Source: a virus
Virus record (IMG/VR): IMGVR_UViG_3300031857_012457
Coordinates: 1-64,000 of that record
Strand: one strand, 5' to 3'
Length of the DNA: 64,000 nt
Under the pieces are notes generated by a model. That model ran no database searches. It saw only the letters and a list, made by a program, of their open reading frames with translations, and was not told where the DNA came from. The position numbers were made by a program, and so were the translations under genes. Below are positions 1 to 64,000 of this stretch, piece after piece (position 1 is the first letter of the stretch; each line of letters begins with the position of its first letter).

Positions 1-373
1 CCGTGTCATTACCAAAGAATGATTTCTTTTTCATTCCGTAACTTTTCGGTCCACCTTTATCATCAGTTTTTGATTTAGATGGTTTGTCGAAAATGTTTAT
101 CTTTTTTGCCTTTTTTGATGTATCAACAGGGTCTGGTCCATCTTCTGTATCATTACCAAAGAATGATTTCTTTTTCATTCCGTAACTTTTTGGTCCACCT
201 TTATCATCAGCTTTACTCTTTGGAGCTTTAGGGTCTTCATGCGTACCTGCTTTTACTGCGGCATTATATGCATCTTTTGATTTAAATTGTACGACTTTTC
301 CACTTTCTTTACTTCTCGCTTTAAAAGTTTCAGCTTCAAATAATTCTCTGAAGTATGTTTTTAGGTTTGCCAT
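1..373 (-). CDS. Repeat-containing probable internal head protein, C-terminus off the left edge
   Basis: An open frame starts at an ATG at 373 and runs off the window, giving 124 visible residues. The N-terminus (MANLKTYFRELFEAE) resembles the capsid targeting peptide of T4 internal proteins (MKTYQEFIAE) and has an L-x-E motif such as the T4 gp21 protease cuts. The rest is lysine-rich and contains a roughly 20-residue block (DDKGGPKSYGMKKKSFFG) seen twice, 48 codons apart. It lies 2 nt downstream of the next gene, which has a similar N-terminus. I do not recognise a catalytic domain. A basic, repetitive protein with a targeting-like N-terminus fits a DNA-associated internal head protein, but that is inference. 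Confidence 0.6.
   Translation of the reverse strand, partial: MANLKTYFRELFEAETFKARSKESGKVVQFKSKDAYNAAVKAGTHEDPKAPKSKADDKGGPKSYGMKKKSFFGNDTEDGPDPVDTSKKAKKINIFDKPSKSKTDDKGGPKSYGMKKKSFFGNDT
6..66 (-). repeat. Direct repeat copy 1 (61 bp)
   Basis: This 61-bp stretch recurs at 150-210 with one mismatch, at an offset of 144 bp (48 codons, so in frame). It encodes the lysine/glycine-rich block of the left-edge gene. More copies may lie outside the window. Confidence 0.9.
150..210 (-). repeat. Direct repeat copy 2 (61 bp)
   Basis: Second copy of the in-frame repeat at 6-66, inside the left-edge gene. The two differ at one base. Confidence 0.9.
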
Positions 374-375
374 TT

Positions 376-678
376 TTAACTAATGTAATGTGTTAATTCA
401 AATTTTCCACTTTCCATTCCATAAATTGAAATGTTTAGATTTTTTTTCTGTGGTTTCCCATCTTTCAATAATCCAATGCTAAACGAGTGCATTTTACCAA
501 CACCTGGTCTCATTCTACTATATCTACCACCCATAGTGATTTCGGAATTCCAATCTTGCGAATCTATCTCAAATCCTTTTTTCTCTGCTTGAGTTCTAGC
601 ATAATCTGCTGCTTCAGAAGCAGTTTTGAAATAGATATTGTTGGGTGCTTCTTTTAATAAATCCTGTAATTTTAGCAT
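376..678 (-). CDS. Conserved phage protein with head-targeting-like N-terminus
   Basis: A 100-residue protein starting MLKLQDLLKEAPNN. I chose the ATG at 678 over a TTG three codons upstream, because the N-terminus then matches that of the 573-residue protein at 21654-23375 (MIKLKSLLKEED). The L-K-E in both would suit a gp21-type prohead protease. The body (EAADYARTQAEKKGF, then GGRYSRMRPGVGKMHSFSIG) looks like a small globular domain and resembles hypothetical proteins of aquatic T4-like phages, from memory. Role unknown; packaging into the head is an inference from the N-terminus and from the neighbour at 1-373. Confidence 0.65.
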   Translation of the reverse strand: MLKLQDLLKEAPNNIYFKTASEAADYARTQAEKKGFEIDSQDWNSEITMGGRYSRMRPGVGKMHSFSIGLLKDGKPQKKNLNISIYGMESGKFELTHYIS

Positions 679-737
679 TGAATTCAAAGTTTAGTATAAA
701 TATAAAATAATTTTAATTTACCAACTCTTTTAACAAA

Positions 738-1118
738 TTATAGTCCTACTCTTTCCCAATTTGAGTTGTTGAATCCCGCATCTCTCTTAACAGGTACCGA
801 TAGTGCTCTATCTCTATCAGGGTCTCCACCATTGTTGTTGTTGATTAGAATTCTCTCCTCTCTACCGATTCCCATTACTAATTGGTGGTATCGAATTCCA
901 GCGGTTGCCATCTGTTGAGTGGTGATTTCTCTCAAATACTCTGGTCTCGCAGTAGTTAGAACGATGTAGTGTCCCAAATCATACCATTCATCCATCTTTC
1001 TTTTAACTCCTGGTAGTACAGTTACCACCTCGGGGTCTAGTTCTTCAAATCTTACTTGCTCTATTAGTGTACCATCGATATCACTAAAAATAGTCTTAAA
1101 TCCTTGTTCTTCTTTCAT
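738..1118 (-). CDS. HAD-superfamily phosphatase-like protein
   Basis: A 126-residue small HAD hydrolase. Motif I is FSDIDGTLI near residue 14, with the nucleophile and acid-base aspartates. Motif II is the threonine of VLTTARPEY. The usual motif IV acidic residue appears replaced: the text reads ILINNNNGGDPD where relatives have IND, so metal binding may be weakened or use the later aspartates. Such proteins often hydrolyse sugar phosphates, which would suit the sugar-nucleotide genes at 24-38 kb. A polynucleotide 3'-phosphatase role is an alternative. It has its own promoter at 1144-1174 and sits just downstream of a terminator. Confidence 0.75.
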   Translation of the reverse strand: MKEEQGFKTIFSDIDGTLIEQVRFEELDPEVVTVLPGVKRKMDEWYDLGHYIVLTTARPEYLREITTQQMATAGIRYHQLVMGIGREERILINNNNGGDPDRDRALSVPVKRDAGFNNSNWERVGL

Positions 1119-1143
1119 ATTGGTTATCTATCTTACTACTTTA

Positions 1144-1174
1144 CAAATGTACAAAAAAAGCTTGGAATTTCCAA
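1144..1174 (-). promoter_or_regulatory. Bacteroidota-type promoter (TTG-N20-TACATTTG)
   Basis: On the minus strand TTG (1174-1172) is followed after exactly 20 nt by TACATTTG (1151-1144), a full match to the Bacteroidota -33/-7 form. It drives the HAD gene 26 nt away. The -33 element lies inside the stem of the terminator at 1152-1177. Confidence 0.7.
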
Positions 1175-1177
1175 GCT
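1152..1177 (-). terminator. Rho-independent terminator
   Basis: On the minus strand the stem AGCTTGG / CCAAGCT with a 5-nt loop is followed directly by seven T. It would end transcripts from 1204-1714. It overlaps the promoter of the next gene. Confidence 0.7.
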
Positions 1178-1203
1178 CTTTAGAAAATATCGGCGGATAT
1201 ATT

Positions 1204-1488
1204 TTACGCAACAAACATCCTTTCCAACTCTTTTTCGAGTCCCTCCACCACTATAGGATTGGAGAACTTAACCTCGTGAGAGATGTATTGATACAGAGCA
1301 TGTTCGTTACTTTGCTCTGCTACCATTTTGTCAATGGCGTTGAACAACATATCTTTTGGAGCATAAAACACCACGTCGGAATTGACGGGGAAGTGAAAAT
1401 CTACTGCACCTTTCGGTTTCCAATACGGGATATTGGAATCGGAATAGTTCTCATAATACTGGGCGGTTACTTGAATAGTACACATCAT
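1204..1488 (-). CDS. Small protein of unknown function
   Basis: About 94 residues from the paired ATGs at 1488/1485 (MMCTIQVTAQYYENY). A longer frame from an ATG at 1536 exists but would run through the C-rich leader (AACCCCTTAACCCC) that precedes other starts here and would overlap the upstream gene by 26 nt, so I prefer 1488. The protein is acidic, with aromatic residues, and has no signal peptide or membrane segment. Not recognised. It is probably co-transcribed with the gene at 1511-1714 from the promoter at 1753-1783. Confidence 0.6.
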   Translation of the reverse strand: MMCTIQVTAQYYENYSDSNIPYWKPKGAVDFHFPVNSDVVFYAPKDMLFNAIDKMVAEQSNEHALYQYISHEVKFSNPIVVEGLEKELERMFVA

Positions 1489-1491
1489 ATC

Positions 1492-1510
1492 TTTAGGGGT
1501 TAAGGGGTTA
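1492..1510 (-). promoter_or_regulatory. C-rich leader before a start codon
   Basis: Minus strand reads TAACCCCTTAACCCCTAAAG just before ATGATG. Similar C-runs separated by TAA precede three other starts in the first 3.6 kb (1714, 2608, 3533). It has no Shine-Dalgarno character. Confidence 0.45.
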
Positions 1511-1714
1511 TTAATTAAATTCTTCAAATTTACCATCGATGAACATCACACCTACTGCGTAGATGGGTAGATACACATTGTAGTATCCATCGTTGAAGTT
1601 CGTAAGTGTAACATCCAACCATTCATTCATTACATGGTTATCATCACACCACTTATCAAATGCCACAGCATCGTTGTTTTCAGCAAAGGTTCGGATTTCG
1701 TTTAGGGTTTTCAT
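1511..1714 (-). CDS. Small acidic protein of unknown function
   Basis: A 67-residue acidic protein starting MKTLNEIRTFAENNDAVAFD, with a C-terminal half rich in aromatics and beta-branched residues (GYYNVYLPIYAVGVMFIDG). No known motif. The start is supported by the promoter at 1753-1783 and the C-rich leader directly upstream. Small acidic proteins from early phage promoters often act as host-takeover or DNA-mimic factors, but nothing here shows that. Confidence 0.6.
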   Translation of the reverse strand: MKTLNEIRTFAENNDAVAFDKWCDDNHVMNEWLDVTLTNFNDGYYNVYLPIYAVGVMFIDGKFEEFN

Positions 1715-1730
1715 ATTATAGGGGGGTTGT
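1715..1730 (-). promoter_or_regulatory. C-rich leader before a start codon
   Basis: Minus strand reads CACAACCCCCCTATAAT next to the ATG at 1714. Member of the leader group at 1492, 2609 and 3534. Confidence 0.4.
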
Positions 1731-1732
1731 GT

Positions 1733-1756
1733 GTTGAACTCTTATTACTCTATAAA
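1733..1756 (-). repeat. Leader repeat copy 1
   Basis: A 24-nt segment spanning the -7 box and 5' leader is 23/24 identical to 2626-2649. This shows that the promoter/leader unit was duplicated between two unrelated small genes. Confidence 0.75.
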
Positions 1757-1783
1757 TGTATGAAATTCTGATGAGAATTCCAA
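1753..1783 (-). promoter_or_regulatory. Promoter TTG-N20-TACATTTA
   Basis: Minus strand: CCTTGGAA, then a 20-nt spacer from the TTG, then TACATTTA. It drives the genes at 1714 and 1488. It shares the CTTGGA start with the promoters at 2302, 2646 and 3570. Confidence 0.65.
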
Positions 1784-1795
1784 GGGTTTCCTCAA

Positions 1796-1987
1796 TTATT
1801 TTTTAAGTTTTTCCAAACATTTTGAACATACGAGGTCGGGGTCTTCATCATAGTATTCCATGAACCTTTTAGTATCTAATACGAATGTACCTCTATGGTT
1901 TCTATGTAGGTGTCTCCCACATTGGGTACGAGATGGGTGAAGTTTCCCATTCCCTATACTTGCGAATATGTGTGCCTTATAGTTCAT
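1796..1987 (-). CDS. Small putative zinc-binding protein
   Basis: A 63-residue basic protein. CGRHLHRNH near residue 23 and CSKC near the C-terminus give two Cys and several His that could hold one zinc ion. It is 5 nt downstream of the gene at 1993-2277, so the two are probably translated from one mRNA. No wider family recognised. Confidence 0.55.
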   Translation of the reverse strand: MNYKAHIFASIGNGKLHPSRTQCGRHLHRNHRGTFVLDTKRFMEYYDEDPDLVCSKCLEKLKK

Positions 1988-1992
1988 ATCTC

Positions 1993-2277
1993 TTATCCAT
2001 TAATTACTGATTGATATGCTTCGATGAACATTTGGTTAATTTGATTATTGATTTCTCTATCTAACTCTCTTTGTTTCTTTCTTACAATTGAGTTTTGTAT
2101 TCTAACAATTTCGTTAAGAACTTTGATGATGGAGTTTCTATCTTCTGCAATCACACCCACTCTCCACTCAACCCCATTTATTCGGAGTATCTCACCCAAT
2201 TCTCTACTGAACTTTGATTCAAAATACTGAACCCCAGTCACTCTCTCACCACTCATTCTTACTAATCCTAGTTTCAT
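1993..2277 (-). CDS. Small protein with C-terminal coiled coil, unknown function
   Basis: A 94-residue protein with a beta-rich N-terminal part (MKLGLVRMSGERVTGVQYFE) and a long charged helix from about residue 48 (heptad-like, KKQRELDREINNQI). It starts 25 nt downstream of the promoter at 2302-2332. Not recognised; oligomerisation through the helix is likely. Confidence 0.55.
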   Translation of the reverse strand: MKLGLVRMSGERVTGVQYFESKFSRELGEILRINGVEWRVGVIAEDRNSIIKVLNEIVRIQNSIVRKKQRELDREINNQINQMFIEAYQSVING

Positions 2278-2301
2278 AACTCTATCTCTTTTAATACATA
2301 G

Positions 2302-2332
2302 TAAAGGTATACAATCTCGTGCAAAAATCCAA
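2302..2332 (-). promoter_or_regulatory. Promoter TTG-N20-TACCTTTA
   Basis: Minus strand CCCTTGGA, 20-nt spacer, TACCTTTA. Same architecture as 1753 and 2646. It drives the 94- and 63-residue genes. Confidence 0.65.
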
Positions 2333-2344
2333 GGGATTTCTCAA

Positions 2345-2608
2345 TTATTTTTGAGAAGTTCCGATAAATTGGATTGTGTTTGCGATTCGTTGGAGGATGT
2401 GGGTAGGTAATCCCATTTCTTTAGCTGATTCCAACATTTCAGTGTAAAGGTATCCATCCCACACACCACATAATTGGTTATACAATTCGTTAAACCAAGA
2501 TTCATTCTGGTCGATGTAGAAATCTTCTACCATTCGTAGGGTTTGGGAGTGGTAATCCATCCAATCTTGGTTGAATAATTGGTGTCGGTCGAATCTTACA
2601 ATGTTCAT
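2345..2608 (-). CDS. Small protein of unknown function
   Basis: About 87 residues from the ATG at 2608 (MNIVRFDRHQLFNQDW). An upstream in-frame ATG at 2638 would translate the C-rich leader and lies only 8 nt from the -7 box, so I prefer the later start. The protein is acidic and aromatic-rich and is probably helical, without a membrane segment. Not recognised. Confidence 0.55.
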   Translation of the reverse strand: MNIVRFDRHQLFNQDWMDYHSQTLRMVEDFYIDQNESWFNELYNQLCGVWDGYLYTEMLESAKEMGLPTHILQRIANTIQFIGTSQK

Positions 2609-2630
2609 ATTAAGGGGGTTTAGGGGTTGA
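2609..2630 (-). promoter_or_regulatory. C-rich leader before a start codon
   Basis: Minus strand reads TCAACCCCTAAACCCCCTTAAT next to the ATG at 2608. Member of the leader group at 1492, 1715 and 3534. Confidence 0.45.
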
Positions 2631-2649
2631 ACTCTCATTACTCTATAAA
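2626..2649 (-). repeat. Leader repeat copy 2
   Basis: Matches 1733-1756 at 23 of 24 positions; spans part of the -7 box and the first bases of the leader. Confidence 0.75.
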
Positions 2650-2676
2650 GGTAGTAAAAAGCAACGAGAAATCCAA
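2646..2676 (-). promoter_or_regulatory. Promoter TTG-N20-TACCTTTA
   Basis: Minus strand CTCTTGGA, 20-nt spacer, TACCTTTA. It drives the gene at 2345-2608. Confidence 0.65.
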
Positions 2677-2706
2677 GAGTTTTCGTAAAAATTTTTTATT
2701 TATTTT

Positions 2707-2952
2707 TCAATTATGTTTCATTCCCTTACACACCCCATACCCACCACGAGCAGCAAGTCGATTGATGTTTATGGCAACCTCCATAGGAACGATTTGGATG
2801 GTGTTACCCGTTTTGTGATTTGTGATGGGTACACCACCGACCTTTTCTACGGAACTACACCCAACGCAATGCTTGTACCCATATTGTGTTAAACGAAGAG
2901 AGGGCATCCCGCCCCCACATTTCGTACATTGTATCATTTCTAATACTTTCAT
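2707..2952 (-). CDS. Zinc-ribbon protein
   Basis: An 81-residue protein with CTKCGGG at residues 9-15 and CVGC about 20 residues later, a two-knuckle zinc ribbon. The rest (GGVPITNHKTGNTIQIV) is a short beta-rich segment. Zinc ribbons of this size in phages often contact nucleic acid or RNA polymerase; no specific role can be read here. It lies 12 nt downstream of the 128-residue gene and is probably transcribed from 3570-3600. Confidence 0.6.
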   Translation of the reverse strand: MKVLEMIQCTKCGGGMPSLRLTQYGYKHCVGCSSVEKVGGVPITNHKTGNTIQIVPMEVAININRLAARGGYGVCKGMKHN

Positions 2953-2964
2953 TTTTTCGATTTA

Positions 2965-3351
2965 TTAGGTTCGGAAGTGAGCACCACCACCGTAATTGTA
3001 TTGGGAATTTGCTTTCAGACGGGAGGTGTATTGAGGTGCCCATCCTTTTGAGTGATTACTATATTGCCTTTGTGAGGATACATTTCCAATAGTATCCCAG
3101 CTACTTTCCCATTTATTATCAGAAAGGAGGATACCATCTTTAATTTGAATAAAGGGACCCGAAGGGGAATCACCGAACGATTCGATGTTCTTTTTATCCA
3201 GCTTCCAAAAGATGTTTTTACGATTCACCTTATCTACCTCAATGAATAGAACCGAATGAACTTTTACTTTACAAACTCTAATAGATTTTGAACCCGTCTT
3301 TCCGTTCTTTGAGACACGGACTTCAACGATTTGACCAGAGAAATTTTCCAT
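2965..3351 (-). CDS. Basic protein of unknown function
   Basis: A 128-residue basic protein. The first 60 residues look like a small beta barrel (SGQIVEVRVSKNGKTG, then RVCKVKVHSVLFIEV). The C-terminal 50 residues are low in hydrophobics and rich in Ser, Asn, Tyr and Gly. No family recognised. It follows the 58-residue gene by 5 nt and so belongs to the operon from 3570-3600. Confidence 0.55.
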   Translation of the reverse strand: MENFSGQIVEVRVSKNGKTGSKSIRVCKVKVHSVLFIEVDKVNRKNIFWKLDKKNIESFGDSPSGPFIQIKDGILLSDNKWESSWDTIGNVSSQRQYSNHSKGWAPQYTSRLKANSQYNYGGGAHFRT

Positions 3352-3356
3352 AGGGA

Positions 3357-3533
3357 TTAAGATAAATGCCAGTTATATTTTGATGTGAGGTATTCCAAAT
3401 CGGATTCTTCTTCATCGGATAGGGATTCGTTGGTATCGATTCTTCGTTGATACTCTTCAAAGGTATCGTAATCGGTGTTGTATTCTAGAATCTGGGCTTC
3501 TCTTATGGATTCTCTTTCTTGAGGGGTTAACAT
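3357..3533 (-). CDS. Small acidic protein (58 aa)
   Basis: ATG at 3533, stop TAA at 3357-3359. The product is strongly acidic (MLTPQERESIREAQILEY, with a DEEESD cluster later). It is the first gene after the promoter at 3570-3600 and has the C-rich leader (AACCCCTAACCC) right before the ATG, which supports the start. Function unknown. Confidence 0.55.
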   Translation of the reverse strand: MLTPQERESIREAQILEYNTDYDTFEEYQRRIDTNESLSDEEESDLEYLTSKYNWHLS

Positions 3534-3554
3534 AGGGTTAGGGGTTAGGGTTTA
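3534..3554 (-). promoter_or_regulatory. C-rich leader (CCCTAA-like repeats)
   Basis: Minus strand reads AAACCCTAACCCCTAACCCT next to the ATG at 3533, three near-perfect CCCTAA units. It is the clearest of the four leaders. Confidence 0.5.
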
Positions 3555-3569
3555 CGACTTATTACAGGG

Positions 3570-3600
3570 TAAATATAGTAAAAAGATGGCAAAAATCCAA
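3570..3600 (-). promoter_or_regulatory. Promoter TTG-N20-TATATTTA
   Basis: Minus strand CACTTGGA, 20-nt spacer, TATATTTA. It drives the operon 3533 to 2707. Confidence 0.65.
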
Positions 3601-3638
3601 GTGTTTTTGGAAATAATTTTTAATACTATCAAAAAAAT

Positions 3639-4196
3639 TTAGGTACGACGCTGATTCCCCCAGCCCCCGCTGAATACCCATTCGTTACCATCCCAATACT
3701 CAAATCCTGGTAGTTTTGATTTATATTCAAAATCTTTGAAATAGTCTGCAATATAAAGATATTCATAATCATCCTTAAATAAATCAATTAAATAATACAT
3801 CGATAAAGTACCATATGAATTTTTATGGGTTATAGCATTAGAAACTGAATATAAGATTTGATTATCATAAAAATTTACTCTACCCCAAAATAAATCATCC
3901 ATAAAAAAATCAAAGTATTTGGAGAAAGAATACGCTTCTAAATCATTTAGAATCTTAATTTCTAAATTATTTGTTTGAGTTGTAATCTTTAGTTTACTTA
4001 ACTGTTTTTTTCTCTTAATTGAAATTGGTTTGAGTTTTAATCTTGCAGATTTTGTTTGATACCATCTATCACCATAGGGAACCCACCCATTCTCAAACAT
4101 AAATTGAGATGTTTCATTTTCACGCAATGATTCTAAATATATCAATGGGTTTTCTCCATCGAATACAGAATTATTGTGATTAAATATTAGTTTCAT
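3639..4196 (-). CDS. GNAT/arginyltransferase-like protein
   Basis: A 185-residue protein. Its C-terminal part (YLYIADYFKDFEYKSKLPGF, then EYWDGNEWV) resembles the end of arginyl-tRNA-protein transferases, where a LGYWI..YK..F.P.E pattern lies in the GNAT-like fold. The N-terminal Fe-S cysteines of true arginyltransferases are absent, so if related it is a stripped version. It overlaps the next upstream gene by 17 nt. Protein modification of host targets would be plausible; an unrelated phage protein is equally possible. Confidence 0.45.
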   Translation of the reverse strand: MKLIFNHNNSVFDGENPLIYLESLRENETSQFMFENGWVPYGDRWYQTKSARLKLKPISIKRKKQLSKLKITTQTNNLEIKILNDLEAYSFSKYFDFFMDDLFWGRVNFYDNQILYSVSNAITHKNSYGTLSMYYLIDLFKDDYEYLYIADYFKDFEYKSKLPGFEYWDGNEWVFSGGWGNQRRT

Positions 4197-4893
4197 TGAT
4201 TATGTCTTTATCGAATTTATTATATTCTTCCGACCGTTTTTTGTTTGATTCTCCTGATTCTAAATCCGTATGGTCATAGTTCATTATATCAGTATCAGGT
4301 GTGACCCATCGTTTATTTCTCTCCGCGGTCCATAATGTTGTGTTATATTTTCTGTTAATTACAATCTCTTCTTTGACCGTAAAAGATGGGTCATGCATTA
4401 TAAGTCTATTGTTTGGTTGAATTGCAAAATTACCATTTTCCATTGCAATAAAATGACCACATTTGTGTTGTGATGGGAACTCACTCAATCCAAAATCAGT
4501 ATCACTCATATCATCTGAAGACCCCCAGTCCAAAGTGAATAAATACCTTCCGTAGTATTGAACTCTTCTTCTTGAAGTAAATTTACAGGTTTTATTCTTT
4601 AACATCGGAAAACAAGTAGCACCCACATGATATGAAAATGAATCCCATAATACGAGTTCATCTAACTCCTGTTCCGGTGCATCTTCTTTCCAACAAAACG
4701 CGTGTATTGGCATTCTCCACCACAATGCTCCATCTTCCATAATAAAATGAAACAATGGTGCTTGTGCAGGTATTGATGACATCCCAAATATATAACAAGG
4801 GAATTTTTTATCAAAAGAATCTTCTTGATTTCTTAAAAAGTTTCCCCTTATAAATGCTTCAACTACTGGTATTGGGGTATTTAAATATGACAT
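4180..4893 (-). CDS. Conserved T4-like phage protein of unknown function
   Basis: A 237-residue protein with a striking N-terminal half (EAFIRGNFLRNQEDSF, CYIFGMSSIPAQAPLFHFI, ALWWRMPIHAFCW). From memory this closely resembles conserved hypothetical proteins of aquatic T4-like myoviruses. The C-terminal 60 residues are charged and probably disordered. No signal peptide. It marks the right edge of ordinary phage genes before the envelope module. Confidence 0.6.
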   Translation of the reverse strand: MSYLNTPIPVVEAFIRGNFLRNQEDSFDKKFPCYIFGMSSIPAQAPLFHFIMEDGALWWRMPIHAFCWKEDAPEQELDELVLWDSFSYHVGATCFPMLKNKTCKFTSRRRVQYYGRYLFTLDWGSSDDMSDTDFGLSEFPSQHKCGHFIAMENGNFAIQPNNRLIMHDPSFTVKEEIVINRKYNTTLWTAERNKRWVTPDTDIMNYDHTDLESGESNKKRSEEYNKFDKDIINETNI

Positions 4894-4894
4894 A

Positions 4895-5497
4895 TTATTT
4901 TATGTGTTCTTCCTCTTTACAAACTTTTTCCAATTGTGATAAAATGTATTTTGGTTTTTCATTTAAAAATACATAACATCTCCATATTTTTTGTTTTTCA
5001 AAGTAAATATGTTTTTCCATATATGCAGGAATTGCAGCATTGGTTGGAATTCGTTTTACTGGATTATCAAAGTGAAGTGTGATTAAAACTGTAAGATTTT
5101 CAGTATCATCCCATCTTCTTTCCTGTTCTTCCAACAATCTCCACTCACCACGATTTAGGTATTGGTCTTGAAGAATAGAATTTAAGTAAGAAAATGTTTG
5201 TTTTAGGTTTTCCATATTATCGGAGAATGATGCTGCAGGTGCACCATGTCCTTTATCGTAGATGTTTTTATAATAATCATCCGCATCCGATGTTTTGATG
5301 TTGGGTTCTTTGTAAAAATCCATTGAACCTCTGTTTACATTCGTTGGTCTATTAGTTGAACGATACTTAATCCATAGTGGTTGTTCTAAATCTTGTGAGT
5401 AAAGTACTTCAAATACATTGTTTTTTACTTTAACATCCTGTGCAAATGAAAGGAATGAAACAATTAAGAAACTAATAAGGGTAATGGTTTTTTTCAT
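4895..5497 (-). CDS. Secreted DNA/RNA non-specific endonuclease (NUC1 family)
   Basis: A 200-residue protein with a Sec signal peptide (first 19 residues, ending SFLSFAQ). Residues about 82-125 carry the endonuclease G / Serratia nuclease signature: DKGHGAPAASF (the DRGH motif with conservative Lys for Arg and the catalytic His kept), then LNSILQDQYLNRGEW, matching the Asn-containing metal-binding helix (consensus SN..PQ...N...W). The family cuts DNA and RNA with one Mg ion. Export puts it in the periplasm or outside. It could recycle nucleic acid or destroy DNA injected by competing phages. It is the last gene of the envelope module; the upstream gene ends 2 nt away. Confidence 0.75.
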   Translation of the reverse strand: MKKTITLISFLIVSFLSFAQDVKVKNNVFEVLYSQDLEQPLWIKYRSTNRPTNVNRGSMDFYKEPNIKTSDADDYYKNIYDKGHGAPAASFSDNMENLKQTFSYLNSILQDQYLNRGEWRLLEEQERRWDDTENLTVLITLHFDNPVKRIPTNAAIPAYMEKHIYFEKQKIWRCYVFLNEKPKYILSQLEKVCKEEEHIK

Positions 5498-5498
5498 A

Positions 5499-5738
5499 TT
5501 ATTTATTTAATTTATTTAAATATCTGGTGAAGTAGATGTATACCCCAAAAAATGAACCCGCTATACAATACAAAACGAAGTTCGCTTTCCATAAACTTCC
5601 CGTCAGTAGCAGCAGGGAATACTGTACGGCATCGAACCCAAACGGATTGAAGAATAGTGCCAGCATCAATGCCATATCTTTGTACATCAGTACTCTCGTA
5701 CTTTTGTTCTTTAATTTGTTTATTGTCTTTACTATCAC
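5499..5738 (-). CDS. Small inner-membrane protein
   Basis: A 79-residue protein from a GTG at 5738, or 62 residues from an ATG at 5687 (MYKDMALMLALFFNPFGFD). Two hydrophobic segments (about 22-42 and 52-70) with a positively charged N-terminus suggest two membrane passes. An overlapping frame at 5512-5802 is hydrophilic at first and then loses sense, so I reject it. The KSTRVLMYKD stretch before the ATG favours the GTG start. Function unknown. Confidence 0.5.
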   Translation of the reverse strand: MIVKTINKLKNKSTRVLMYKDMALMLALFFNPFGFDAVQYSLLLLTGSLWKANFVLYCIAGSFFGVYIYFTRYLNKLNK

Positions 5739-5809
5739 CTTCGTCCATGTATGTGTTTATTTGGTTAAAAATAGGTAACCTTTGGTATAAATATACAACC
5801 ATATTATTT

Positions 5810-7219
5810 TTAGAGAATCATTCTCGAACCAATCAATATATTACTTAAAAAAGGTGAACCTGCGGCAGTATTACCACTCAATTTGTAGTTAATACTGAAA
5901 CCAAATCTTTTACTGATTTTATAATCAAAGGAACTTCCTAATAAAAATCCTATATTTCTATTTACCGTCGTAGTTTTACTTACGGTATTGTACGCTATTG
6001 GTGATAACATAGTAAATACTTGAGGTGATATTGTTAATTTTTTACTATATTGATATGGTTTAGTCCAAAACCCAACTGCTGATGTTGATAAACTATATCC
6101 ATACTTACCAGTTGCATCTTTAATTAAAAGGTTAATCACCCCCAAATTATAACCAAGCACTCCATATTTTTGAGTTGGTTTAATATGAGTATATCCTAAT
6201 AAATTCATATAAGTCCCATTTAAATACGCAAATGCAGATGAATATGAATGTATAGTATTTAACTTGCCTTCTGAAAAATCTAATTTAGTATACCCTCCAC
6301 CTACAATAAATGTTTTCAAATCACTCATAACAACAGCAGTTGCAGAATAACTTTCATCACCTGCCATAGATGCTTTAGATATACCTACTGTAGCAGATTG
6401 TAACCATCTACCATCCGCAGATTCTATTGTAGATAAGTCAGATGCTAATAACATCGGATTGGAAGAAACTGCTTTTTCTTTTTTCTTCTCTTCTTTTTTC
6501 TCTTCTTTAGATTCTTCTTTCTTTTCCTCTGATTTTGATTCTTCTTTCTTTTCTTCAGATTTACTTTCCGATTTACTTTCTTCTTTTGATTCGGATTTGT
6601 TTTCAGAAGATTCGGATTTGCTTTCTGATTTTGTTTCAGATTTGGATTCACTCTTTTGTTCCGATGAAGATGATGAACTACCACTCTTATTTTCGGAAGA
6701 TGAAGATGAACTGCTCGATGAAGATGAACTGCTTCCACCACTATTCGATGATGCGGATGAACTACTTTGAGCAGGAGGTGGTGTACTACTTCCACTAGAT
6801 GGTGCAGGTGGTGGTGTTGTAGGTGGTGGAGGTGGAACAACTACGGTAGATGCCGCAGATGAAGCAGCTGAACTTGCAGCTTGAGATGCTGCAGTACTTG
6901 CCGTTTGTGCCACTGCATTTGTAACTGTTTGTTGAACCACTGGAGTATTGATAACAGGACAAGTAAATGCTTCGTATGTAGCTTTAGTTGTAAATAACCA
7001 AGTTTGAATTACTCCCATTTGTACTTCTAATGGTGTAAAAGTTCTTACTTGATTATAAAATGAAACAGTAGCATTACCATTTATTATAGTAGTTGTAGCT
7101 AGTTTTGTTTCACCCGTACATCTATCTATAAATGTTTGGGTATAGGTTTGCCCTTCGGCTTTAAATGCCGTTATAAATGTAACAATTAATAGTAAAATGG
7201 ATACTACCCATTTTTTCAT
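5810..7219 (-). CDS. Outer-membrane barrel with Ser/Glu/Lys-rich stalk
   Basis: A 469-residue protein. A signal peptide (1-23, ending AEGQ) is followed by about 70 residues of a small domain, an Ala/Ser stretch, a Pro stretch, a run of Ser, then about 70 residues of SKSE/EEKKEE repeats (to about residue 255). The last 215 residues alternate like a transmembrane beta barrel and end in Leu. The barrel part resembles the end of the protein at 14463-15350 (ISPQVFTMLS vs ISPQMFAMSD; GSSFDYKISKRF vs GTSMDWKITRRF), so they are probable paralogs. The low-complexity stalk could span periplasm or reach outward. Role unknown. Confidence 0.65.
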   Translation of the reverse strand: MKKWVVSILLLIVTFITAFKAEGQTYTQTFIDRCTGETKLATTTIINGNATVSFYNQVRTFTPLEVQMGVIQTWLFTTKATYEAFTCPVINTPVVQQTVTNAVAQTASTAASQAASSAASSAASTVVVPPPPPTTPPPAPSSGSSTPPPAQSSSSASSNSGGSSSSSSSSSSSSSENKSGSSSSSSEQKSESKSETKSESKSESSENKSESKEESKSESKSEEKKEESKSEEKKEESKEEKKEEKKKEKAVSSNPMLLASDLSTIESADGRWLQSATVGISKASMAGDESYSATAVVMSDLKTFIVGGGYTKLDFSEGKLNTIHSYSSAFAYLNGTYMNLLGYTHIKPTQKYGVLGYNLGVINLLIKDATGKYGYSLSTSAVGFWTKPYQYSKKLTISPQVFTMLSPIAYNTVSKTTTVNRNIGFLLGSSFDYKISKRFGFSINYKLSGNTAAGSPFLSNILIGSRMIL

Positions 7220-7650
7220 TAGTTGTTTTGAATTCTACTTCGAGTGGGTTGATTATTTGTTGGAGTAGTTGTTCTTTGTTGAATTCTACTCGGTTGTAAA
7301 TTTTGTTGATTAGGTCTAGTTTCTAATCGTGGTCTATTTGGGTATACATTATCAGTTGATGTTCTACTAGGTCTTTCTCCAATCGTAGTTTTTCTCTCAT
7401 ATCTTGTGGGTTGATGTGGTTGAACTCTGTTTGGGTAAACATAGTATGGAGGGATTGCTCTATATAAATATAAATTGCGATAGTTCCATCCCCAATCATT
7501 CCAACTCCAATAAGGATTATTACCCCAACCTAACCCAAATGTGTTAGTATTGCAATCACAATCTCTATAAACTACGCGTTGTTGTGTAGTACAAGATGTT
7601 AATAAAATTGTTGCAATTAAAATTAGTACAAATACAACTGCCTTTTTCAT
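7219..7650 (-). CDS. Lipoprotein with Trp/Tyr-rich and basic tail
   Basis: A 143-residue protein with a lipobox (LLTSC, lipidated Cys 20). Residues 33-70 are rich in Trp, Tyr, Asn and Gly (GWGNNPYWSWNDWGWNYR). The C-terminal half is rich in Arg, Pro, Gln and Thr and probably disordered. Its stop overlaps the start of the barrel gene (TAATG), so the two are translationally coupled. It is preceded by a terminator, which makes it the first gene of a transcript. A peptidoglycan- or barrel-associated role is a guess. Confidence 0.6.
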   Translation of the reverse strand: MKKAVVFVLILIATILLTSCTTQQRVVYRDCDCNTNTFGLGWGNNPYWSWNDWGWNYRNLYLYRAIPPYYVYPNRVQPHQPTRYERKTTIGERPSRTSTDNVYPNRPRLETRPNQQNLQPSRIQQRTTTPTNNQPTRSRIQNN

Positions 7651-7678
7651 AGGTATATTATTTAGTTACCTATAAATA

Positions 7679-7706
7679 TAAAAAAAGGGAGTATTACCTC
7701 CCTTTT
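7679..7706 (-). terminator. Rho-independent terminator
   Basis: Minus strand AAAAGGGAG, loop GTAATA, CTCCCTTTT, then a T run: a 9-bp stem just past the stop of the beta-helix lipoprotein gene. An AT-rich TATATTTATA box follows it directly and may start transcription of the next gene. Confidence 0.75.
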
Positions 7707-7710
7707 AATT

Positions 7711-8907
7711 TTAATTTCCTTTAGATGGGAATCTAGTCCATCCATTACTCCAAATAGGTTTATCTAATTCAGGTATTACCACATCTATCTCCTTATTACT
7801 TTTTGAAAGTGCTAATGTTTTCAATTGTTCACTTGTCAAAATTGTAGTTGCCTTACTGATAAAGTTTAAGGTAGGATTAAATGTTCCTACTGAATTGTTT
7901 TCAAATACTGAAACTCCATCTTTTACAAATCCAGCAGTTTCATTACTTTCCAAACTTAAACCACCTTTCATCCATCCCCATACAATACTATTCTTCATTG
8001 TGAATTGAGTTGCTCTCCTAAATCTCAAACCTAAATTGTGGTTTGCTAATGCAGTAGATACATTCGGTCCAATCAAAATCATATTGTAAAGTTTTGGATG
8101 TGTATACGGTTGTGCAGGTGAACCCGTTCCATCGTTATCACATTCAACACCATTTCCGGCATCACCACTATCTACGAATTGTGGGTCTCTTTTTGCCACA
8201 CCATTTGTGATTGTTCCAGTGTATCCAAAATCAAAATCAAAATCATCATCTGCGGTTGCGAATGCGTATAGATTTCTTGCAGATACCGTTCCACCAAAGA
8301 ATTCAAATGCATCATCGTTAGCGTAGATAGTTTGGATATTCTCAACGATTGTTCCACTACCAACTCCACCTAATGTTAATGCATTGATTTCAGAGTTAGG
8401 AAGTGCTGCAATACCTGCGTATTCAATTCTTACATAACGAAGAACACCACTATTATCTCCATCATTTGTTCCACCATAAGGTCTACCAATACCACCTTCA
8501 ATAGTTGGTTCTGATGTTCTATTGGTTTTTGCTCTGCCCAATATAACGATGCCTCCCCAATCACCAGGTGCTCTTTCTCCAACTGCTTTACCTGATGTAA
8601 ATACGATTGGTTTTGTTGCAGTTCCTTCTGCTACAATTTGTGCTCCTCTTTCAATTACCAATGCACCCTTCTCACTTATATCGGATACGATTGTTGTACC
8701 AGGTTGAATAATTAGTTTTGCTCCATCGGTTACATATACATAACCTTTCAATGTCCAAACTTTATCCGCAGTTAAAGTTGTTGTTGTGTTGATGTTGCCA
8801 GTAAGTGTTGTTGAGGTTGGGATGTTGATTGGACCATCTCCTCCACCCAATTCTTTATCGCAACTCATTAATCCGAATGCTAAAATAGCTACTAATAGTT
8901 TTTTCAT
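7711..8907 (-). CDS. Beta-helix outer-membrane lipoprotein paired with TonB receptor
   Basis: A 398-residue lipoprotein (lipobox LMSC, Cys 16). The repeated pattern of short strands with Gly/Asn turns (GALVIERGAQIVAEG, KPIVFTSGKAVG, DDAFEFFGGTVSA) indicates a right-handed parallel beta helix. An acidic patch DDDFDFDFG may bind a cation. In Bacteroidota, such lipoproteins are commonly encoded next to a TonB-dependent receptor of the type found upstream. Start and stop overlap (ATGA) with that receptor here, so they form a coupled pair. They probably act together at the cell surface to capture a nutrient or to modify a receptor. The ligand is unknown. Confidence 0.75.
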   Translation of the reverse strand: MKKLLVAILAFGLMSCDKELGGGDGPINIPTSTTLTGNINTTTTLTADKVWTLKGYVYVTDGAKLIIQPGTTIVSDISEKGALVIERGAQIVAEGTATKPIVFTSGKAVGERAPGDWGGIVILGRAKTNRTSEPTIEGGIGRPYGGTNDGDNSGVLRYVRIEYAGIAALPNSEINALTLGGVGSGTIVENIQTIYANDDAFEFFGGTVSARNLYAFATADDDFDFDFGYTGTITNGVAKRDPQFVDSGDAGNGVECDNDGTGSPAQPYTHPKLYNMILIGPNVSTALANHNLGLRFRRATQFTMKNSIVWGWMKGGLSLESNETAGFVKDGVSVFENNSVGTFNPTLNFISKATTILTSEQLKTLALSKSNKEIDVVIPELDKPIWSNGWTRFPSKGN

Positions 8908-11381
8908 AATGTTAAATTTAGTGTTAATGAAACTGTTTGTTCGTTGTTTGTTTTAATTAAATCTCTGTTTTGTAACTTTTGGTAAAAGATTGATGGTTGA
9001 GCAAATACATCACCTATTGCCAATTTTAATTCTCCTTTTGGAAGTTTGTGTAAGAATGTAATATCTAATACATCTCTACTATTTTCAAAGATATCAGGAT
9101 ACCCCTGAAATCCTACTGCCGATATTCTATCTCCAACCCTATTATAGGTTATATTAAGGGTTTCATTCTTTTTGTGTATATTCACCCCACCGTTTAACAC
9201 ATAGGTTGACTGTCCTTGTAATTGTCTTTTAACACCATTCACTTCAACTTCGGAATTCATTATCGATGTATTTGCGTATATATCAAACCAACCATTTATC
9301 TTTTTTCTTGCTTCCAATTCAACACCATATAGGATAGCTGAATTTGGATTGGTGTAAGTTAGGAGGAGGTTGGATGGAACCGAACCATCTGCTACAATTT
9401 GTTCTATTGGATTGATGAAGTTCTTACCAAATAGGGAAAGTGAAACATTCTCACCTGTATTCGGATACCATTCGTATTTTAAGTCAGCATTGTATATATC
9501 AGTTTTCTCTAAATTAGAGTTACCCAATAGTTGTGCATTTCTAACAAAATCATAATACGCAAAATTAGCAACTTCTCTGAATTCTGGTCTTACTAATGTT
9601 TTACTTACCGAAAATCTATACTTTGTTTTTTCTTCGTTGTATGAAAGGTTTAAGGATGGTAATATATCCAAATACTCTCTATCTACATTTACTTTCTGTC
9701 CACTAAAATCTGCAGTTGATACATCGAATAAATTATACTCACCTCTTAATCCTGTGTTTAATTTCCATTTACCGAATTCCGTATCATACATTGTGTATAA
9801 CGAACCCAAATCAAAATCAGCAGTATATCTATCAGTATTGTTTGTTATCTCATCTAACATATCAGTTGATAGGTTACGGAATACTCTAGCATTAAATCCT
9901 CGTATCTTTTTTAGGTAACCACCACCCACTTTAATCTTACCAAACTCTTTGTTGATATTACCATTCAAAGAGTTCTCATCCATCACACTCCAAAAACGAT
10001 ATGTATCTCTCCACGCAGTTTGATATGGTTCATCTACCCCCAATGATTTTGTAATTGGATTAACTCTATAATCGGGTTGTTCTCTGAAAGTGTATGTATA
10101 TCCTACATTGAAATCTAATGTTTTAACTTTACCATCTAATTGAGAACTGATTACAACATTGTTAATATGATTTGATGCAGTAGATAAAACATTCTGCACA
10201 TTATCAAAGTTATCACCAGTACGAGTTAGGTATGTATCATCGGTTTGGTAGTTCACTAATGTTTTCCAACTATATCTATTCTCACCCAAATAGGTCAAAT
10301 TGAATAAACCATTTGTGGAAAACCTTTTTGTGAATAGAACATCTTTGTAATCATAAGCCAGTTCGGTTGATGATTGATAATCCTTTCTATCAATGTTATT
10401 TATTGTAAATGAGTTCCTTACGGTAGAACTGAATAAGGAGTTCCATTTTCCGTTTACATACCCGAATGATACACCACCATTTAAGTTCTGAATAGATTGG
10501 ATTGTTTCAGTTGATGGATTATCAAATAGTTTAGTGTAAGCTCTCTTATCACCATTACCACTAATTCGGTATTTGTATGTAGATGGGAATGTGGAGGGGA
10601 AATCGGTAGCTTGAACTAACTTAAAATCTCTAAAAGTTGAAACCGAACCCCAACCACTTCCCGATGATATATTAAAAAAGTTATCAGATACTTCTTTAGT
10701 TGTTATCTGAACCAATCCACCTGCCCAATCACCTGGTAGATTTGCCGATGCTGATTTAGCAACTATTATGTTATCAATTAGTGATGTGGGGATTATATCA
10801 AATGAGAATGCTCTCCTATCGGGTTCGGTTGATGGTAGTGGGGTTTTGTTTAGTAGTGCTGAATTATATCTATCTGCCAATCCTCTTACTAATACAAACT
10901 TATCGTTTTGTATAGTTACACCACTTACTCTTTTAAGTGCATCACCCACATTTCTATCGGGTGTCTTTTTGATAAATTCTATGGATAATCCATCTGATAC
11001 AACATTACTATTTCGTATTGATTTAACAATAGTTATATCATTTACTTTTTGGGATATTGCCTGTACTGTAACCTCTGTTAATTCTGTACTACTTTCTTCA
11101 AGTATTATATCAAAGGTTATGTCAGATGTTATATTTAATTCTTTTGTAAAATTCTGATACCCTATGTATGTTGCGGTTATGATGTATGTACCAGATTTTA
11201 CATTTAATTTATACTCTGCATTTTCATTTGAGATAGTAGTGTATGTAGTTCCATCGGTGTGTTTGAAACTGATGTGGGAAAAATATATACTTTCCGTTTT
11301 GGATTTGGTTATACCACCTATGTTTATTTGTCCAATTGCTAAAGTTGGAATTAGTAGCAAAAATAAGAGAAACGATTTCAT
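8904..11381 (-). CDS. TonB-dependent outer-membrane receptor
   Basis: An 825-residue receptor. Signal peptide 1-17, a CarboxypepD-regulatory-like beta sandwich (about 20-100, SGTYIITATYIGYQ), a TonB-box-like segment (STELTEVTVQA), the plug domain (DALKRVSGVTI, VRGLADRYNSALLN, ASANLPGDWAGGLVQI) and a 22-strand barrel to the C-terminus. Length and layout are normal for the family, so it is probably functional. It would use host TonB/ExbBD energy. Such a receptor is common in Bacteroidota chromosomes but, to my knowledge, exceptional in a T4-like phage. Possible roles: nutrient uptake during infection, replacing or masking a host receptor, or making a virion receptor decoy. Confidence 0.9.
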   Translation of the reverse strand: MKSFLLFLLLIPTLAIGQINIGGITKSKTESIYFSHISFKHTDGTTYTTISNENAEYKLNVKSGTYIITATYIGYQNFTKELNITSDITFDIILEESSTELTEVTVQAISQKVNDITIVKSIRNSNVVSDGLSIEFIKKTPDRNVGDALKRVSGVTIQNDKFVLVRGLADRYNSALLNKTPLPSTEPDRRAFSFDIIPTSLIDNIIVAKSASANLPGDWAGGLVQITTKEVSDNFFNISSGSGWGSVSTFRDFKLVQATDFPSTFPSTYKYRISGNGDKRAYTKLFDNPSTETIQSIQNLNGGVSFGYVNGKWNSLFSSTVRNSFTINNIDRKDYQSSTELAYDYKDVLFTKRFSTNGLFNLTYLGENRYSWKTLVNYQTDDTYLTRTGDNFDNVQNVLSTASNHINNVVISSQLDGKVKTLDFNVGYTYTFREQPDYRVNPITKSLGVDEPYQTAWRDTYRFWSVMDENSLNGNINKEFGKIKVGGGYLKKIRGFNARVFRNLSTDMLDEITNNTDRYTADFDLGSLYTMYDTEFGKWKLNTGLRGEYNLFDVSTADFSGQKVNVDREYLDILPSLNLSYNEEKTKYRFSVSKTLVRPEFREVANFAYYDFVRNAQLLGNSNLEKTDIYNADLKYEWYPNTGENVSLSLFGKNFINPIEQIVADGSVPSNLLLTYTNPNSAILYGVELEARKKINGWFDIYANTSIMNSEVEVNGVKRQLQGQSTYVLNGGVNIHKKNETLNITYNRVGDRISAVGFQGYPDIFENSRDVLDITFLHKLPKGELKLAIGDVFAQPSIFYQKLQNRDLIKTNNEQTVSLTLNLTL

Positions 11382-11456
11382 TAAGTTATTTAAGTTAGTT
11401 CCTCAATAACTATGAACCCGTTTCTCTAAAGTGGTTAAGCAAATGTTAACAAATAA

Positions 11457-11666
11457 TTAAATTACTATTCGTTTATCTATATTGTGTTTTTCGTAAAAGT
11501 TATTAAGTGTTTTAATTAAATCAATAATCATATCTTTTGCTTCCTTTTGTGATTTCACATCGGCTCTTGCAAAAGTTGTTTTGGGTAAAATGGTAGATAT
11601 TACTTCCCTAGCAGCCCCACCTGTTACTGATACTACTTTTTCATCAATAGGTTTCTTCACTGACAT
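11457..11666 (-). CDS. Small protein of unknown function
   Basis: A 69-residue basic protein (MSVKKPIDEKVVSVTGGAAR, then an amphipathic helical C-terminus). No signal peptide, in contrast to its neighbours. It lies 7 nt downstream of the CsgG-like gene. The 75 bases between it and the TonB receptor show no strong promoter. Not recognised. Confidence 0.5.
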   Translation of the reverse strand: MSVKKPIDEKVVSVTGGAAREVISTILPKTTFARADVKSQKEAKDMIIDLIKTLNNFYEKHNIDKRIVI

Positions 11667-11673
11667 ATAAACA

Positions 11674-12393
11674 TTAATTTGGAAATATACCTTTCTTAAT
11701 CATTCTATCCAAAATTCTAGCACAAGCAATATCCAATGCCTTTTTAGTTGCAATTGAAATAGTTGATTGGTTGAATTTTACTTCATCAACAGTCGCATCA
11801 GATAATAGTGTTAATTCTCTCGTTGTAGTTGCCTCACCCAATCCAGATGCTCCAAATACTACACCAGTCTCTGCGTTTGTGAAACGAACTTGCAAACCGA
11901 TACGAGTAACCACCATATTCTTAACACCATCCTTTAAGTTTACGGTCTCATCTTCTGATATTGAATAATCGTAACATTCAATTGTCACAAAGTATTCTGC
12001 TAAATTGATTTTACCAAACCCATCCAACTGGTTTTCAGAAATACCAGCTTGAGATGCTTGGAATTGTTTAACCATTCGGTTCTTAATTTCCGTTTTATCT
12101 TCGGTAAATTTGAAACGATTGAGGTTTTCCAAGTACTCCATTGAGATGTTTGCTACACCCAAACCTACTCTTTTCTCTTTGAGTTCTGGATATAGTTCAT
12201 ACATCTCATCACTAATACCTGCTTTTAGAATTTGAATTGGAATTTGACGACCTTCGTAATCTAAAAATTGAGAGATGTCAATGGCAGTTTCAAATGATGC
12301 TTTGTATTGTTCAGTCTTTGTAGTTCCTACGGTTTGAGCTACCACAACACTGCTTAACAAACAAAAACTTAATAATGCGAATAATTTTTTCAT
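11674..12393 (-). CDS. CsgG-like outer-membrane secretion/assembly protein
   Basis: A 239-residue protein with a signal peptide (1-19, ending VVVAQ). The body follows the CsgG pattern: a helix with NRFKFTEDKTEIKN, then GFGKINLAEYFVTIECYDY, VTRIGLQVRFTNAETGVVFG, GLGEATT, and a long C-terminal helix (ISIATKKALDIACARILDRM). CsgG forms the outer-membrane pore for curli subunits. The lipobox cysteine of E. coli CsgG is absent, so anchoring would differ. It follows a terminator and probably begins a transcript with the TonB receptor pair. A pore or envelope-assembly role fits the neighbouring secreted proteins. Confidence 0.65.
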   Translation of the reverse strand: MKKLFALLSFCLLSSVVVAQTVGTTKTEQYKASFETAIDISQFLDYEGRQIPIQILKAGISDEMYELYPELKEKRVGLGVANISMEYLENLNRFKFTEDKTEIKNRMVKQFQASQAGISENQLDGFGKINLAEYFVTIECYDYSISEDETVNLKDGVKNMVVTRIGLQVRFTNAETGVVFGASGLGEATTTRELTLLSDATVDEVKFNQSTISIATKKALDIACARILDRMIKKGIFPN

Positions 12394-12417
12394 ACATATG
12401 TCTTTTCTTATAAATAT

Positions 12418-12448
12418 AAAAAAAGGGAGAAATTATAGTTTCTCCCTT
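12418..12448 (-). terminator. Rho-independent terminator
   Basis: Minus strand AAGGGAGAAA, 6-nt loop, TTTCTCCCTT followed by a T run: a 10-bp stem after the gene at 12489-12734. As at 7679, a TATATTTATA box follows the T run. Confidence 0.75.
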
Positions 12449-12488
12449 AAAATATATCTGCCCTTCCTACAGTTAAAAGATATATTTG

Positions 12489-12734
12489 TTATCCTTCTTC
12501 TTCAGATTTTCCTTTTTTTCCGAAAATCTTACCAGCTTCGGCAATACCGAATGAACCCAATGTAATGATTACGAATGAATTGAAAATAGTATCACTAATT
12601 TCTAGTGTATTTCCCATAATACCAGTTACAATATCTGCACCAGCAAATATCGCCATAACTGCGAATGAACCGAATCCAACGATTGATTTTTCGTTGTAAT
12701 CATTGTTGTCTTTGAAAATGTCTTTAAATGCCAT
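12489..12734 (-). CDS. Holin-like small membrane protein
   Basis: An 81-residue protein with a short charged N-terminus, two hydrophobic segments (about 18-40 and 50-68) and a charged tail (KIFGKKGKSEEEG). This size and layout fit a class II holin. It lies in a run of three small membrane proteins, about 7 kb from the endolysin on the same strand. Holin assignment rests on topology only. Confidence 0.5.
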   Translation of the reverse strand: MAFKDIFKDNNDYNEKSIVGFGSFAVMAIFAGADIVTGIMGNTLEISDTIFNSFVIITLGSFGIAEAGKIFGKKGKSEEEG

Positions 12735-12771
12735 AGTTTTTAATTTAAATTGTTAATACTATGTAACCCAT

Positions 12772-13383
12772 TTATCCCACCATTTCGGCGTCTTCGTCTT
12801 TAATCTTTCCACACTTCAAACACTCTTCATCCCCATCTCCATCTACATCACCCCAAATGTGTTCACATTGTCTGTGTGCGAAGTATTCATCAATCTTACC
12901 ATCACCATCGAAATCTAAACCATCCATAGTTCCGTCACCATCCTCATCGATTTCAACACCAACTTTAGTTTGTTTTTCTTCAGTTTTAGGTAGTATTACT
13001 ACATTTTCTTCAGCATTTTTAAACTCTGTAGTTGGTAACACCAATGGTGCTATAGACATTGGTACTATTGGAGTATTTGGCATATCAGCAGTATTACTTA
13101 ATGATGTACCATCTTCCTCATCCATTTTCTGAACTAACATCTTATCCTTATCAGTATCACTAAACCAATAGTCAATGATTTTACCATAAGAACCAATGAA
13201 TGCACCTAATAACAATAGAAGAAGTTCTTTCCATTCTCCACTAATTACGGTTTGGCCTAAAATAGCACCAAAGATACCCATAATGATGACCATAAAGCCA
13301 CCCAATACAATAGCAGTGATGAACCATCTGCGTTTCATCATACTAGCTAATAACTCTCTAAATCCACTTGGTTTTTGTTCCAT
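12772..13383 (-). CDS. Membrane protein with calcium-binding DxDGDG repeats and Cys knuckle
   Basis: About 203 residues from the ATG at 13383 (MEQKPSGFRELLASMMKRRW); an ATG four codons upstream overlaps the previous gene. Two membrane segments (about 20-75) are followed by a linker rich in Pro and Thr. The C-terminal 60 residues hold EF-hand/TSP3-like loops (DEDGDGTMDGLD, DFDGDGKIDEY, DVDGDGDEE) and Cys/His pairs (CEHIW, CLKCG) that could bind zinc. Calcium-sensing holin, spanin-like or anchor functions are all possible. It sits between two other membrane proteins. Confidence 0.55.
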   Translation of the reverse strand: MEQKPSGFRELLASMMKRRWFITAIVLGGFMVIIMGIFGAILGQTVISGEWKELLLLLLGAFIGSYGKIIDYWFSDTDKDKMLVQKMDEEDGTSLSNTADMPNTPIVPMSIAPLVLPTTEFKNAEENVVILPKTEEKQTKVGVEIDEDGDGTMDGLDFDGDGKIDEYFAHRQCEHIWGDVDGDGDEECLKCGKIKDEDAEMVG

Positions 13384-13388
13384 ATTAT

Positions 13389-13706
13389 TTACCATTTAGG
13401 GGCTGTTTCTTTGAACTCATCACCTTCTTTTTTCTTAACTGGTTCTGCAGCTGGTTTTTCTACAACTTTTTCTCTTTCGATAATTTTAGTTGTTCCACCA
13501 CTGGCTGATTGTTGTTGTTCGTTTGAGTTTGTAATGTTAATTACTGGAGCAGGAGCTGCTGCAGGGGCTGGTTCATCTCCACCACCTGTTATTTGGGTAA
13601 TACCCCAAGTACCTAAACCCATAACTGCGGTTGTTAGTACGCCTATAATTGTCTTTTTTAATCCAGACAATGTTCCATCGTTGTGACCTTCTGTTTCTTC
13701 TGACAT
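13389..13706 (-). CDS. Single-pass membrane protein with Ala/Pro-rich tail
   Basis: A 105-residue protein. The N-terminus is hydrophilic, one membrane segment lies at about 18-40 (TIIGVLTTAVMGLGTWGIT), then come an Ala/Pro linker, Asn/Gln-rich and Lys/Glu-rich stretches. No signal-peptidase site. The layout recalls an inner-membrane spanin or a holin partner, but no motif decides this. Confidence 0.5.
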   Translation of the reverse strand: MSEETEGHNDGTLSGLKKTIIGVLTTAVMGLGTWGITQITGGGDEPAPAAAPAPVINITNSNEQQQSASGGTTKIIEREKVVEKPAAEPVKKKEGDEFKETAPKW

Positions 13707-13732
13707 CTTATTACTGTTTTTTGTTTATTTAA

Positions 13733-14104
13733 TTATAATTTATTGAAATCTACTATTCCCAATTGATTATTTTTCAAATCAAATAAGCCAATTCTATATG
13801 CAGATGACGGTAATGCGGTGGTGTATACCTTTAAGATATTATCACCTACCTTTACATTCATCGTTTCTTTAGATACTACCCTATTGGATATATCAAAAAT
13901 CTTAATTGTAACTGGTTGTGCAATATCTACTTTAACATTCATTGCAACTTCGGTAGTTACGAATGATGTCTCTAATTTGATGCCAACTGAATTTTGTATT
14001 TTCAGTTCTTCATTAACTTCTGTGATTGGTTGTTCGATTATAGTATCATCAATGCATCCACCCAATCCAAATATTAGTAATACTACTATAAGTATTCTTT
14101 TCAT
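13733..14104 (-). CDS. Lipoprotein with type IX C-terminal-domain-like fold
   Basis: A 123-residue lipoprotein (lipobox LGGC, Cys 17). The C-terminal 70 residues read like a type IX secretion sorting domain: VTIKIFDISNRVVSKE, VGDNILKVYTTALPSSAYRI. In that family the domain is a seven-stranded Ig-like beta sandwich (known pattern VKIYDLxGRxV...L..G.Y). Here it is fused to a lipid anchor instead of a cargo. The downstream neighbour on the right (14106-14459) has the same layout. It could mimic sorting signals or simply reuse the fold. Confidence 0.6.
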   Translation of the reverse strand: MKRILIVVLLIFGLGGCIDDTIIEQPITEVNEELKIQNSVGIKLETSFVTTEVAMNVKVDIAQPVTIKIFDISNRVVSKETMNVKVGDNILKVYTTALPSSAYRIGLFDLKNNQLGIVDFNKL

Positions 14105-14105
14105 T

Positions 14106-14459
14106 TTATTTAGTTATTATTAATGTTTTTCCAATTTCGGTTTTCGTAACATCTTCCAATAACAAATATAAATATCGTTTTTCTAATGAATTCGTATAAA
14201 TCTTCTTTACATTTTCACCAGAAGTTCCCTTAAATCTTTCTCTACTAATAACTTGTCCACTTTCTTTATCAATTAAAGTTAATGTATAAGTTCCATCGGA
14301 CGGTAAATCGAAATGCATATCTTGACCATTAACCACTCTATTCTCTTTCAAACTAAATATTTTTTGAGTAGTAGGTAGTGGGGGTGTAGGTAATTCAGGT
14401 TCGGTACAAGATACCACAACTCCTACACAAACCAACAATATAATTTTTATCCACTTCAT
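14106..14459 (-). CDS. Lipoprotein, paralog of the neighbour, Ig-like domain
   Basis: A 117-residue lipoprotein (lipobox VVSC, Cys 18), Pro-rich after the Cys. The rest (DGTYTLTLIDKESGQVISRE, GENVKKIYTNSLEKRYLYL) parallels the protein at 13733-14104 strand for strand, so the two look like diverged duplicates. It starts 1 nt after the next gene's stop side and is surely co-transcribed. Function unknown. Confidence 0.6.
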   Translation of the reverse strand: MKWIKIILLVCVGVVVSCTEPELPTPPLPTTQKIFSLKENRVVNGQDMHFDLPSDGTYTLTLIDKESGQVISRERFKGTSGENVKKIYTNSLEKRYLYLLLEDVTKTEIGKTLIITK

Positions 14460-14462
14460 ATC

Positions 14463-15350
14463 TTAAAATTGAAAGTTCGTTCCTATCATAAACATTATTG
14501 GATTTGCTTTTTTATATCCTGCGGTTTCTGATAATTTATCCCAAGTTGTGTTGTATCTGATATTGGTATTCAAAACAAATCTTCTCGTTATTTTCCAATC
14601 CATAGATGTACCATAATATAAGTCCAAATTGAAATCATTAAAGTATGCTAAATCGGATGCAGTACCATCTTTGAATACTTTGTATACATCACTCATAGCA
14701 AACATCTGTGGTGAGATATTAACCACCTTTGTTTTTATTGTATATGTGTACATCACCATACCTTTGTAAGTTATTTGGGAAGATGCGGGTAGTATTGGAT
14801 ATATGTTTTTCACCCAATTACCATTTTCATCAACAATAAACTTACCTTCCCATTTACCTTCATACTCCCCCCAAAATGATTTACCTGCGGTTAAACTATA
14901 TCCAAATGTTCCCCACTTTTTAGTTCTAAACACATCTACTATTGAAAGATTAATATTCTTTTGAAAATCAAAATCGGTTGAATAAAATGTTTGTAGAGTA
15001 GTTGTTCTGTTTTGAGTATTTCTCGATAAACCATATCCTACACCATAATAGTTCCACGCGGGATTTATAGATGTTGCAAATGAGTGCCCCCACTGTCCGT
15101 TCATTGATGATTTACTATATCCTAAATTTAATGTGGTGGAAATCTGTCTACCAATTATACCAATTGATAGATTTGATGATGAAAGAACATCTTTTGAAAA
15201 ATCAATATAAGATTGTAGTATACCCACATCATTCCAATCATCACTCTCTCCAAATAATTCTTTGGGTGATAGTTGTAGAGTATCTGGTGTTTGTGCGTTT
15301 GAAACAAAACCTATACAAAGTAAGGATAATATGATTATTACTTTTTTCAT
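14463..15350 (-). CDS. Outer-membrane beta-barrel protein
   Basis: A 295-residue protein with a signal peptide (1-19, ending VSNAQ). The body shows alternating aromatic strands and ends in NFQF, a typical C-terminal Phe for barrel insertion. Its last 80 residues resemble the barrel of the 469-residue protein at 5810-7219. Its start overlaps the stop of the lectin gene by one base (TAATG style), indicating tight coupling. It could be the outer-membrane anchor or pore for the secreted dockerin/cohesin proteins; that is inference from position. Confidence 0.65.
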   Translation of the reverse strand: MKKVIIILSLLCIGFVSNAQTPDTLQLSPKELFGESDDWNDVGILQSYIDFSKDVLSSSNLSIGIIGRQISTTLNLGYSKSSMNGQWGHSFATSINPAWNYYGVGYGLSRNTQNRTTTLQTFYSTDFDFQKNINLSIVDVFRTKKWGTFGYSLTAGKSFWGEYEGKWEGKFIVDENGNWVKNIYPILPASSQITYKGMVMYTYTIKTKVVNISPQMFAMSDVYKVFKDGTASDLAYFNDFNLDLYYGTSMDWKITRRFVLNTNIRYNTTWDKLSETAGYKKANPIMFMIGTNFQF

Positions 15351-17650
15351 TATTTAATTCTTACTTTTAATTGTTTTCCATCTTTATTTACCGCATCAGT
15401 TGTTGATACTGATGTTAAACCTAATATATTTGTTGTGTTATTTAATAATGTAAAGATAACTCTATATTCAGTTGTATTATCCAACACCCCATTACCATTT
15501 GTTATTAGTGAACCGATGTTTATAAAACTACCTCTGTTGTTTCCATAATTAGTAGGATTACCTTTTGTTGTAAATTCTACCTTTTCAAATTTTAATTTAG
15601 TGTTATCATAATTTAATTGGAATTGAGTCCCAACTAACTGTTCTTGTAATGGGTCTACTGATAGAGTTGCAATCACGTTATTACCTACAACCTCACTCAT
15701 TATTATCACATTTACTTCATTTGTAATCGTATTACCCATTAAACTCATAGTTCTAACAGAATTACCACTAACACTTTGTAATGCAGAATGAGACATATTA
15801 ACATCACCCTTCCAAAACACATTATAGTTAAAACTATTTAGTAAAGATGTGGTACTTAAATTTATTGGTGAATATACACTATTAGTTGAATTAGGTTTCG
15901 TATTCCAATTTAACTTTGTAATCAAATCATATTCAGATTTTGGTAGTATCTTCATATAATCAGATAAGTTATTAGAACCATTTCCGATTATTTCTTCACC
16001 CACCAAATGTTGTATTAGTTTGTATGTATCTCTTTCATCAAATATACCATTCCCATCTACATCTGCGTTCATAAACTGAATACCACTACTAAACTCCAGT
16101 CCATTTTCATTTCCGAACAAACCTCTATTAGATAATTCTTTGAATGCAATGAATACATCTGATACCGTCACAACATTGTTGTATAATGATGCTACATTAG
16201 TTGTACTTAACTCTACTCCATGTGATTTGTAGTTTTGTGATTGGGTAAATGTAAACTCTGCTTGTAATCCCCAAAAGAAACTTGCTCTTCTTATGTTAGA
16301 TGTGAATGATGAACCTGCAAAGTTAAATTCCGTTGGTGTATAAATCCAATAGGCAGCCCAATACATATCCTCCCATTGATATGTTACAGGTCCATCCCAC
16401 AAATCAAATAATTTTAAATTAGTAAGACTATTTGGTGAAACACCTACTGGAAATTCTCTCTTATCAATTAGGATTTGGTATCTCTGATTTGATGTTTCGT
16501 AATCATACACCACACACCATTCAACTTGTCCACCGGATGTAGTTCCTCTAAATCCATTTCCAGCAACCTTTACGGTATCTAAATCAGATGTCATATCTAC
16601 TCTACCCAATCCATTTAGAGTTCTACTTACATTAGTTGTGGGTGAATACTGATTATTACTTTGTGCTAATAACTTTGTGGTAAATTTAGTTTCATCTATA
16701 CTCTGACCGAATGTAAAATTAAATTGTGCTCTTAATACATCTCCATTTGAGTGAGTTACACTATTGGTATAGAATTCAGTAAATGTTGCATCATCGGGAT
16801 TAGTCCAAGTTCCATATTCAATTACATAAGGGTTATTCCAATTGTTTGATAAATCATTCCAACACGATGCACCATTCCATTTTGCTACTGCATAGTTCTC
16901 ACTACCATTACTACCATTGGGTTCGCCACCACACCAGTTGTTATATACACCTTGAATGTTTCCATTAGTTTGTCCATTTTGGGTTTTCATCAATGTCCCC
17001 TTTTCAGGTCCAGCATCTATTACCCATCTACCATCTATAACTTCATCCGTTGCTGCGAACCACACATTTGTAGCAGGAACATTTACTCGGATAAATTCTT
17101 CTTCAGATGTAGATGTTATTGTTACTAAATACCCTTGTTGTCCTTTGAATGTTGTTGCCAATGACCTACTTCTCGCGTTTGTGTAAGTAGTTCTATCTGC
17201 AGTAGCAGTTAGTGGTCTATAAAAGTGCCCATTGACTCCATTGTAAAAAAATCCAACTGGGTTGACAGTTGCAGCCACTGATATTTGAACATTACCTTTT
17301 ACTGAACCCGTATTTACTTTTAGGTTTGCTAATGCAATGTTGATATTAGCCATTGTACCAGTTACTACTAAACGAGTCTTATTACCAGGTAGAGTAAATC
17401 CACTTGCAGGTGATAATCCATCCAATCTATCCAAATAAAAAGTAGTACCAGATGGTGGGTTAACTAAACTGATTGATGCAAGTAGAGTTTCAGTTGCCCC
17501 AAATCCGCTTAATACGAACCCACTTGCATCTTGTCCGTTGGTTGATTGAGTAAATGATTTAGGGTCTGGTGCAGAAACGGTTTGAGAATACCCCTGGATT
17601 TGTACTAATAGTATAAAAATAAGAGCAAAAACAAACCGTTTCATAATCAT
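15350..17650 (-). CDS. Secreted C-type lectin with dockerin-like and cohesin-like domains
   Basis: A 766-residue secreted protein; signal peptide about 1-23 (a second ATG two codons in is also possible). Residues 140-282 form a C-type lectin domain: WCGGEPN at 239-245 carries the EPN motif known for mannose/glucose-type calcium-dependent sugar binding, and WND is at 264-266. A single EF-hand-like loop, DVDGNGIFDERD at 530-541, lies in a dockerin-like region opened by VVTVSDVFIAFKEL. The last 120 residues resemble a cohesin beta sandwich (VGTQFQLNYDNTKLKFEKVEF). The neighbour at 17652-19301 shares the dockerin/cohesin half. Dockerin and cohesin in one chain could allow head-to-tail assembly into a surface fibre or matrix. 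Confidence 0.75.
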   Translation of the reverse strand: MIMKRFVFALIFILLVQIQGYSQTVSAPDPKSFTQSTNGQDASGFVLSGFGATETLLASISLVNPPSGTTFYLDRLDGLSPASGFTLPGNKTRLVVTGTMANINIALANLKVNTGSVKGNVQISVAATVNPVGFFYNGVNGHFYRPLTATADRTTYTNARSRSLATTFKGQQGYLVTITSTSEEEFIRVNVPATNVWFAATDEVIDGRWVIDAGPEKGTLMKTQNGQTNGNIQGVYNNWCGGEPNGSNGSENYAVAKWNGASCWNDLSNNWNNPYVIEYGTWTNPDDATFTEFYTNSVTHSNGDVLRAQFNFTFGQSIDETKFTTKLLAQSNNQYSPTTNVSRTLNGLGRVDMTSDLDTVKVAGNGFRGTTSGGQVEWCVVYDYETSNQRYQILIDKREFPVGVSPNSLTNLKLFDLWDGPVTYQWEDMYWAAYWIYTPTEFNFAGSSFTSNIRRASFFWGLQAEFTFTQSQNYKSHGVELSTTNVASLYNNVVTVSDVFIAFKELSNRGLFGNENGLEFSSGIQFMNADVDGNGIFDERDTYKLIQHLVGEEIIGNGSNNLSDYMKILPKSEYDLITKLNWNTKPNSTNSVYSPINLSTTSLLNSFNYNVFWKGDVNMSHSALQSVSGNSVRTMSLMGNTITNEVNVIIMSEVVGNNVIATLSVDPLQEQLVGTQFQLNYDNTKLKFEKVEFTTKGNPTNYGNNRGSFINIGSLITNGNGVLDNTTEYRVIFTLLNNTTNILGLTSVSTTDAVNKDGKQLKVRIK

Positions 17651-17651
17651 G

Positions 17652-19301
17652 TTATTCTATTACCAAGTTAATTCTATTTCCACTTGCATCAACTGCGTCT
17701 GCTAATACAAAGAAGAATAAACCAGTAGTGTTTGTTAACGCAACTTTAGGAGTGAATATTAATTTATATGGAGTACCTTTTTTAATTCTTGCAGTTTTCA
17801 GCTGGTCAATGGAACCAAATGTCAATCTACCACCATCGTTGGTTGAGAAATTGGTTACGGTATTTCCTGCATCAAATATAATGTTATCCAAATTTAATTT
17901 ATTATTATCATAATCCATAATAACTTGTAATCCTGCCAATCCTTCTTTTGTTAAATTTGTAGTTAATACAACCTTATTATTTTCCAAAGTAATTGATACA
18001 TTTAATTTAGCAGTTTCTAAATCTTCGGTTTTATACGCCATTATAGATGGTACACTCATAGATTTTTTTAAATTCACCTCACCATTAATTGAATTTGTGA
18101 ATTGTCCAGCTGCTATTCTACTTGCAATTACCGATGGGTCAGATGAATGTGACCAGTTTAAATCACCACCCCATGCAAATACCGCGTAGACCTCTTTGAT
18201 TGGTGTATCAATAGTTACCTTATACTTTGGAATACCATCTAACCAACTTTGATTTAATAAACCACTAAACCATCTCCAAGATGTTGCAGTGTTTGTTGGT
18301 ATAAATGCGTTTGTAGATACATCTTGCCCCATCACATACGCAAATGAGTAATATGAATCTGATTCATTAAATGTATCATCGTTTTTAGTAATGTTACCCA
18401 CTTTCTTTTCCAAATTAGAGTATGTAAAGAAGTTTGGAGTTCCACTAATATCAGTTTGTGAATGTCCTAAAAAGGCCTTATATGAATCAGATACTGTAAT
18501 TACATTGTTCATCCAAGCTTTTGATGATGCAGGTGATACAAATACACCAACCTCATCCCCAACTTTAACTTGCGTTGTGAAAAGTGCTTCACCACTCGAA
18601 TCTAATGGTAATTGTGCAATTGATTGTTGTGAAAAATCAATAGTACCATCCGTTTTCAACTTCATTAACTGAACATAATGGTCTGTAATAGTGTATCCTT
18701 GTGGGAATAAAACTCTAACTTTAAATTGAGACGTGTTACCCGTTACATTTGTTAATGATAAATTCGTAGCATTACGGGTGATAGGTGCGATATTTGCAGA
18801 TGCATCACTAATAGCATACGCCAAATCCAACTTATGAATATCGTTGTAAGTATTTTGGTCTTTTAACACAAACTTTTGAGTTGCTATATCACCATTGATT
18901 GCAGCATCGGTTCTTTGAACGGTTAATTGTCCAACATTCCAATCTGAATTTACTGCATACCCCCAAGGTGTAGTTTGATATTGTTCATATAAGCTAGTAG
19001 CTGCCTTATTTGGAGCTGGAGTGAATTTGTAGTTATCCCATCCAGTATAGAATGTTTGAACTGAATTACCTTGTGAGAATACCGTACTATTTGACACCAT
19101 TGCCAGTGCTTTGTTATTAAACGAATATCTCAACCAAAAATAACGAGGAGTTGTAGTTCCTCTATCTATGGTATATTTTACAGTCAGAGTATCACCAACT
19201 TGATAAGGAGGTGCTGGTGTTACGGATTGTGATACGGTTATTTGACTGAAGGATGCTAGCGATATTAAAAATACCGCTAAAAACAATAAGAATTTTTTCA
19301 T
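17652..19301 (-). CDS. Secreted protein with dockerin-like and cohesin-like domains
   Basis: About 549 residues from the ATG at 19301 (MKKFLLFLAVFLISLASFSQ is the signal peptide); the longer frame begins with TTG inside the upstream gene. The middle contains VITVSDSYKAFLGHS and an EF-hand-like loop with degenerate calcium ligands (NITKNDDTFNESDS). The C-terminus repeats the cohesin-like pattern of the lectin protein (AGLQVIMDYDNNKLNLDNIIF). The N-terminal 250 residues are beta-rich and unrecognised. It is the likely partner of the lectin gene, whose start lies 2 nt past this stop. Confidence 0.65.
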   Translation of the reverse strand: MKKFLLFLAVFLISLASFSQITVSQSVTPAPPYQVGDTLTVKYTIDRGTTTPRYFWLRYSFNNKALAMVSNSTVFSQGNSVQTFYTGWDNYKFTPAPNKAATSLYEQYQTTPWGYAVNSDWNVGQLTVQRTDAAINGDIATQKFVLKDQNTYNDIHKLDLAYAISDASANIAPITRNATNLSLTNVTGNTSQFKVRVLFPQGYTITDHYVQLMKLKTDGTIDFSQQSIAQLPLDSSGEALFTTQVKVGDEVGVFVSPASSKAWMNNVITVSDSYKAFLGHSQTDISGTPNFFTYSNLEKKVGNITKNDDTFNESDSYYSFAYVMGQDVSTNAFIPTNTATSWRWFSGLLNQSWLDGIPKYKVTIDTPIKEVYAVFAWGGDLNWSHSSDPSVIASRIAAGQFTNSINGEVNLKKSMSVPSIMAYKTEDLETAKLNVSITLENNKVVLTTNLTKEGLAGLQVIMDYDNNKLNLDNIIFDAGNTVTNFSTNDGGRLTFGSIDQLKTARIKKGTPYKLIFTPKVALTNTTGLFFFVLADAVDASGNRINLVIE

Positions 19302-19302
19302 T

Positions 19303-19956
19303 TTATTTTTCCTCAAATAGATTAGTTATAAGTTTTTCCGAAGCTTTCTTTAAGGCGTTACTTAAAGATGTTTGGTTGAACTTACCACCTTCATCTACTA
19401 TGAGAGTTGACATAGAGATTTCGGATGATGATTCTTCAACCATAACCTCTTTTGCCTTTTTGCCATCCTTATAAAGTGTTCCCTTTAATCTGATGACAAC
19501 TTCTTCTTCATTTTTGTGAAATACGGAGATGTTTTTCTTTGTTGTTAAAACATCTAAATATACAATTTGTACCTGTAACTTATTTGATGCCGACTGGGAC
19601 AACCCCAATCCTCGTTCTTGTAAATACTCTTCTAGTACGTTTTTAACACCAAATTCTAATTGTCTGTTTCCAGCTAATTTTCCAATTTTTACATTGTTTG
19701 TTACTGATTCAACCCAAATATGGTCATCTGCATTATACCATATGTTATTTGGATTATCTTTCCATCCACCATCAAGTTTTATAGTAAGCCATCTAACAAT
19801 TGCAGCAGTTGTTTCTGTTTTACCAGTAAACTGCAAATAGACCATATAAACTTGAAAAGAAAATCCCAGTGCTACTATTGAAGCACACATCCACAATACT
19901 AGGGATGCTAAATAATTACCTATGGTTGGTAAGGCAACTGTTTTTATATAATTCAT
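19303..19956 (-). CDS. Membrane-anchored CsgG/YajG-like assembly protein
   Basis: A 217-residue protein with an N-terminal membrane segment (about 12-42) and a soluble domain. Its second half (EEVVIRLKGTLYKDGKKAK, GGKFNQTSLSNALKKASEKL) resembles the CsgG-type alpha/beta fold, including the FNQTS...A helix that is also in the 11674-12393 protein (FNQSTISIATKKA). The envelope module therefore starts and has its midpoint with related proteins. It lies first in the transcript, before the two dockerin/cohesin genes. Possible role: assembly or export factor for these. Confidence 0.45.
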   Translation of the reverse strand: MNYIKTVALPTIGNYLASLVLWMCASIVALGFSFQVYMVYLQFTGKTETTAAIVRWLTIKLDGGWKDNPNNIWYNADDHIWVESVTNNVKIGKLAGNRQLEFGVKNVLEEYLQERGLGLSQSASNKLQVQIVYLDVLTTKKNISVFHKNEEEVVIRLKGTLYKDGKKAKEVMVEESSSEISMSTLIVDEGGKFNQTSLSNALKKASEKLITNLFEEK

Positions 19957-19966
19957 AAAGATTATA

Positions 19967-19982
19967 GTTTTTAATTAAAAAC
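19967..19982. promoter_or_regulatory. Perfect 16-bp palindrome upstream of the envelope module
   Basis: GTTTTTAATTAAAAAC is a perfect inverted repeat 11 bp before the first gene of the module. It could be an operator; it is AT-only in the centre, so chance is possible. A TATATTTATA-like box lies about 30 bp further upstream. Confidence 0.3.
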
Positions 19983-20024
19983 AAAATTAAATAACCTTTA
20001 TTGTACTACATATAAATATGAATA

Positions 20025-20858
20025 TTATCCTAATAAGTGATAATATTCTTTAAAATGTTTAATTCTATCTGCTAATCCAATTGTACCACCATTTACTCTT
20101 TTAGTAATAGATGTTACTACTGCATCAGTTGAACCACCATCGGCTAATTTGTTTAATCCATTTTTGGACCAGAACCATGCAGCTGATAATAATGCGTATT
20201 TTCCACTTACCACATCAGGATTGGAAGTAATATTTTCTCCAATTGCAGTACCAAATTGAGTATAGTTATCCTTTCCTGTCAATTGGATATATCCTCTACC
20301 TCTAAACTTATACCCATCACCACTTGCTTCGGTTCCGTTTGCCATACGATTTGCATATACTTTATTTGCAATTTTTTCTGGTTTTCTTTCGTAAGGTAAC
20401 GCAGATTCCAATGTTGGAAAATATTTCTTAAAAATACCATTCAAACCTTTTGCAGAATAGTTTAGATTTTCTTGTGTTGCTCTGAATCCGCCACTTTCGT
20501 GTCCACATTGTGCCAAAAAGTGTGCCAATCTCAATGGAGTATTGATTTGGAATTTAGCCGCAGTATCAGGAATCATTGAGATTACTGCATCAGGAATATG
20601 TCCTTTTAGTTTTTCCAACTTCAATGGTCCTGAAGATACAATTGGTGCAGATGGTGTATGTGTTGGTGCGTTTCCTCCCATTATTTTTGCCCAAGTTGCC
20701 GGTCCTACAATACCATCGGGTGTTAAACCATTTTTTGCCTGCCATTCTTTTACGGCTGCTTCGGTTTTAGGTCCAAAGTTAGTTACCGCAGGTGAAATAC
20801 CTAATTTCTCCTGCATTAATTTTACGTTTTCGTTGTTATCTCCTTTTTTAAGTAGCAT
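20025..20858 (-). CDS. Endolysin: peptidoglycan-binding domain plus GH19 lysozyme/chitinase-like domain
   Basis: A 277-residue protein without a signal peptide. Residues 1-62 are a PG_binding_1 domain (NVKLMQEKLGI, TPDGIVGPATWAKI). From about 80 on it is glycoside hydrolase family 19: AHFLAQCGHESGGF with the catalytic Glu, YKFRGRGYIQLTGKDNY, and ALLSAAWFWSKNGLN. It cuts the glycan chains of peptidoglycan for lysis and needs a holin, perhaps one of the proteins at 12.5-13.7 kb. Confidence 0.9.
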   Translation of the reverse strand: MLLKKGDNNENVKLMQEKLGISPAVTNFGPKTEAAVKEWQAKNGLTPDGIVGPATWAKIMGGNAPTHTPSAPIVSSGPLKLEKLKGHIPDAVISMIPDTAAKFQINTPLRLAHFLAQCGHESGGFRATQENLNYSAKGLNGIFKKYFPTLESALPYERKPEKIANKVYANRMANGTEASGDGYKFRGRGYIQLTGKDNYTQFGTAIGENITSNPDVVSGKYALLSAAWFWSKNGLNKLADGGSTDAVVTSITKRVNGGTIGLADRIKHFKEYYHLLG

Positions 20859-20870
20859 AATTATTTGAGT

Positions 20871-21641
20871 TTAATATTTGGTTACAACTTTATAATCAAG
20901 TATAGATATTGGTTTGACGATGATTTCGTTCCATAAAGAAGTTTTATTTTGTTTACATTCTTCCCAATTTCTACAAAGATTGTTCTCATTATCAGGATAA
21001 GAGAAACGGAATAAATTAGCTGCTCTGTTTCCTTTATCAGTTGCGAACGATTTCACATCCGATTGAAATGCTGCTACCAACTTACCTTTTAGTTTAACCA
21101 AAACTTTACTTTCAGGTCTAAAAAACTCTTTCTGTTGTACGGTAAAAGTTGATAACGCGTAAGTGTAACCTGATTCTAAACTATCTACCAAATTTTTCAT
21201 ACCTTCCGGTGATGTCCAATGCATCGTTATAACTTCAGTATCGGAGTTTCCGTATGTATCTTCAGTAAATTGTTTATCTAATAAGATATAGGGTTCAATT
21301 GCCCCTCTACTTTGAAAAAATGCTATCTTATCGTTTTCTATATTAATAATGTATTTTGAAAATTCATCCTTCAACCCCCAAACTCTATGGTTTATAAAAT
21401 CTTCTATGAAATCCAATACATTCTTTTTTGTAAGGTCTGAATATAATTCAGTTTCAACATATAATTGATACCCAAAATATTTGTTTATTAGTCCAACTAA
21501 TTGAGAGTTATTATCAACAATACCACCCCTCACATCATATCCATCGTGTTGGAGTTGTAAAAATTCATTAGCAATAGCTTCCCACTCACTTATAGTATGG
21601 AAAGTTGCTTCTGGTTTTTGGTATCCTCTAACTGGGTACAT
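20871..21641 (-). CDS. Conserved phage protein, possibly ADP-ribosyltransferase-like
   Basis: A 256-residue protein. The C-terminal half (GYTYALSTFTVQ, KVLVKLKGKLVAAF, SLWNEIIVKPI) has the order of an ART fold: an S-T-x-T strand and a late Glu-bearing strand (NEIIVKP). A clear N-terminal Arg motif is not obvious, so this is tentative. T4 packs ART enzymes (Alt) in the head. It lies next to the ParB-domain protein, which has a head-targeting-like N-terminus, so both may be injected. It could also be an unrelated structural protein. Confidence 0.45.
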   Translation of the reverse strand: MYPVRGYQKPEATFHTISEWEAIANEFLQLQHDGYDVRGGIVDNNSQLVGLINKYFGYQLYVETELYSDLTKKNVLDFIEDFINHRVWGLKDEFSKYIINIENDKIAFFQSRGAIEPYILLDKQFTEDTYGNSDTEVITMHWTSPEGMKNLVDSLESGYTYALSTFTVQQKEFFRPESKVLVKLKGKLVAAFQSDVKSFATDKGNRAANLFRFSYPDNENNLCRNWEECKQNKTSLWNEIIVKPISILDYKVVTKY

Positions 21642-21653
21642 ATTTAATATATA

Positions 21654-23375
21654 TTAAACTTTGTATTTCTTTTTTAATAAGTCTATATGACTATACCCAG
21701 CCGTAGAAACTACTTTATATCCTTTATCTTCCCACTTTTTCATCTTACGAACTAAATTTTCATCTCTTGCATCATTAAATGCAACCTGAATATCATTTAC
21801 TTTTGTTGGTTTATCTCCATTATCTTCTGGAAATGCCAATCTATATAAGGTATTTCTATCTCTTTTAGTTGGTTTATCGAAATTTTTAATTGGTGGAAGT
21901 CCAGCTTCTTTAGCTGCATCTTGTAAAAATTGTTTACCTTCATCATCCAAATAATCTTCAGCAGCCATGTCATCCCCTTGCCCAACCATACTGGCCCAGT
22001 TACCTGCTAATACAACATTATGTGGTAATCCTGTTTTATTTTCCTGATATTTGTATAATTCAGATTGGTCATTATATACATCCATCTCATCACCATCCCA
22101 ACTTTCATTTGTAAAATTTGGATAATGCTTTTTCAGTTCATCGTGAATAAATTCTTGTTCGGAACCTTCTACATAATTACCCGCACTATCTCCACCTTCT
22201 CCCATAAATACAATTTTAGTATCTTTGGGATATGTGTCTTTAACATCATCTATTACTTGTTTAGCACCTTCGATATTATCGTGTTCTACACCAAAAATAG
22301 TTGAACCCTTTTTAGTTTGGATTGTTCCCATTTCTTCTCCTTCGGAAGAAACTCTTTTAGTTAGTTTAGACTTTTTTTTTTCAGCGGTTGCTATTGGTGC
22401 TGGTCCACCTGCTGCTCCCGTATCTGCTTTTTTGGCTCTGATACCAATCTTTTCTGCAAATTCATTTGAACGCTTTACCAATGGTTCGATTGGTTCATCA
22501 ATGACCCTAACTTTCATTGGTATTGGGTTATCAGGATTTGCAGCATTGTGTGCTACAATTGCAGCCCATCTATGGTGTCCATCCAATACATACCCATCAT
22601 TAGAAACGTAAATAGGTGCGGTTATCTTTTCGTATGCTGGGTGGGATGGGTCAGCCAATACTTTACTCATTCCTGCCACTTTTACTCCCACTAATTCACT
22701 TTGAGTTGCTTTTAGTCTATCTGCAGGAACTTCTACTGGGTCTGATACTTTAACACCATCTTTTTCCAACATTTTTTTGAAAAACTCTTCAGTATCTGCC
22801 TCTCCATTTTCATCTTTTGGAAGTTTATCAGCAGGTGAACCTGGGACAGGAGTACCTTTAAATTGTGGCATATCCTCACGAGGGATACCTTTATTACCAT
22901 CACAATATAAGTTAGTTCCTGGAATAGTTACTTTACATAAATTGAAGTTTGGTGCTTTTTCACCTTTAGCTTTTGCTTCAGCTCCCAATTGTGCCAACTT
23001 ATCTATAACAGTAGATATTTGTTGTCTTTCGATTGGGGTTACTTGTGAAAGAGATTTAGCCGATGTATCCATCCCTGGCATCAAATCCTTCAGCTTTGGC
23101 ATTCCACTATCCTTTGGAGTTTCAGCCGATGATTTAAAATCCCCTGCACCCAGTTTTTGTCCTGGTTTAGTTGGTGCAGTGTTTTTTGGAGTTTGTTTGG
23201 ATTGAGGTTCTCCTTTTGGTAATTGACCGTTATTAGATGCTTTAGCTTGCTCAATCTCTGCAGGAGTAGGTTTGTCATGTTTATTCGGGTCCATTTTTTG
23301 AACCACATAAACATTACCAGTTTTTTTGTTTTTTACAACATCTTCTTCCTTTAGTAGTGATTTAAGCTTTATCAT
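21654..23375 (-). CDS. Multidomain phage protein with ParB-like domain, probable internal head protein
   Basis: A 573-residue protein. The N-terminus MIKLKSLLKE matches the suspected capsid-targeting peptides at 1-678. Residues about 25-140 are low complexity (Lys, Pro, Gln). A ParB/sulfiredoxin-like domain lies at about 215-285, with VLDGHHRWAA as the core motif; in this fold it binds nucleotide or acts as a nuclease. The C-terminal 220 residues (KIVFMGEGGDSAGNYV ... TAGYSHIDLLKKKY) show a GE-start and G-x-x-H-end pattern as in ChaN/TraB-like domains. Such a polyvalent protein would suit injection with the DNA. Confidence 0.65.
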   Translation of the reverse strand: MIKLKSLLKEEDVVKNKKTGNVYVVQKMDPNKHDKPTPAEIEQAKASNNGQLPKGEPQSKQTPKNTAPTKPGQKLGAGDFKSSAETPKDSGMPKLKDLMPGMDTSAKSLSQVTPIERQQISTVIDKLAQLGAEAKAKGEKAPNFNLCKVTIPGTNLYCDGNKGIPREDMPQFKGTPVPGSPADKLPKDENGEADTEEFFKKMLEKDGVKVSDPVEVPADRLKATQSELVGVKVAGMSKVLADPSHPAYEKITAPIYVSNDGYVLDGHHRWAAIVAHNAANPDNPIPMKVRVIDEPIEPLVKRSNEFAEKIGIRAKKADTGAAGGPAPIATAEKKKSKLTKRVSSEGEEMGTIQTKKGSTIFGVEHDNIEGAKQVIDDVKDTYPKDTKIVFMGEGGDSAGNYVEGSEQEFIHDELKKHYPNFTNESWDGDEMDVYNDQSELYKYQENKTGLPHNVVLAGNWASMVGQGDDMAAEDYLDDEGKQFLQDAAKEAGLPPIKNFDKPTKRDRNTLYRLAFPEDNGDKPTKVNDIQVAFNDARDENLVRKMKKWEDKGYKVVSTAGYSHIDLLKKKYKV

Positions 23376-23376
23376 T

Positions 23377-23505
23377 TTATCTACCTTGTCCTCTATATTT
23401 TTTAGGTTTCTCTTCGTATTTTGAGTAGGATTTTTTGGCTACTCCAGTTTTCTTTTTACCAAACGAAATCTTTCTAGATGATTCTGAACTACCTTTCTTC
23501 GCCAT
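23377..23505 (-). CDS. Small basic protein (42 aa)
   Basis: ATG at 23505, stop TAA followed at once by AATG of the next gene. Very basic: MAKKGSSESSRKISFGKKK at the start, ending KKYRGQGR. Similar short Lys/Arg proteins ending YRGQGR are, from memory, common in aquatic T4-like phages. Probably binds nucleic acid; role unknown. Confidence 0.6.
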   Translation of the reverse strand: MAKKGSSESSRKISFGKKKTGVAKKSYSKYEEKPKKYRGQGR

Positions 23506-23511
23506 CGAATA

Positions 23512-23811
23512 TTACTTTTTAGTATTTGCGTTTTTGTTTTGAGAAGGTTTTCTACCTCTACGGGCGCCATCTCCTTTAGCAGCACTTACCACATCTTTAG
23601 ATTGTTTTACTACCTCTTTAGCAGCGGTTGCAACATCTTTAACTTCTTCTGCAATTCGTTTTGCTCGTACTTTTACTTCTTCTACTTTTTCTTCAATAGC
23701 ATCTGGAATTAAGTCTCCATCTTTATCTTCATATATCTTTGTTTTTTTAAGATAAATTGTAGTTGCTGCAATTACAGTTGCTAATACTAAAATAACGATA
23801 AATGTTGTCAT
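23512..23811 (-). CDS. Membrane-anchored helical protein
   Basis: A 99-residue protein with an N-terminal membrane segment (3-21), a calcium-loop-like DKDGDLIPD at about 30, a long Lys/Glu/Ala amphipathic helix and a basic tail (RRGRKPSQNKN). The design resembles YtxH/apolipophorin-like stress proteins. It could coat a membrane or a DNA surface. Not recognised further. Confidence 0.5.
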   Translation of the reverse strand: MTTFIVILVLATVIAATTIYLKKTKIYEDKDGDLIPDAIEEKVEEVKVRAKRIAEEVKDVATAAKEVVKQSKDVVSAAKGDGARRGRKPSQNKNANTKK

Positions 23812-23853
23812 GATTTTTGGTTTATAGTAAACGATTTATTTTAAATATAAGTA

Positions 23854-24177
23854 TTAAATTTTTTTGAAAAATACTTGTCCATAAAATTCATAATTTTTAT
23901 GAACTGATATTTCATCTCCCACTTCAATAGCTTCATCTTCATCTCTGTAGATGGCATCGACTGGACATTCAGGTATACACGCACCACATAAGATACATTC
24001 TTCCGGATTGATATAAAGTTGTCCTCCTGGAAATAATTCTTTATTCTTACCCCCACTACCAACCTCATATCCCATTCCCGTAATATTAATTGGTCCATTA
24101 ATACAATCTACTGGGCATACATCAACACATGCAGTATCCATACAATCAACACAACTAGCGCCAATGATAAAACTCAT
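23854..24177 (-). CDS. Ferredoxin with two Fe-S clusters
   Basis: A 107-residue ferredoxin. The first site is CVDCMDTACVDVCP (CX2CX4CX3CP) at about residue 9, the second CILCGACIPECP (CX2CX2CX3CP) at about 61, as in FdxA-type 7Fe/8Fe ferredoxins. It would carry electrons in the cytoplasm. No obvious redox partner is adjacent; the 2OG-Fe(II) oxygenase and the reductase are far away. It may replace or divert host ferredoxin. Confidence 0.9.
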   Translation of the reverse strand: MSFIIGASCVDCMDTACVDVCPVDCINGPINITGMGYEVGSGGKNKELFPGGQLYINPEECILCGACIPECPVDAIYRDEDEAIEVGDEISVHKNYEFYGQVFFKKI

Positions 24178-24180
24178 ATT

Positions 24181-24429
24181 TTATAACCAAGATGATGGTG
24201 AAATTGAAGATTTTGATTTATCAACAATTGTTCTTTCCGAAAGTGGTGAACCCAAAGGTCTTTGATAAATAGTCTCACCCTTATCAGGTGATTCGTAGAT
24301 ATATTTGCCTTCTACTAATTTCATATATTCTTCTATTTTTTGTTGATGTTCGTAATACAATTTTCTAACTTGTTTACCCAATTCCATATCGTTTGAATAC
24401 TCTTTAACTAATTCAATTACCTCTTTCAT
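24181..24429 (-). CDS. Small helical protein of unknown function
   Basis: About 82 residues from the ATG at 24429 (MKEVIELVKEYSND), which overlaps the upstream stop as ATGA; a longer frame from 24462 lies inside the nucleotidyltransferase. The C-terminus SPSSWL echoes the end region of that upstream protein (SSSWLLEK), perhaps by chance. Not recognised. Confidence 0.55.
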   Translation of the reverse strand: MKEVIELVKEYSNDMELGKQVRKLYYEHQQKIEEYMKLVEGKYIYESPDKGETIYQRPLGSPLSERTIVDKSKSSISPSSWL

Positions 24430-24905
24430 AGTGCTAAATTTAAATATTTTTCCAATAACCAAGATGATGATTGAACTTTATCACCAAGCCCCCATACCGA
24501 ATCAATTCCTAATAAATCACACACTGAATTTTCAGGAGTAGTAGTTTCGGTTCTATCACCACCATTACCAAATGCAACGGCACCTTTTGATAGTTCACCA
24601 TGTTCTCTTATATACTTTCTTCTGGAAGCATCGATAAAATCAACTGCAGTATTATCTAAATGGTCCTTTGGGTTCATAACATAAACCCAATCTACATTTT
24701 TAAGATTACTCATTATGAATGCTCTTTCTTTTTCATCCATAAATGCTTTACCTTTTTTTCGTTTTAGCCATGCATCATTATTTAACCCAATCCAAACTTC
24801 ATCTGCAAGTTCTTTTGCGTTATTGATACATTCAATGTGACCTTTATGGACCGGGTCAAACCCACCACTAATTAAGATAACTTTGTATTTTTTAGTCTTC
24901 GCCAT
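24426..24905 (-). CDS. Cytidylyltransferase-like nucleotidyltransferase
   Basis: A 159-residue protein with the full family signature: SGGFDPVHKGHIE near residue 14 (the HxGH-type nucleotide-binding motif) and KKGKAFMDEKERAFIM, as in glycerol-3-phosphate cytidylyltransferase and the RfaE/HldE adenylyltransferase domain. It would activate a sugar or polyol phosphate with CTP or ATP. Together with the HddA-like kinase at 29125-30156 and the HAD protein at 738-1118 it suggests a partial nucleotide-heptose route. Confidence 0.8.
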   Translation of the reverse strand: MAKTKKYKVILISGGFDPVHKGHIECINNAKELADEVWIGLNNDAWLKRKKGKAFMDEKERAFIMSNLKNVDWVYVMNPKDHLDNTAVDFIDASRRKYIREHGELSKGAVAFGNGGDRTETTTPENSVCDLLGIDSVWGLGDKVQSSSWLLEKYLNLAL

Positions 24906-25140
24906 ATAATGAGAATCGTTTAATTTCTTTCTCTACTTCCGCTTGCTTAACTATTTCTACGGTTCCTTTTCTTGCTTCAATATAAAAATTAGTATCTCCA
25001 TCTTGTTGATACCATCCTTCTAACGCGTCAGTTAGAGATGGGTAAATAGTTTTTTTAGAACCATCGGCAAATACCCATCTATCTCCAGGTGGTACTCTTT
25101 TAAGAACGAGTATTCTTTCTTCTTTAATTTCCTTTTCCAT
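24892..25140 (-). CDS. Small protein of unknown function
   Basis: An 82-residue charged protein (LKRVPPGDRWVFADG, DALEGWYQQDGDTNFYIEARKG) with an alpha/beta look. It overlaps both neighbours by 14-17 nt, so it is tightly packed in the operon. Not recognised. Confidence 0.5.
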   Translation of the reverse strand: MEKEIKEERILVLKRVPPGDRWVFADGSKKTIYPSLTDALEGWYQQDGDTNFYIEARKGTVEIVKQAEVEKEIKRFSLYGED

Positions 25141-26251
25141 TTTTTATTAAATTTAAAACATCTTCTTTTTTATGATAACTATTCAATAACTCTTTAAATA
25201 ATTTAGTATTATTTTTTAACTTTTCACCGTATTTTCCCATAAGATAACTATGAATCAGATTATTATCATTTAATTTATATTTTAATTCTTTTAAGAAAAT
25301 TGATGTATCAATCACCGACTGTTCCATAGCTGAATACGATAGAATACCATCCGCGTACCCAACCGTTTGTGGTACTTCTTTTTCTTGATTATAAAATTCA
25401 CAATTTAAAAACCAAAACCCCATGTCAACCAAATGTTTAAATAATTTAGTTGGTCCATACCAAATAAAGAAAATTTCTTCTTCTGAAAAACATATAGCTT
25501 TTAGTGTTTTTTCGGTAATATATTGTCTACCATGCATTTTATTATCCGGATTTTCTTCATTTCCGTTTGAATGTAATGTTTCAAAAATTACATTACAAAC
25601 ACTAGTTGTAAAATCTAGATATGATGTTATGTGGGTATTTCCCCAATGACCAAACAAAGTGTATGGTTGTAATAATAATTTTAAATTGTAATCATTTGAG
25701 TTATATGATGTGAAATCAAATTGTACTATGTTTTTAATTTGTAAATATAAATAATTTCGATGATTTTTGTGTGAATTAACACCATCAATTGGCTTATGAT
25801 ATATTCCTAATAAATTATTTTTTTTATCAAATTTGTAATAATTTAGAAAATTAAATCCATACTGATAATAGAAATATATCAAATTAAATATGGGTTCATA
25901 ATAAAAATTAGGATGCTCAAATGAAATAGATGCCGAAGATAAACATATATTTCCGGCATCTAAATATTCCTTTAAAGCTTGATTACTTACATGATAATTT
26001 TCTACAGTTTGTGTTTGTATCAGTCTATCAAATCCTGTAAAATTCTTCCATTCTTGAAAAGTATGAAATAATCGTATCTTATAATCACATTCCTCTATAT
26101 CTTTATATTTATGTGAAAATATGTACTCATCATTTTTATAAAAAAATGAAAAAGTATTTGAATCATTTTCCAAATTAAATTTGCCATCAGAAAATGCGTA
26201 TAGTAATGCTATACAATCTTCATACGAACAATATAGAAGACCTATTTTCAT
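25124..26251 (-). CDS. Glycosyltransferase-like protein
   Basis: A 375-residue protein. YITEKTLKAICFSEEEIFFIWYG near residue 245 matches the donor-binding region (tEK..ka...P...G) seen in fucosyltransferase-like GT10 and in phage proteins of this type, followed by LVDMGFWFLNCEF. The N-terminal half is aromatic and unrecognised. Probably a glycosyltransferase of the GT-B kind; acceptor unknown. Confidence 0.5.
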   Translation of the reverse strand: MKIGLLYCSYEDCIALLYAFSDGKFNLENDSNTFSFFYKNDEYIFSHKYKDIEECDYKIRLFHTFQEWKNFTGFDRLIQTQTVENYHVSNQALKEYLDAGNICLSSASISFEHPNFYYEPIFNLIYFYYQYGFNFLNYYKFDKKNNLLGIYHKPIDGVNSHKNHRNYLYLQIKNIVQFDFTSYNSNDYNLKLLLQPYTLFGHWGNTHITSYLDFTTSVCNVIFETLHSNGNEENPDNKMHGRQYITEKTLKAICFSEEEIFFIWYGPTKLFKHLVDMGFWFLNCEFYNQEKEVPQTVGYADGILSYSAMEQSVIDTSIFLKELKYKLNDNNLIHSYLMGKYGEKLKNNTKLFKELLNSYHKKEDVLNLIKNGKGN

Positions 26252-26457
26252 TAAAATACTTCAATAATTCTAGTTTCACTAACTTTTACTACTTCATATT
26301 CTAAATTAACACCTTCTGATACAAATTTGTTAACCAATTTTGCTTCTGCTTCTGTTACCGAAAGTGCATCTACTAAATAGTTTTCTTTGTTCTTTTTGAT
26401 TTTACCTTTCGCATCTTCTACTTCCACTGCTACTAGTACTGAATAAAACTTTGCCAT
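26251..26457 (-). CDS. DUF4494-like small protein
   Basis: A 68-residue protein: KIKKNKENYLVDALSVTEAEAKL then YEVVKVSETRIIEVF. This resembles the Bacteroidota family DUF4494, which has the same ..EQYLVDALSFTEAEAR.. core. The family is common in Bacteroidota and their phages and supports the host assignment. Its stop shares a base with the next start. Function unknown. Confidence 0.65.
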   Translation of the reverse strand: MAKFYSVLVAVEVEDAKGKIKKNKENYLVDALSVTEAEAKLVNKFVSEGVNLEYEVVKVSETRIIEVF

Positions 26458-26493
26458 AATTTTTGTTTTTTATTTGTTGTTTGATTTAAATTT

Positions 26494-28137
<1,644 letters not shown>

Positions 28138-28141
28138 TCAA

Positions 28142-28172
28142 CGAATATAATAGAAATATTTTAATTTTCCAA
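28142..28172 (-). promoter_or_regulatory. groEL promoter TTG-N20-TATATTCG
   Basis: Minus strand GCTTGGAAAA, 20-nt spacer, TATATTCG, 29 nt before the groEL start. It overlaps nothing but lies directly after the stop of the 56-residue gene. Same architecture as 53607. Confidence 0.65.
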
Positions 28173-28173
28173 G

Positions 28174-28344
28174 CTATCTCCCTCTTCTTATTCGAATTTC
28201 TAATTCTTTTAAATAGGATGCTTTCCATTTATGTTCAACAGATATAGGTCCATGTGGAAATTTACTTAAATCATATTTCCAAATAGAAACACAATCCCTA
28301 TCTTCAAAAATATGCTCAAATTTTTTAGATTTTTCTAAACTCAT
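28174..28344 (-). CDS. Small basic protein (56 aa)
   Basis: ATG at 28344 overlaps the upstream stop as ATGA; stop TAG at 28174. Sequence begins MSLEKSKKFEHIFEDRD and ends ELEIRIRRGR. It is not a GroES (no mobile loop, too short) despite lying next to groEL. Function unknown. Confidence 0.55.
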   Translation of the reverse strand: MSLEKSKKFEHIFEDRDCVSIWKYDLSKFPHGPISVEHKWKASYLKELEIRIRRGR

Positions 28345-29102
28345 TGATTAAAATATTCTGAATTAGTTTGTATAATGTAATCTGCAAAAGATTTATGCAT
28401 TCTGGTTGACCAATGATGGTCACCCTGTACACCAATTTCACCATTCGTTTCTTTCCATACATCATTCAATGATTCCCAGAACCCTAAATTATAAGTTATT
28501 TCATTCTTACCGATTACACATCCTGCACCATACTCATCTGTCCAACTATAATATAATAATTTAAATGGTACATACGATTGTACTGATTTTAAAATACAAT
28601 TCCAATTATCTACAAATGCTTTAGACGTATTTATCATTTGAGATATGTTCGCAAAATTAGGTTCTTTATCAGGTGCGTTGGGTTGAAATATTTTTGGATT
28701 GATATAATCTAATGGAGATTCCAAACGCCACTCTTCATCAGCCATGAGTGACCTGTCTTTTGTAATAGATGTATACGCGGCTCCTCCAATCATTGAATTC
28801 ATGTTTAAATTCGATATTTTATTAGCGGACAAATCATCGGACCATTCTACATCTACATATGGGGTTTCTAATGGTAATCTAAATCTACTCAATGTTGGTA
28901 ACATTAAAATAACAATATCATTTGATTGTATTTTATGTAATTTCTGTAAAAATATGTCAAATATAGTTTGAATATCTCTACTACCACGCGAGGATACATA
29001 ATAATGCTCACCAATAAATTGCTTACAAATTTTAGAAATCCAAGCATTTGGGCCTCCGCCTGTGAAACTATCTCCTATAATCCAAAGTTTTCTATTATCC
29101 AT
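28341..29102 (-). CDS. SGNH/GDSL hydrolase-like protein
   Basis: A 253-residue protein. LWIIGDSFTGGG near residue 6 is the GDS block with the Ser nucleophile, followed by SSRGSRD (Gly block) and a late HHWSTRMHKSFADYI with the His. The family includes O-acetyl and O-acyl esterases of glycans. Two more proteins of this type lie at 45132-45983 and 47971-48717. It could trim acetyl groups from sugars made by the glycan island. The promoter at 29107-29137 lies only 5 nt before the ATG. Confidence 0.65.
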   Translation of the reverse strand: MDNRKLWIIGDSFTGGGPNAWISKICKQFIGEHYYVSSRGSRDIQTIFDIFLQKLHKIQSNDIVILMLPTLSRFRLPLETPYVDVEWSDDLSANKISNLNMNSMIGGAAYTSITKDRSLMADEEWRLESPLDYINPKIFQPNAPDKEPNFANISQMINTSKAFVDNWNCILKSVQSYVPFKLLYYSWTDEYGAGCVIGKNEITYNLGFWESLNDVWKETNGEIGVQGDHHWSTRMHKSFADYIIQTNSEYFNQ

Positions 29103-29106
29103 TTTG

Positions 29107-29137
29107 TAAATATAGTAATAAAAATTAAATTTGCCAA
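29107..29137 (-). promoter_or_regulatory. Promoter TTG-N20-TATATTTA
   Basis: Minus strand ACTTGGCA, 20-nt spacer, TATATTTA, inside the 3' end of the sugar kinase gene. The ATG of the next gene is 5 nt past the -7 box, so the transcript would be nearly leaderless. Confidence 0.55.
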
Positions 29138-30156
29138 GTCCTTATACCAAATTTATTCCAAGTAAATGGTTGATGATGCCCCATATTTAATTTATTTAAC
29201 TCATTTATCACTTTATATTTAGTATTAGTTGGACAATAGAAAAACATAAATCCTCCTCCTCCTGCTCCACTTATTTTTCCACCAGTGGAACCTGCTTTGA
29301 TTGCTGTTTCGTATAACAATTCTATTTCAGGTGTACTGATTCCCTTTGCTAACATTTTCTTTTGTTGAAATCCGTAATCTAGTATTTCACCTAACCCATC
29401 TATATTACCCTTAATTAAACAATCCTTTATCATTTTAGCCTGCTCAACTAATGCATGTAATGAAAGTAAAGATGTTGTATTATTATTGTTTATCTTCTGT
29501 AATTGTTCCGTCAATACATCAGAACTATTTCTAGTAAAGTTTGTAAAATAAAGTAAAATGTTATTTTCCAATTCATCTTGTACTTTATCTTTAATTCTGA
29601 TTGGATTTACAATTACGTCGTTTCCTCTAAATTCCATATAGTTGAATCCACCAAATGCTGCCGCGTATTGGTCTTGCTTACCACCATTTTCTTTCAATTC
29701 AACTCTTTCAATTTGAATTGCCATTTCAGCAATATCATATTCTCCCAATGGTAAGTTGAATAATTCCATGTAAACACCAATTAAAGAAACTATAAGAGTA
29801 GATGAAGTGCCTAACCCACTACCTGTTGGTACATCTTGATTTGAAATTATATCACATCCAAATGGTTCTATATTAAATCGTTTACAGATGTGATTGTGAG
29901 TTGCTTTAAAGAGTTTCAATCCGTAAGAACAATCCAATTCATCACTGAAATCGTGCTCTTCGTATTCATCCTTATTTACCCATTTAAATGTAACTTTGGT
30001 ATCATCCCTCAATTCTAAAGAAGTATGGGTAAATAAACGAATAGTTGTATTGATTACTGCACCGACATGACTTTTTGTATATGATGGCATATCGGTTCCT
30101 CCACCTCCAAAACTAATTCGAAATGGAACTTTACTCCTATATATCTTCTTCTTCAT
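29125..30156 (-). CDS. GHMP kinase, D-glycero-D-manno-heptose 7-phosphate kinase-like
   Basis: About 343 residues from the ATG at 30156 (MKKKIYRSKVPFRISFGGGGTD); upstream ATGs at 30168 and 30177 sit deeper in the previous gene. Motif 1 is RISFGGGGTD, motif 2 the ATP loop VPTGSGLGTSS, motif 3 KISGAGGGGFMFFY. The GGGGTD start is typical of HddA-type heptose kinases and related fucokinase-like enzymes. It would phosphorylate a sugar at C1, feeding the nucleotidyltransferase at 24426-24905. Confidence 0.85.
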   Translation of the reverse strand: MKKKIYRSKVPFRISFGGGGTDMPSYTKSHVGAVINTTIRLFTHTSLELRDDTKVTFKWVNKDEYEEHDFSDELDCSYGLKLFKATHNHICKRFNIEPFGCDIISNQDVPTGSGLGTSSTLIVSLIGVYMELFNLPLGEYDIAEMAIQIERVELKENGGKQDQYAAAFGGFNYMEFRGNDVIVNPIRIKDKVQDELENNILLYFTNFTRNSSDVLTEQLQKINNNNTTSLLSLHALVEQAKMIKDCLIKGNIDGLGEILDYGFQQKKMLAKGISTPEIELLYETAIKAGSTGGKISGAGGGGFMFFYCPTNTKYKVINELNKLNMGHHQPFTWNKFGIRTWQI

Positions 30157-30697
30157 CGGGTATTCCATTTTCTGCATACCAATTTTTTACGTTACGTTCT
30201 CCTACTAATAGGAAAAAACAATTATAACAAAGTGGTCTAATATTATCCAATACCCTATTGTTTAAATTCCCATCCAAAAAATCAATTAAAAGAGGCATTT
30301 TACCATCTGTAATTCTTTCTTCACTAAATCCGCAACTAGAACATACCTTTGGAACATACCCACTATCAAATAATTTATTTTTAAATTTATGTAATGGATA
30401 TTTTAAATGTTTTCCAGCAATCAAATCATCTATGTGATATTTTTTATTTCGAATAGTTTTGGTTCGTTCTATCCCAACACCAAACGGATTTTTTAAATCT
30501 TCAAATATACCATATAATTTAGCATACTTTTTATATGTGTTGTAAGATACACCCAATACTCTAGCTGCTTCAAATGCCGATTTGGATTGAGCCTGTGCTG
30601 CTTTTATTTGAGATTCTAAAATTGGTTTTGCACCTAATCCTCTTTTTGTGATTCTAATTTCAAGATTAGGAAAAAATCCATCTGTTTCATTTTCCAT
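30137..30697 (-). CDS. Helix-turn-helix protein with degenerate HNH-like zinc domain
   Basis: A 186-residue protein. Residues about 38-63 (SAFEAARVLGVSYNTYKKYAK) form a helix-turn-helix. Residues about 117-165 hold CSSCGF and CYNC around LLIDFLDGNLNNRVLDNIRPL, the frame of an HNH nuclease, but the catalytic His positions are Phe (DFLDG instead of DHxDG; CYNCF instead of CPNCH). It is therefore probably a DNA-binding regulator and not a nuclease. It lies upstream of the sugar kinase and overlaps it by 20 nt. Confidence 0.65.
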   Translation of the reverse strand: MENETDGFFPNLEIRITKRGLGAKPILESQIKAAQAQSKSAFEAARVLGVSYNTYKKYAKLYGIFEDLKNPFGVGIERTKTIRNKKYHIDDLIAGKHLKYPLHKFKNKLFDSGYVPKVCSSCGFSEERITDGKMPLLIDFLDGNLNNRVLDNIRPLCYNCFFLLVGERNVKNWYAENGIPDEEEDI

Positions 30698-30751
30698 ACT
30701 AATAACAATTAAATATATACATATAAGTATATCAAAAGTTATTTTTTAGAA

Positions 30752-31198
30752 TCATACAATATGTTTTATTAGATTTTTAAAAGTATCATCAACTGAATAT
30801 GATGTATCTAAATTTATAAAAAATTCAATTGGTTTTTCGTAATCTAATGCGAAAAAATCTTCCCTACCTCTAATTTTTTTTGTGTGACAATAAATTTCTT
30901 GTACTTTACATTCAGATTTAAGTTGCTCTCTCATTTCTCTATATGGAGAAACTAAACTAATCACAACATCATTGCCACAATTATCCAAATATTTAGCAAT
31001 GTCAAATGCTTTTTGAATGTTACGCTCTCTTCCTTCTTTAGAATAATCTTTGTTAGGGAATACTTCTCTCAATTGGTCACCATCTATGTGAAATACAGAT
31101 TTACGCCAATTCTTTTTATCGGTTTGTAACCACATTTGTAACTTTTTAGCCAAAGTGGTTTTTCCACTTCCTGGTTGGCCTGTAAATAGATAAATCAT
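30752..31198 (-). CDS. Adenylylsulfate (APS) kinase-like P-loop kinase
   Basis: A 148-residue protein. P-loop GQPGSGKTTLAK at residues 7-18, HIDGDQLRE, DYSKEGRERNIQKAFDIAKYL, then ISLVSPYREMREQLK and DYEKPIEF follow the order of CysC. The family makes PAPS, the donor for sulfation, from APS and ATP. It is shorter than usual (about 200 residues), mainly at the N-terminus. No sulfurylase or sulfotransferase is visible nearby, so another phosphorylation substrate is possible. Position in the sugar operon suggests sulfated glycan or a sugar kinase function. Confidence 0.7.
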   Translation of the reverse strand: MIYLFTGQPGSGKTTLAKKLQMWLQTDKKNWRKSVFHIDGDQLREVFPNKDYSKEGRERNIQKAFDIAKYLDNCGNDVVISLVSPYREMREQLKSECKVQEIYCHTKKIRGREDFFALDYEKPIEFFINLDTSYSVDDTFKNLIKHIV

Positions 31199-31863
31199 AA
31201 CTTATTATATAACAACGATTTTAGTTTGTTTACGTTTTCTTCTTTTGGAGCTGGAGGTGTTTCATGTTTAACGTGTCTAACCTTTAGTGCTATGTTTGGA
31301 TATTTTTTAGATAATGATTGAACTGCTGATATATTTTTATGTGAATCGTCTATAAAAAATACATCGGTTACACCATCTTTTATTTTATCTTCAATCCAAT
31401 CTGCTTTTTTCTGTGGATTTGCATCTGCTAATGCAACTACATATATACCAGTTAATCCAATATCAGCTAAATATCGTTTGATTGGCATGTAAGCACCTCT
31501 TGCAGTTAGTATTACAATTTCTGAACCACCAACTCTTACGATGTTTTTAAGTAATCGTGTAACTCCTTTAATTTCCTGTGGTTGGTTTACTTTATCAAAA
31601 TCAGAAAAATCAAATTTATCACCTTTTTTTGGTTCATACACTGCGTACTCTCCAGGTGTCAATTTTGATTTTTTTCCGTTTTTGTGTGTAATGTATATGT
31701 GTGAATTTGTTTGAACTAAAGTATCATCGAAATCAAATACTCGTAACTTATCGGATTTAGCTTCGCTTAAAGAATTAAATGCAAATGCGTTTAATCCGGA
31801 ATATACTTTTCCGAACTCTACCTTCATCCCATTCCACATTACTGATGTAAAATTATTAACCAT
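31195..31863 (-). CDS. HAD-superfamily phosphatase-like protein
   Basis: A 222-residue protein. Motif I is RVFDFDDTLVQT near residue 42, motif II ILTARGAY, motif IV FFIDDSHKN. All catalytic groups are present. The C-terminus ends KLKSLLYNKL after a Pro/Glu linker. It overlaps the kinase gene (ATGA). Substrate unknown; small-molecule or nucleic-acid phosphate are both possible. Confidence 0.7.
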   Translation of the reverse strand: MVNNFTSVMWNGMKVEFGKVYSGLNAFAFNSLSEAKSDKLRVFDFDDTLVQTNSHIYITHKNGKKSKLTPGEYAVYEPKKGDKFDFSDFDKVNQPQEIKGVTRLLKNIVRVGGSEIVILTARGAYMPIKRYLADIGLTGIYVVALADANPQKKADWIEDKIKDGVTDVFFIDDSHKNISAVQSLSKKYPNIALKVRHVKHETPPAPKEENVNKLKSLLYNKL

Positions 31864-32173
31864 TTAAAACTTGCTTCTTTGTTTTTGGTATAGCCTTTTC
31901 TAACTTATCATTTTCTTTAGTTAGATACTCCACTTTAACACTCAATGCAGCTACTTCTTTTGTAAGTTGTAATACCATATTACGAAGTTCATCTTTTTCT
32001 CTGGATGACTCTTGTAATAAAGTTTCTAATTTAGTAATGCGGTCTTTGCAATCATGCTTAATAAAATCATCATCTCTTTCTTTCTTTTGAGCTCGTTTCT
32101 CATAATAACGAAACGCAGATGCTCCACCTAATACTGTTATTGCGGTGATTAATACCGAGTACATATTTTCCAT
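31856..32173 (-). CDS. Membrane-anchored coiled-coil protein
   Basis: A 105-residue protein with one N-terminal membrane segment (about 5-22) and a long coiled coil from residue 45 to 98 (TKLETLLQESSREKDELRN ... KVEYLTKENDKLEK). The layout fits an inner-membrane spanin or scaffold. It overlaps the HAD gene by 8 nt and shares a base with the previous gene (TAATG). Confidence 0.5.
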   Translation of the reverse strand: MENMYSVLITAITVLGGASAFRYYEKRAQKKERDDDFIKHDCKDRITKLETLLQESSREKDELRNMVLQLTKEVAALSVKVEYLTKENDKLEKAIPKTKKQVLNG

Positions 32174-32547
32174 TATTCTCCGTCTAATTTATGGAAGCCA
32201 GTATTGGCTTGGTTAATGAATTGCATTGCTTGTGAAATGTGGTCGGAAATCCAACCTGGAAGATTCATTTCTTTAGTTCCTATCTTGCCTTTGAGTTCGT
32301 TGGCGTTTTTTATTATATCTTCCAATTGACCCATAGCCATGCCTACTTCGTGGTCACCGCCTGAATCGGCTTCGTTAAGTTTATGTTTAAGTAATTCTGT
32401 CATTTTATTAAACACCTGCTCCCCACCATCTTCTCCTAAACGATACGCTCCTCCCAGCTTCTCATACACTTTGATTTTATGAGACATTGGAATATTTTTT
32501 TCATTTACAGCTTTCCAAGCTTTTGGATTGGTTACTTCAAACTTCAT
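32173..32547 (-). CDS. Conserved T4-like phage protein of unknown function
   Basis: A 124-residue soluble helical protein. HEVGMAMGQLEDIIKNANEL and MNLPGWISDHISQAMQFI recall conserved aquatic T4-like phage proteins where an LPGW..D.I motif marks a small helical domain (from memory). Possible structural or chaperone part; role unknown. A TATATTTATA box lies about 25 nt upstream. Confidence 0.55.
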   Translation of the reverse strand: MKFEVTNPKAWKAVNEKNIPMSHKIKVYEKLGGAYRLGEDGGEQVFNKMTELLKHKLNEADSGGDHEVGMAMGQLEDIIKNANELKGKIGTKEMNLPGWISDHISQAMQFINQANTGFHKLDGE

Positions 32548-32593
32548 ATTATATTTGTTGTATATACTGATATAAATATAAATTTTTATTTAA

Positions 32594-33286
32594 TTAACCT
32601 TTTTTAACAGATACAAAACTTAAAAAAGCATATCTTCCATATCCACCAACTACTTCTTTAACCTCATGGTATGGATTGTGTTTTGTAAAATCTAAAACTG
32701 CTACATTTCCAAATAATGGTGCAATTGTTTCTGTATCGTTAAATACTAAATTGCCACCCCATTCTGGATTATAATCGGAATCGTTTAAATAAATTAATAC
32801 AACGCATATTCTACCATCAACATACCCATCTTGATGTTTTTTTAAAAAAGAACCAGAATCATAATACGTTACAGAAGAATTATTATCCAATTCGCCTTCA
32901 ATACCATATAATTCTTTTACTATTTTATCTGCTAATCTTTTAAAATCATCATTTATATCTGCGTTATGGAAATAATACCATTTTTGAAAAGAAGCGGCGG
33001 ACGGGGATAAATCCATTTTGGATGAAATTTCATCCATAGTGAGTTTGGCGGTTTCCCAATTTGTGCAATCCTTCTGTATTTGAATTCTTCCACTATTAAA
33101 TTCCGATTTAAATTCATCTTTAGCAACTCCATCTACACGAATTCCTCTAATTTTATTTTTTAAATTTTTTGTTTCATTGCAAATATATCTTGAATAATGT
33201 TCTAAATCTTCCGAAAAAATATCGTAATCTTTCATATTAAAATATGTGTATCCTTTTTCTTGTAGTTGTTGTTTAAGTAATTCCAT
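32594..33286 (-). CDS. 2-oxoglutarate/Fe(II)-dependent oxygenase
   Basis: A 230-residue protein of the prolyl-4-hydroxylase type. KKHQDGYVDGR carries the HxD iron ligands, VVLIYLND...EWGGNLVF is the typical core strand pair, HEVKEVVGGYGRYAFLSF gives the distal His and the 2-oxoglutarate Arg. Such phage enzymes hydroxylate protein or nucleotide targets. It stands in a glycosyltransferase operon; hydroxylation to create a sugar acceptor is a possible link. Confidence 0.85.
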   Translation of the reverse strand: MELLKQQLQEKGYTYFNMKDYDIFSEDLEHYSRYICNETKNLKNKIRGIRVDGVAKDEFKSEFNSGRIQIQKDCTNWETAKLTMDEISSKMDLSPSAASFQKWYYFHNADINDDFKRLADKIVKELYGIEGELDNNSSVTYYDSGSFLKKHQDGYVDGRICVVLIYLNDSDYNPEWGGNLVFNDTETIAPLFGNVAVLDFTKHNPYHEVKEVVGGYGRYAFLSFVSVKKG

Positions 33287-33287
33287 T

Positions 33288-34178
33288 TTAATTTATTTTA
33301 TTTAATTCTTTTTGAAATACAGAGTATGATTGTTTTTTGAATTCTTCTTTTCTATCAATTCGTTTGATTATAGAATCATAATGAGTTCTATTTCTATAAA
33401 TATAATTTTCACAAACAATATAGTTTTTTAATTTAAATTGATGTATGTTTGCACCTGATTGATTCAATTTTTCAATACCCCACATTAAAAATGTGTCATC
33501 TGGCCCGTATGCTCCCATCGATTCCGGCAATGGTATTCTATCTAATAGGGGTTTTGATAAAAGGGTAAACCACCCAGCTCCAAATTTTGTTCTAGGTTGA
33601 CCTGGTACATTATTAAAAACGGTTTCCAATCCAACATCACCCACTTCACCACAATCTACAAACGGATTGTTTGTTTTACAATAATCCAATGGTTTATTTA
33701 AATAATTAGAATTAACTAAACAATCCCAAGTCGTATCCCAATACTTAACAATTTCTGGTGTAATAAAATATTTATCAACATTATCAATTACATCAATTGC
33801 GTTTTCCATATAAAACAATATCCTCTCATCAAAACAAATATCAGTATCCAACCAAATAAAGTGAGTTGCATCTTTACATTCTAAATGTGCGTATCGTTTG
33901 GTTTGTAGTGCACCGATAATTTCATCTCTAATCTGATATGTAGATTTACCAGCCCAGTCAGTTAATGATTTTAGTGAATTAAATCTATCTATAAAAAATT
34001 GCTTATCTACTTTAGAATTTTCCCAATCAAATAGATAATCCGAAACTGAAAATGAAATATAAAATTCATAATTATCACCATCTATATGTTTAGATGCTTT
34101 ATTCAAGTCGATTAATACTCTCTCTAAATCATCCAATTCATGTGGCATTACGAATGATGTAATAACTATTTTTTTCAT
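33288..34178 (-). CDS. GT-A glycosyltransferase-like protein
   Basis: A 296-residue protein. FIWLDTDICFDE near residue 108 holds a DxD metal motif; GAYGPDDTFLMWG near 222 resembles the acidic catalytic region of GT2/GT-A enzymes. No membrane segment. It starts the tight run of glycosyltransferases and overlaps the next upstream gene by 4 nt. Confidence 0.65.
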   Translation of the reverse strand: MKKIVITSFVMPHELDDLERVLIDLNKASKHIDGDNYEFYISFSVSDYLFDWENSKVDKQFFIDRFNSLKSLTDWAGKSTYQIRDEIIGALQTKRYAHLECKDATHFIWLDTDICFDERILFYMENAIDVIDNVDKYFITPEIVKYWDTTWDCLVNSNYLNKPLDYCKTNNPFVDCGEVGDVGLETVFNNVPGQPRTKFGAGWFTLLSKPLLDRIPLPESMGAYGPDDTFLMWGIEKLNQSGANIHQFKLKNYIVCENYIYRNRTHYDSIIKRIDRKEEFKKQSYSVFQKELNKIN

Positions 34179-34951
34179 TTATATTTGTTTTCTATTAACT
34201 TTTTAAGTTCTTCATTTCTATCATACTGATGAACTAACACATATGGAATTGTTTCGTTAATTACCATTTCGTTTTCAATAAAATATGTTTTCTTTTCAAA
34301 CCTTTTATCTTTTGATAGAGTATCGACTTGTAGTGCAAAATCGGAATTTACTTCAATTTTGTCTTTTAATAAACTATTATTAACTATTAAATTCAATGCA
34401 CTTTGGTCGGTGAAATGTCTCGTATCTCCAGCTTGAGATACTAGCCAATTCAACATTAACAAATCTTTTACTGATTGATACTTACCAGCAATAACTCCAA
34501 CATTTGCAATAGTTTTTCCTTTTATAGATTCCCAAAATATAGGTCCATATCCCTCATGTATATTTTTGTGTGCCCAAGGTTCGTTTTCATTAGTAATACA
34601 TTCTGATGCAACTATGATTTCTGATTTTAAATTTTTAGATAACCATTCTGTTGGATTTAATTGCCATACAATATCTCTAACATCAGTTGTTATAATATGC
34701 CCCCATTCTCTTTCATCATTCTGTAAGAACCACCACATATCAATCAATCGTTTCATATGGGGATGTCCTTGTAATTCAGCACCATAGCATTCCCAACCCT
34801 TTGCAGAAAGATATTCAATGGTTTCATTTGGTAGGTTGTAACATATCATTATCTTATCACCACCAAATCCACAATCGTTTAGGGATTCAACATATATCTT
34901 AATTTTTTCTGGCAAATAGTTTGCTATAGCCGATATAACCAAATCTTTCAT
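34175..34951 (-). CDS. Glycosyltransferase-like protein
   Basis: A 258-residue protein. IITTDVRDIVWQLNP near residue 87 is a DxRD form of the DxD motif, and FTDQSALNLIVNN near 180 resembles the DQ..N acceptor region of GT-A enzymes. The family of nucleotide-diphospho-sugar transferases is likely; specificity unknown. Confidence 0.55.
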   Translation of the reverse strand: MKDLVISAIANYLPEKIKIYVESLNDCGFGGDKIMICYNLPNETIEYLSAKGWECYGAELQGHPHMKRLIDMWWFLQNDEREWGHIITTDVRDIVWQLNPTEWLSKNLKSEIIVASECITNENEPWAHKNIHEGYGPIFWESIKGKTIANVGVIAGKYQSVKDLLMLNWLVSQAGDTRHFTDQSALNLIVNNSLLKDKIEVNSDFALQVDTLSKDKRFEKKTYFIENEMVINETIPYVLVHQYDRNEELKKLIENKYK

Positions 34952-34952
34952 A

Positions 34953-35579
34953 TTATGGAATTAATAATACATCTCTACCACAATCAATAGAACTATAATT
35001 AAATATAGTTTCCATATCTCGTATTAGTTGTTGTTCCGCATCTTTATACCAATTAGTTTCAAATAATATGTATGGTCTTTGATTTGTGGTTTGCATCCAA
35101 TCAAACATACCACGTATCACCTTAACATCATATCCTTCTGCATCTATTTTTATAAAATTAACTTTTTCAATTTTATTTTCAGCTACCCATTCAGAAAATG
35201 TTACACAATTTATAGTATACTTTTCATGTGAATGTATTTCCATTCCCTCTTTATAAATTTTATTGTAACCCAAATTTTGATTAGATGCTAATATTGTAAC
35301 TTCCGAAGTTTCATTCCCTAATGCTTTATCAACTATTGTTATATTTGAATATTTTTCAAATTTATTTTTACATTCACTTACCAAATATGGTACAGGTTCA
35401 AATAATATTACATTTTCTAAAAAATCATATCCCAAATCATCTAGTATCATTTTACTAAATAATCCAGTATTTGCACCAACATCTACAAATGCATCGCCTT
35501 TGTTTAGATATGATTTTACTAAATCAACATTGGCTTGTATTTCGGGTCTTAACCAATTTTCCCATTCATTTAATTCCAT
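34953..35579 (-). CDS. FkbM-family methyltransferase
   Basis: About 208 residues from the ATG at 35579 (MELNEWENWLRPEIQ), 11 nt after the previous stop; an earlier ATG at 35612 lies inside the previous gene. FVDVGANTGLFSKMI is the SAM-binding motif I, ILFEPVPYLV motif II, and VNFIKIDAEGYDVKVIRGM the diagnostic FkbM block. These enzymes O-methylate sugars or polyketides, here probably a glycan residue. Confidence 0.85.
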   Translation of the reverse strand: MELNEWENWLRPEIQANVDLVKSYLNKGDAFVDVGANTGLFSKMILDDLGYDFLENVILFEPVPYLVSECKNKFEKYSNITIVDKALGNETSEVTILASNQNLGYNKIYKEGMEIHSHEKYTINCVTFSEWVAENKIEKVNFIKIDAEGYDVKVIRGMFDWMQTTNQRPYILFETNWYKDAEQQLIRDMETIFNYSSIDCGRDVLLIP

Positions 35580-35590
35580 ATTATTATAAT

Positions 35591-36331
35591 TTATTTTCCG
35601 TATTTTTGCCAATCGTTATGCATGAATAATCCTTCATTGTGGCCAACTTTAAATGTAGATTCGGCCCACCATTTTGCTATATTACCTTCCAATGCGATAC
35701 CATCTCCGGCAAATTTATTTACTACATCTAAATAAAATTGTTTTTTATATAAACATGGATTGTTTGTCCAATTACCGTAACGAGATGTTGTCCAAAACAT
35801 ATCTTCTGTTTTATTTATATAATCACCAAATTCAATATCAGGTTCACACCAATGTAAAGAATCCAATAAATGTGGAGATGTACATTGTGAGTTATCATCA
35901 TAGTATGTTAACTCTTGTCCTTGATACCTAAATGAAAAATGTGGATAACCTGGATTCTTTCTGTGTCTTAAACGAACAACATCCATCCCCATTTCAATTG
36001 CCTGATAACTTTTCTTTAATGTGTTATATGTGGTTTCCCTATTTTCAATTAAATTCCAATCATGCTCCAATACCAATACATAATCCGATTGTGCGTTTTG
36101 AGTTAGTTTAATAAATCCTTGCCCTATACCTACGTTTTGATTCAATCCTATGCAATCTAATCCAAAATGTTTTGCAATTTGATAATCTTGCTCATTGAAT
36201 TCTTGAAATAATATAGTAGTATCGTTTACCATATCAAACAATCCATTGTTATAATATGTGGTTAATGTATCAACTAATACTTGCCCACTATTCCAGGAAA
36301 GTATTCCTATACTAATTGGTAATTTATCCAT
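35591..36331 (-). CDS. Glycosyltransferase family 2-like protein
   Basis: About 246 residues from the ATG at 36331; the longer frame begins with TTG. ISIGILSWNSGQVLVDTL is the GT2 N-terminus, NQNVGIGQGF the typical nucleotide-contacting helix, VLVLEHDWNLIE the acidic pair replacing DxD. Soluble. Overlaps the next upstream gene by 8 nt. Confidence 0.7.
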   Translation of the reverse strand: MDKLPISIGILSWNSGQVLVDTLTTYYNNGLFDMVNDTTILFQEFNEQDYQIAKHFGLDCIGLNQNVGIGQGFIKLTQNAQSDYVLVLEHDWNLIENRETTYNTLKKSYQAIEMGMDVVRLRHRKNPGYPHFSFRYQGQELTYYDDNSQCTSPHLLDSLHWCEPDIEFGDYINKTEDMFWTTSRYGNWTNNPCLYKKQFYLDVVNKFAGDGIALEGNIAKWWAESTFKVGHNEGLFMHNDWQKYGK

Positions 36332-36962
36332 GTACAAATAATTTTAAAAAGTTAACTTGGTCTTCCATTTTTCTAGCATCCCATTCTTTCTCATCCGAAG
36401 TTGTACTCATTTCAGTTTCAACTTTGAAGTTTCTCAATATACCTTTTGGTGCTGGATTTTTATCTTTTATAAAATTATCGCCATACCATATTTTAATATT
36501 TTCTGGAATGTTAATCCAATACTTTTTATGCAACATAATGAAACATCCCCATCCCCAATCATTGATTCCAGATTTCCAAACATCTATGAAAGGTCCTCTT
36601 TCTTCATCAATAGGTTCTTTGTAATTACCTTCACCCATTCCAATAATACCATACTGGGAAAGAACATCTTCGGTTATTACTTCAAAAATATTTGGGTCAA
36701 AGTTAATATCATCGTTTAGTATCGCTATACTATTATTTTTAGCTAGTTTAACTCCTAAATTCCAAGCGGGGTTTACATAAATGTTTTCTTCTACTTGAAC
36801 TAATTTAACTTTATCTAATCCTTCAAAATGTTCAAAGAATTTGCCGGCGTTATCTATTAATATAATTTCATCTACAAATTCACATTTTATCAAATCAAAT
36901 AATAGTTTTCCAATTCTATTTGATTTCCAAAGTGTTGGGATTACTATTGAATATTTTTGCAT
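36324..36962 (-). CDS. Glycosyltransferase family 2-like protein
   Basis: A 212-residue protein. YSIVIPTLWKSNRIGKLL at the start, IILIDNAG, PAWNLGVKLAKNNSIAILNDDI with the DD pair in place of DxD. Compact GT-A domain without membrane anchor. It may add one sugar of the same glycan as its neighbours. Confidence 0.7.
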   Translation of the reverse strand: MQKYSIVIPTLWKSNRIGKLLFDLIKCEFVDEIILIDNAGKFFEHFEGLDKVKLVQVEENIYVNPAWNLGVKLAKNNSIAILNDDINFDPNIFEVITEDVLSQYGIIGMGEGNYKEPIDEERGPFIDVWKSGINDWGWGCFIMLHKKYWINIPENIKIWYGDNFIKDKNPAPKGILRNFKVETEMSTTSDEKEWDARKMEDQVNFLKLFVHG

Positions 36963-36964
36963 AA

Positions 36965-37525
36965 TTATTTTTTAATAATTTCCAATATGATATCATCGTA
37001 TCTGTTTTTGTTTTTTGTCAAATCAAATACTTTATATACATAATTTAAACTATGTACCTCATCAATTAATTTATTTAAATCGGAGTTGGATTGAATGTCT
37101 TCGATAATAAGTTTACCACCCAATTTTACTTTACTGAACCAATTTTTTATAGAGTATATTTGACTATCGATTGTATGTGGTCCATCATCTATTAGATAAT
37201 CGATTGAATCATTTTCAAACATATCTAATACATCTTGCGTATATGCATCTGCTTCTATAATCTGTATATCTCCCATTTTTCTAATATCATCCGCCATACC
37301 TTCTGGTAAATTATAAAATGGGTCTATACCAGTTATTTCCGAATTTATAAACCAATCTCTTAATAGTTTCATAGAAGGGCCTCTATGTACGCCTATTTCC
37401 AGTATTTTTAATTTATCATTTCTTTTTAGTGTAAATTCTTCCGAATAATACCCATTTATATAGTCGTGTGTCGTTCCTTTATCACTTTTAATTTCAGAAA
37501 CTTCGTAAAATTCAGCAAATGTCAT
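36965..37525 (-). CDS. SAM-dependent methyltransferase, class I
   Basis: A 186-residue protein. SDKGTTHDYINGYYSEEF precedes ILEIGVHRGPSMKLL (motif I); ITGIDPFYNL, DYLIDDGPHTIDSQ and GGKLIIEDIQ complete the Rossmann fold. The layout matches the cephalosporin-hydroxylase/CmcI-like sugar methyltransferases seen in glycan clusters. Stop and start overlap with the epimerase gene (ATGA). Confidence 0.75.
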   Translation of the reverse strand: MTFAEFYEVSEIKSDKGTTHDYINGYYSEEFTLKRNDKLKILEIGVHRGPSMKLLRDWFINSEITGIDPFYNLPEGMADDIRKMGDIQIIEADAYTQDVLDMFENDSIDYLIDDGPHTIDSQIYSIKNWFSKVKLGGKLIIEDIQSNSDLNKLIDEVHSLNYVYKVFDLTKNKNRYDDIILEIIKK

Positions 37526-38520
37526 AATTTATTTTTCCAAAATGAGTAAATACCTTTATCAAGCTCGTATGATGGCCAGATAAATTGTTCTCTTTTAGGT
37601 TGATGTGATGCCCAAACCCACATATCCCACAATCCTTCATCTAAAGAAGTTTTATGTTCAAATCCTAATATATTAATTGATTTTTGAAAAGTTGGAATTG
37701 ACCTTTTAACTTCGTGTCTACCCTCTTTATAAACAACTTCACCACTACCTATGATTGCTCTCAATAATGAATTTGCTTTGTTTATACTCCATTCCTCAAT
37801 ACCGCCCAAATTAATAATTTGTTTAGATGCTTCGGGTCTAATTGCCGAGTTCCACAATGGTTCTACAATATCATCTACACAACTAAACGCTCTGGTTTGT
37901 TCACCATCTCCAAATATCGTCATTGGTTCTCCATTTAAATGCTGATACATCCAAATACCCAATACATTTCGATACTTGTCCCAAATGTTTTGATTGATAC
38001 CATACACATTATGTGGTCTGATAATACACCAGTCTAAACCATGTTGTTCTCCTGCAATTTGTATATCCATCTCACATCCATATTTTGCAACTCCATACGG
38101 GTCGATTGGTTTAGGTGTGTGTGTTTCATCAAATAATCCACCTTCTCCATGACCATATACTGCAAGGGTTGAAGTGAATATCAATCGTTTAACATTATGT
38201 TTAATACATTGGTTAACTACTCTTGCAGTTGCAACCAAATTGTTTTCGTAATTATATTGTCTGATAAATGGTGATAACCCTTCTGCTGCGTATGCTGCAA
38301 AATGGAACACATAGTCAAATTTGTGAATTTCAAAACAATTTTCAATTGGGTGTGTTACCAAATTCATTTGCCAAAATTCTACTGTTGGGTTTACATTTTC
38401 TCTATATCCACCACTTAAATCATCAATTCCAACTATATGAACTTCTGGATGTTTTTCGGTTAACCAATCTGCTAATCTACTACCTAATAGCCCCGCTACT
38501 CCCGTTATTAAAACTTTCAT
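37522..38520 (-). CDS. NAD-dependent sugar epimerase/dehydratase (SDR, GalE-like)
   Basis: A 332-residue protein. LITGVAGLLGSRLADWL is the GxxGxxG nucleotide-binding motif, VFHFAAYAAEGLSP, FTSTLAVYGHG with the catalytic Thr/Ser, and DPYGVAKYGCE with the YxxxK pair. C-terminal region binds the nucleotide sugar. It would supply an epimerised or dehydrated nucleotide sugar to the surrounding transferases. It overlaps the upstream glycosyltransferase by 41 nt. Confidence 0.85.
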   Translation of the reverse strand: MKVLITGVAGLLGSRLADWLTEKHPEVHIVGIDDLSGGYRENVNPTVEFWQMNLVTHPIENCFEIHKFDYVFHFAAYAAEGLSPFIRQYNYENNLVATARVVNQCIKHNVKRLIFTSTLAVYGHGEGGLFDETHTPKPIDPYGVAKYGCEMDIQIAGEQHGLDWCIIRPHNVYGINQNIWDKYRNVLGIWMYQHLNGEPMTIFGDGEQTRAFSCVDDIVEPLWNSAIRPEASKQIINLGGIEEWSINKANSLLRAIIGSGEVVYKEGRHEVKRSIPTFQKSINILGFEHKTSLDEGLWDMWVWASHQPKREQFIWPSYELDKGIYSFWKNKL

Positions 38521-39367
38521 AATTTTCTATTAATTTATTTACTACTTGAATTTGTGTGTAATTATGCAACACTTTCATCATTCCGTTATGTGCAATTCTT
38601 TCCCTTTCCTCTTCGTTTTCATTGTAATAGTTCATCTTCTCTATACAATCGAACATCTCATCGTAATATACAATATCTTCCCCTTCTACAAACATTTCAG
38701 ATAAACCAGTTTCATCTGGCAACCTATCAGTTAATATCATCTTACCACACGCCATTCCTTCAAAGATTCTACGGGTAATTTCTTTCCATCTACTATTCTG
38801 AATTACTATTAAACCAGTATTCAAAAATTCCGTATGTTCTTTAGGTCCTAATCCATTTCTATTACCAACTGCTCCCTCTGCCCAATTTGTAAGATAATCT
38901 AAAAATTGGGAATTTCCAAGTCCTCGTGTAGTTACTGCAACATATTGTGGTTCTAAATTCATTGGAAACTGAACTTTAGTATCTGCGAAATGATTTATCC
39001 ATTCAGCATTTATACCTCTGTTTCTATATTCTTGTGCAGATTGTTTATCGGGTGTGATTGTGTAATGGAAACGATTTGCTTTAGGATAATTTCTTTCAAA
39101 GTTTTGTGGGTCATCACCACTTTCTTGTATCCAAAATGCAGGAACTAAATCCTTATTAAGATATTGTGAATCAAATCTACCCCAATCCATAAACAATACG
39201 ATATCTGTTTGTGGTTTGGAATTTACCCAATTCTTTAAATCAGTATCATTTGTTTTGATTATTTGAGTTTCCCACCCTCTTTCTTTAAATTCATTTACTA
39301 ATGCCAATGGAGTAGACCATACTTCCCCATCTCTATAATCGTATATGAATGTTATTTTATTTTGCAT
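38480..39367 (-). CDS. GT-B glycosyltransferase (CgeB/GT1-like)
   Basis: A 295-residue protein. TDIVLFMDWGRFDSQYL in the N-terminal domain and WKEITRRIFEGMACGKMILTD near residue 208 (the EGMACG donor-site motif) mark the CgeB/glycosyltransferase group 1 fold. NVYYDEMFDCIEKM is the usual ending helix region (VYYDEMFDCIEKM here). The 41-nt overlap with the epimerase keeps the two in step. Confidence 0.7.
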   Translation of the reverse strand: MQNKITFIYDYRDGEVWSTPLALVNEFKERGWETQIIKTNDTDLKNWVNSKPQTDIVLFMDWGRFDSQYLNKDLVPAFWIQESGDDPQNFERNYPKANRFHYTITPDKQSAQEYRNRGINAEWINHFADTKVQFPMNLEPQYVAVTTRGLGNSQFLDYLTNWAEGAVGNRNGLGPKEHTEFLNTGLIVIQNSRWKEITRRIFEGMACGKMILTDRLPDETGLSEMFVEGEDIVYYDEMFDCIEKMNYYNENEEERERIAHNGMMKVLHNYTQIQVVNKLIENYESFNNGSSGAIR

Positions 39368-39986
39368 ATTCTTCTCTTTTAAATAAAACCTGATAATGAT
39401 TAGTTACTTCTAAATTATATGGTGAATATGGTTTCCAATTTACACCATTTTGAATATAATCGGTTTCTGCTGAAAACCTGTTTGTATTTATATTTTTTAC
39501 ATCTATCGTTTTCGCGTAGTCCGCTTTCATCCACCAAAAGTTACCAGAATATATTGTCCATTTTCCAGCATTACCAAGTAAGACACCGTATGTATTAAAA
39601 TCAGTTTTTTCAAATAATTTAAAAACATTTCTGGTTTTTTCTATATTAAAATAATTCATAAGATGTCTCCAAGATGCAACATTTGTGTTTCCTTGTTTGG
39701 ATGCACCTTTAGTATGAAAATACAAAATATAATCCGAATCTGCAAATTTTTCTACATCTTTTTGTATTAATTCCAATGTAACAAATTCATTACCTCTCGC
39801 TCTGACATCCCTTACATTTTTAAATTTAGTCAACAGATGGTATATTGATTTATTTTCTTCTGCAAGAGAAATCCCTATATTTAAAATATAGGGAAAATCA
39901 AAATGTTTTTTTAATAAAGAAATCTGCTCTTCCACTATTGATTCTACCCCGTCTATTGCGTATATGTGATAATAGACGTGTACCAT
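39357..39986 (-). CDS. Glycosyltransferase-like protein
   Basis: A 209-residue protein. ILYFHTKGASKQGN and IYSGNFWWMKADYAKTI resemble phage and bacterial proteins annotated as glycosyltransferase-like or rhamnan-synthesis-like, where HTKG and SGN.W....Y form the active region. No DxD is obvious. Moderate to low confidence in the exact family. Confidence 0.5.
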   Translation of the reverse strand: MVHVYYHIYAIDGVESIVEEQISLLKKHFDFPYILNIGISLAEENKSIYHLLTKFKNVRDVRARGNEFVTLELIQKDVEKFADSDYILYFHTKGASKQGNTNVASWRHLMNYFNIEKTRNVFKLFEKTDFNTYGVLLGNAGKWTIYSGNFWWMKADYAKTIDVKNINTNRFSAETDYIQNGVNWKPYSPYNLEVTNHYQVLFKREEYAK

Positions 39987-40612
39987 TATAGTGTATCGTA
40001 ATAATTGTTTTGTCTTTCTTGCCTATCAATTGTTTTTGGATGTATAATACAATACACTTCATCTGATGGGAAATTGGTGTATGATTGAAACCCAACAATT
40101 CTTTCATGTACTTTACCACTCCAACCAATTGTTTCTGGATTGTTTTTGTAGATACGAGTCTGAACATCTGGGAAGTTAACCCATCCTTTCTCATTAACAT
40201 TCCATCCCCATTTTTGAATATGTGCTTCAGTTAATCCTTCGACTGTATTGATTCTCGGAACTACTATCAAATCCTTATCAGTATTAGCTTCTAATAGCTC
40301 TTCCAAATTATAGATTAAATCATTTGATAGGTACTCATCGGCATCTAATTGAAATATCCATTCACCTTTACAATGTGAATTTAAAAAGTTTTTCCATTGT
40401 GCAAAATCATTATCAAATTCAGATTCAATTAAAGTGATGTAATTTGCATTAGCTTGCAATTCTAAATACTCAATCATTTCCGTAGAAGATTTTGGAGTAT
40501 CTAAAAGGACTACTATTTCCGAATTTTCACCTTTATAGTTTATCAGTTGTGTAATTAACCTTATAATTTCTTCATGCTCATTACAAGCCGTTATTGCGTA
40601 ACTTAATTTCAT
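39986..40612 (-). CDS. Glycosyltransferase family 2
   Basis: A 208-residue protein. LSYAITACNEHEEIIRLI (GT2 start), EIVVLLDTPKSS, FAQWKNFLNSHCKGEWIFQLDADEYLS with the DxD motif at about 95, and KVHERIVGF. It resembles the WaaE/KdtX type of short GT2 enzymes, which add sugars to lipopolysaccharide cores. Soluble. Confidence 0.8.
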   Translation of the reverse strand: MKLSYAITACNEHEEIIRLITQLINYKGENSEIVVLLDTPKSSTEMIEYLELQANANYITLIESEFDNDFAQWKNFLNSHCKGEWIFQLDADEYLSNDLIYNLEELLEANTDKDLIVVPRINTVEGLTEAHIQKWGWNVNEKGWVNFPDVQTRIYKNNPETIGWSGKVHERIVGFQSYTNFPSDEVYCIIHPKTIDRQERQNNYYDTL

Positions 40613-40613
40613 T

Positions 40614-41075
40614 TTAATCTTCGTTGTGTTGAATTTTTATATCATCTAAACCGTCACCAGTTGTATATGGTGGATTATATGTATTATTTGTATAATGCCA
40701 TGCTGAACCACTTGGGTATCCATATGTGGTTGATGTACTCATACCATTGGGTGTGATGATTGTACTAATACTGCTACCTGGTGTACTTGCAATTGTTATA
40801 CCAGGTGTTGATGGAGTTACAAATCCAGGTGATGGTGCCGTTCCGTTTGGTTTGACACATGGTATCTCTACATTTGGATAATAAGTGTGAGGTTCTTGCC
40901 ATCTTGGAAATGGTTGTGTATTTGGAACATCCGCTCCAGTATATCCAATGGGTTGTGTATCGTTAACCTCTGCCAATTTTGCTTTTAGTATATCCCACTG
41001 CATTGGGGTAATGTTATACTGATGTACTCCTTCAGTAAATCCTTGTAACCAAATTACAAATTCTTTTGATGTCAT
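40614..41075 (-). CDS. Conserved phage protein with Pro/Thr/Ser-rich tail
   Basis: A 153-residue protein. The first 38 residues (MTSKEFVIWLQGFTEGVH, then MQWDILKAKLAEV) form a small helical domain common in aquatic T4-like phages, from memory. The rest is rich in Thr, Ser, Pro, Gly and Tyr and probably disordered. Role unknown. Confidence 0.55.
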   Translation of the reverse strand: MTSKEFVIWLQGFTEGVHQYNITPMQWDILKAKLAEVNDTQPIGYTGADVPNTQPFPRWQEPHTYYPNVEIPCVKPNGTAPSPGFVTPSTPGITIASTPGSSISTIITPNGMSTSTTYGYPSGSAWHYTNNTYNPPYTTGDGLDDIKIQHNED

Positions 41076-41554
41076 AACTGTGTATTTTCGTTATTTTGTT
41101 CTTTAATAGTTTTTATTGATTTTTTTACATTAGGAGTCAATCCTTCAATATCCATTTCTAATTCAGTTATTCTACCAAACCCACTTATTTTATAAGTTCT
41201 ATATGCTTCATTTGTTATTATAGGTACTTTAGAAACTACGGATGAATAAAACTTTTTTGCACCACCCTTCATTTCTAATTTATCTTCATCTTCGTTTACA
41301 AATTTACCAAAAAATCTTTTTACTAAAGCCGGATTTATATTTGATACTTTAACTGCATGAACTACTCCTTTGGCTCTAGATACAAACAAAGTGTATATAA
41401 TTGGTCCATCACCTATAGAGTATGATTGCTTTGTACCATCTACATATTCGTATTGCATTATCATATAGAATTTTCCACGCCTCATTCTTTCGGGTGATAC
41501 TGATTTATCACCCTTATCTATGTACTTGCGATATATACGATTATATGCTGACAC
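41072..41554 (-). CDS. Conserved phage protein of unknown function
   Basis: A 160-residue protein from a GTG at 41554, whose G overlaps the TAG of the upstream gene; a start at the internal ATG 41485 (MRRGKFYMIMQYEYVDG) is possible. Alpha/beta, basic, no membrane segment. VSRAKGVVHAVKVSNINPALVK recalls phage proteins of unknown role near head or replication genes. Confidence 0.5.
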   Translation of the reverse strand: MSAYNRIYRKYIDKGDKSVSPERMRRGKFYMIMQYEYVDGTKQSYSIGDGPIIYTLFVSRAKGVVHAVKVSNINPALVKRFFGKFVNEDEDKLEMKGGAKKFYSSVVSKVPIITNEAYRTYKISGFGRITELEMDIEGLTPNVKKSIKTIKEQNNENTQL

Positions 41555-42822
41555 TACTTATTTAACATTTTTAGTTTAGGTAATTGCAGTTGTTGAAACT
41601 TTGGTTGTATCTTACTATAAATACCATATTGATTCAAAATTCCATCAAACAATTTAGTCATTTTTTCCAATCCAAAGTTTTGTTTATTTTGTTTGCCCAA
41701 TTGTAAAGATGCCGTTTTGTATTTTTCATAGTTCTTATAAACATCTTTTATAGATGATAATGCTTTTGAAATGTTTACATTAAACCATTGTGATTCTTTT
41801 AATAAGAATTGGTCTGCTGCTGATTCATGTACTGGTTTTAATTCACCTTCCAATAAAACAGCTCCTTGCTTTAAGAAATCCAAATGTCCACTCCAATTAG
41901 ATACAATTACAGGTTTACCCGTCAAACTGAACTCCAATAGGGGTCTACCAAACCCTTCACCTTTTGTGAAGTTTAACATTGCTTTTACTTTCGGATGTTC
42001 ATACAATCCGTTCATTTGAGCAGGTGTTAAATCACCATGCAACAAATAGATTGGAACTGATTTATAATCATTACCCAATACCTCTCTAATTTTTTTAATA
42101 GTGGTTTCTCTATCCATTACAGAGAATCCTGCTGAAGATGTTTTAAGAACCAATGCGGGTTTTACCTTTTCATTTTTGAATGCCATTGCGAATGTTTTAA
42201 TCATCATTCCCACATTCTTTCTATCTTCACCCAAATCACCTCTTAACCAATGTCCTACAAATAGGAATGCAAACTCTTCTTTGATTGAATCCAATTCGGT
42301 AATATGCTCAAAGGTTTTGGTTCCAAAATCAGCTTCATCAAATCCTTCGAAGAGGATTTCAACAGGTTTTTGAATTCTGTGTTGTGCAACTAATTGTCCA
42401 CTTTGTTTATCTTGCTCATTATATACCGTATCTACTAAACTTTTCTTTGAATGTTCGGATGGAACTATAATTAAATCCATTCGATTGCATCCATGAATCC
42501 AATCTAATGCACAATGTGTAGTTTCAATTGCTGCAGTAATTCCAATGTTATAAAACCCTAATGGTTGAAATTCATTTGGAACTGTAACTTGAATATAAAT
42601 GTCAGGTTTTTCTGTAATCTGTGGAATGATGTTATCTACCGCCCATTTATGAAATTCATTATCATAATTAAGAGCATCCATTGGGGTATTCCCCCAACGA
42701 GTGCTAATAATTTTAATATCAAACTTATCTAATTTATATAAAGAGTGTAACAAATCTCTCGCGTGGTCACCATACCCACTTCTTGTTGCAATTGGTGCCT
42801 GAAATACTAATGTTGGTTTCAT
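41554..42822 (-). CDS. GT-B glycosyltransferase (group 1 / GT4)
   Basis: A 422-residue protein. ATRSGYGDHARDLLHSL at the start, FAFLFVGHWLRGDLGEDRKNVGMM, and FTKGEGFGRPLLEFSLTGKPVIVSNWSGHLDFL, the E-x7-E donor motif of GT4. Similar enzymes appear in T4-like phages (including alpha-glucosyltransferases of DNA). Whether DNA, protein or a glycan is the acceptor cannot be read. Confidence 0.8.
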   Translation of the reverse strand: MKPTLVFQAPIATRSGYGDHARDLLHSLYKLDKFDIKIISTRWGNTPMDALNYDNEFHKWAVDNIIPQITEKPDIYIQVTVPNEFQPLGFYNIGITAAIETTHCALDWIHGCNRMDLIIVPSEHSKKSLVDTVYNEQDKQSGQLVAQHRIQKPVEILFEGFDEADFGTKTFEHITELDSIKEEFAFLFVGHWLRGDLGEDRKNVGMMIKTFAMAFKNEKVKPALVLKTSSAGFSVMDRETTIKKIREVLGNDYKSVPIYLLHGDLTPAQMNGLYEHPKVKAMLNFTKGEGFGRPLLEFSLTGKPVIVSNWSGHLDFLKQGAVLLEGELKPVHESAADQFLLKESQWFNVNISKALSSIKDVYKNYEKYKTASLQLGKQNKQNFGLEKMTKLFDGILNQYGIYSKIQPKFQQLQLPKLKMLNK

Positions 42823-42823
42823 A

Positions 42824-44206
42824 TTATAACTCTATTAACTTAAATTTTTTCTTTGGTTTCCAATTTTCAAATGCACCTTCCATACCATCTGATAGTGTTT
42901 TACACATTGCTTCTCTGCTCAACAATCCATCACCTAACATCCACTTTCTTCCTTTTAATGCTGCTGCATCTCTATCTTCTTTTGGAGTTAAATACCATTC
43001 CATAATCAATGGTGATATATCTTCGAAATCAACCCTATCATCAAAAATATAAGGAGTAGGAACTGAACCCGTGGTTGAACGAACTGGCCAAATTGGTTTA
43101 ACCCAATCTCCCCAAACTACACCTGCTTTTTTATGTCTATCATGTAATGAACCTATCTCTACATAATCTTCTGCGGTTAGTAATTTTCCAGTTGTAATAT
43201 CTCTAAACCCACATTGGTCTTGCAATCCACCTGTTACCGTTACAATAATTGGAGTTCCTGCCATTACCGATTCTGCAGTTGCTAATCCAAATCCTTCGTT
43301 AGATGCTACGTTAATTGTTACATCTCCCAAATTATAAAGATAATTCAATTGTTCTTCTGTATATCGGTTTGGAGCGAATACTACATTTGTTTCAGATGAA
43401 CAACACTCTGCTATAGTTCTCGGTAAATCCGTTCCATGCTCTTCAACTGGATTAGTGTGCATCAATAAACATACTTTACTTCTATGCTCTGGAGCTAATG
43501 CCTCCACAAATTTATCAAATGCAAGAATTACATCAATTGGTTGTTTTCTACGAATGTTTCTATTATTCCAATATAAAACAAAATCGTATTCCTTTTCACC
43601 AAAGATTTCTTTTTTGAAATCAGCTGGTACTTCAACTGGCTTATACAAATCCGAATTGATACCATGCGGTACATAACTTACTTGCCAATCAGCAGGTGGT
43701 GTCCAATGCTTTTCTTTATCCCATCCCCAAACTCTACGAGTAATCCCATAAGTTTGCTTTGAAATACATCCAATCCAATCACAACTTTCGTAATAATCTC
43801 TATTGTATTTTGGGTCTGGTAAATCATCCCAAATGTGATAAAAGAAAAGGGGAACTGATTGACGAATTTCATGTTCAATTTCATACAACCAAATCCAATA
43901 TCTAGGGTCAGTAAAGTGTAAGATAGCATCAGGCTTTTCTACCATCAATAATTGACGAATAATGCCTGGATTACCATAACCATCTGATGGGTAAATTTTT
44001 ACATTCGCATCTTTTACGCCAGTTTGTTCTCTAACACTTTCGTTTAAATCTAAAATCTTACCTGCTTCTGGATGTTTGATTGCTGCACCTAATTGAACCC
44101 AATCATATTTATCAACCGTTCCCATAACTAATTGTTTGGAAACATTAGCTATACCACTCGACATTCGCAAGTCGTCCGATAATAATAAAATCTTCTTTTT
44201 TGCCAT
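42824..44206 (-). CDS. GT-B glycosyltransferase (group 1 / GT4)
   Basis: A 460-residue protein. KILLLSDDLRMSSGIANVSKQL at the start, SYVPHGINSDLYKP in the hinge, NEGFGLATAESVMAGTPIIVT as the E-x7-E motif. Probably a retaining transferase. It heads the glycosyltransferase run, starting 28 nt after the nuclease gene. Confidence 0.8.
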   Translation of the reverse strand: MAKKKILLLSDDLRMSSGIANVSKQLVMGTVDKYDWVQLGAAIKHPEAGKILDLNESVREQTGVKDANVKIYPSDGYGNPGIIRQLLMVEKPDAILHFTDPRYWIWLYEIEHEIRQSVPLFFYHIWDDLPDPKYNRDYYESCDWIGCISKQTYGITRRVWGWDKEKHWTPPADWQVSYVPHGINSDLYKPVEVPADFKKEIFGEKEYDFVLYWNNRNIRRKQPIDVILAFDKFVEALAPEHRSKVCLLMHTNPVEEHGTDLPRTIAECCSSETNVVFAPNRYTEEQLNYLYNLGDVTINVASNEGFGLATAESVMAGTPIIVTVTGGLQDQCGFRDITTGKLLTAEDYVEIGSLHDRHKKAGVVWGDWVKPIWPVRSTTGSVPTPYIFDDRVDFEDISPLIMEWYLTPKEDRDAAALKGRKWMLGDGLLSREAMCKTLSDGMEGAFENWKPKKKFKLIEL

Positions 44207-44234
44207 AACTCTTTTTATAAATAATTATTGTTTT

Positions 44235-45101
44235 TTATATTTTTCCATCACAAATTCCTCTTTGTTTAAATTCACACCAATCACAAAGTTTTGATGGATA
44301 TTTAGGATATTTTGAATCTACATTATATTCACCACTCTGGTCAAACACATTATTAACGAATTCAGTAAACCCTTTCCATGCCTTATTCATAGATGGTTTA
44401 CCACTAGCAGGTACGTGTCTACTGATACGAGGAATGTTATAATCTGTATTTTCGGATACCTTACGCTTTAAAATAATAAATTCTACATCTATTATATCTT
44501 CTGATATGTTTAGTAATTCTGCGTAAAACTTTTTGTATAAAAGTAATTGAGTACTTTTAACCGAGTCTGCTTTTTGGGTTTTGGTCCAGCCTCTAGTTGA
44601 GGTTTTGAAATCCGTAATACGGTATCTACCCGTTGATTTACTTCTAACAATAAAGTCAATGAATCCTAAAAAGTTTACATTTTCTGCAATTTTGGTATTG
44701 ATTGGTTGCTCTATTGCAATCAACTCATCATCTTTTAATGAAAAAAAGTTGTTGAAATTTTTAGACTTCTGAAAGTAATCTAAAATAAGATTACCATCTT
44801 CTAAAAACTCAACTAACTCTTCTTTGGAACATATTGGATTTTGTCCTTCGTTTGATTCTTTTAAAAAGGATTCTCTCATTTTTTCTTTGAGAAACTCCTT
44901 TGTATTCATATTCTTATCTGCTTGCGATTTAGAAATACGCAAACATCTACTTAAATATTCTTGCAAAGTCTCATGCATTGCAGAACCAAATACGGTGTGG
45001 ATGCTAGATGATGATTCTCTCAAACCATCTATGTAAGCCAGTTTGTATTGATGGGGACATGAAGACCACATACTGTATTGGGAAAACGAAACTCTTGCCA
45101 T
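44235..45101 (-). CDS. Cas4/RecB-like PD-(D/E)XK nuclease with Cys cluster
   Basis: A 288-residue protein. NFLGFIDFIV gives the first acid, RITDFKTS the D-x-K, and STQLLLYKKFY the QxxxY helix of RecB-family nucleases. A Cys at 15 (SSCPHQYKLAY) and three at the C-terminus (CDWCEFKQRGIC) can hold a 4Fe-4S cluster, as in Cas4 and AddB. It is a candidate exonuclease for recombination or host DNA breakdown. It has its own promoter at 45118-45148. Confidence 0.85.
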   Translation of the reverse strand: MARVSFSQYSMWSSCPHQYKLAYIDGLRESSSSIHTVFGSAMHETLQEYLSRCLRISKSQADKNMNTKEFLKEKMRESFLKESNEGQNPICSKEELVEFLEDGNLILDYFQKSKNFNNFFSLKDDELIAIEQPINTKIAENVNFLGFIDFIVRSKSTGRYRITDFKTSTRGWTKTQKADSVKSTQLLLYKKFYAELLNISEDIIDVEFIILKRKVSENTDYNIPRISRHVPASGKPSMNKAWKGFTEFVNNVFDQSGEYNVDSKYPKYPSKLCDWCEFKQRGICDGKI

Positions 45102-45117
45102 AGTGTGTTATTTAAAT

Positions 45118-45148
45118 ACAATATACACAATTTATTTCGTTTTTCCAA
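45118..45148 (-). promoter_or_regulatory. Promoter TTG-N20-TATATTGT
   Basis: Minus strand ATTTGGAA, 20-nt spacer, TATATTGT, 17 nt before the nuclease ATG. It overlaps the 3' end of the SGNH gene. Confidence 0.55.
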
Positions 45149-45983
45149 ATGTTTCTTCAATATAATTTTTTAATATATCAGTCCAAATGTCACACGCTTC
45201 TAAATTTGGATGACCTGAATTTCCTTTAAAATAATGGTCACAATCATTAAATTCGGTAATACCTTTATCAAAAAAGAATTTAAGCATTGCTGGAATTTGT
45301 TTAAATATGTAATGATTACTAAATACATTATTTATTAAATTTTCATTAATGACATAACCACCTTCTCTTCTAGTAATATACCTTTCAAAATCTTCAAAAT
45401 ATGTTTTTATTTTAAATTCTTCATTTATGTTATCAGAATTAGATTCTTTTAGATAAAAATTTCCGTTATGCTCAAATGGTTTATGGTCATTTATACCATC
45501 AAATATTATGTAAGGATATCCTTTTGATTCAAAATAAGAAGTTAGTGATAGTATATTTTGAAATGTTTTATATAATGCAAATGTTATGTTGTTGTATACA
45601 TAAATCAATTCATCTTTATTTTTATAAATCCATTTTGATGCACCATTACCATCTTTAAAAGAATTCATATGTCTCTGAAAACATAATGGAGTTACATGCC
45701 ATTCTTGTGGTGGGGTTCGCATATCATCATAATAGACATGGTATCTCAAACATTCTGTTAATTGAATAACAAATAATGAATTTTCTGCAATATCTTTTTT
45801 GATTTCGCAAAATTCTAAAGTTCTCCACGTAATGGTATCATTTCCACTACCACCTTTACCTATATTCACAACCTCTAAATTTAGTTTTTCTCCTAAAAAT
45901 TTAGGCCATGCTCCTTCATTTCCTAGCATATGGCCTTCCGTAAAGGAACACCCATTTGCTACCAAATATTTTTTACCTAACAT
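45132..45983 (-). CDS. SGNH hydrolase-like protein
   Basis: A 283-residue protein. YLVANGCSFTEGHM near residue 6 is a GxS-type block I (GCS), NIGKGGSGNDTI block II, LFVIQLTE block III and KGNSGHPNLEACDIW a late His. Related to the protein at 47971-48717 (VGCSHTEG). It could be a glycan esterase or a homolog with another role. Confidence 0.6.
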   Translation of the reverse strand: MLGKKYLVANGCSFTEGHMLGNEGAWPKFLGEKLNLEVVNIGKGGSGNDTITWRTLEFCEIKKDIAENSLFVIQLTECLRYHVYYDDMRTPPQEWHVTPLCFQRHMNSFKDGNGASKWIYKNKDELIYVYNNITFALYKTFQNILSLTSYFESKGYPYIIFDGINDHKPFEHNGNFYLKESNSDNINEEFKIKTYFEDFERYITRREGGYVINENLINNVFSNHYIFKQIPAMLKFFFDKGITEFNDCDHYFKGNSGHPNLEACDIWTDILKNYIEETFGKTK

Positions 45984-46435
45984 TAAATCTTTAATTTTAG
46001 CTTCGTAATTTGTTTTTTATCAACGGCATATTTCTCACATACATATTTTATATGCTCTCTACCTTCTCTGGTTGCATATAGGACTTCAGCATAATCTATT
46101 GCATGTCTTTCTGAACAATCGTATTCTTTCTTAATTAAATCAACTAAAAATGATTCGTATTTTTCTTCTCCCTTTCCTTTGATGTATTTTAGATAATACT
46201 TGCCTTTGGGTATGATACTGATATACAACTTATACATTTCCCTCGGTTCTAATGTTTGAGTCAAAGGTAATATAGTTGCAATCAGTTCTACCCATTCTGG
46301 TTTCATAGAAAGAAATCTGTTAATCATAAAGTTGCTCCACGACTTAACATCTTCCTCTGTAAGTTTATCAAAATACTTTGGGTCTTGCTCCGATGTGATT
46401 GCAGCAATATGGTCAAATAGTTTTTTTCCTGCCAT
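45983..46435 (-). CDS. Clamp loader small subunit (gp62-like)
   Basis: About 150 residues from the ATG at 46435 (MAGKKLFDHIAAITSEQDP); the longer frame from 46513 covers the upstream gene. All-helical; FMINRFLSMKPEWVELIATI and YKLYISIIPKGKYYLKYIK match the T4 gp62 pattern (..P.GKRY.KW..). Position next to gp44 supports this. It completes the 4:1 clamp loader that opens the gp45 ring. Confidence 0.75.
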   Translation of the reverse strand: MAGKKLFDHIAAITSEQDPKYFDKLTEEDVKSWSNFMINRFLSMKPEWVELIATILPLTQTLEPREMYKLYISIIPKGKYYLKYIKGKGEEKYESFLVDLIKKEYDCSERHAIDYAEVLYATREGREHIKYVCEKYAVDKKQITKLKLKI

Positions 46436-46437
46436 TA

Positions 46438-46674
46438 TTATACTATTGATGGTGGGGTGTCTCTTAATTCCAAAGGTAATAACTCTTGCAATGCTTTTCC
46501 ACACTGGGTACAAAGATACATTTCAATTGGAATGATTGAATCTTGTGCATTGCCAGTCATTATTTTACTTAATTTTTTAAATCTATATCCTGGCATAAAT
46601 GTTTTATTTCCACATTCACATACCATATCTCTCGCATCATTTAGGCTGACACCATTCGGTAATCCTTGTTCCAT
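46438..46674 (-). CDS. Zinc-ribbon protein between clamp loader genes
   Basis: A 78-residue protein with CECG at about 19 and CTQCG at about 55, a zinc ribbon, and a helical start. Small zinc proteins at this position occur in aquatic T4-like phages, from memory. Possibly a replication or late-transcription accessory factor. Confidence 0.6.
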   Translation of the reverse strand: MEQGLPNGVSLNDARDMVCECGNKTFMPGYRFKKLSKIMTGNAQDSIIPIEMYLCTQCGKALQELLPLELRDTPPSIV

Positions 46675-47621
46675 TATTTTATAATATTTAAAATTTGAAT
46701 AATTGTACTCATAAACACTATTTCTTTATCTACTACTAATGCATCTTTGGATAATCCTTCTGCAATAGTTAAGATTACATTGGCAGTATTACCTGCTGCG
46801 TATTCATCAACTCTACTATATAACATAGAATACATTTCCGAATAATCGTTTAATCTATTATCAGCAACTGCTTGTCTGATATTCATAAACATATTTCTCT
46901 TATCATCATTTGCTTTTAACAAATCTACCAATTTTGTTTGGAAATTAGATTCAACCATAATTTGATGGTCTACTTTCAACTCTCCTTTTGCAGATTGTAA
47001 TTGGCAAGTATTTAAGATTCTACGAATATCAGGATAATATGAACTGATAATATCAGCAACATTCTTAACATCGTATTTGATTTTTTCAGCATCTAAAATT
47101 CTAGTAACCTGAATTGCAACATCTTTCTTTGTAGGTGGTGTGATTGCAAATGTTTGGCATCTACTTTTGATTGGGTCAATAATCTTTTCGTGATAGTTAC
47201 ACGTTAAGATAAATCTACAATGTTTAGAGAATGTCTCCATTAAGTTACGCAAGATTGCCTGTGCGTTTGGAGTCATATAATCAAACTCATCCAAAATGAT
47301 AATCTTAAATCCTGCAAATCCCATAGAGGATGCGAAGTTCTTCACCTTATTACGAACTGTATCTACGTTGTTCTCATCCGATGCGTTGATAATCATACTA
47401 TCACATTTGATTGTATTTACAATTAGTTTTGCAAGTGTGGTTTTACCAGTTCCTGCTTTACCATGTAATAACAAATGTGGAATATCATTATTATCCAAAT
47501 ACTGCTGAATGGTTTCCTTTACGGTTTCATTACCTACATATTCGGAAAGTGTTTGTGGGCGGTATTTCTCCACCCACAAACTATGCTCTCTCTTACTAAT
47601 ATCGTTTTGAAAAAAGCTCAT
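46674..47621 (-). CDS. Clamp loader ATPase subunit (gp44-like)
   Basis: A 315-residue AAA+ protein. LWVEKYRPQTLSEYVGNE at the start, Walker A HGKAGTGKTTLAKL, Walker B KIIILDEFDYM, sensor 1 TCNYHEKI and the arginine finger motif KSRCQTF. Four copies plus gp62 load the clamp on DNA. Shares a base with the next start (TAATG). Confidence 0.95.
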   Translation of the reverse strand: MSFFQNDISKREHSLWVEKYRPQTLSEYVGNETVKETIQQYLDNNDIPHLLLHGKAGTGKTTLAKLIVNTIKCDSMIINASDENNVDTVRNKVKNFASSMGFAGFKIIILDEFDYMTPNAQAILRNLMETFSKHCRFILTCNYHEKIIDPIKSRCQTFAITPPTKKDVAIQVTRILDAEKIKYDVKNVADIISSYYPDIRRILNTCQLQSAKGELKVDHQIMVESNFQTKLVDLLKANDDKRNMFMNIRQAVADNRLNDYSEMYSMLYSRVDEYAAGNTANVILTIAEGLSKDALVVDKEIVFMSTIIQILNIIK

Positions 47622-47626
47622 AATAA

Positions 47627-47932
47627 TTAGTTATTTTCTTTAGATTTTTCTCTCTCTAATTTTGATTCTTCCGAAATTGGTCTTGGGAAGATTGTGAACT
47701 GCATTCCATTTTGTTGAAAATTTAATCCTTGTCCTTCTATTGGTTGGATTCGTAATGTTAATGGTGATGGCTCTGAATTTTCATCTGACCATGCAAACAC
47801 TATAGGCTCATTATTAAAAAATTGAAAACACCATTCTACATCTGCGATTGGAGTTGCTTCAGATACACCAATAATATCTGCATCCTGATTTTGTAATTTC
47901 TCTTCCGGAAATAATTCTAATTGCTTTTTCAT
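47627..47932 (-). CDS. Small acidic protein with possible clamp-binding motif
   Basis: A 101-residue acidic protein. The start MKKQLELFPEEKL contains QLELF, a match to the bacterial beta-clamp binding consensus (QL[SD]LF). The rest (VEWCFQFFNNEPIVFAWSD) is a small beta domain. It sits between the polymerase block and the clamp loader. It might bind the host beta clamp or the phage clamp; unproven. Confidence 0.55.
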   Translation of the reverse strand: MKKQLELFPEEKLQNQDADIIGVSEATPIADVEWCFQFFNNEPIVFAWSDENSEPSPLTLRIQPIEGQGLNFQQNGMQFTIFPRPISEESKLEREKSKENN

Positions 47933-47970
47933 TGTATATAATTTATTTTTCGTAATTTAGTTTATTTTTT

Positions 47971-48717
47971 TTATATTTCAAAATTTTCTTTAATATATTT
48001 GTATAGATTTTTTGCGTATTCTTCATTTTGAAGTGATGTTGCATGTGTGTGACTATCTTTAAAATTTGGATAATCACCATCAAATCTACTTTCATCGGTA
48101 TATTCCGTCCCAACAAATGTACCATTCCAAATAAACGGAATTTGTTTTGATTTCAAATAATAAGTTATTAATTGGTGATTTTTATACCAATTTATAAAAT
48201 CTTCTTTATCATTTGATGATGCAATTTTATTAGCCCATATCATTCTACCTTCTTTTTCTTCATCAAAATATCCCCAAGGATTTGGGTGGTATGGTTCTAC
48301 ATCACCATTATCTCTGTAGAATTCTCTCCTATGAGGATATGTGTACATCACCAATACTATTGATGGTTTTAATTCGTCTACCCAAGTTAAAATACTTCTG
48401 GCAATATAATCATTACTTCTACCACTTATACCCAAATTTAAATCAACACCATTTGGTATCATTCTAGATAAACAATGTGACCAAGTTTGTCTATCATGTA
48501 CACCTATTCCTTCAGTGTGAGAACATCCAACTGACATTATTTTCAATCCTTTCTTTTTAGGTGAATCACCTCTAAATCCTAACTCATTGAATGTATAATA
48601 ACAAGTTCCAGCATCTGAACCGTTTCCTAATAATTCTTTATTCTTTCTTTCTTTTAATAGCCACTTATAACTTGCTATATCAAATCCATTTGGATTCCAA
48701 AATTTTAAACTTTCCAT
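47971..48717 (-). CDS. SGNH hydrolase-like protein
   Basis: A 248-residue protein. IMSVGCSHTEGIGVHDRQTW near residue 60 is a GCS block, NLGISGRSNDYIARS block II, IVLVMYTYPHRREF block III; a late His pair is in DSHTHATSLQNEEYA. Third SGNH-like member, inserted between polymerase and clamp loader genes. Esterase activity on glycans is plausible. Confidence 0.6.
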   Translation of the reverse strand: MESLKFWNPNGFDIASYKWLLKERKNKELLGNGSDAGTCYYTFNELGFRGDSPKKKGLKIMSVGCSHTEGIGVHDRQTWSHCLSRMIPNGVDLNLGISGRSNDYIARSILTWVDELKPSIVLVMYTYPHRREFYRDNGDVEPYHPNPWGYFDEEKEGRMIWANKIASSNDKEDFINWYKNHQLITYYLKSKQIPFIWNGTFVGTEYTDESRFDGDYPNFKDSHTHATSLQNEEYAKNLYKYIKENFEI

Positions 48718-48719
48718 AA

Positions 48720-51281
48720 TTAAAATGTAAAAAACTTTTTCGCAGTTTGTGTTTCAGTTGATGCTTTTTCCCACTTCAATGCTTTATAAAAATCATCTAA
48801 TTTGTTTTCCAATTCTGCTTTGAAAATCATATCTCTATCTACATATTGTTCTACGAAGTCCATAATCTCTTTTGGGTCATTGTAATCTTTGAATGCAACT
48901 GTATCTAATCCTAATGGATTTTGCTTTAAATACACCCACTTAACCTTATCACCATCTCTAATTGGTTCGTGCTTAAACGGACAGTCAAAGAATTTCAACA
49001 ATCGATTGTATGATATACCTGCTTTCACGTGTGCAGGAGTTCCTTTCTCAAAGTTAGCAATCTGTAATCCACTATCTTTTCTCCATTTACCATTATCGTA
49101 TTTACTTAATTCCTTAATGGCACCACCCTTTGCTATTTTATTAACAGGTAAAGTCATCATACTCTTTTTGAAATCCAATAACTTCTTATCAACATAATCA
49201 TTATCTTTTCCCATAAGAATATCCTTTAACATTCCGGACATATAATCCTGAAATGCTTTTGGGAATGATGAACGAACTACATCCAATCCTTTCACATCCA
49301 ACTTATCACAAGGGATACCATTTTTCAAAATCATCCATTGTGCGTATCTTTTCTTTGCTACCCAAAATCCTGCTTTACTGATATATTCCTTCTTAATTTC
49401 AAATCTGTGTTTATCTTTTGGAATACAGAAGAATCTTTCCGCTAATAAATCATAAAATGAATTAAGGAATGATTGAGTTTCATCGGCTATAATGTTGACC
49501 TCCTGTGCCATTCGGTTTTGGTCAAATGTCTTATATTCTGGATAACGATGTTTTACCAATGGTTCTGCCATCATATAAATGGAATCAGTATCGATGTATA
49601 CATTATAATCTTCTTTCGTACCTAACTCCTTATTATATTTGATGTTAGCCATTTCTGCAGTTTTCTTAATTACAGTCTGACCCGTAATCGTAACTGCCTC
49701 TGCATTATCAATATCATAGAAACGGAATGCTGGTAATCCCAATACTCCATACATTGAGTTTAGAAGAATCTTTTGTACCAACTGTCTTTTAGCATAGAAT
49801 TCATACTTTTCGGTATCACCTGCTTCACCATATTGTTTTTCTAATTTACGAAATTCAACCCTCTGCTTAAACCATGTATCCAAAATATCTGCAATCAATC
49901 CTGGTTTATCTTGATTATACAACACTCCGTTTGCAGCTACTCCTAAATTACTATCTTTGATTACATCTTTTAATTCTTCTTTGGTGTAATCATATGTATC
50001 ACCACCTGCACCTACAATCGTATACCTATCATTTCCACCTCTAACCCAATGTTCGGCATCCCAATCTTTAATCTTTCCAATTTTGGTTTCAGGTGAAATG
50101 TTTAGGGTCATAATGATTGATGGATATAGAGATGTTAAGTCCAAGTCATAAATCCAATCATACTTTCCAACAATGGGTTCTTTTACATAAGCTCCGATAA
50201 ACTTCTCTTCGTTATTATCACGAAGTGCCTGCATCTTTTCTTTCCTATCCTTCGGTTTGTTTGGTGCTACCAACCCTTTAGTTTTAAGATATGCTAAACA
50301 TGCTCCCTCCAAATACTTCGATGAAAACATATAATCTTCATACGGAACAAATCCTGCGTGGCAAATCGCTCTACATAATTCAATGAATTGAAGTTTCTCA
50401 TCCATTGATACAACCAAGTCCACATCGACAATGTTATATTCAATAAACTTCTCCAAATCATTCTCAAACAAATCATCCAAACTTCCTTCATACTCAACCT
50501 TACCTCTACCCAATTCTTTGGTAGCAATGTGATTTAGAGTATAGGATGATTCTAACCCATAGTTATAGTTCTTATAGAGATTGATATAATCCAAAATAGA
50601 TACACCCGCAAAACTCCACTTCTGTCTGTAAGGTGAATAAAAGGTTTGTCCAATCGGAGATAATCTTTTAGCATGTCCTTCCCCACATACATTCTTAATA
50701 CGATTGTAAAGATATGGAATATCAAAGAAGTCAATGTTCCAACCTGTTAAAATAGTTGGATTGACTTCCTCATAATAATTAAGAAATGCAATTAGAAGAT
50801 TTTTTTCATTATCAAAAATATGCAGTTTGACATCTCTACCATCTTTACTGAATTGTTTTGCATTGTTTTTAACTTTCCTTGCTTTATCTAATACAAATAC
50901 ATCGTACAATTTAGTTACACCATCATGTGATGCTATTGCAGTAATTTCATTTTGTGCAAATTGAGTATTAGGCAACCCACTAACCATTTCAACTTCTATA
51001 TCAAAGGTCATTGTTCTGTTTCCTTTTGATGGAGTGTCGGAATCGTATATATCAACTAATACTCTAGTGGTTTCGGGTACATCTGATTCAAACAAATCTT
51101 CAGCTTCATCCTTTTCCCACTTTGAAATACGAGTCAATCTATCACCATGCATTGATGTATGCTGACCGTACGGGTCTTTCTTATATGCATACTTTCGATA
51201 TGGGAATGTTTGATAACCATTTTTATCATCCCATAGATGGATAAGATTTTGGGTTCTTTCGTAAAATATGTTCTGATACAT
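48720..51281 (-). CDS. Family B DNA polymerase (gp43-like)
   Basis: An 853-residue replicative polymerase. Exonuclease motifs: TFDIEVEM (Exo I), GWNIDFFDIPYL (Exo II), YNIVDVDLV (Exo III). Polymerase motifs: DLDLTSLYPSIIM (A), KILLNSMYGVLG (B), YIDTDSIYM (C). Proofreading and synthesis residues are all there. The last residues AKKFFTF resemble the clamp-binding tail of T4 gp43. No intein or split is present. It starts 9 nt after the methyltransferase gene. Confidence 0.97.
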   Translation of the reverse strand: MYQNIFYERTQNLIHLWDDKNGYQTFPYRKYAYKKDPYGQHTSMHGDRLTRISKWEKDEAEDLFESDVPETTRVLVDIYDSDTPSKGNRTMTFDIEVEMVSGLPNTQFAQNEITAIASHDGVTKLYDVFVLDKARKVKNNAKQFSKDGRDVKLHIFDNEKNLLIAFLNYYEEVNPTILTGWNIDFFDIPYLYNRIKNVCGEGHAKRLSPIGQTFYSPYRQKWSFAGVSILDYINLYKNYNYGLESSYTLNHIATKELGRGKVEYEGSLDDLFENDLEKFIEYNIVDVDLVVSMDEKLQFIELCRAICHAGFVPYEDYMFSSKYLEGACLAYLKTKGLVAPNKPKDRKEKMQALRDNNEEKFIGAYVKEPIVGKYDWIYDLDLTSLYPSIIMTLNISPETKIGKIKDWDAEHWVRGGNDRYTIVGAGGDTYDYTKEELKDVIKDSNLGVAANGVLYNQDKPGLIADILDTWFKQRVEFRKLEKQYGEAGDTEKYEFYAKRQLVQKILLNSMYGVLGLPAFRFYDIDNAEAVTITGQTVIKKTAEMANIKYNKELGTKEDYNVYIDTDSIYMMAEPLVKHRYPEYKTFDQNRMAQEVNIIADETQSFLNSFYDLLAERFFCIPKDKHRFEIKKEYISKAGFWVAKKRYAQWMILKNGIPCDKLDVKGLDVVRSSFPKAFQDYMSGMLKDILMGKDNDYVDKKLLDFKKSMMTLPVNKIAKGGAIKELSKYDNGKWRKDSGLQIANFEKGTPAHVKAGISYNRLLKFFDCPFKHEPIRDGDKVKWVYLKQNPLGLDTVAFKDYNDPKEIMDFVEQYVDRDMIFKAELENKLDDFYKALKWEKASTETQTAKKFFTF

Positions 51282-51290
51282 TTGTTATTT

Positions 51291-52862
51291 TTAAGGTTTG
51301 TAGAAAATAAAGATTGGTTCATATTTGTAGGATGTACCACCTATTTTCATACTATTTTTCACTCCACTCAAATCAACTCCAGTCATTGGAGACATTGTCA
51401 TTCTCAACTTACCTTTATACTCCATTCCTAATTCAACCAATATATCAATTGAATCTTGTTCTAAAGTAAACCACTTATCAGAACCAACTTTAATATCGGC
51501 AATGTTCCAACAGATGTATCTATCGTTTCGTAAATACTCATACGCGGTTGTTAAAGTAGGTAGTAGGAATCCATCTCTCCAACTATCGTAGTTATTGAAC
51601 TTCTTAAATGATTGAGATTCATCATCTGAATATCTCTCTCTATCAAAGTAAGGTGGTGATGTAAATACAAAATCTAATTTACCTTTGTATTTCTCAAATC
51701 TGGCATCTAAATGAATTATTTCAGAACCCGTTGTAAATATTTCATACGTTGATTTATGCCCCCAAAATGGATTTGCAGCTCCAGGTACTTTACTATTAAA
51801 GAATTCACCTAAATACTCATACCTAGTCTTTTGAATTTCAGGAATAAAATTTTCAGTATTTGGGTCATTACCAATATAATGAATATTTCTATCATCCACA
51901 CTCAATGCACCTAATATCCTACCACCCCAACCTGCGGATGGGTCATACACATTGATTACATCTTGCGTTTTAATGTGTTCTGTAAATCTTTGATACAGAT
52001 ACTTCGCAGTTAGTGGTGGAAAATTTACTGCTGCCTGTGTTCCCATACCAATACGGAATGCTGCAGTTGCTTCTGGAAAGATAGTTTGACCAAACGGATA
52101 TGTTTTAATCTGTATAGGTTGTTTTGGAATATCAACTAAATTGTCAATATTATCTCCCCAATCCGCAGTTTTAAGTGATGAGATATTCTCATACTTTAAT
52201 ATACCTGCTTTGTATAAATCCTTTACTTCCTGTGCAGTAATTGGTGGAGATGGAACTTTACTATCTGCCTGTGATAAACAAAATCCATGTCCTTCTTGAA
52301 CTTCACCCGCTGCCCATCTTTCAATCCATTCCTTACCACTCTGAATATGTGAGTTATGAAAATCTTTGTGATTTAAGTGTAGGGTTTTAGAAAAACGATA
52401 CATACCATCTTGCCTAGTCAATCTTCGCATTTGCTTAATAAACTCTGGCAAATATGCATCATCTACAAATATATCATAAATGGATGGTTTTGGTTTATCG
52501 TATGAAGAACCACCAATACCAGTCTTATACATTGCAGGAAAAAATTGATTTACAGGAGTAGCGAATTTATTGAAGTTAAAAATTACTTCATTACCATCAT
52601 CATCTCTTTCTTCAAACTTATCTACCTTATAGGTTTGTAGTTTAGAAAAGTTTTCTATGATTTCCGCTTCATCTATACCAATTCTTGGAGGTGCGTTTGT
52701 AGCTGCCCATCTTTCAACGGCAGTTTTACGAAAGAATGCCACCCACTCTCCAAATTTAGTGAATGGCATTTTCAATACATCTTCGTATTTAAGATTTATT
52801 TCAGGCGAATAAATCCAATCGTTTCTTTCGTAAAAATACTTCTTTGTATAGTTGAAGCTCAT
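51291..52862 (-). CDS. DNA methyltransferase, SPPY type
   Basis: A 523-residue protein. The C-terminal 260 residues are a methyltransferase: VYDPSAGWGGRILGA (SAM motif I), YIGNDPNTE, DFVFTSPPYFDRERYSDDESQSF (catalytic SPPY), YICWNIADIK. Such SPPY enzymes modify the amino group of adenine or cytosine. The N-terminal half is specific to this phage group and may read DNA. A clear relative lies at 53642-54871 on the other side of the clamp gene. Confidence 0.85.
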   Translation of the reverse strand: MSFNYTKKYFYERNDWIYSPEINLKYEDVLKMPFTKFGEWVAFFRKTAVERWAATNAPPRIGIDEAEIIENFSKLQTYKVDKFEERDDDGNEVIFNFNKFATPVNQFFPAMYKTGIGGSSYDKPKPSIYDIFVDDAYLPEFIKQMRRLTRQDGMYRFSKTLHLNHKDFHNSHIQSGKEWIERWAAGEVQEGHGFCLSQADSKVPSPPITAQEVKDLYKAGILKYENISSLKTADWGDNIDNLVDIPKQPIQIKTYPFGQTIFPEATAAFRIGMGTQAAVNFPPLTAKYLYQRFTEHIKTQDVINVYDPSAGWGGRILGALSVDDRNIHYIGNDPNTENFIPEIQKTRYEYLGEFFNSKVPGAANPFWGHKSTYEIFTTGSEIIHLDARFEKYKGKLDFVFTSPPYFDRERYSDDESQSFKKFNNYDSWRDGFLLPTLTTAYEYLRNDRYICWNIADIKVGSDKWFTLEQDSIDILVELGMEYKGKLRMTMSPMTGVDLSGVKNSMKIGGTSYKYEPIFIFYKP

Positions 52863-52863
52863 T

Positions 52864-53583
52864 TTATGCGGTTAATTGTACTTCTACCAAATAATAGTTT
52901 GCAGTGAAATCATCAATTTTGAATTCAACGTGCGCCAATCCTGAAGTAGATATTTTTAATACTACCGAAGTAGCTTCTTTGTTTGCAGAGAAAATCTCTT
53001 TGAGATACTTTGCGGAGAATGAAATAGGTTTAACTTCTTCACTATAATCTTTGTTAACTGAAAATTCAATTAGAGTTGAATTTACATTTGAATAACCTAA
53101 TACAAGTTTCAATTCACTATTCTTTGTAAGAACGGTAAATGTGTCTACATCAGATAGTGCGTTTTTAGCTTTGATAAATTTGTCAATAAATTTACCATCA
53201 AATGCGATTTCAACATCAAATTCTGGTAGAGATTTCAAATCCGGAACTGATGGAATAACTGCTAAATCCGCTAATTGGAATTGAGCTTTTGTGTCATCAC
53301 TTTTGATAAATAGACTTACAGCCTTTCCATCAACTTGCTGAACATCCAGTTCAACATCATCACCTACAACTGATAACAATTTTGTCAATTGAGATGTTGT
53401 GTAAATACCTAAATTAGGTGTTGTTTGCGTGAAATTATCTAGTTGAATTTCACCTAATACCGTCTTATCATCGGAGATAAAACGAGTAACCAATTTCCCA
53501 TCTGCTGCTTTCCATGCAACCGATTCTACTAATCCTGCCAAATTGTACTTTTGGATAAATCTTGTAATTCTTGTTTTGTTCAT
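52864..53583 (-). CDS. Sliding clamp (gp45-like)
   Basis: A 239-residue protein with two repeated clamp domains (YTTSQLTKLLSVVGDDVELD, and PISFSAKYLKEIFSANKEAT near the C-terminus). Length and strand pattern fit T4 gp45, the trimeric processivity ring. It is followed by a methyltransferase and the polymerase. Its own promoter lies at 53607-53637, so it can be made in excess. Confidence 0.85.
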   Translation of the reverse strand: MNKTRITRFIQKYNLAGLVESVAWKAADGKLVTRFISDDKTVLGEIQLDNFTQTTPNLGIYTTSQLTKLLSVVGDDVELDVQQVDGKAVSLFIKSDDTKAQFQLADLAVIPSVPDLKSLPEFDVEIAFDGKFIDKFIKAKNALSDVDTFTVLTKNSELKLVLGYSNVNSTLIEFSVNKDYSEEVKPISFSAKYLKEIFSANKEATSVVLKISTSGLAHVEFKIDDFTANYYLVEVQLTA

Positions 53584-53606
53584 GTTTTTTAAAATTTAAT
53601 TGTTTA

Positions 53607-53637
53607 CGAATATAATATATTTTTTTGGTATTTACAA
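53607..53637 (-). promoter_or_regulatory. Clamp promoter TTG-N20-TATATTCG
   Basis: Minus strand GACTTGTA, 20-nt spacer, TATATTCG, 24 nt before the clamp ATG. Same -7 variant (TATATTCG) as the groEL promoter. Confidence 0.6.
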
Positions 53638-53641
53638 GTCA

Positions 53642-54871
53642 TTATGGTTTTTTCCATATCCATACTGGCTCACAAAATGTTTTGTTTTTTGCTTCTTCCG
53701 CTTTTAATAAAGCTTCTTCTGTATATCTTTCCTCATCCCCTTCTATAATTGCTCCTGCACCTGCTGAACCTGGTCTCTTTGCCATCTCCATCCCTAAACA
53801 CCCTTCATAGATACCTCCCAATGATTTGATGTAATCGTTCATAGGGTTTGTTATTTCTTGGTATCCTTTACCATCCCCTTTGGAAGATGCATATACATCT
53901 GCAATGTTAATTGCTAAATACCCACCCTTTCTAATAGTAGGCCAAACCTTTTCGATTGTTTTATGTAAGAATAATTTATTCCATGCATCAATGTTGTTGT
54001 ATCGAACCCAACTTTGGGTATCGTCATAAGAATATCGTTCAACATTGAAATATGGGGGTGAGCTGAAAACAATGTCAAAATAATCGGTGTACTCACTATA
54101 ATCCATGTCTTCAGCTGGTGAGCAATGGAATGTGGCTTTTTTATCCGTTTCGAAGAATCCGTTATTCTTTCTATAAAATTCTGCCTGTTGTTCATAAATT
54201 GGGTGATTTTCTTTTCTCGGGTCAATACCCACATAATGTTCTCCTTTTTCAGATGCCATAAATCCACACAATCTATCTCCCCATCCCGCCGATATGTCTA
54301 ACACATTTTTTGCACCTACCATATCGTAAAGTGCTTTGGCAACATTGGGTTTGAATTGTGAGCAAATGTACTTTCTTAAACTCAAACAAACTCGCAGTTC
54401 GTTTCTTCCTACTTCATCAAATTTAAGAGTGTATAACCCACCCATTAAAGACGTCATAAAATCCTTACTTGCCCACGTTCTATGAGGACCTGGCGAAACG
54501 GTGCCGTCTACACTCCAACGATTTGCTTGTTGAAAGAAATTGGATGCAGAGTTACCAGTGTTTAACCTTTTTACAAATTGCTTCTTACCTCTGAATGTTA
54601 AAGGATAATTACTTTCCGATGCTTTACGAGGAAACCACTCACCCTCTTTAAGTAGTTCGTTGTAACGAGTTCCTTTGAGAGCAAGGTATTCCTTTCTAGC
54701 TTCGGTTTCTGTGATTTCGGCATACGGTAATTCGTATTCCATACACAATTGCGCAAGAGAGTCTTTTACATCATCTCTGTCAAAAGTGCTTTTAATATAA
54801 CTCCACTCTTCACTATTGATGTGAAGGTATGGAGCCATATTTTTGAACTTGTTAAAGTATTCTATATACAT
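53642..54871 (-). CDS. DNA methyltransferase, SPPY type (paralog)
   Basis: A 409-residue protein. VLDISAGWGDRLCGFMA (SAM motif), YVGIDPRKENH, DIVFSSPPYFNVERYSYDDTQSW and YLAINIADVYASS match the protein at 51291-52862 motif by motif. The N-terminal parts differ. The pair could recognise two sites or act as a heterodimer. No restriction enzyme is visible next to them, so protection from host restriction or control of phage transcription is likely. Confidence 0.8.
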   Translation of the reverse strand: MYIEYFNKFKNMAPYLHINSEEWSYIKSTFDRDDVKDSLAQLCMEYELPYAEITETEARKEYLALKGTRYNELLKEGEWFPRKASESNYPLTFRGKKQFVKRLNTGNSASNFFQQANRWSVDGTVSPGPHRTWASKDFMTSLMGGLYTLKFDEVGRNELRVCLSLRKYICSQFKPNVAKALYDMVGAKNVLDISAGWGDRLCGFMASEKGEHYVGIDPRKENHPIYEQQAEFYRKNNGFFETDKKATFHCSPAEDMDYSEYTDYFDIVFSSPPYFNVERYSYDDTQSWVRYNNIDAWNKLFLHKTIEKVWPTIRKGGYLAINIADVYASSKGDGKGYQEITNPMNDYIKSLGGIYEGCLGMEMAKRPGSAGAGAIIEGDEERYTEEALLKAEEAKNKTFCEPVWIWKKP

Positions 54872-54881
54872 AACTTAATAA

Positions 54882-57152
54882 TTAATTATTCTGTAATTCC
54901 GTAACATAAGAATCTAAAACAACATTTCCACTTTTAAAAGAATAACTGCTATTATATTCAATTTCAAAATAAGAAAGTACAATTTTTAAATTTTCTCGTG
55001 CTTTCTTTGCGTTGTTGTAATCTTCTTCTTTTGCTTCATTATCGCTATCTTCAATGAATTCAATCTTTCTTTTATTTAGAGTATCATTGCAATTTGCAAT
55101 CATTTCTTTCCAAAATAAGTCAAATGATTTTTGATTTAGTTTAAATTTATGTCTATTATCTTTATTAAACTCAAATATCCACATTTTATCACGAAGAACT
55201 CCACCATCCGAATCAGCTTCTAAATGCCCAACATCAAATTCTTCAACTTTACGAAGTATTCCATCACGCGTATTAAAGATTTTAAAATTTGATAAATCGT
55301 TATTTTTTATTTCTTTTTTAAGAAAATTTAAAAATTTCAATCTTTCTTTTGAAGTAGTTGATGCATCTATATATTCTAAATCTAAAACTGGTTTTACAAC
55401 ATCAATGAAAAATGTATCTATAACTGCATATATTTTTTCGATATTACCACCTTTAAAATGATATAATGGACCAAATGTAGGCGTATCATTTCTATCATCT
55501 AAATCCGATGCTCTACATACATCTTTCCAATCATCAATATTATACTCAAATTTAAAAAATGATTTAGGTCCTTCATATAAATCAATTTCAAAATTCCAAA
55601 CAAAATCTAACCACTTTTGAGTTGTAATTTCAATAACTCTATTAAGCACATCTGTAATATGTGTTTCGGATAGATTTTTGTTTTGTAATACAAAATCAAT
55701 AGTATTTAATAATATTGGATAAAGTAATTCTTTTTGTTGTAATCTCAACTTATTAACAGTACCTAAATTACCAGGTTTATCTATACCAATATTTTTAAGA
55801 TATTCTCTAATTATTTCGGTTTCCTTTTGTAAATGAGTATTCCATAGTTGAATTATTTTCTCGTTATTTAACCCAACATTTTTTTGTGAATTTTGAATTC
55901 TATTATATCCTAATGTAGCTTCAACCATATTAAAAACTTTTAGAAATTCGGATTCTAATTGCTTTACATTTCGTTTGTTTCTTTCGGAATATTCAATATA
56001 TTCGGCAACAGTCTCTTGAACTATTTTAGTTCCTTTATCAAACGGCCTAGCTAAACCATTATAAAACCAATTTTGATAACGCTTTAAACCATAATCACTT
56101 TTAATATCCGCACCATTAATTTGAATTAAACATGATGTAAGAAAATGATAAATGTATCTATCATATTCATTATATTCAGAACCATGAATATTATCATTAA
56201 TTACTCTAAAAAATGGATTGTTTTTATCAGATTTTGCAAAACATGCGGATAAAATGGCTGGTTTATGTACATCTCTTGGATTTTTACTATTATCATATAC
56301 TACATTATCATGCCAAGCATCTTTTACCATAGTCATTGATAAATTCACATCCGATTGTCCGGCACCTCGTTTACCTTCTCTATGATACGATTCACTTTCA
56401 CATCCATTACTTTTTCTTTCTAATATTACATTTGGTTTTAAATCAAGAATTGAATTAATTAATTTAAAATATCCATTCTCTTTTAACCAACTAACAGTTA
56501 AAAATTGATTTTTTGTAATTACAAAATCATCTTTAAAAGCACCTAATGCTAATTTTAAAAGATTTAATAAATCTGAATTTTTACCGTTTTCCCATCTATT
56601 AGAATTTTTAATATATCTGTTTTCAACTTCATTAAATTCTCCTTTTTCATCAAGAACTTTCCATACTTTTGAATCGGTAAAATAACTAAACCATCTCCAT
56701 ACTAATTGAAATTTACTTTCACCATCCCATATACCAACTAATTTAAATTCTCCATAAGTATCTGTATTTATTTTTAAAGTTGGAATTGAACTGTGTGTAA
56801 TCCAAGATATAAAACCATCACTAATACTATCGTAATCCCAAGTAGATGTTCCACAATCTTCGTTCTTATTAAGAGTTCTTATTACCGAAGATTTACCCCT
56901 TTGTCCTTTTGATGGTAAAAATATTGTTGTAGACATTACAGGTTTTACATTATACTGCACATCTCTAAAAGATATAGGTTCATAATGAAACAGTAAATCT
57001 CGATAGGTTAGTTCTTTCAATGTTCCCCACGTACTTGATGAGTTATTGAAGTTTTCTATTACATTTCTGATTTGTTCTTCTTTGGTGAGAACGATACCTG
57101 ATAGATTAGCTCTGTCTAACAAAGCCTTATCAATTTTTTTTGAGTATCTCAT
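54882..57152 (-). CDS. Large protein of unknown function with HNH-like C-terminus
   Basis: A 756-residue protein, basic overall, without signal peptide or membrane segment. I do not recognise the first 580 residues; they contain FLPSKGQRGKSSVIRTL and SYHREGKRGAGQSDVNLSM. Near residue 655 the stretch EFDVGHLEADSDGGVL, then FEFNKDNRHKF, follows the HNH order (H..x(n)..GG....N...N..K), which would be a metal nuclease. Its codon use looks more AT-rich than the polymerase. It is alone behind the best promoter of the window. Candidates: host-directed nuclease, homing-like element or anti-phage function. Confidence 0.6.
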   Translation of the reverse strand: MRYSKKIDKALLDRANLSGIVLTKEEQIRNVIENFNNSSSTWGTLKELTYRDLLFHYEPISFRDVQYNVKPVMSTTIFLPSKGQRGKSSVIRTLNKNEDCGTSTWDYDSISDGFISWITHSSIPTLKINTDTYGEFKLVGIWDGESKFQLVWRWFSYFTDSKVWKVLDEKGEFNEVENRYIKNSNRWENGKNSDLLNLLKLALGAFKDDFVITKNQFLTVSWLKENGYFKLINSILDLKPNVILERKSNGCESESYHREGKRGAGQSDVNLSMTMVKDAWHDNVVYDNSKNPRDVHKPAILSACFAKSDKNNPFFRVINDNIHGSEYNEYDRYIYHFLTSCLIQINGADIKSDYGLKRYQNWFYNGLARPFDKGTKIVQETVAEYIEYSERNKRNVKQLESEFLKVFNMVEATLGYNRIQNSQKNVGLNNEKIIQLWNTHLQKETEIIREYLKNIGIDKPGNLGTVNKLRLQQKELLYPILLNTIDFVLQNKNLSETHITDVLNRVIEITTQKWLDFVWNFEIDLYEGPKSFFKFEYNIDDWKDVCRASDLDDRNDTPTFGPLYHFKGGNIEKIYAVIDTFFIDVVKPVLDLEYIDASTTSKERLKFLNFLKKEIKNNDLSNFKIFNTRDGILRKVEEFDVGHLEADSDGGVLRDKMWIFEFNKDNRHKFKLNQKSFDLFWKEMIANCNDTLNKRKIEFIEDSDNEAKEEDYNNAKKARENLKIVLSYFEIEYNSSYSFKSGNVVLDSYVTELQNN

Positions 57153-57194
57153 AATTCTATGAAGTTTAAAAGGTAATTCAACCCGTTATTAATA

Positions 57195-57225
57195 CAAATA
57201 TAAGAAAAGTATTTCGAAATATCAA
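57195..57225 (-). promoter_or_regulatory. Promoter TTG-N20-TATATTTG (perfect match)
   Basis: Minus strand CTTGATA, 20-nt spacer, TATATTTG, 42 nt before the ATG of the 756-residue gene. It matches the Bacteroidota consensus at every defined position. Confidence 0.75.
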
Positions 57226-57244
57226 GCACTTTCTCATTTACTTT

Positions 57245-58084
57245 TTAAGAAAAAATCCATCTTCCTCCAATGTTCCAAAATAGTATATCTCCATCTAATT
57301 TTTCAATGTTATCCGATAACCATTTCCACTGTTTAATATCCCAAAATTGATTGCAAGGAAATGGTGCTTCAAAATTATCTAACCTATCGTTAAATCCATA
57401 CTCTGATTTTTCAATATGAACATTGGTTGGGTCATATACATTGTGTTGTACATACGTTCCTTTGACCGTTCTGTAAGATGAAACACAAGTACTCCAAGCG
57501 TGTCTATCTGGTTTTTCCCAAAAGTTATTCCTTTGCCCTACGAATTTTTTAATCAATCCAGATGATGTTACTCCCTCACCCGATGAAACTACTAAATGTT
57601 TAAAATCACCCTTTTCTTCCAAAACCCTTTCCATCTTTTTTTCCATGTAATCAACATAGAAACCATCGTTGAATGCATAAGGTAATAACTGCCATTTTCC
57701 TACCGATGAATTTTTTAATTGAGCATACATTATATCCTGTATGTTGTTTTGAATAGGATTGAATATCGTTTTGGGGTGTAGTGTTTTAACCTTTTCTATT
57801 AGGGCCTGGCTGATTACTTTATTGTCAGGATACGAATATATGAAGTCTATCCCTAACTCCTCACATATCGCAGCTAATGCCCAACCAGACCAACTTCCGT
57901 TTACTACCAAGTGGGTTAAAGGTTTTGACCTATCAACATACTTATCTACTAAATTATAGATTGCTTCAATTTTTCCCCAAGGTGGTAGTGATTCACCATC
58001 ACCCATCAAATCATCTCGCTTAACCCAAACCTTTCTACCTTTCAATTCATACACCTCTAATGGTGTATTTGTATTTAAAACCAT
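57245..58084 (-). CDS. PLP-dependent enzyme, ACC deaminase/D-cysteine desulfhydrase-like
   Basis: A 279-residue fold-type II PLP enzyme. TPLEVYELKGRKVWVKRDDLMG is the family start; WGKIEAI holds the likely PLP lysine; LVVSSGEGVTSSGLI is the phosphate loop (GxGGTxxG-like). The usual SNH substrate motif (GGxQSNHxR) reads NGSWSGWALA, so the substrate should differ from ACC or D-cysteine. It overlaps the dehydrogenase gene by 10 nt and is the last gene of a three-gene cassette. Confidence 0.7.
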   Translation of the reverse strand: MVLNTNTPLEVYELKGRKVWVKRDDLMGDGESLPPWGKIEAIYNLVDKYVDRSKPLTHLVVNGSWSGWALAAICEELGIDFIYSYPDNKVISQALIEKVKTLHPKTIFNPIQNNIQDIMYAQLKNSSVGKWQLLPYAFNDGFYVDYMEKKMERVLEEKGDFKHLVVSSGEGVTSSGLIKKFVGQRNNFWEKPDRHAWSTCVSSYRTVKGTYVQHNVYDPTNVHIEKSEYGFNDRLDNFEAPFPCNQFWDIKQWKWLSDNIEKLDGDILFWNIGGRWIFS

Positions 58085-58917
58085 ACTCTTTCGTGTCTTT
58101 TTAGATGGGCATCTTCTATAGTGTTTTCTTTACATTTATCAATTAGTTTTTTCAAATCATCTGCAAAGTTACTATTAACATACCCACCAATCTTACCTTT
58201 AATAATTGGTTGATTGTAACTCCAAGATACGTGTTCATAATATCTGATGTTTGGAAATTCTGTTATTTGAGGTCTATGGTCGGATGTTAGCATATCAAAG
58301 TGTCCTTGCTTTAACTTACCACTTGCTATGAAATTAACTAACGCAGGATTACTGATTACTTCTCCTCTACTAATAGAAATTATATCAACTTCTTTTCGTA
58401 TTTTTGAAAACAATACATCATCAAAATATCCCTTTGTACTATCATTTAAAGGTAGTGTAATTACAATAGTTTTAGCAAATGCTAAATATCTATCCACTTC
58501 TTCTTGTGCAGTTTTGGTATTAACAACATTGAAATTTCCAATGTGTTTTTGTAACTCTTTACTGATACTACCGTTACCAAATATCAATACCGCATCATCT
58601 TCTTTAATCTTATCTTTAATCCAATTTGCACAAGGTACTGCAGTTGGTGATAATGCAACAACTCCGATGTTCTTATCTTTACAATCTTTTAAGTTTACCA
58701 TATCCACACCATGTGAACGACAAACTATCCATTCTAAATTTGGATACTTATTTAAAGTTTGTTTGCCAATCTTTGAAAACTTAACAGAAAGAACCTTAAC
58801 TTCTGGATATGTATCTTTTGGTCTTTCGTATGCACCCAATACTTGTACATTCGGTAATCTTTCTAAAACGGATTCTACAATATCAGCTTTATCTTTTAAT
58901 AATACATCGTTATACAT
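58075..58917 (-). CDS. D-2-hydroxyacid dehydrogenase-like protein
   Basis: About 280 residues from the ATG at 58917 (MYNDVLLKDKADIVES), overlapping AsnB by 8 nt; an ATG at 58950 gives 11 more. LEWIVCRSHGVDMVNL, VLIFGNGSISKELQKHI (NAD loop), ITLPLNDSTKGYFDD, ISISRGEVISNPALV (active-site Arg) and YYEHVSWSYN (active-site His) follow the family order. The acidic partner of the His is not clear. It probably reduces a 2-keto or oxidises a 2-hydroxy acid made or used by its two neighbours. Confidence 0.7.
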   Translation of the reverse strand: MYNDVLLKDKADIVESVLERLPNVQVLGAYERPKDTYPEVKVLSVKFSKIGKQTLNKYPNLEWIVCRSHGVDMVNLKDCKDKNIGVVALSPTAVPCANWIKDKIKEDDAVLIFGNGSISKELQKHIGNFNVVNTKTAQEEVDRYLAFAKTIVITLPLNDSTKGYFDDVLFSKIRKEVDIISISRGEVISNPALVNFIASGKLKQGHFDMLTSDHRPQITEFPNIRYYEHVSWSYNQPIIKGKIGGYVNSNFADDLKKLIDKCKENTIEDAHLKRHERVWF

Positions 58918-60460
58918 TTGTAAACTTTTTAAGGGTTGATTTATTGTCATATTTTATAAATGATTCATCAAAGTATTCTTTGATTTTATCTTTTTCTTGC
59001 TTTAAAAAATCGGTATGACATCCAACTTGAAATGTTTTTTTAGGTCTCCATAGAATTTCATCCGATATTTCACCCTCAAATGATTTCCGTAAAAGATATT
59101 TCATAATTTTTCCCCTACCATTTGCTTCATCTCTATATCGTGTTGGTGTTTGTAATCCAAATTCAACTAAAGTTTTATCTAAAAACGGTGTTCTTAATTC
59201 AACAGTACCACCATACATCATTGCTTTGTTTGTTCTAATCAAATTACTTCTATGTAACTCTCTTAACAATTGAACTCGTTTTGAATGATACAATTTTGGG
59301 TCTTGCCAACTCCATCGAAATACATCTCCGTAACTTGCAAATATCTCATCACTACCTTCACCACCAAACACAACTTTAAAACCACGATTGTCAATTTCTT
59401 TTGCCAAAAACAATTGTGCTACTGCTGGAGATATTTGAGTCCACTTCCAATCTTCGGATGCGTAAATTGATTCTTTTAATTTATCAACTATTTCTTCTTT
59501 GGTAACATTTACTTCTATTAACTCAATACCAATTTCTTTACTGAATTCTCTTGCGTAATACAAGTCATCTTTTAAGTTTGCTTTTCTTGTGCCAGATGTT
59601 ACATTTACAACAAATGCTTTTAGATTTTTAACACGCTTACTCAACAGATATGTAATAATTACTGAATCTATTCCACCACTTAAAATTGTACAAATAGGAA
59701 CATCTGCTATTAACTCATTATCAACTGCTTTGTTTAATAACAAATTCAATTTAGATGTATAGTGTTCTAATCCTAAATCATTTGAATCAGTATCTTTTTT
59801 TAAGAAGTCATTGAAATTAAAATAAGTGTGGGTATGTGTATCACCTGTTTCCAAATAGTAAATCATACAAGTACCAGGTGTTACCGTTCGTATAATTTCT
59901 TCTTTTCTATCCTTTGAATTTTTATTTGCGTGATGATAATTTACTTTAAACGAATCCGTTAATGCTTTTATCTCACTAGCAAATGCTATTTTTCTATCAG
60001 CATCTTCCAAATAATAAAAAGGAAGTCTACCAATAAAATCTCTTCCTAAAAATAAAAAATTAGATTTTCTATCGTATATACAAAAACTGAACATACCATC
60101 CAATCGTTTCATAAAATCAATTGGTTCATGTCCAAATTTTTTGTACATCAATGCCAACAATTCGGTATCTGAACTTTCTGTTTTTGTTTTGTATTCATTT
60201 CTTAAATACGAATACTCATCTATTGTATTTTTCCAAAGTTCTCCATTGAATACAACAACAACCTCCCCATCCACATCTTCAAATGGTTGGTTTGCTATTT
60301 CAGAAAGGTCTTGGATTGACAAACGATTATGAGCCATAAACAATCCGTTTAATGGTTCAATGACGGTAGAGTTATCCCGTCCTCTATGTATTATTTTTTT
60401 AAGAGATAACTCTACCTGTTCTTTACTATTAAATGCGTTTCCGCCGATTATTCCACACAT
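58910..60460 (-). CDS. asnB: Asparagine synthetase (glutamine-hydrolysing), AsnB-like
   Basis: A 516-residue protein. MCGIIGG gives the N-terminal Cys nucleophile of the glutaminase domain (IHRGRDNSTV, LFMAHNRLSIQDLS, FNGELWK follow). The synthetase domain has the ATP loop ILSGGIDSVIITYL at about 260 and FGGEGSDEIFASY. Similar enzymes amidate many carboxylates, not only aspartate. In phages it may amidate a sugar, an amino acid or a modified base precursor. First gene of the cassette. Confidence 0.85.
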   Translation of the reverse strand: MCGIIGGNAFNSKEQVELSLKKIIHRGRDNSTVIEPLNGLFMAHNRLSIQDLSEIANQPFEDVDGEVVVVFNGELWKNTIDEYSYLRNEYKTKTESSDTELLALMYKKFGHEPIDFMKRLDGMFSFCIYDRKSNFLFLGRDFIGRLPFYYLEDADRKIAFASEIKALTDSFKVNYHHANKNSKDRKEEIIRTVTPGTCMIYYLETGDTHTHTYFNFNDFLKKDTDSNDLGLEHYTSKLNLLLNKAVDNELIADVPICTILSGGIDSVIITYLLSKRVKNLKAFVVNVTSGTRKANLKDDLYYAREFSKEIGIELIEVNVTKEEIVDKLKESIYASEDWKWTQISPAVAQLFLAKEIDNRGFKVVFGGEGSDEIFASYGDVFRWSWQDPKLYHSKRVQLLRELHRSNLIRTNKAMMYGGTVELRTPFLDKTLVEFGLQTPTRYRDEANGRGKIMKYLLRKSFEGEISDEILWRPKKTFQVGCHTDFLKQEKDKIKEYFDESFIKYDNKSTLKKFTNV

Positions 60461-60478
60461 AACTATTTTAGAAAAATT

Positions 60479-60742
60479 TTACTTTAAGTGCTCATTTAAC
60501 GCATTCATATATGTTAATTTAGAAGATACACCAGTAAATCTTTCAACCTCTACACCGTTCTTTTCTATCACAATTGTTGGTACTGAACGAATTGAGTATT
60601 TAGTTGCTTCATTATATGCCTCATCCACATCATAATCTTCAAATTTTACATTTGAAAATTGAGTTTTAACTTCGTTAATTACTGGTGCCAATGCTCTACA
60701 TGGACCACACCAAGATGCACTAAATTTCTTTACTGTTAACAT
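60479..60742 (-). CDS. Thioredoxin
   Basis: An 87-residue thioredoxin. FSASWCGPCRALAPVI holds the WCGPC redox site at 11-15 and SVPTIVI the cis-Pro. Shorter than host thioredoxin. It probably re-reduces the ribonucleotide reductase encoded just upstream. Overlaps the previous gene by 23 nt. Confidence 0.95.
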   Translation of the reverse strand: MLTVKKFSASWCGPCRALAPVINEVKTQFSNVKFEDYDVDEAYNEATKYSIRSVPTIVIEKNGVEVERFTGVSSKLTYMNALNEHLK

Positions 60743-60911
60743 ATTTTTTATTTTTTGGTTTTCCTTTTAATTTTTCAATTAACTTAAATTTTCTAACTTG
60801 CTTTAATTTTCTGTCTAACGGATTTTCGTTTTCTTCAACTCTATTTAGCTTTTTTTCTAATTGAAGTAGTTTTTTAGCTACCTTTCCTTTGTCAATTTTG
60901 TTTTCACTCAT
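60720..60911 (-). CDS. Small basic helical protein
   Basis: About 63 residues from the ATG at 60911 (MSENKIDKGKVAKKLLQLEK). Lys-rich, one long helix with heptad character, no cysteine. It sits between nrdA and thioredoxin. Function unknown. Confidence 0.5.
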   Translation of the reverse strand: MSENKIDKGKVAKKLLQLEKKLNRVEENENPLDRKLKQVRKFKLIEKLKGKPKNKKYVNSKEI

Positions 60912-60930
60912 AGTATTGTTTTTTAATTGT

Positions 60931-62712
60931 TTATCCTTCACAACTTACACATTCTGGGTCCATTGCCTTTGCTGCAATATCACCTCTTAAAACTGATTCG
61001 GTTCTCATATAATATAATGTTTTTACTCCTTGTTTCCAAGCTTCCATATGAATTTGATTAATCCACTTTGGTTCTGCGGTTGCAGGGAATGCCAAATTTA
61101 GGGAAACTGCTTGGTCGATATATTGTTGTCTAACACCTGCTTGTCTTACTAAATCTAATTGGTTGATTTCTTTAAATGTTTTGAATACATCTTTAACTGA
61201 ATTACATCTGTGTGCTCTTTCATCTATAGATACTTCTTTACATTCAAGTAACTTACCATCTGAAAAACAGTAATCATCTAAAAAGTCCAAATCTTGTACT
61301 GAACCACCATCTGCTAAAATCTTATCCCATACCTCTTTGGTATTTTTTCCAATCTTACGAAGTACTCTTTCCAATTCAGGATTCTTTCTAATGAATGTAC
61401 CCTTTGCAGTTTGTTCTGTAAACACATTTGCTGCCCAAGGTTCAATACCACTACTAACATTACCACTCAATTTAGAGTTTGATACCGTAGGTGCTACTGC
61501 TCTCAAATGTGTATTTCTCATACCACTCTCTTTACACCATAGTGGTTCACCATATTCACTAGCTAACCATCTACTTGCTCTTTCAGATTCAATCTTTAAT
61601 TGAGAGAAAATCTTACGAGTTTCAAATTGAGCTTGTAAACCTTCAAATGGTAATCCTTTTTGTTGTAAGTAAGTGTGCCATCCCAATACACCTAATCCTA
61701 ATGCTCTACCTCTTTCTGCTGAACGAACTGAATTCTCAAATCCTTTCATATTTTTAGCTCTTTGGATAAATTCTTCCAACACACCATCTAAAAATATAGT
61801 AGAAGTATATATCAAATCGGTATCTTTCCACTCATCGTATTTAGCTAAATTCAGTGATGATAAACAGCAAACAAATGAATGTTGTTCATCGGTGTGTAGA
61901 ACGATTTCAGAACAAATGTTGGTCATATGAACTTTCAATCCATTCTTTTTATACATTTCAGGATTTGCTTTGTTTACATTTCCCTTGTACATAATGTACG
62001 GTTCACCAGTTGCTTTTCTTTTCTGAAGTATCTTACCCCATTTTCTACGAGCTTCCGAATCACCTTCTTCTACCTTTCTCATAAACCTATCACTAACCAC
62101 AACACATTGATGTAAGTTAAGTGATTGACGATTCACATCTCCCTTTGGTTCTCTGATTTCTAAAAAATCTTCAAAATCCTTATGTTCTACTTTAATGTTT
62201 ACCGATGCTGCTCCTCTACGAACTGAACCTTGATTTGTAGCAAGAATAGTTGAATCATAGATTTTAGCAAATGGTACAATACCATCGGATGTTCCGTTAC
62301 CAGTAATTTTACTACCTGCTGGTCTAATCATATTGATACCAATACCAACACCACCACCATGCTTTGCCAACAACATCAATTCTAAATTTTTAGAACCAAT
62401 TTCATAGATACTATCACCTACATCAATACCGAAACATGAGATTGGTAAACCTCTATCAGTACCAGTATTTGATAATACAGGCGTTGCTAAACACAACCAT
62501 CCTTTCCAAATGTAATCAAAGAACTTTGTTGCCAATTGTGGTTTCTCCAATCTTTTAGCAACTGCCGTAGCAACTCTCCAATATGCATCCTTTGGTTTTT
62601 CACCAGCTTGTAGGTAAGTTTTAGATATAGTTTTTACATATATCTCATTATTTCCCCAAGATGGGAAATCAACATCTACTTCCCATCCGTATTCTTCTCC
62701 GTAATTTCTCAT
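60931..62712 (-). CDS. nrdA: Ribonucleotide reductase class I large subunit
   Basis: A 593-residue alpha subunit. Active-site features: LPISCFG (redox Cys), MTNICSEIVLHTDEQ (radical Cys and Glu), VCCLSSLNL (redox Cys partner), SNVSSGIEP-like region (GNVSSGIEPWAANVF), LYYMRTES with the Tyr-Tyr radical relay, and a C-terminal CVSC that accepts electrons. An N-terminal ATP cone is missing, so overall activity control by dATP is probably lost. Makes dNTPs for phage replication with NrdB. Confidence 0.95.
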   Translation of the reverse strand: MRNYGEEYGWEVDVDFPSWGNNEIYVKTISKTYLQAGEKPKDAYWRVATAVAKRLEKPQLATKFFDYIWKGWLCLATPVLSNTGTDRGLPISCFGIDVGDSIYEIGSKNLELMLLAKHGGGVGIGINMIRPAGSKITGNGTSDGIVPFAKIYDSTILATNQGSVRRGAASVNIKVEHKDFEDFLEIREPKGDVNRQSLNLHQCVVVSDRFMRKVEEGDSEARRKWGKILQKRKATGEPYIMYKGNVNKANPEMYKKNGLKVHMTNICSEIVLHTDEQHSFVCCLSSLNLAKYDEWKDTDLIYTSTIFLDGVLEEFIQRAKNMKGFENSVRSAERGRALGLGVLGWHTYLQQKGLPFEGLQAQFETRKIFSQLKIESERASRWLASEYGEPLWCKESGMRNTHLRAVAPTVSNSKLSGNVSSGIEPWAANVFTEQTAKGTFIRKNPELERVLRKIGKNTKEVWDKILADGGSVQDLDFLDDYCFSDGKLLECKEVSIDERAHRCNSVKDVFKTFKEINQLDLVRQAGVRQQYIDQAVSLNLAFPATAEPKWINQIHMEAWKQGVKTLYYMRTESVLRGDIAAKAMDPECVSCEG

Positions 62713-62720
62713 AATCTTTT

Positions 62721-63734
62721 TTAAAATATATCATCCCAATTTTCACCTTCTCCTGCCTTTGAATAATCAGTTGGTCTGATTGCAAAGAAGTCGGTATGTG
62801 TAACACCTCCCGTAAGATGATAAAACCAATCCAATTCAGATGCTTTCTTCTCATCAAACTCAAAGTAGTCATCTCCACCTTTGATGGGGGTGTATCCCAA
62901 TTCTGCTAACTTCTCATTAACTCTTTTTGTAATGAATTCCTTTAGGTCATCTTTTTTAAGATTCTCCAAATCACCCATTTCAAAAATTTTATCAATGAAT
63001 TTATGTTCCAAATCTCTAATAATTTCAGCTGCTTTGTAGATATCAGCTTTTGCTTCTTCTAACAATTCAGGATACTCTTCACACATATGCCTGAATAACT
63101 GGCAACCCATCTTTGAATGTAGTGATTCATCTCTAACACTCCACTTCATTTGTTGTCCAATTCCTTTTAATAAGTTTCGCATTTGAAAACTATAAAGAAC
63201 TGCAAATGATGAATAAAGTGCTACACCCTCTGTGAATGCTGAAAATATAGCAAGTGAACGTGCTACCTCAACTCTAGCCTGATGATTTGTTTTTAAATCT
63301 TCAGGTGTCCATTCGGCAGTTACATTGGTTAGTAATTCAAATCTTTCTTTCATAACTTCATCATGCATAAAACCTGCGAAGTCATCTAATCCCAATGTTT
63401 CATTTAGATAAGAATATGCAACTGAATGTATTGTTTCTTGAGAACCAAATGCCATTGCCATCTGACGGATTTCATGCTTTGGAAACCATTTAGTAACCAT
63501 ACCAGTCCAATAATCAGAAACGGCACATTCGGTTTGAGCAAATCCTAAAAGTATATTACCTACTAAATGCTTTTCTTCTTTTGTTAAATTCTCATTCCAA
63601 TCTTTCACATCCATCTGCATTGGTATTTCAGTATGCAACCAAAATGCCTGCATTTGTTTCAACCAACCCTCATTGTAATAATCTGGATATTCGAATGGTT
63701 TATATGGGATTCTTTCTGTAAATAATTTACTCAT
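62721..63734 (-). CDS. nrdB: Ribonucleotide reductase class I small subunit
   Basis: A 337-residue beta subunit. Metal ligands: TECAVSDYW (first carboxylate), QETIHSVAYSYL (ExxH plus the radical Tyr four residues after the His), TEGVALYSSF, RDESLHSKMG. The first ligand appears to be Glu and not the usual Asp. The C-terminal tail (GEGENWDDIF) docks on NrdA. The gene begins 92 nt after the partial gene at the right edge and is followed by nrdA 8 nt later. Confidence 0.95.
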   Translation of the reverse strand: MSKLFTERIPYKPFEYPDYYNEGWLKQMQAFWLHTEIPMQMDVKDWNENLTKEEKHLVGNILLGFAQTECAVSDYWTGMVTKWFPKHEIRQMAMAFGSQETIHSVAYSYLNETLGLDDFAGFMHDEVMKERFELLTNVTAEWTPEDLKTNHQARVEVARSLAIFSAFTEGVALYSSFAVLYSFQMRNLLKGIGQQMKWSVRDESLHSKMGCQLFRHMCEEYPELLEEAKADIYKAAEIIRDLEHKFIDKIFEMGDLENLKKDDLKEFITKRVNEKLAELGYTPIKGGDDYFEFDEKKASELDWFYHLTGGVTHTDFFAIRPTDYSKAGEGENWDDIF

Positions 63735-63743
63735 ATTTTTAAT

Positions 63744-63842
63744 TTATTTATGTTTTGAATTGTAGGTATAACTATCTAATGAACTTACAAATTTTCTATT
63801 TTCTTTAGAAAACTTTATACAATTATCCCATATTCTCAACAT
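63744..63842 (-). CDS. Possible tiny protein (32 aa)
   Basis: ATG at 63842, stop at 63744-63746, overlapping the end of the right-edge gene by 20 nt. Sequence starts MLRIWDNCIKFSKENRKF. No relative recognised and no independent support beyond compact spacing. Confidence 0.3.
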   Translation of the reverse strand: MLRIWDNCIKFSKENRKFVSSLDSYTYNSKHK

Positions 63843-64000
63843 ACTTTTTGTGTAATAATTTTTTCTCTAATCCCTCTCCGTTTTTACTATCTTTTGTAGA
63901 AGCCATTCCATCAATTGAAGTTGCAGCGTATACATCCATAACTCCATGAAAGGTATCAATCTTTGCAGGAAATGTCATTCCATCAGGTCCAAATCGATTC
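63823..64000 (-). CDS. Partial gene at right edge, unknown function
   Basis: An open frame enters from the right and ends with TAA at 63823-63825. The visible 58 residues (RFGPDGMTFPAKIDTFHGVM ... KKLLHKKYVENMG) have no motif I recognise. It lies upstream of nrdB and would be transcribed before it. Confidence 0.55.
   Translation of the reverse strand, partial: NRFGPDGMTFPAKIDTFHGVMDVYAATSIDGMASTKDSKNGEGLEKKLLHKKYVENMG

Follow-up and report, generated by a model that had tools for sequence, protein, structure and literature searches.

The window, a stretch of 64,000 nucleotides, makes up positions 1 to 64,000 of an IMG/VR virus record of 201,940 bp. A polymerase encoded near the gene studied here shares 49% identity with its counterpart in Microcystis phage Mel-JY01 and about 32% with those of T4-like cyanophages, and the record was on this basis taken to be a T4-like phage. 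The gene, ORF756, lies on the minus strand with the following features in and around it:

54882..57152 (-), ORF756, 756 amino acids, ATG start, intact frame
57245..58084 (-), PALP (PLP-dependent enzyme-like), the upstream border of the slot discussed below
53642..54871 (-), MT2 (N4/N6 DNA methylase-like), the downstream flank, kept in relatives with or without ORF756
57195..57225 (-), promoter-like element TTGATATTTCGAAATACTTTTCTTATATTTG (TTG-N20-TAnnTTTG) with an internal 12-bp palindrome, TATTTCGAAATA
56886..56921 (-), conserved FLPSKGQRGKSS block, residues 78 to 89, like the GmrSD_N QR motif by eye only
56706..56729 (-), conserved WDGESKFQ block, residues 142 to 149, like the GmrSD_N DGQQR motif by eye only
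55146..55235 (-), HNH-like motif DVGHLEADSDGGVLRDKMWIFEFNKDNRHK, residues 640 to 669, conserved across three homologs

Upstream of ORF756 are genes for ribonucleotide reductase, thioredoxin, asparagine synthase, 2-hydroxyacid dehydrogenase, and PALP; downstream are MT2, a PCNA-like clamp, a second methylase-like gene, and a family B polymerase. The original prediction had placed the gene at the replication genes, and this agrees with the polymerase, methylase-like, and clamp genes on one side and the run from the PLP enzyme to ribonucleotide reductase on the other. It had also described the gene as standing alone. However, the gap from PALP to the ORF756 start is 92 bp and MT2 begins 10 bp past the ORF756 stop in the same direction, so that ORF756 opens a run of genes in one direction and is not a solitary gene. 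MT2 was considered as a dedicated partner methylase of ORF756 and was rejected because related phages without ORF756 retain MT2 as well. Two related N4/N6 methylase-like genes (51291-52862 and 53642-54871) flank the clamp gene, and in relatives these methylase-like genes occur in additional copies and rearranged orders. In one relative, a gene that looks by eye like a GroEL-like chaperonin gene (L061:13474-15108) lies between the polymerase and clamp genes. On the other side of ORF756, the PALP, 2-hydroxyacid dehydrogenase, and asparagine synthase genes (57245-60460) form a cassette that is kept together in six relatives (L063, L070, L072, L073, L074, and L075), with about 48 to 64% identity. 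The PLP enzyme of the cassette resembles a gene of Pseudomonas phages YuA/M6 (27.6%, 3e-9), and the cassette may be part of a DNA base modification pathway. With regard to thymidine hypermodification, no thymidylate-synthase-like enzyme or 5-hmdU kinase domain or gene was found in the phage's own record.

The element upstream of ORF756 had been called a perfect promoter and the best in the region, and this description did not hold up. The sigma-70-like match, TTGATA-17-TATATT, is 10/12, and sigma-70-like sites are not enriched in the region (66 found versus 70.7 expected from shuffles). With a matrix built from seven promoter-like sites of related phages, the ORF756 site ranks fifth on its strand. 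The best site in the window by the same matrix is at 1144-1174 (-), TTGGAAATTCCAAGCTTTTTTTGTACATTTG, a strong TTG-N20-TAnnTTTG match. Similar elements, with TTG and TA 20 bases apart, precede the genes found at the same location in L057, L063, L072, L074, and L056. In L070 and L075, where the site is empty, MT2 itself is immediately preceded by a TGTATATT element. Because it fits this recurrent TTG-N20-TAnnTT pattern before the same-slot genes of several relatives, the ORF756 element is probably a real but ordinary promoter. The TAnnTTTG form is known from Bacteroidota promoters and may here give a hint at the host.

ORF756 is AT-rich compared with both flanks. Its GC content is 26.8% and its third-position GC content is 13.7%, while the corresponding values are 37.7 and 31.7% for MT2 and 34.9 and 29.6% for PALP. 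The open reading frame was confirmed, and its protein had no match in Pfam, PADLOC, the PDB, annotated phages, or plasmids, in keeping with its first description as a 756-residue protein of no recognized family. Searches of PHROGs and NCBIfam returned chance-level rows only, and no homologs were found in bacterial genomes, plasmids, or named phages. Among such rows, HrpA (NCBIfam, E=0.003) was discarded as chance level and absent from both homologs described below, Csm3 appeared for the L074 homolog only, and DUF7654 and NtdA_N were chance-level rows in whole-protein and fragment profile searches. In IMG/VR, 100% identical copies of ORF756 are present in two other contigs. Two distant homologs of 772 and 776 amino acids, from L063 and L074, are 21 to 23% identical to ORF756 (BLASTP E=1e-4 and 4e-10) and 60% identical to one another, which brings the family to three homologs within the collections searched. 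AlphaFold2 models of ORF756 had a pLDDT of 33 with one sequence and 31 with three sequences; residues 330 to 520 were modeled mostly as helices, but with a pLDDT below 60.

The C terminus had been proposed to be an HNH end, with the sequence HLEADSDGG...NKDNRHK, and this sequence is present at residues 643 to 669. In the three-way alignment, D640, G642, H643, G650, G651, I659, F660, E661, and N666 are invariant. The motif D-x-G-H-x6-GG-x14-N is thus kept across homologs of about 22% identity. The C-terminal part has few invariant positions, and the residues of the motif belong to them. When the 1,187 ORFs of the fetched loci were searched with an HNH-like pattern, the hits were the ORF756 family and a single additional ORF. 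A gapless 33-residue matrix made from the HNH regions of plasmid and phage DUF262 nucleases scored highest within ORF756 precisely at the motif, with a rank of 15 among the 1,187 ORFs; 93 of 5,000 shuffles scored as well (p about 0.02). The residues common to the motif and the plasmid DUF262-HNH proteins are E-D-H-A-S-GG-N-R-K. The best scores of the L063 and L074 homologs with this matrix were not at the motif, and the ORF756 motif lacks the middle Asn of HNH. Neither Pfam HNH nor GmrSD_N was detected in ORF756, searched as the whole protein and as fragments at E values up to 10, and the PF01844 search of the phage's own genome gave no match to ORF756. A custom HNH profile did not recover ORF756, and hhalign against the DUF262-HNH set was not significant. 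The proposal of an HNH end therefore stands in part: the motif is kept in diverged homologs and reaches weak significance against shuffles, but support from profiles or structure did not materialize. At the level of a motif, the C terminus of ORF756 is likely, though unproven, to be an HNH nuclease site.

The two most conserved blocks picked by the search tool, F[IL]PSxxQR and W[DE]G[DE]SKxQ, lie in the N-terminal part. In GmrSD enzymes, a DUF262 domain is followed by a helical linker of 200 to 400 amino acids and then by HNH, and QR and (I/V)DGQQR are the GmrSD_N motifs (PMC4619093). ORF756 might be a true, divergent member of the GmrSD/DUF262 group, a ParB/Srx-fold NTPase sensor joined to HNH that recognizes modified DNA. 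The two blocks follow each other as the QR and DGQQR motifs do, and the tenant of the same slot in L057 is a genuine GmrSD_N plus HNH protein. However, 132 of 300 shuffles were as good in the two-block motif test, and the PF03235 profile matched neither ORF756 nor anything else in its phage. The (I/V)DGQQR motif, nearly invariant in the GmrSD family, reads WDGESK or WEGDSK at the best position in ORF756 and its homologs. With the two-block test, hhalign, and the custom HMMs all not significant, membership in GmrSD was dropped, and we consider it unlikely.

To place ORF756 in its genomic context, 48 loci were fetched with MT2 and 30 with PALP as the anchor from related phages, and their gene order was mapped; slot counts refer to these fetched contigs, which are metagenomic and in many cases fragments, some of them possibly near-duplicates. 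No close copy of ORF756 was found at the locus among the relatives fetched. In L070 and L075 the slot is empty, with PALP and MT2 43 bp apart, and in about eight of the contigs PALP is directly followed by MT2 or the polymerase gene. The L063 and L074 homologs of ORF756 occupy the same slot.

Other relatives hold different genes there. In the T4-like phage L057 and in L079, which encode an identical protein (L057:7293-8783), the tenant combines GmrSD_N (PF03235, 1.1e-10) with HNH (PF01844, 5e-7); its best PADLOC match is NsnA (1.2e-15). Plasmid relatives of this protein directly adjoin EcoRI-family adenine methylases (L094 to L096 and L098 to L100), and this supports a restriction role for the L057 tenant, not directly for ORF756. 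The slot in L072 (10916-12491) holds a Type II restriction endonuclease (REase_II, 5.5e-21) and a Type II D12 methylase (1.2e-57), in overlapping genes that form an apparently complete restriction-modification pair in a phage genome. A GHKL ATPase protein is found in L059, and a family of about 543 amino acids that has no assignment is found in four relatives (L056:10904-12535, L044:8354-9985, L062:10883-12523, and L066:10885-12510). By eye, the protein at L068:7738-9369 looks like this family, which could itself be GHKL-like. The slots of L067 and L069 hold two further proteins lacking an assignment, with C-terminal PD-(D/E)xK-like motifs by eye. In the closest relative, L006 (MT2 95% identical), a different orphan of 600 amino acids (8199-10001) is immediately upstream of MT2. 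That orphan has a C-terminal H...N-like segment, GGHIISDSE...CRAMSSYHN, and BLASTP aligns it with ORF756 best over the HNH-like region, though without significance (E=1.3). Directly upstream of MT2 in L009 (MT2 90% identical) are a ParB-like protein (PHROGs, 1.6e-10) and a small protein that has no assignment. Most of the other tenants, like ORF756, are AT-rich compared with their flanks. Taken together, the empty sites, the diverged homologs, the varied tenants, and the AT-rich composition show that the interval between PALP and MT2 is an exchange slot and that ORF756 is an accessory gene. The suggestion of a mobile gene in the original prediction was well founded, given the empty sites, the very diverged homologs in two relatives, and unrelated restriction-type genes elsewhere; presence in all relatives as a core gene had been set beforehand as a refutation, and the loci of the relatives showed the opposite, in favor of the prediction.

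A clean presence or absence between the same two genes, empty in L070 and L075 and filled in the window, is also what a free-standing homing endonuclease would leave behind. The HNH protein of such a gene, or of another selfish mobile gene, would cut the empty slot of co-infecting relatives, and the gene would enter it through repair without serving the phage. T4-like phages commonly carry free-standing HNH homing genes, and the HNH-like motif of ORF756 would fit one. However, typical enzymes of this kind are far smaller than 756 amino acids, and the slot is common to unrelated restriction-type genes rather than to one endonuclease family. Identity among the homologs is as low as about 22%, and no spread of near-identical copies was seen in other phages. 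A homing gene is, in our judgment, a rather improbable identity for ORF756.

The explanation that we favor, and to which we give roughly even chances, is that ORF756 is an exchangeable nuclease of the restriction type, directed at the DNA of the host or of rivals. We infer this mainly from the other tenants of the slot and the C-terminal motif. ORF756 would be a cargo gene of a T4-like phage, carried in a slot between PALP and the replication and methylase block whose contents differ among relatives and include several restriction-type nucleases. As we infer its action, DNA would most likely be cut at the C terminus, by an HNH site of the beta-beta-alpha metal type near H643 and N666. The long N-terminal and middle parts would probably recognize the target and control when it is cut, broadly as in GmrSD, SspE, and similar single-chain enzymes. 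Likely targets would be the chromosome of the host or phages and plasmids that compete with the phage, whereas modification or target choice would protect the phage's own DNA. It has been proposed that ParB/HNH restriction proteins may break down the DNA of the host or rival elements (PMC5512222), and their action against rivals or host DNA is also discussed in PMC4619093. On the other hand, several tenants of the slot have no assignment, and position in the slot is by itself no proof of a nuclease. These same tenants, and an HNH motif that neither profiles nor a predicted fold back up, would suit a protein that is no nuclease at all but an anti-defense or a structural or regulatory accessory protein with a coincidental HGG...N motif; we regard this as unlikely, since the motif residues are among the few C-terminal invariants and the gapless match coincides exactly with these residues.

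A broader reading, which we offer tentatively and with less than even confidence, is that a new family of phage nucleases, large and made of a single chain, begins with ORF756 and its two homologs. The slot would then be dedicated to exchange, and in it T4-like phages would trade restriction-type enzymes that hit host or rival DNA and spare their own. Restriction-type enzymes are usually regarded as bacterial weapons against phages. If the reading is right, these phages have a cargo slot beside replication and DNA methylase genes in which they exchange such enzymes, and attack on DNA by phage against phage and by phage against host would become directly testable. The content between PALP and the methylase or polymerase gene would then offer a positional route to further unrecognized nuclease families.

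Four known systems come closest to ORF756. The free-standing HNH homing endonucleases of T4-like phages share with it an HNH-like motif and intergenic presence or absence, but ORF756 is much larger, its slot is shared with unrelated genes, and its close copies are not spread. The GmrSD Type IV enzymes (DUF262, PF03235, plus DUF1524/HNH) are, like ORF756, large single chains, and ORF756 resembles them in its conserved N-terminal QR and DG blocks and C-terminal H...N motif. It differs from them in lacking a profile match, a significant profile-profile score, and the middle Asn of HNH, and in having DGESK or EGDSK where GmrSD has DGQQR. The plasmid DUF262-HNH proteins (L094 to L096 and L098 to L100) match ORF756 without gaps over 33 residues (EMDADHVTAWSKGG...HNRAK versus EFDVGHLEADSDGG...DNRHK), and both adjoin a methylase-like gene. 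However, there is no significant similarity outside the HNH motif, and the methylase-like neighbor of ORF756, kept with or without it, is no dedicated partner. The Type II endonuclease and D12 methylase of L072 are unrelated to ORF756 but occupy the same slot after PALP, the former as a complete pair and ORF756 as one large protein.
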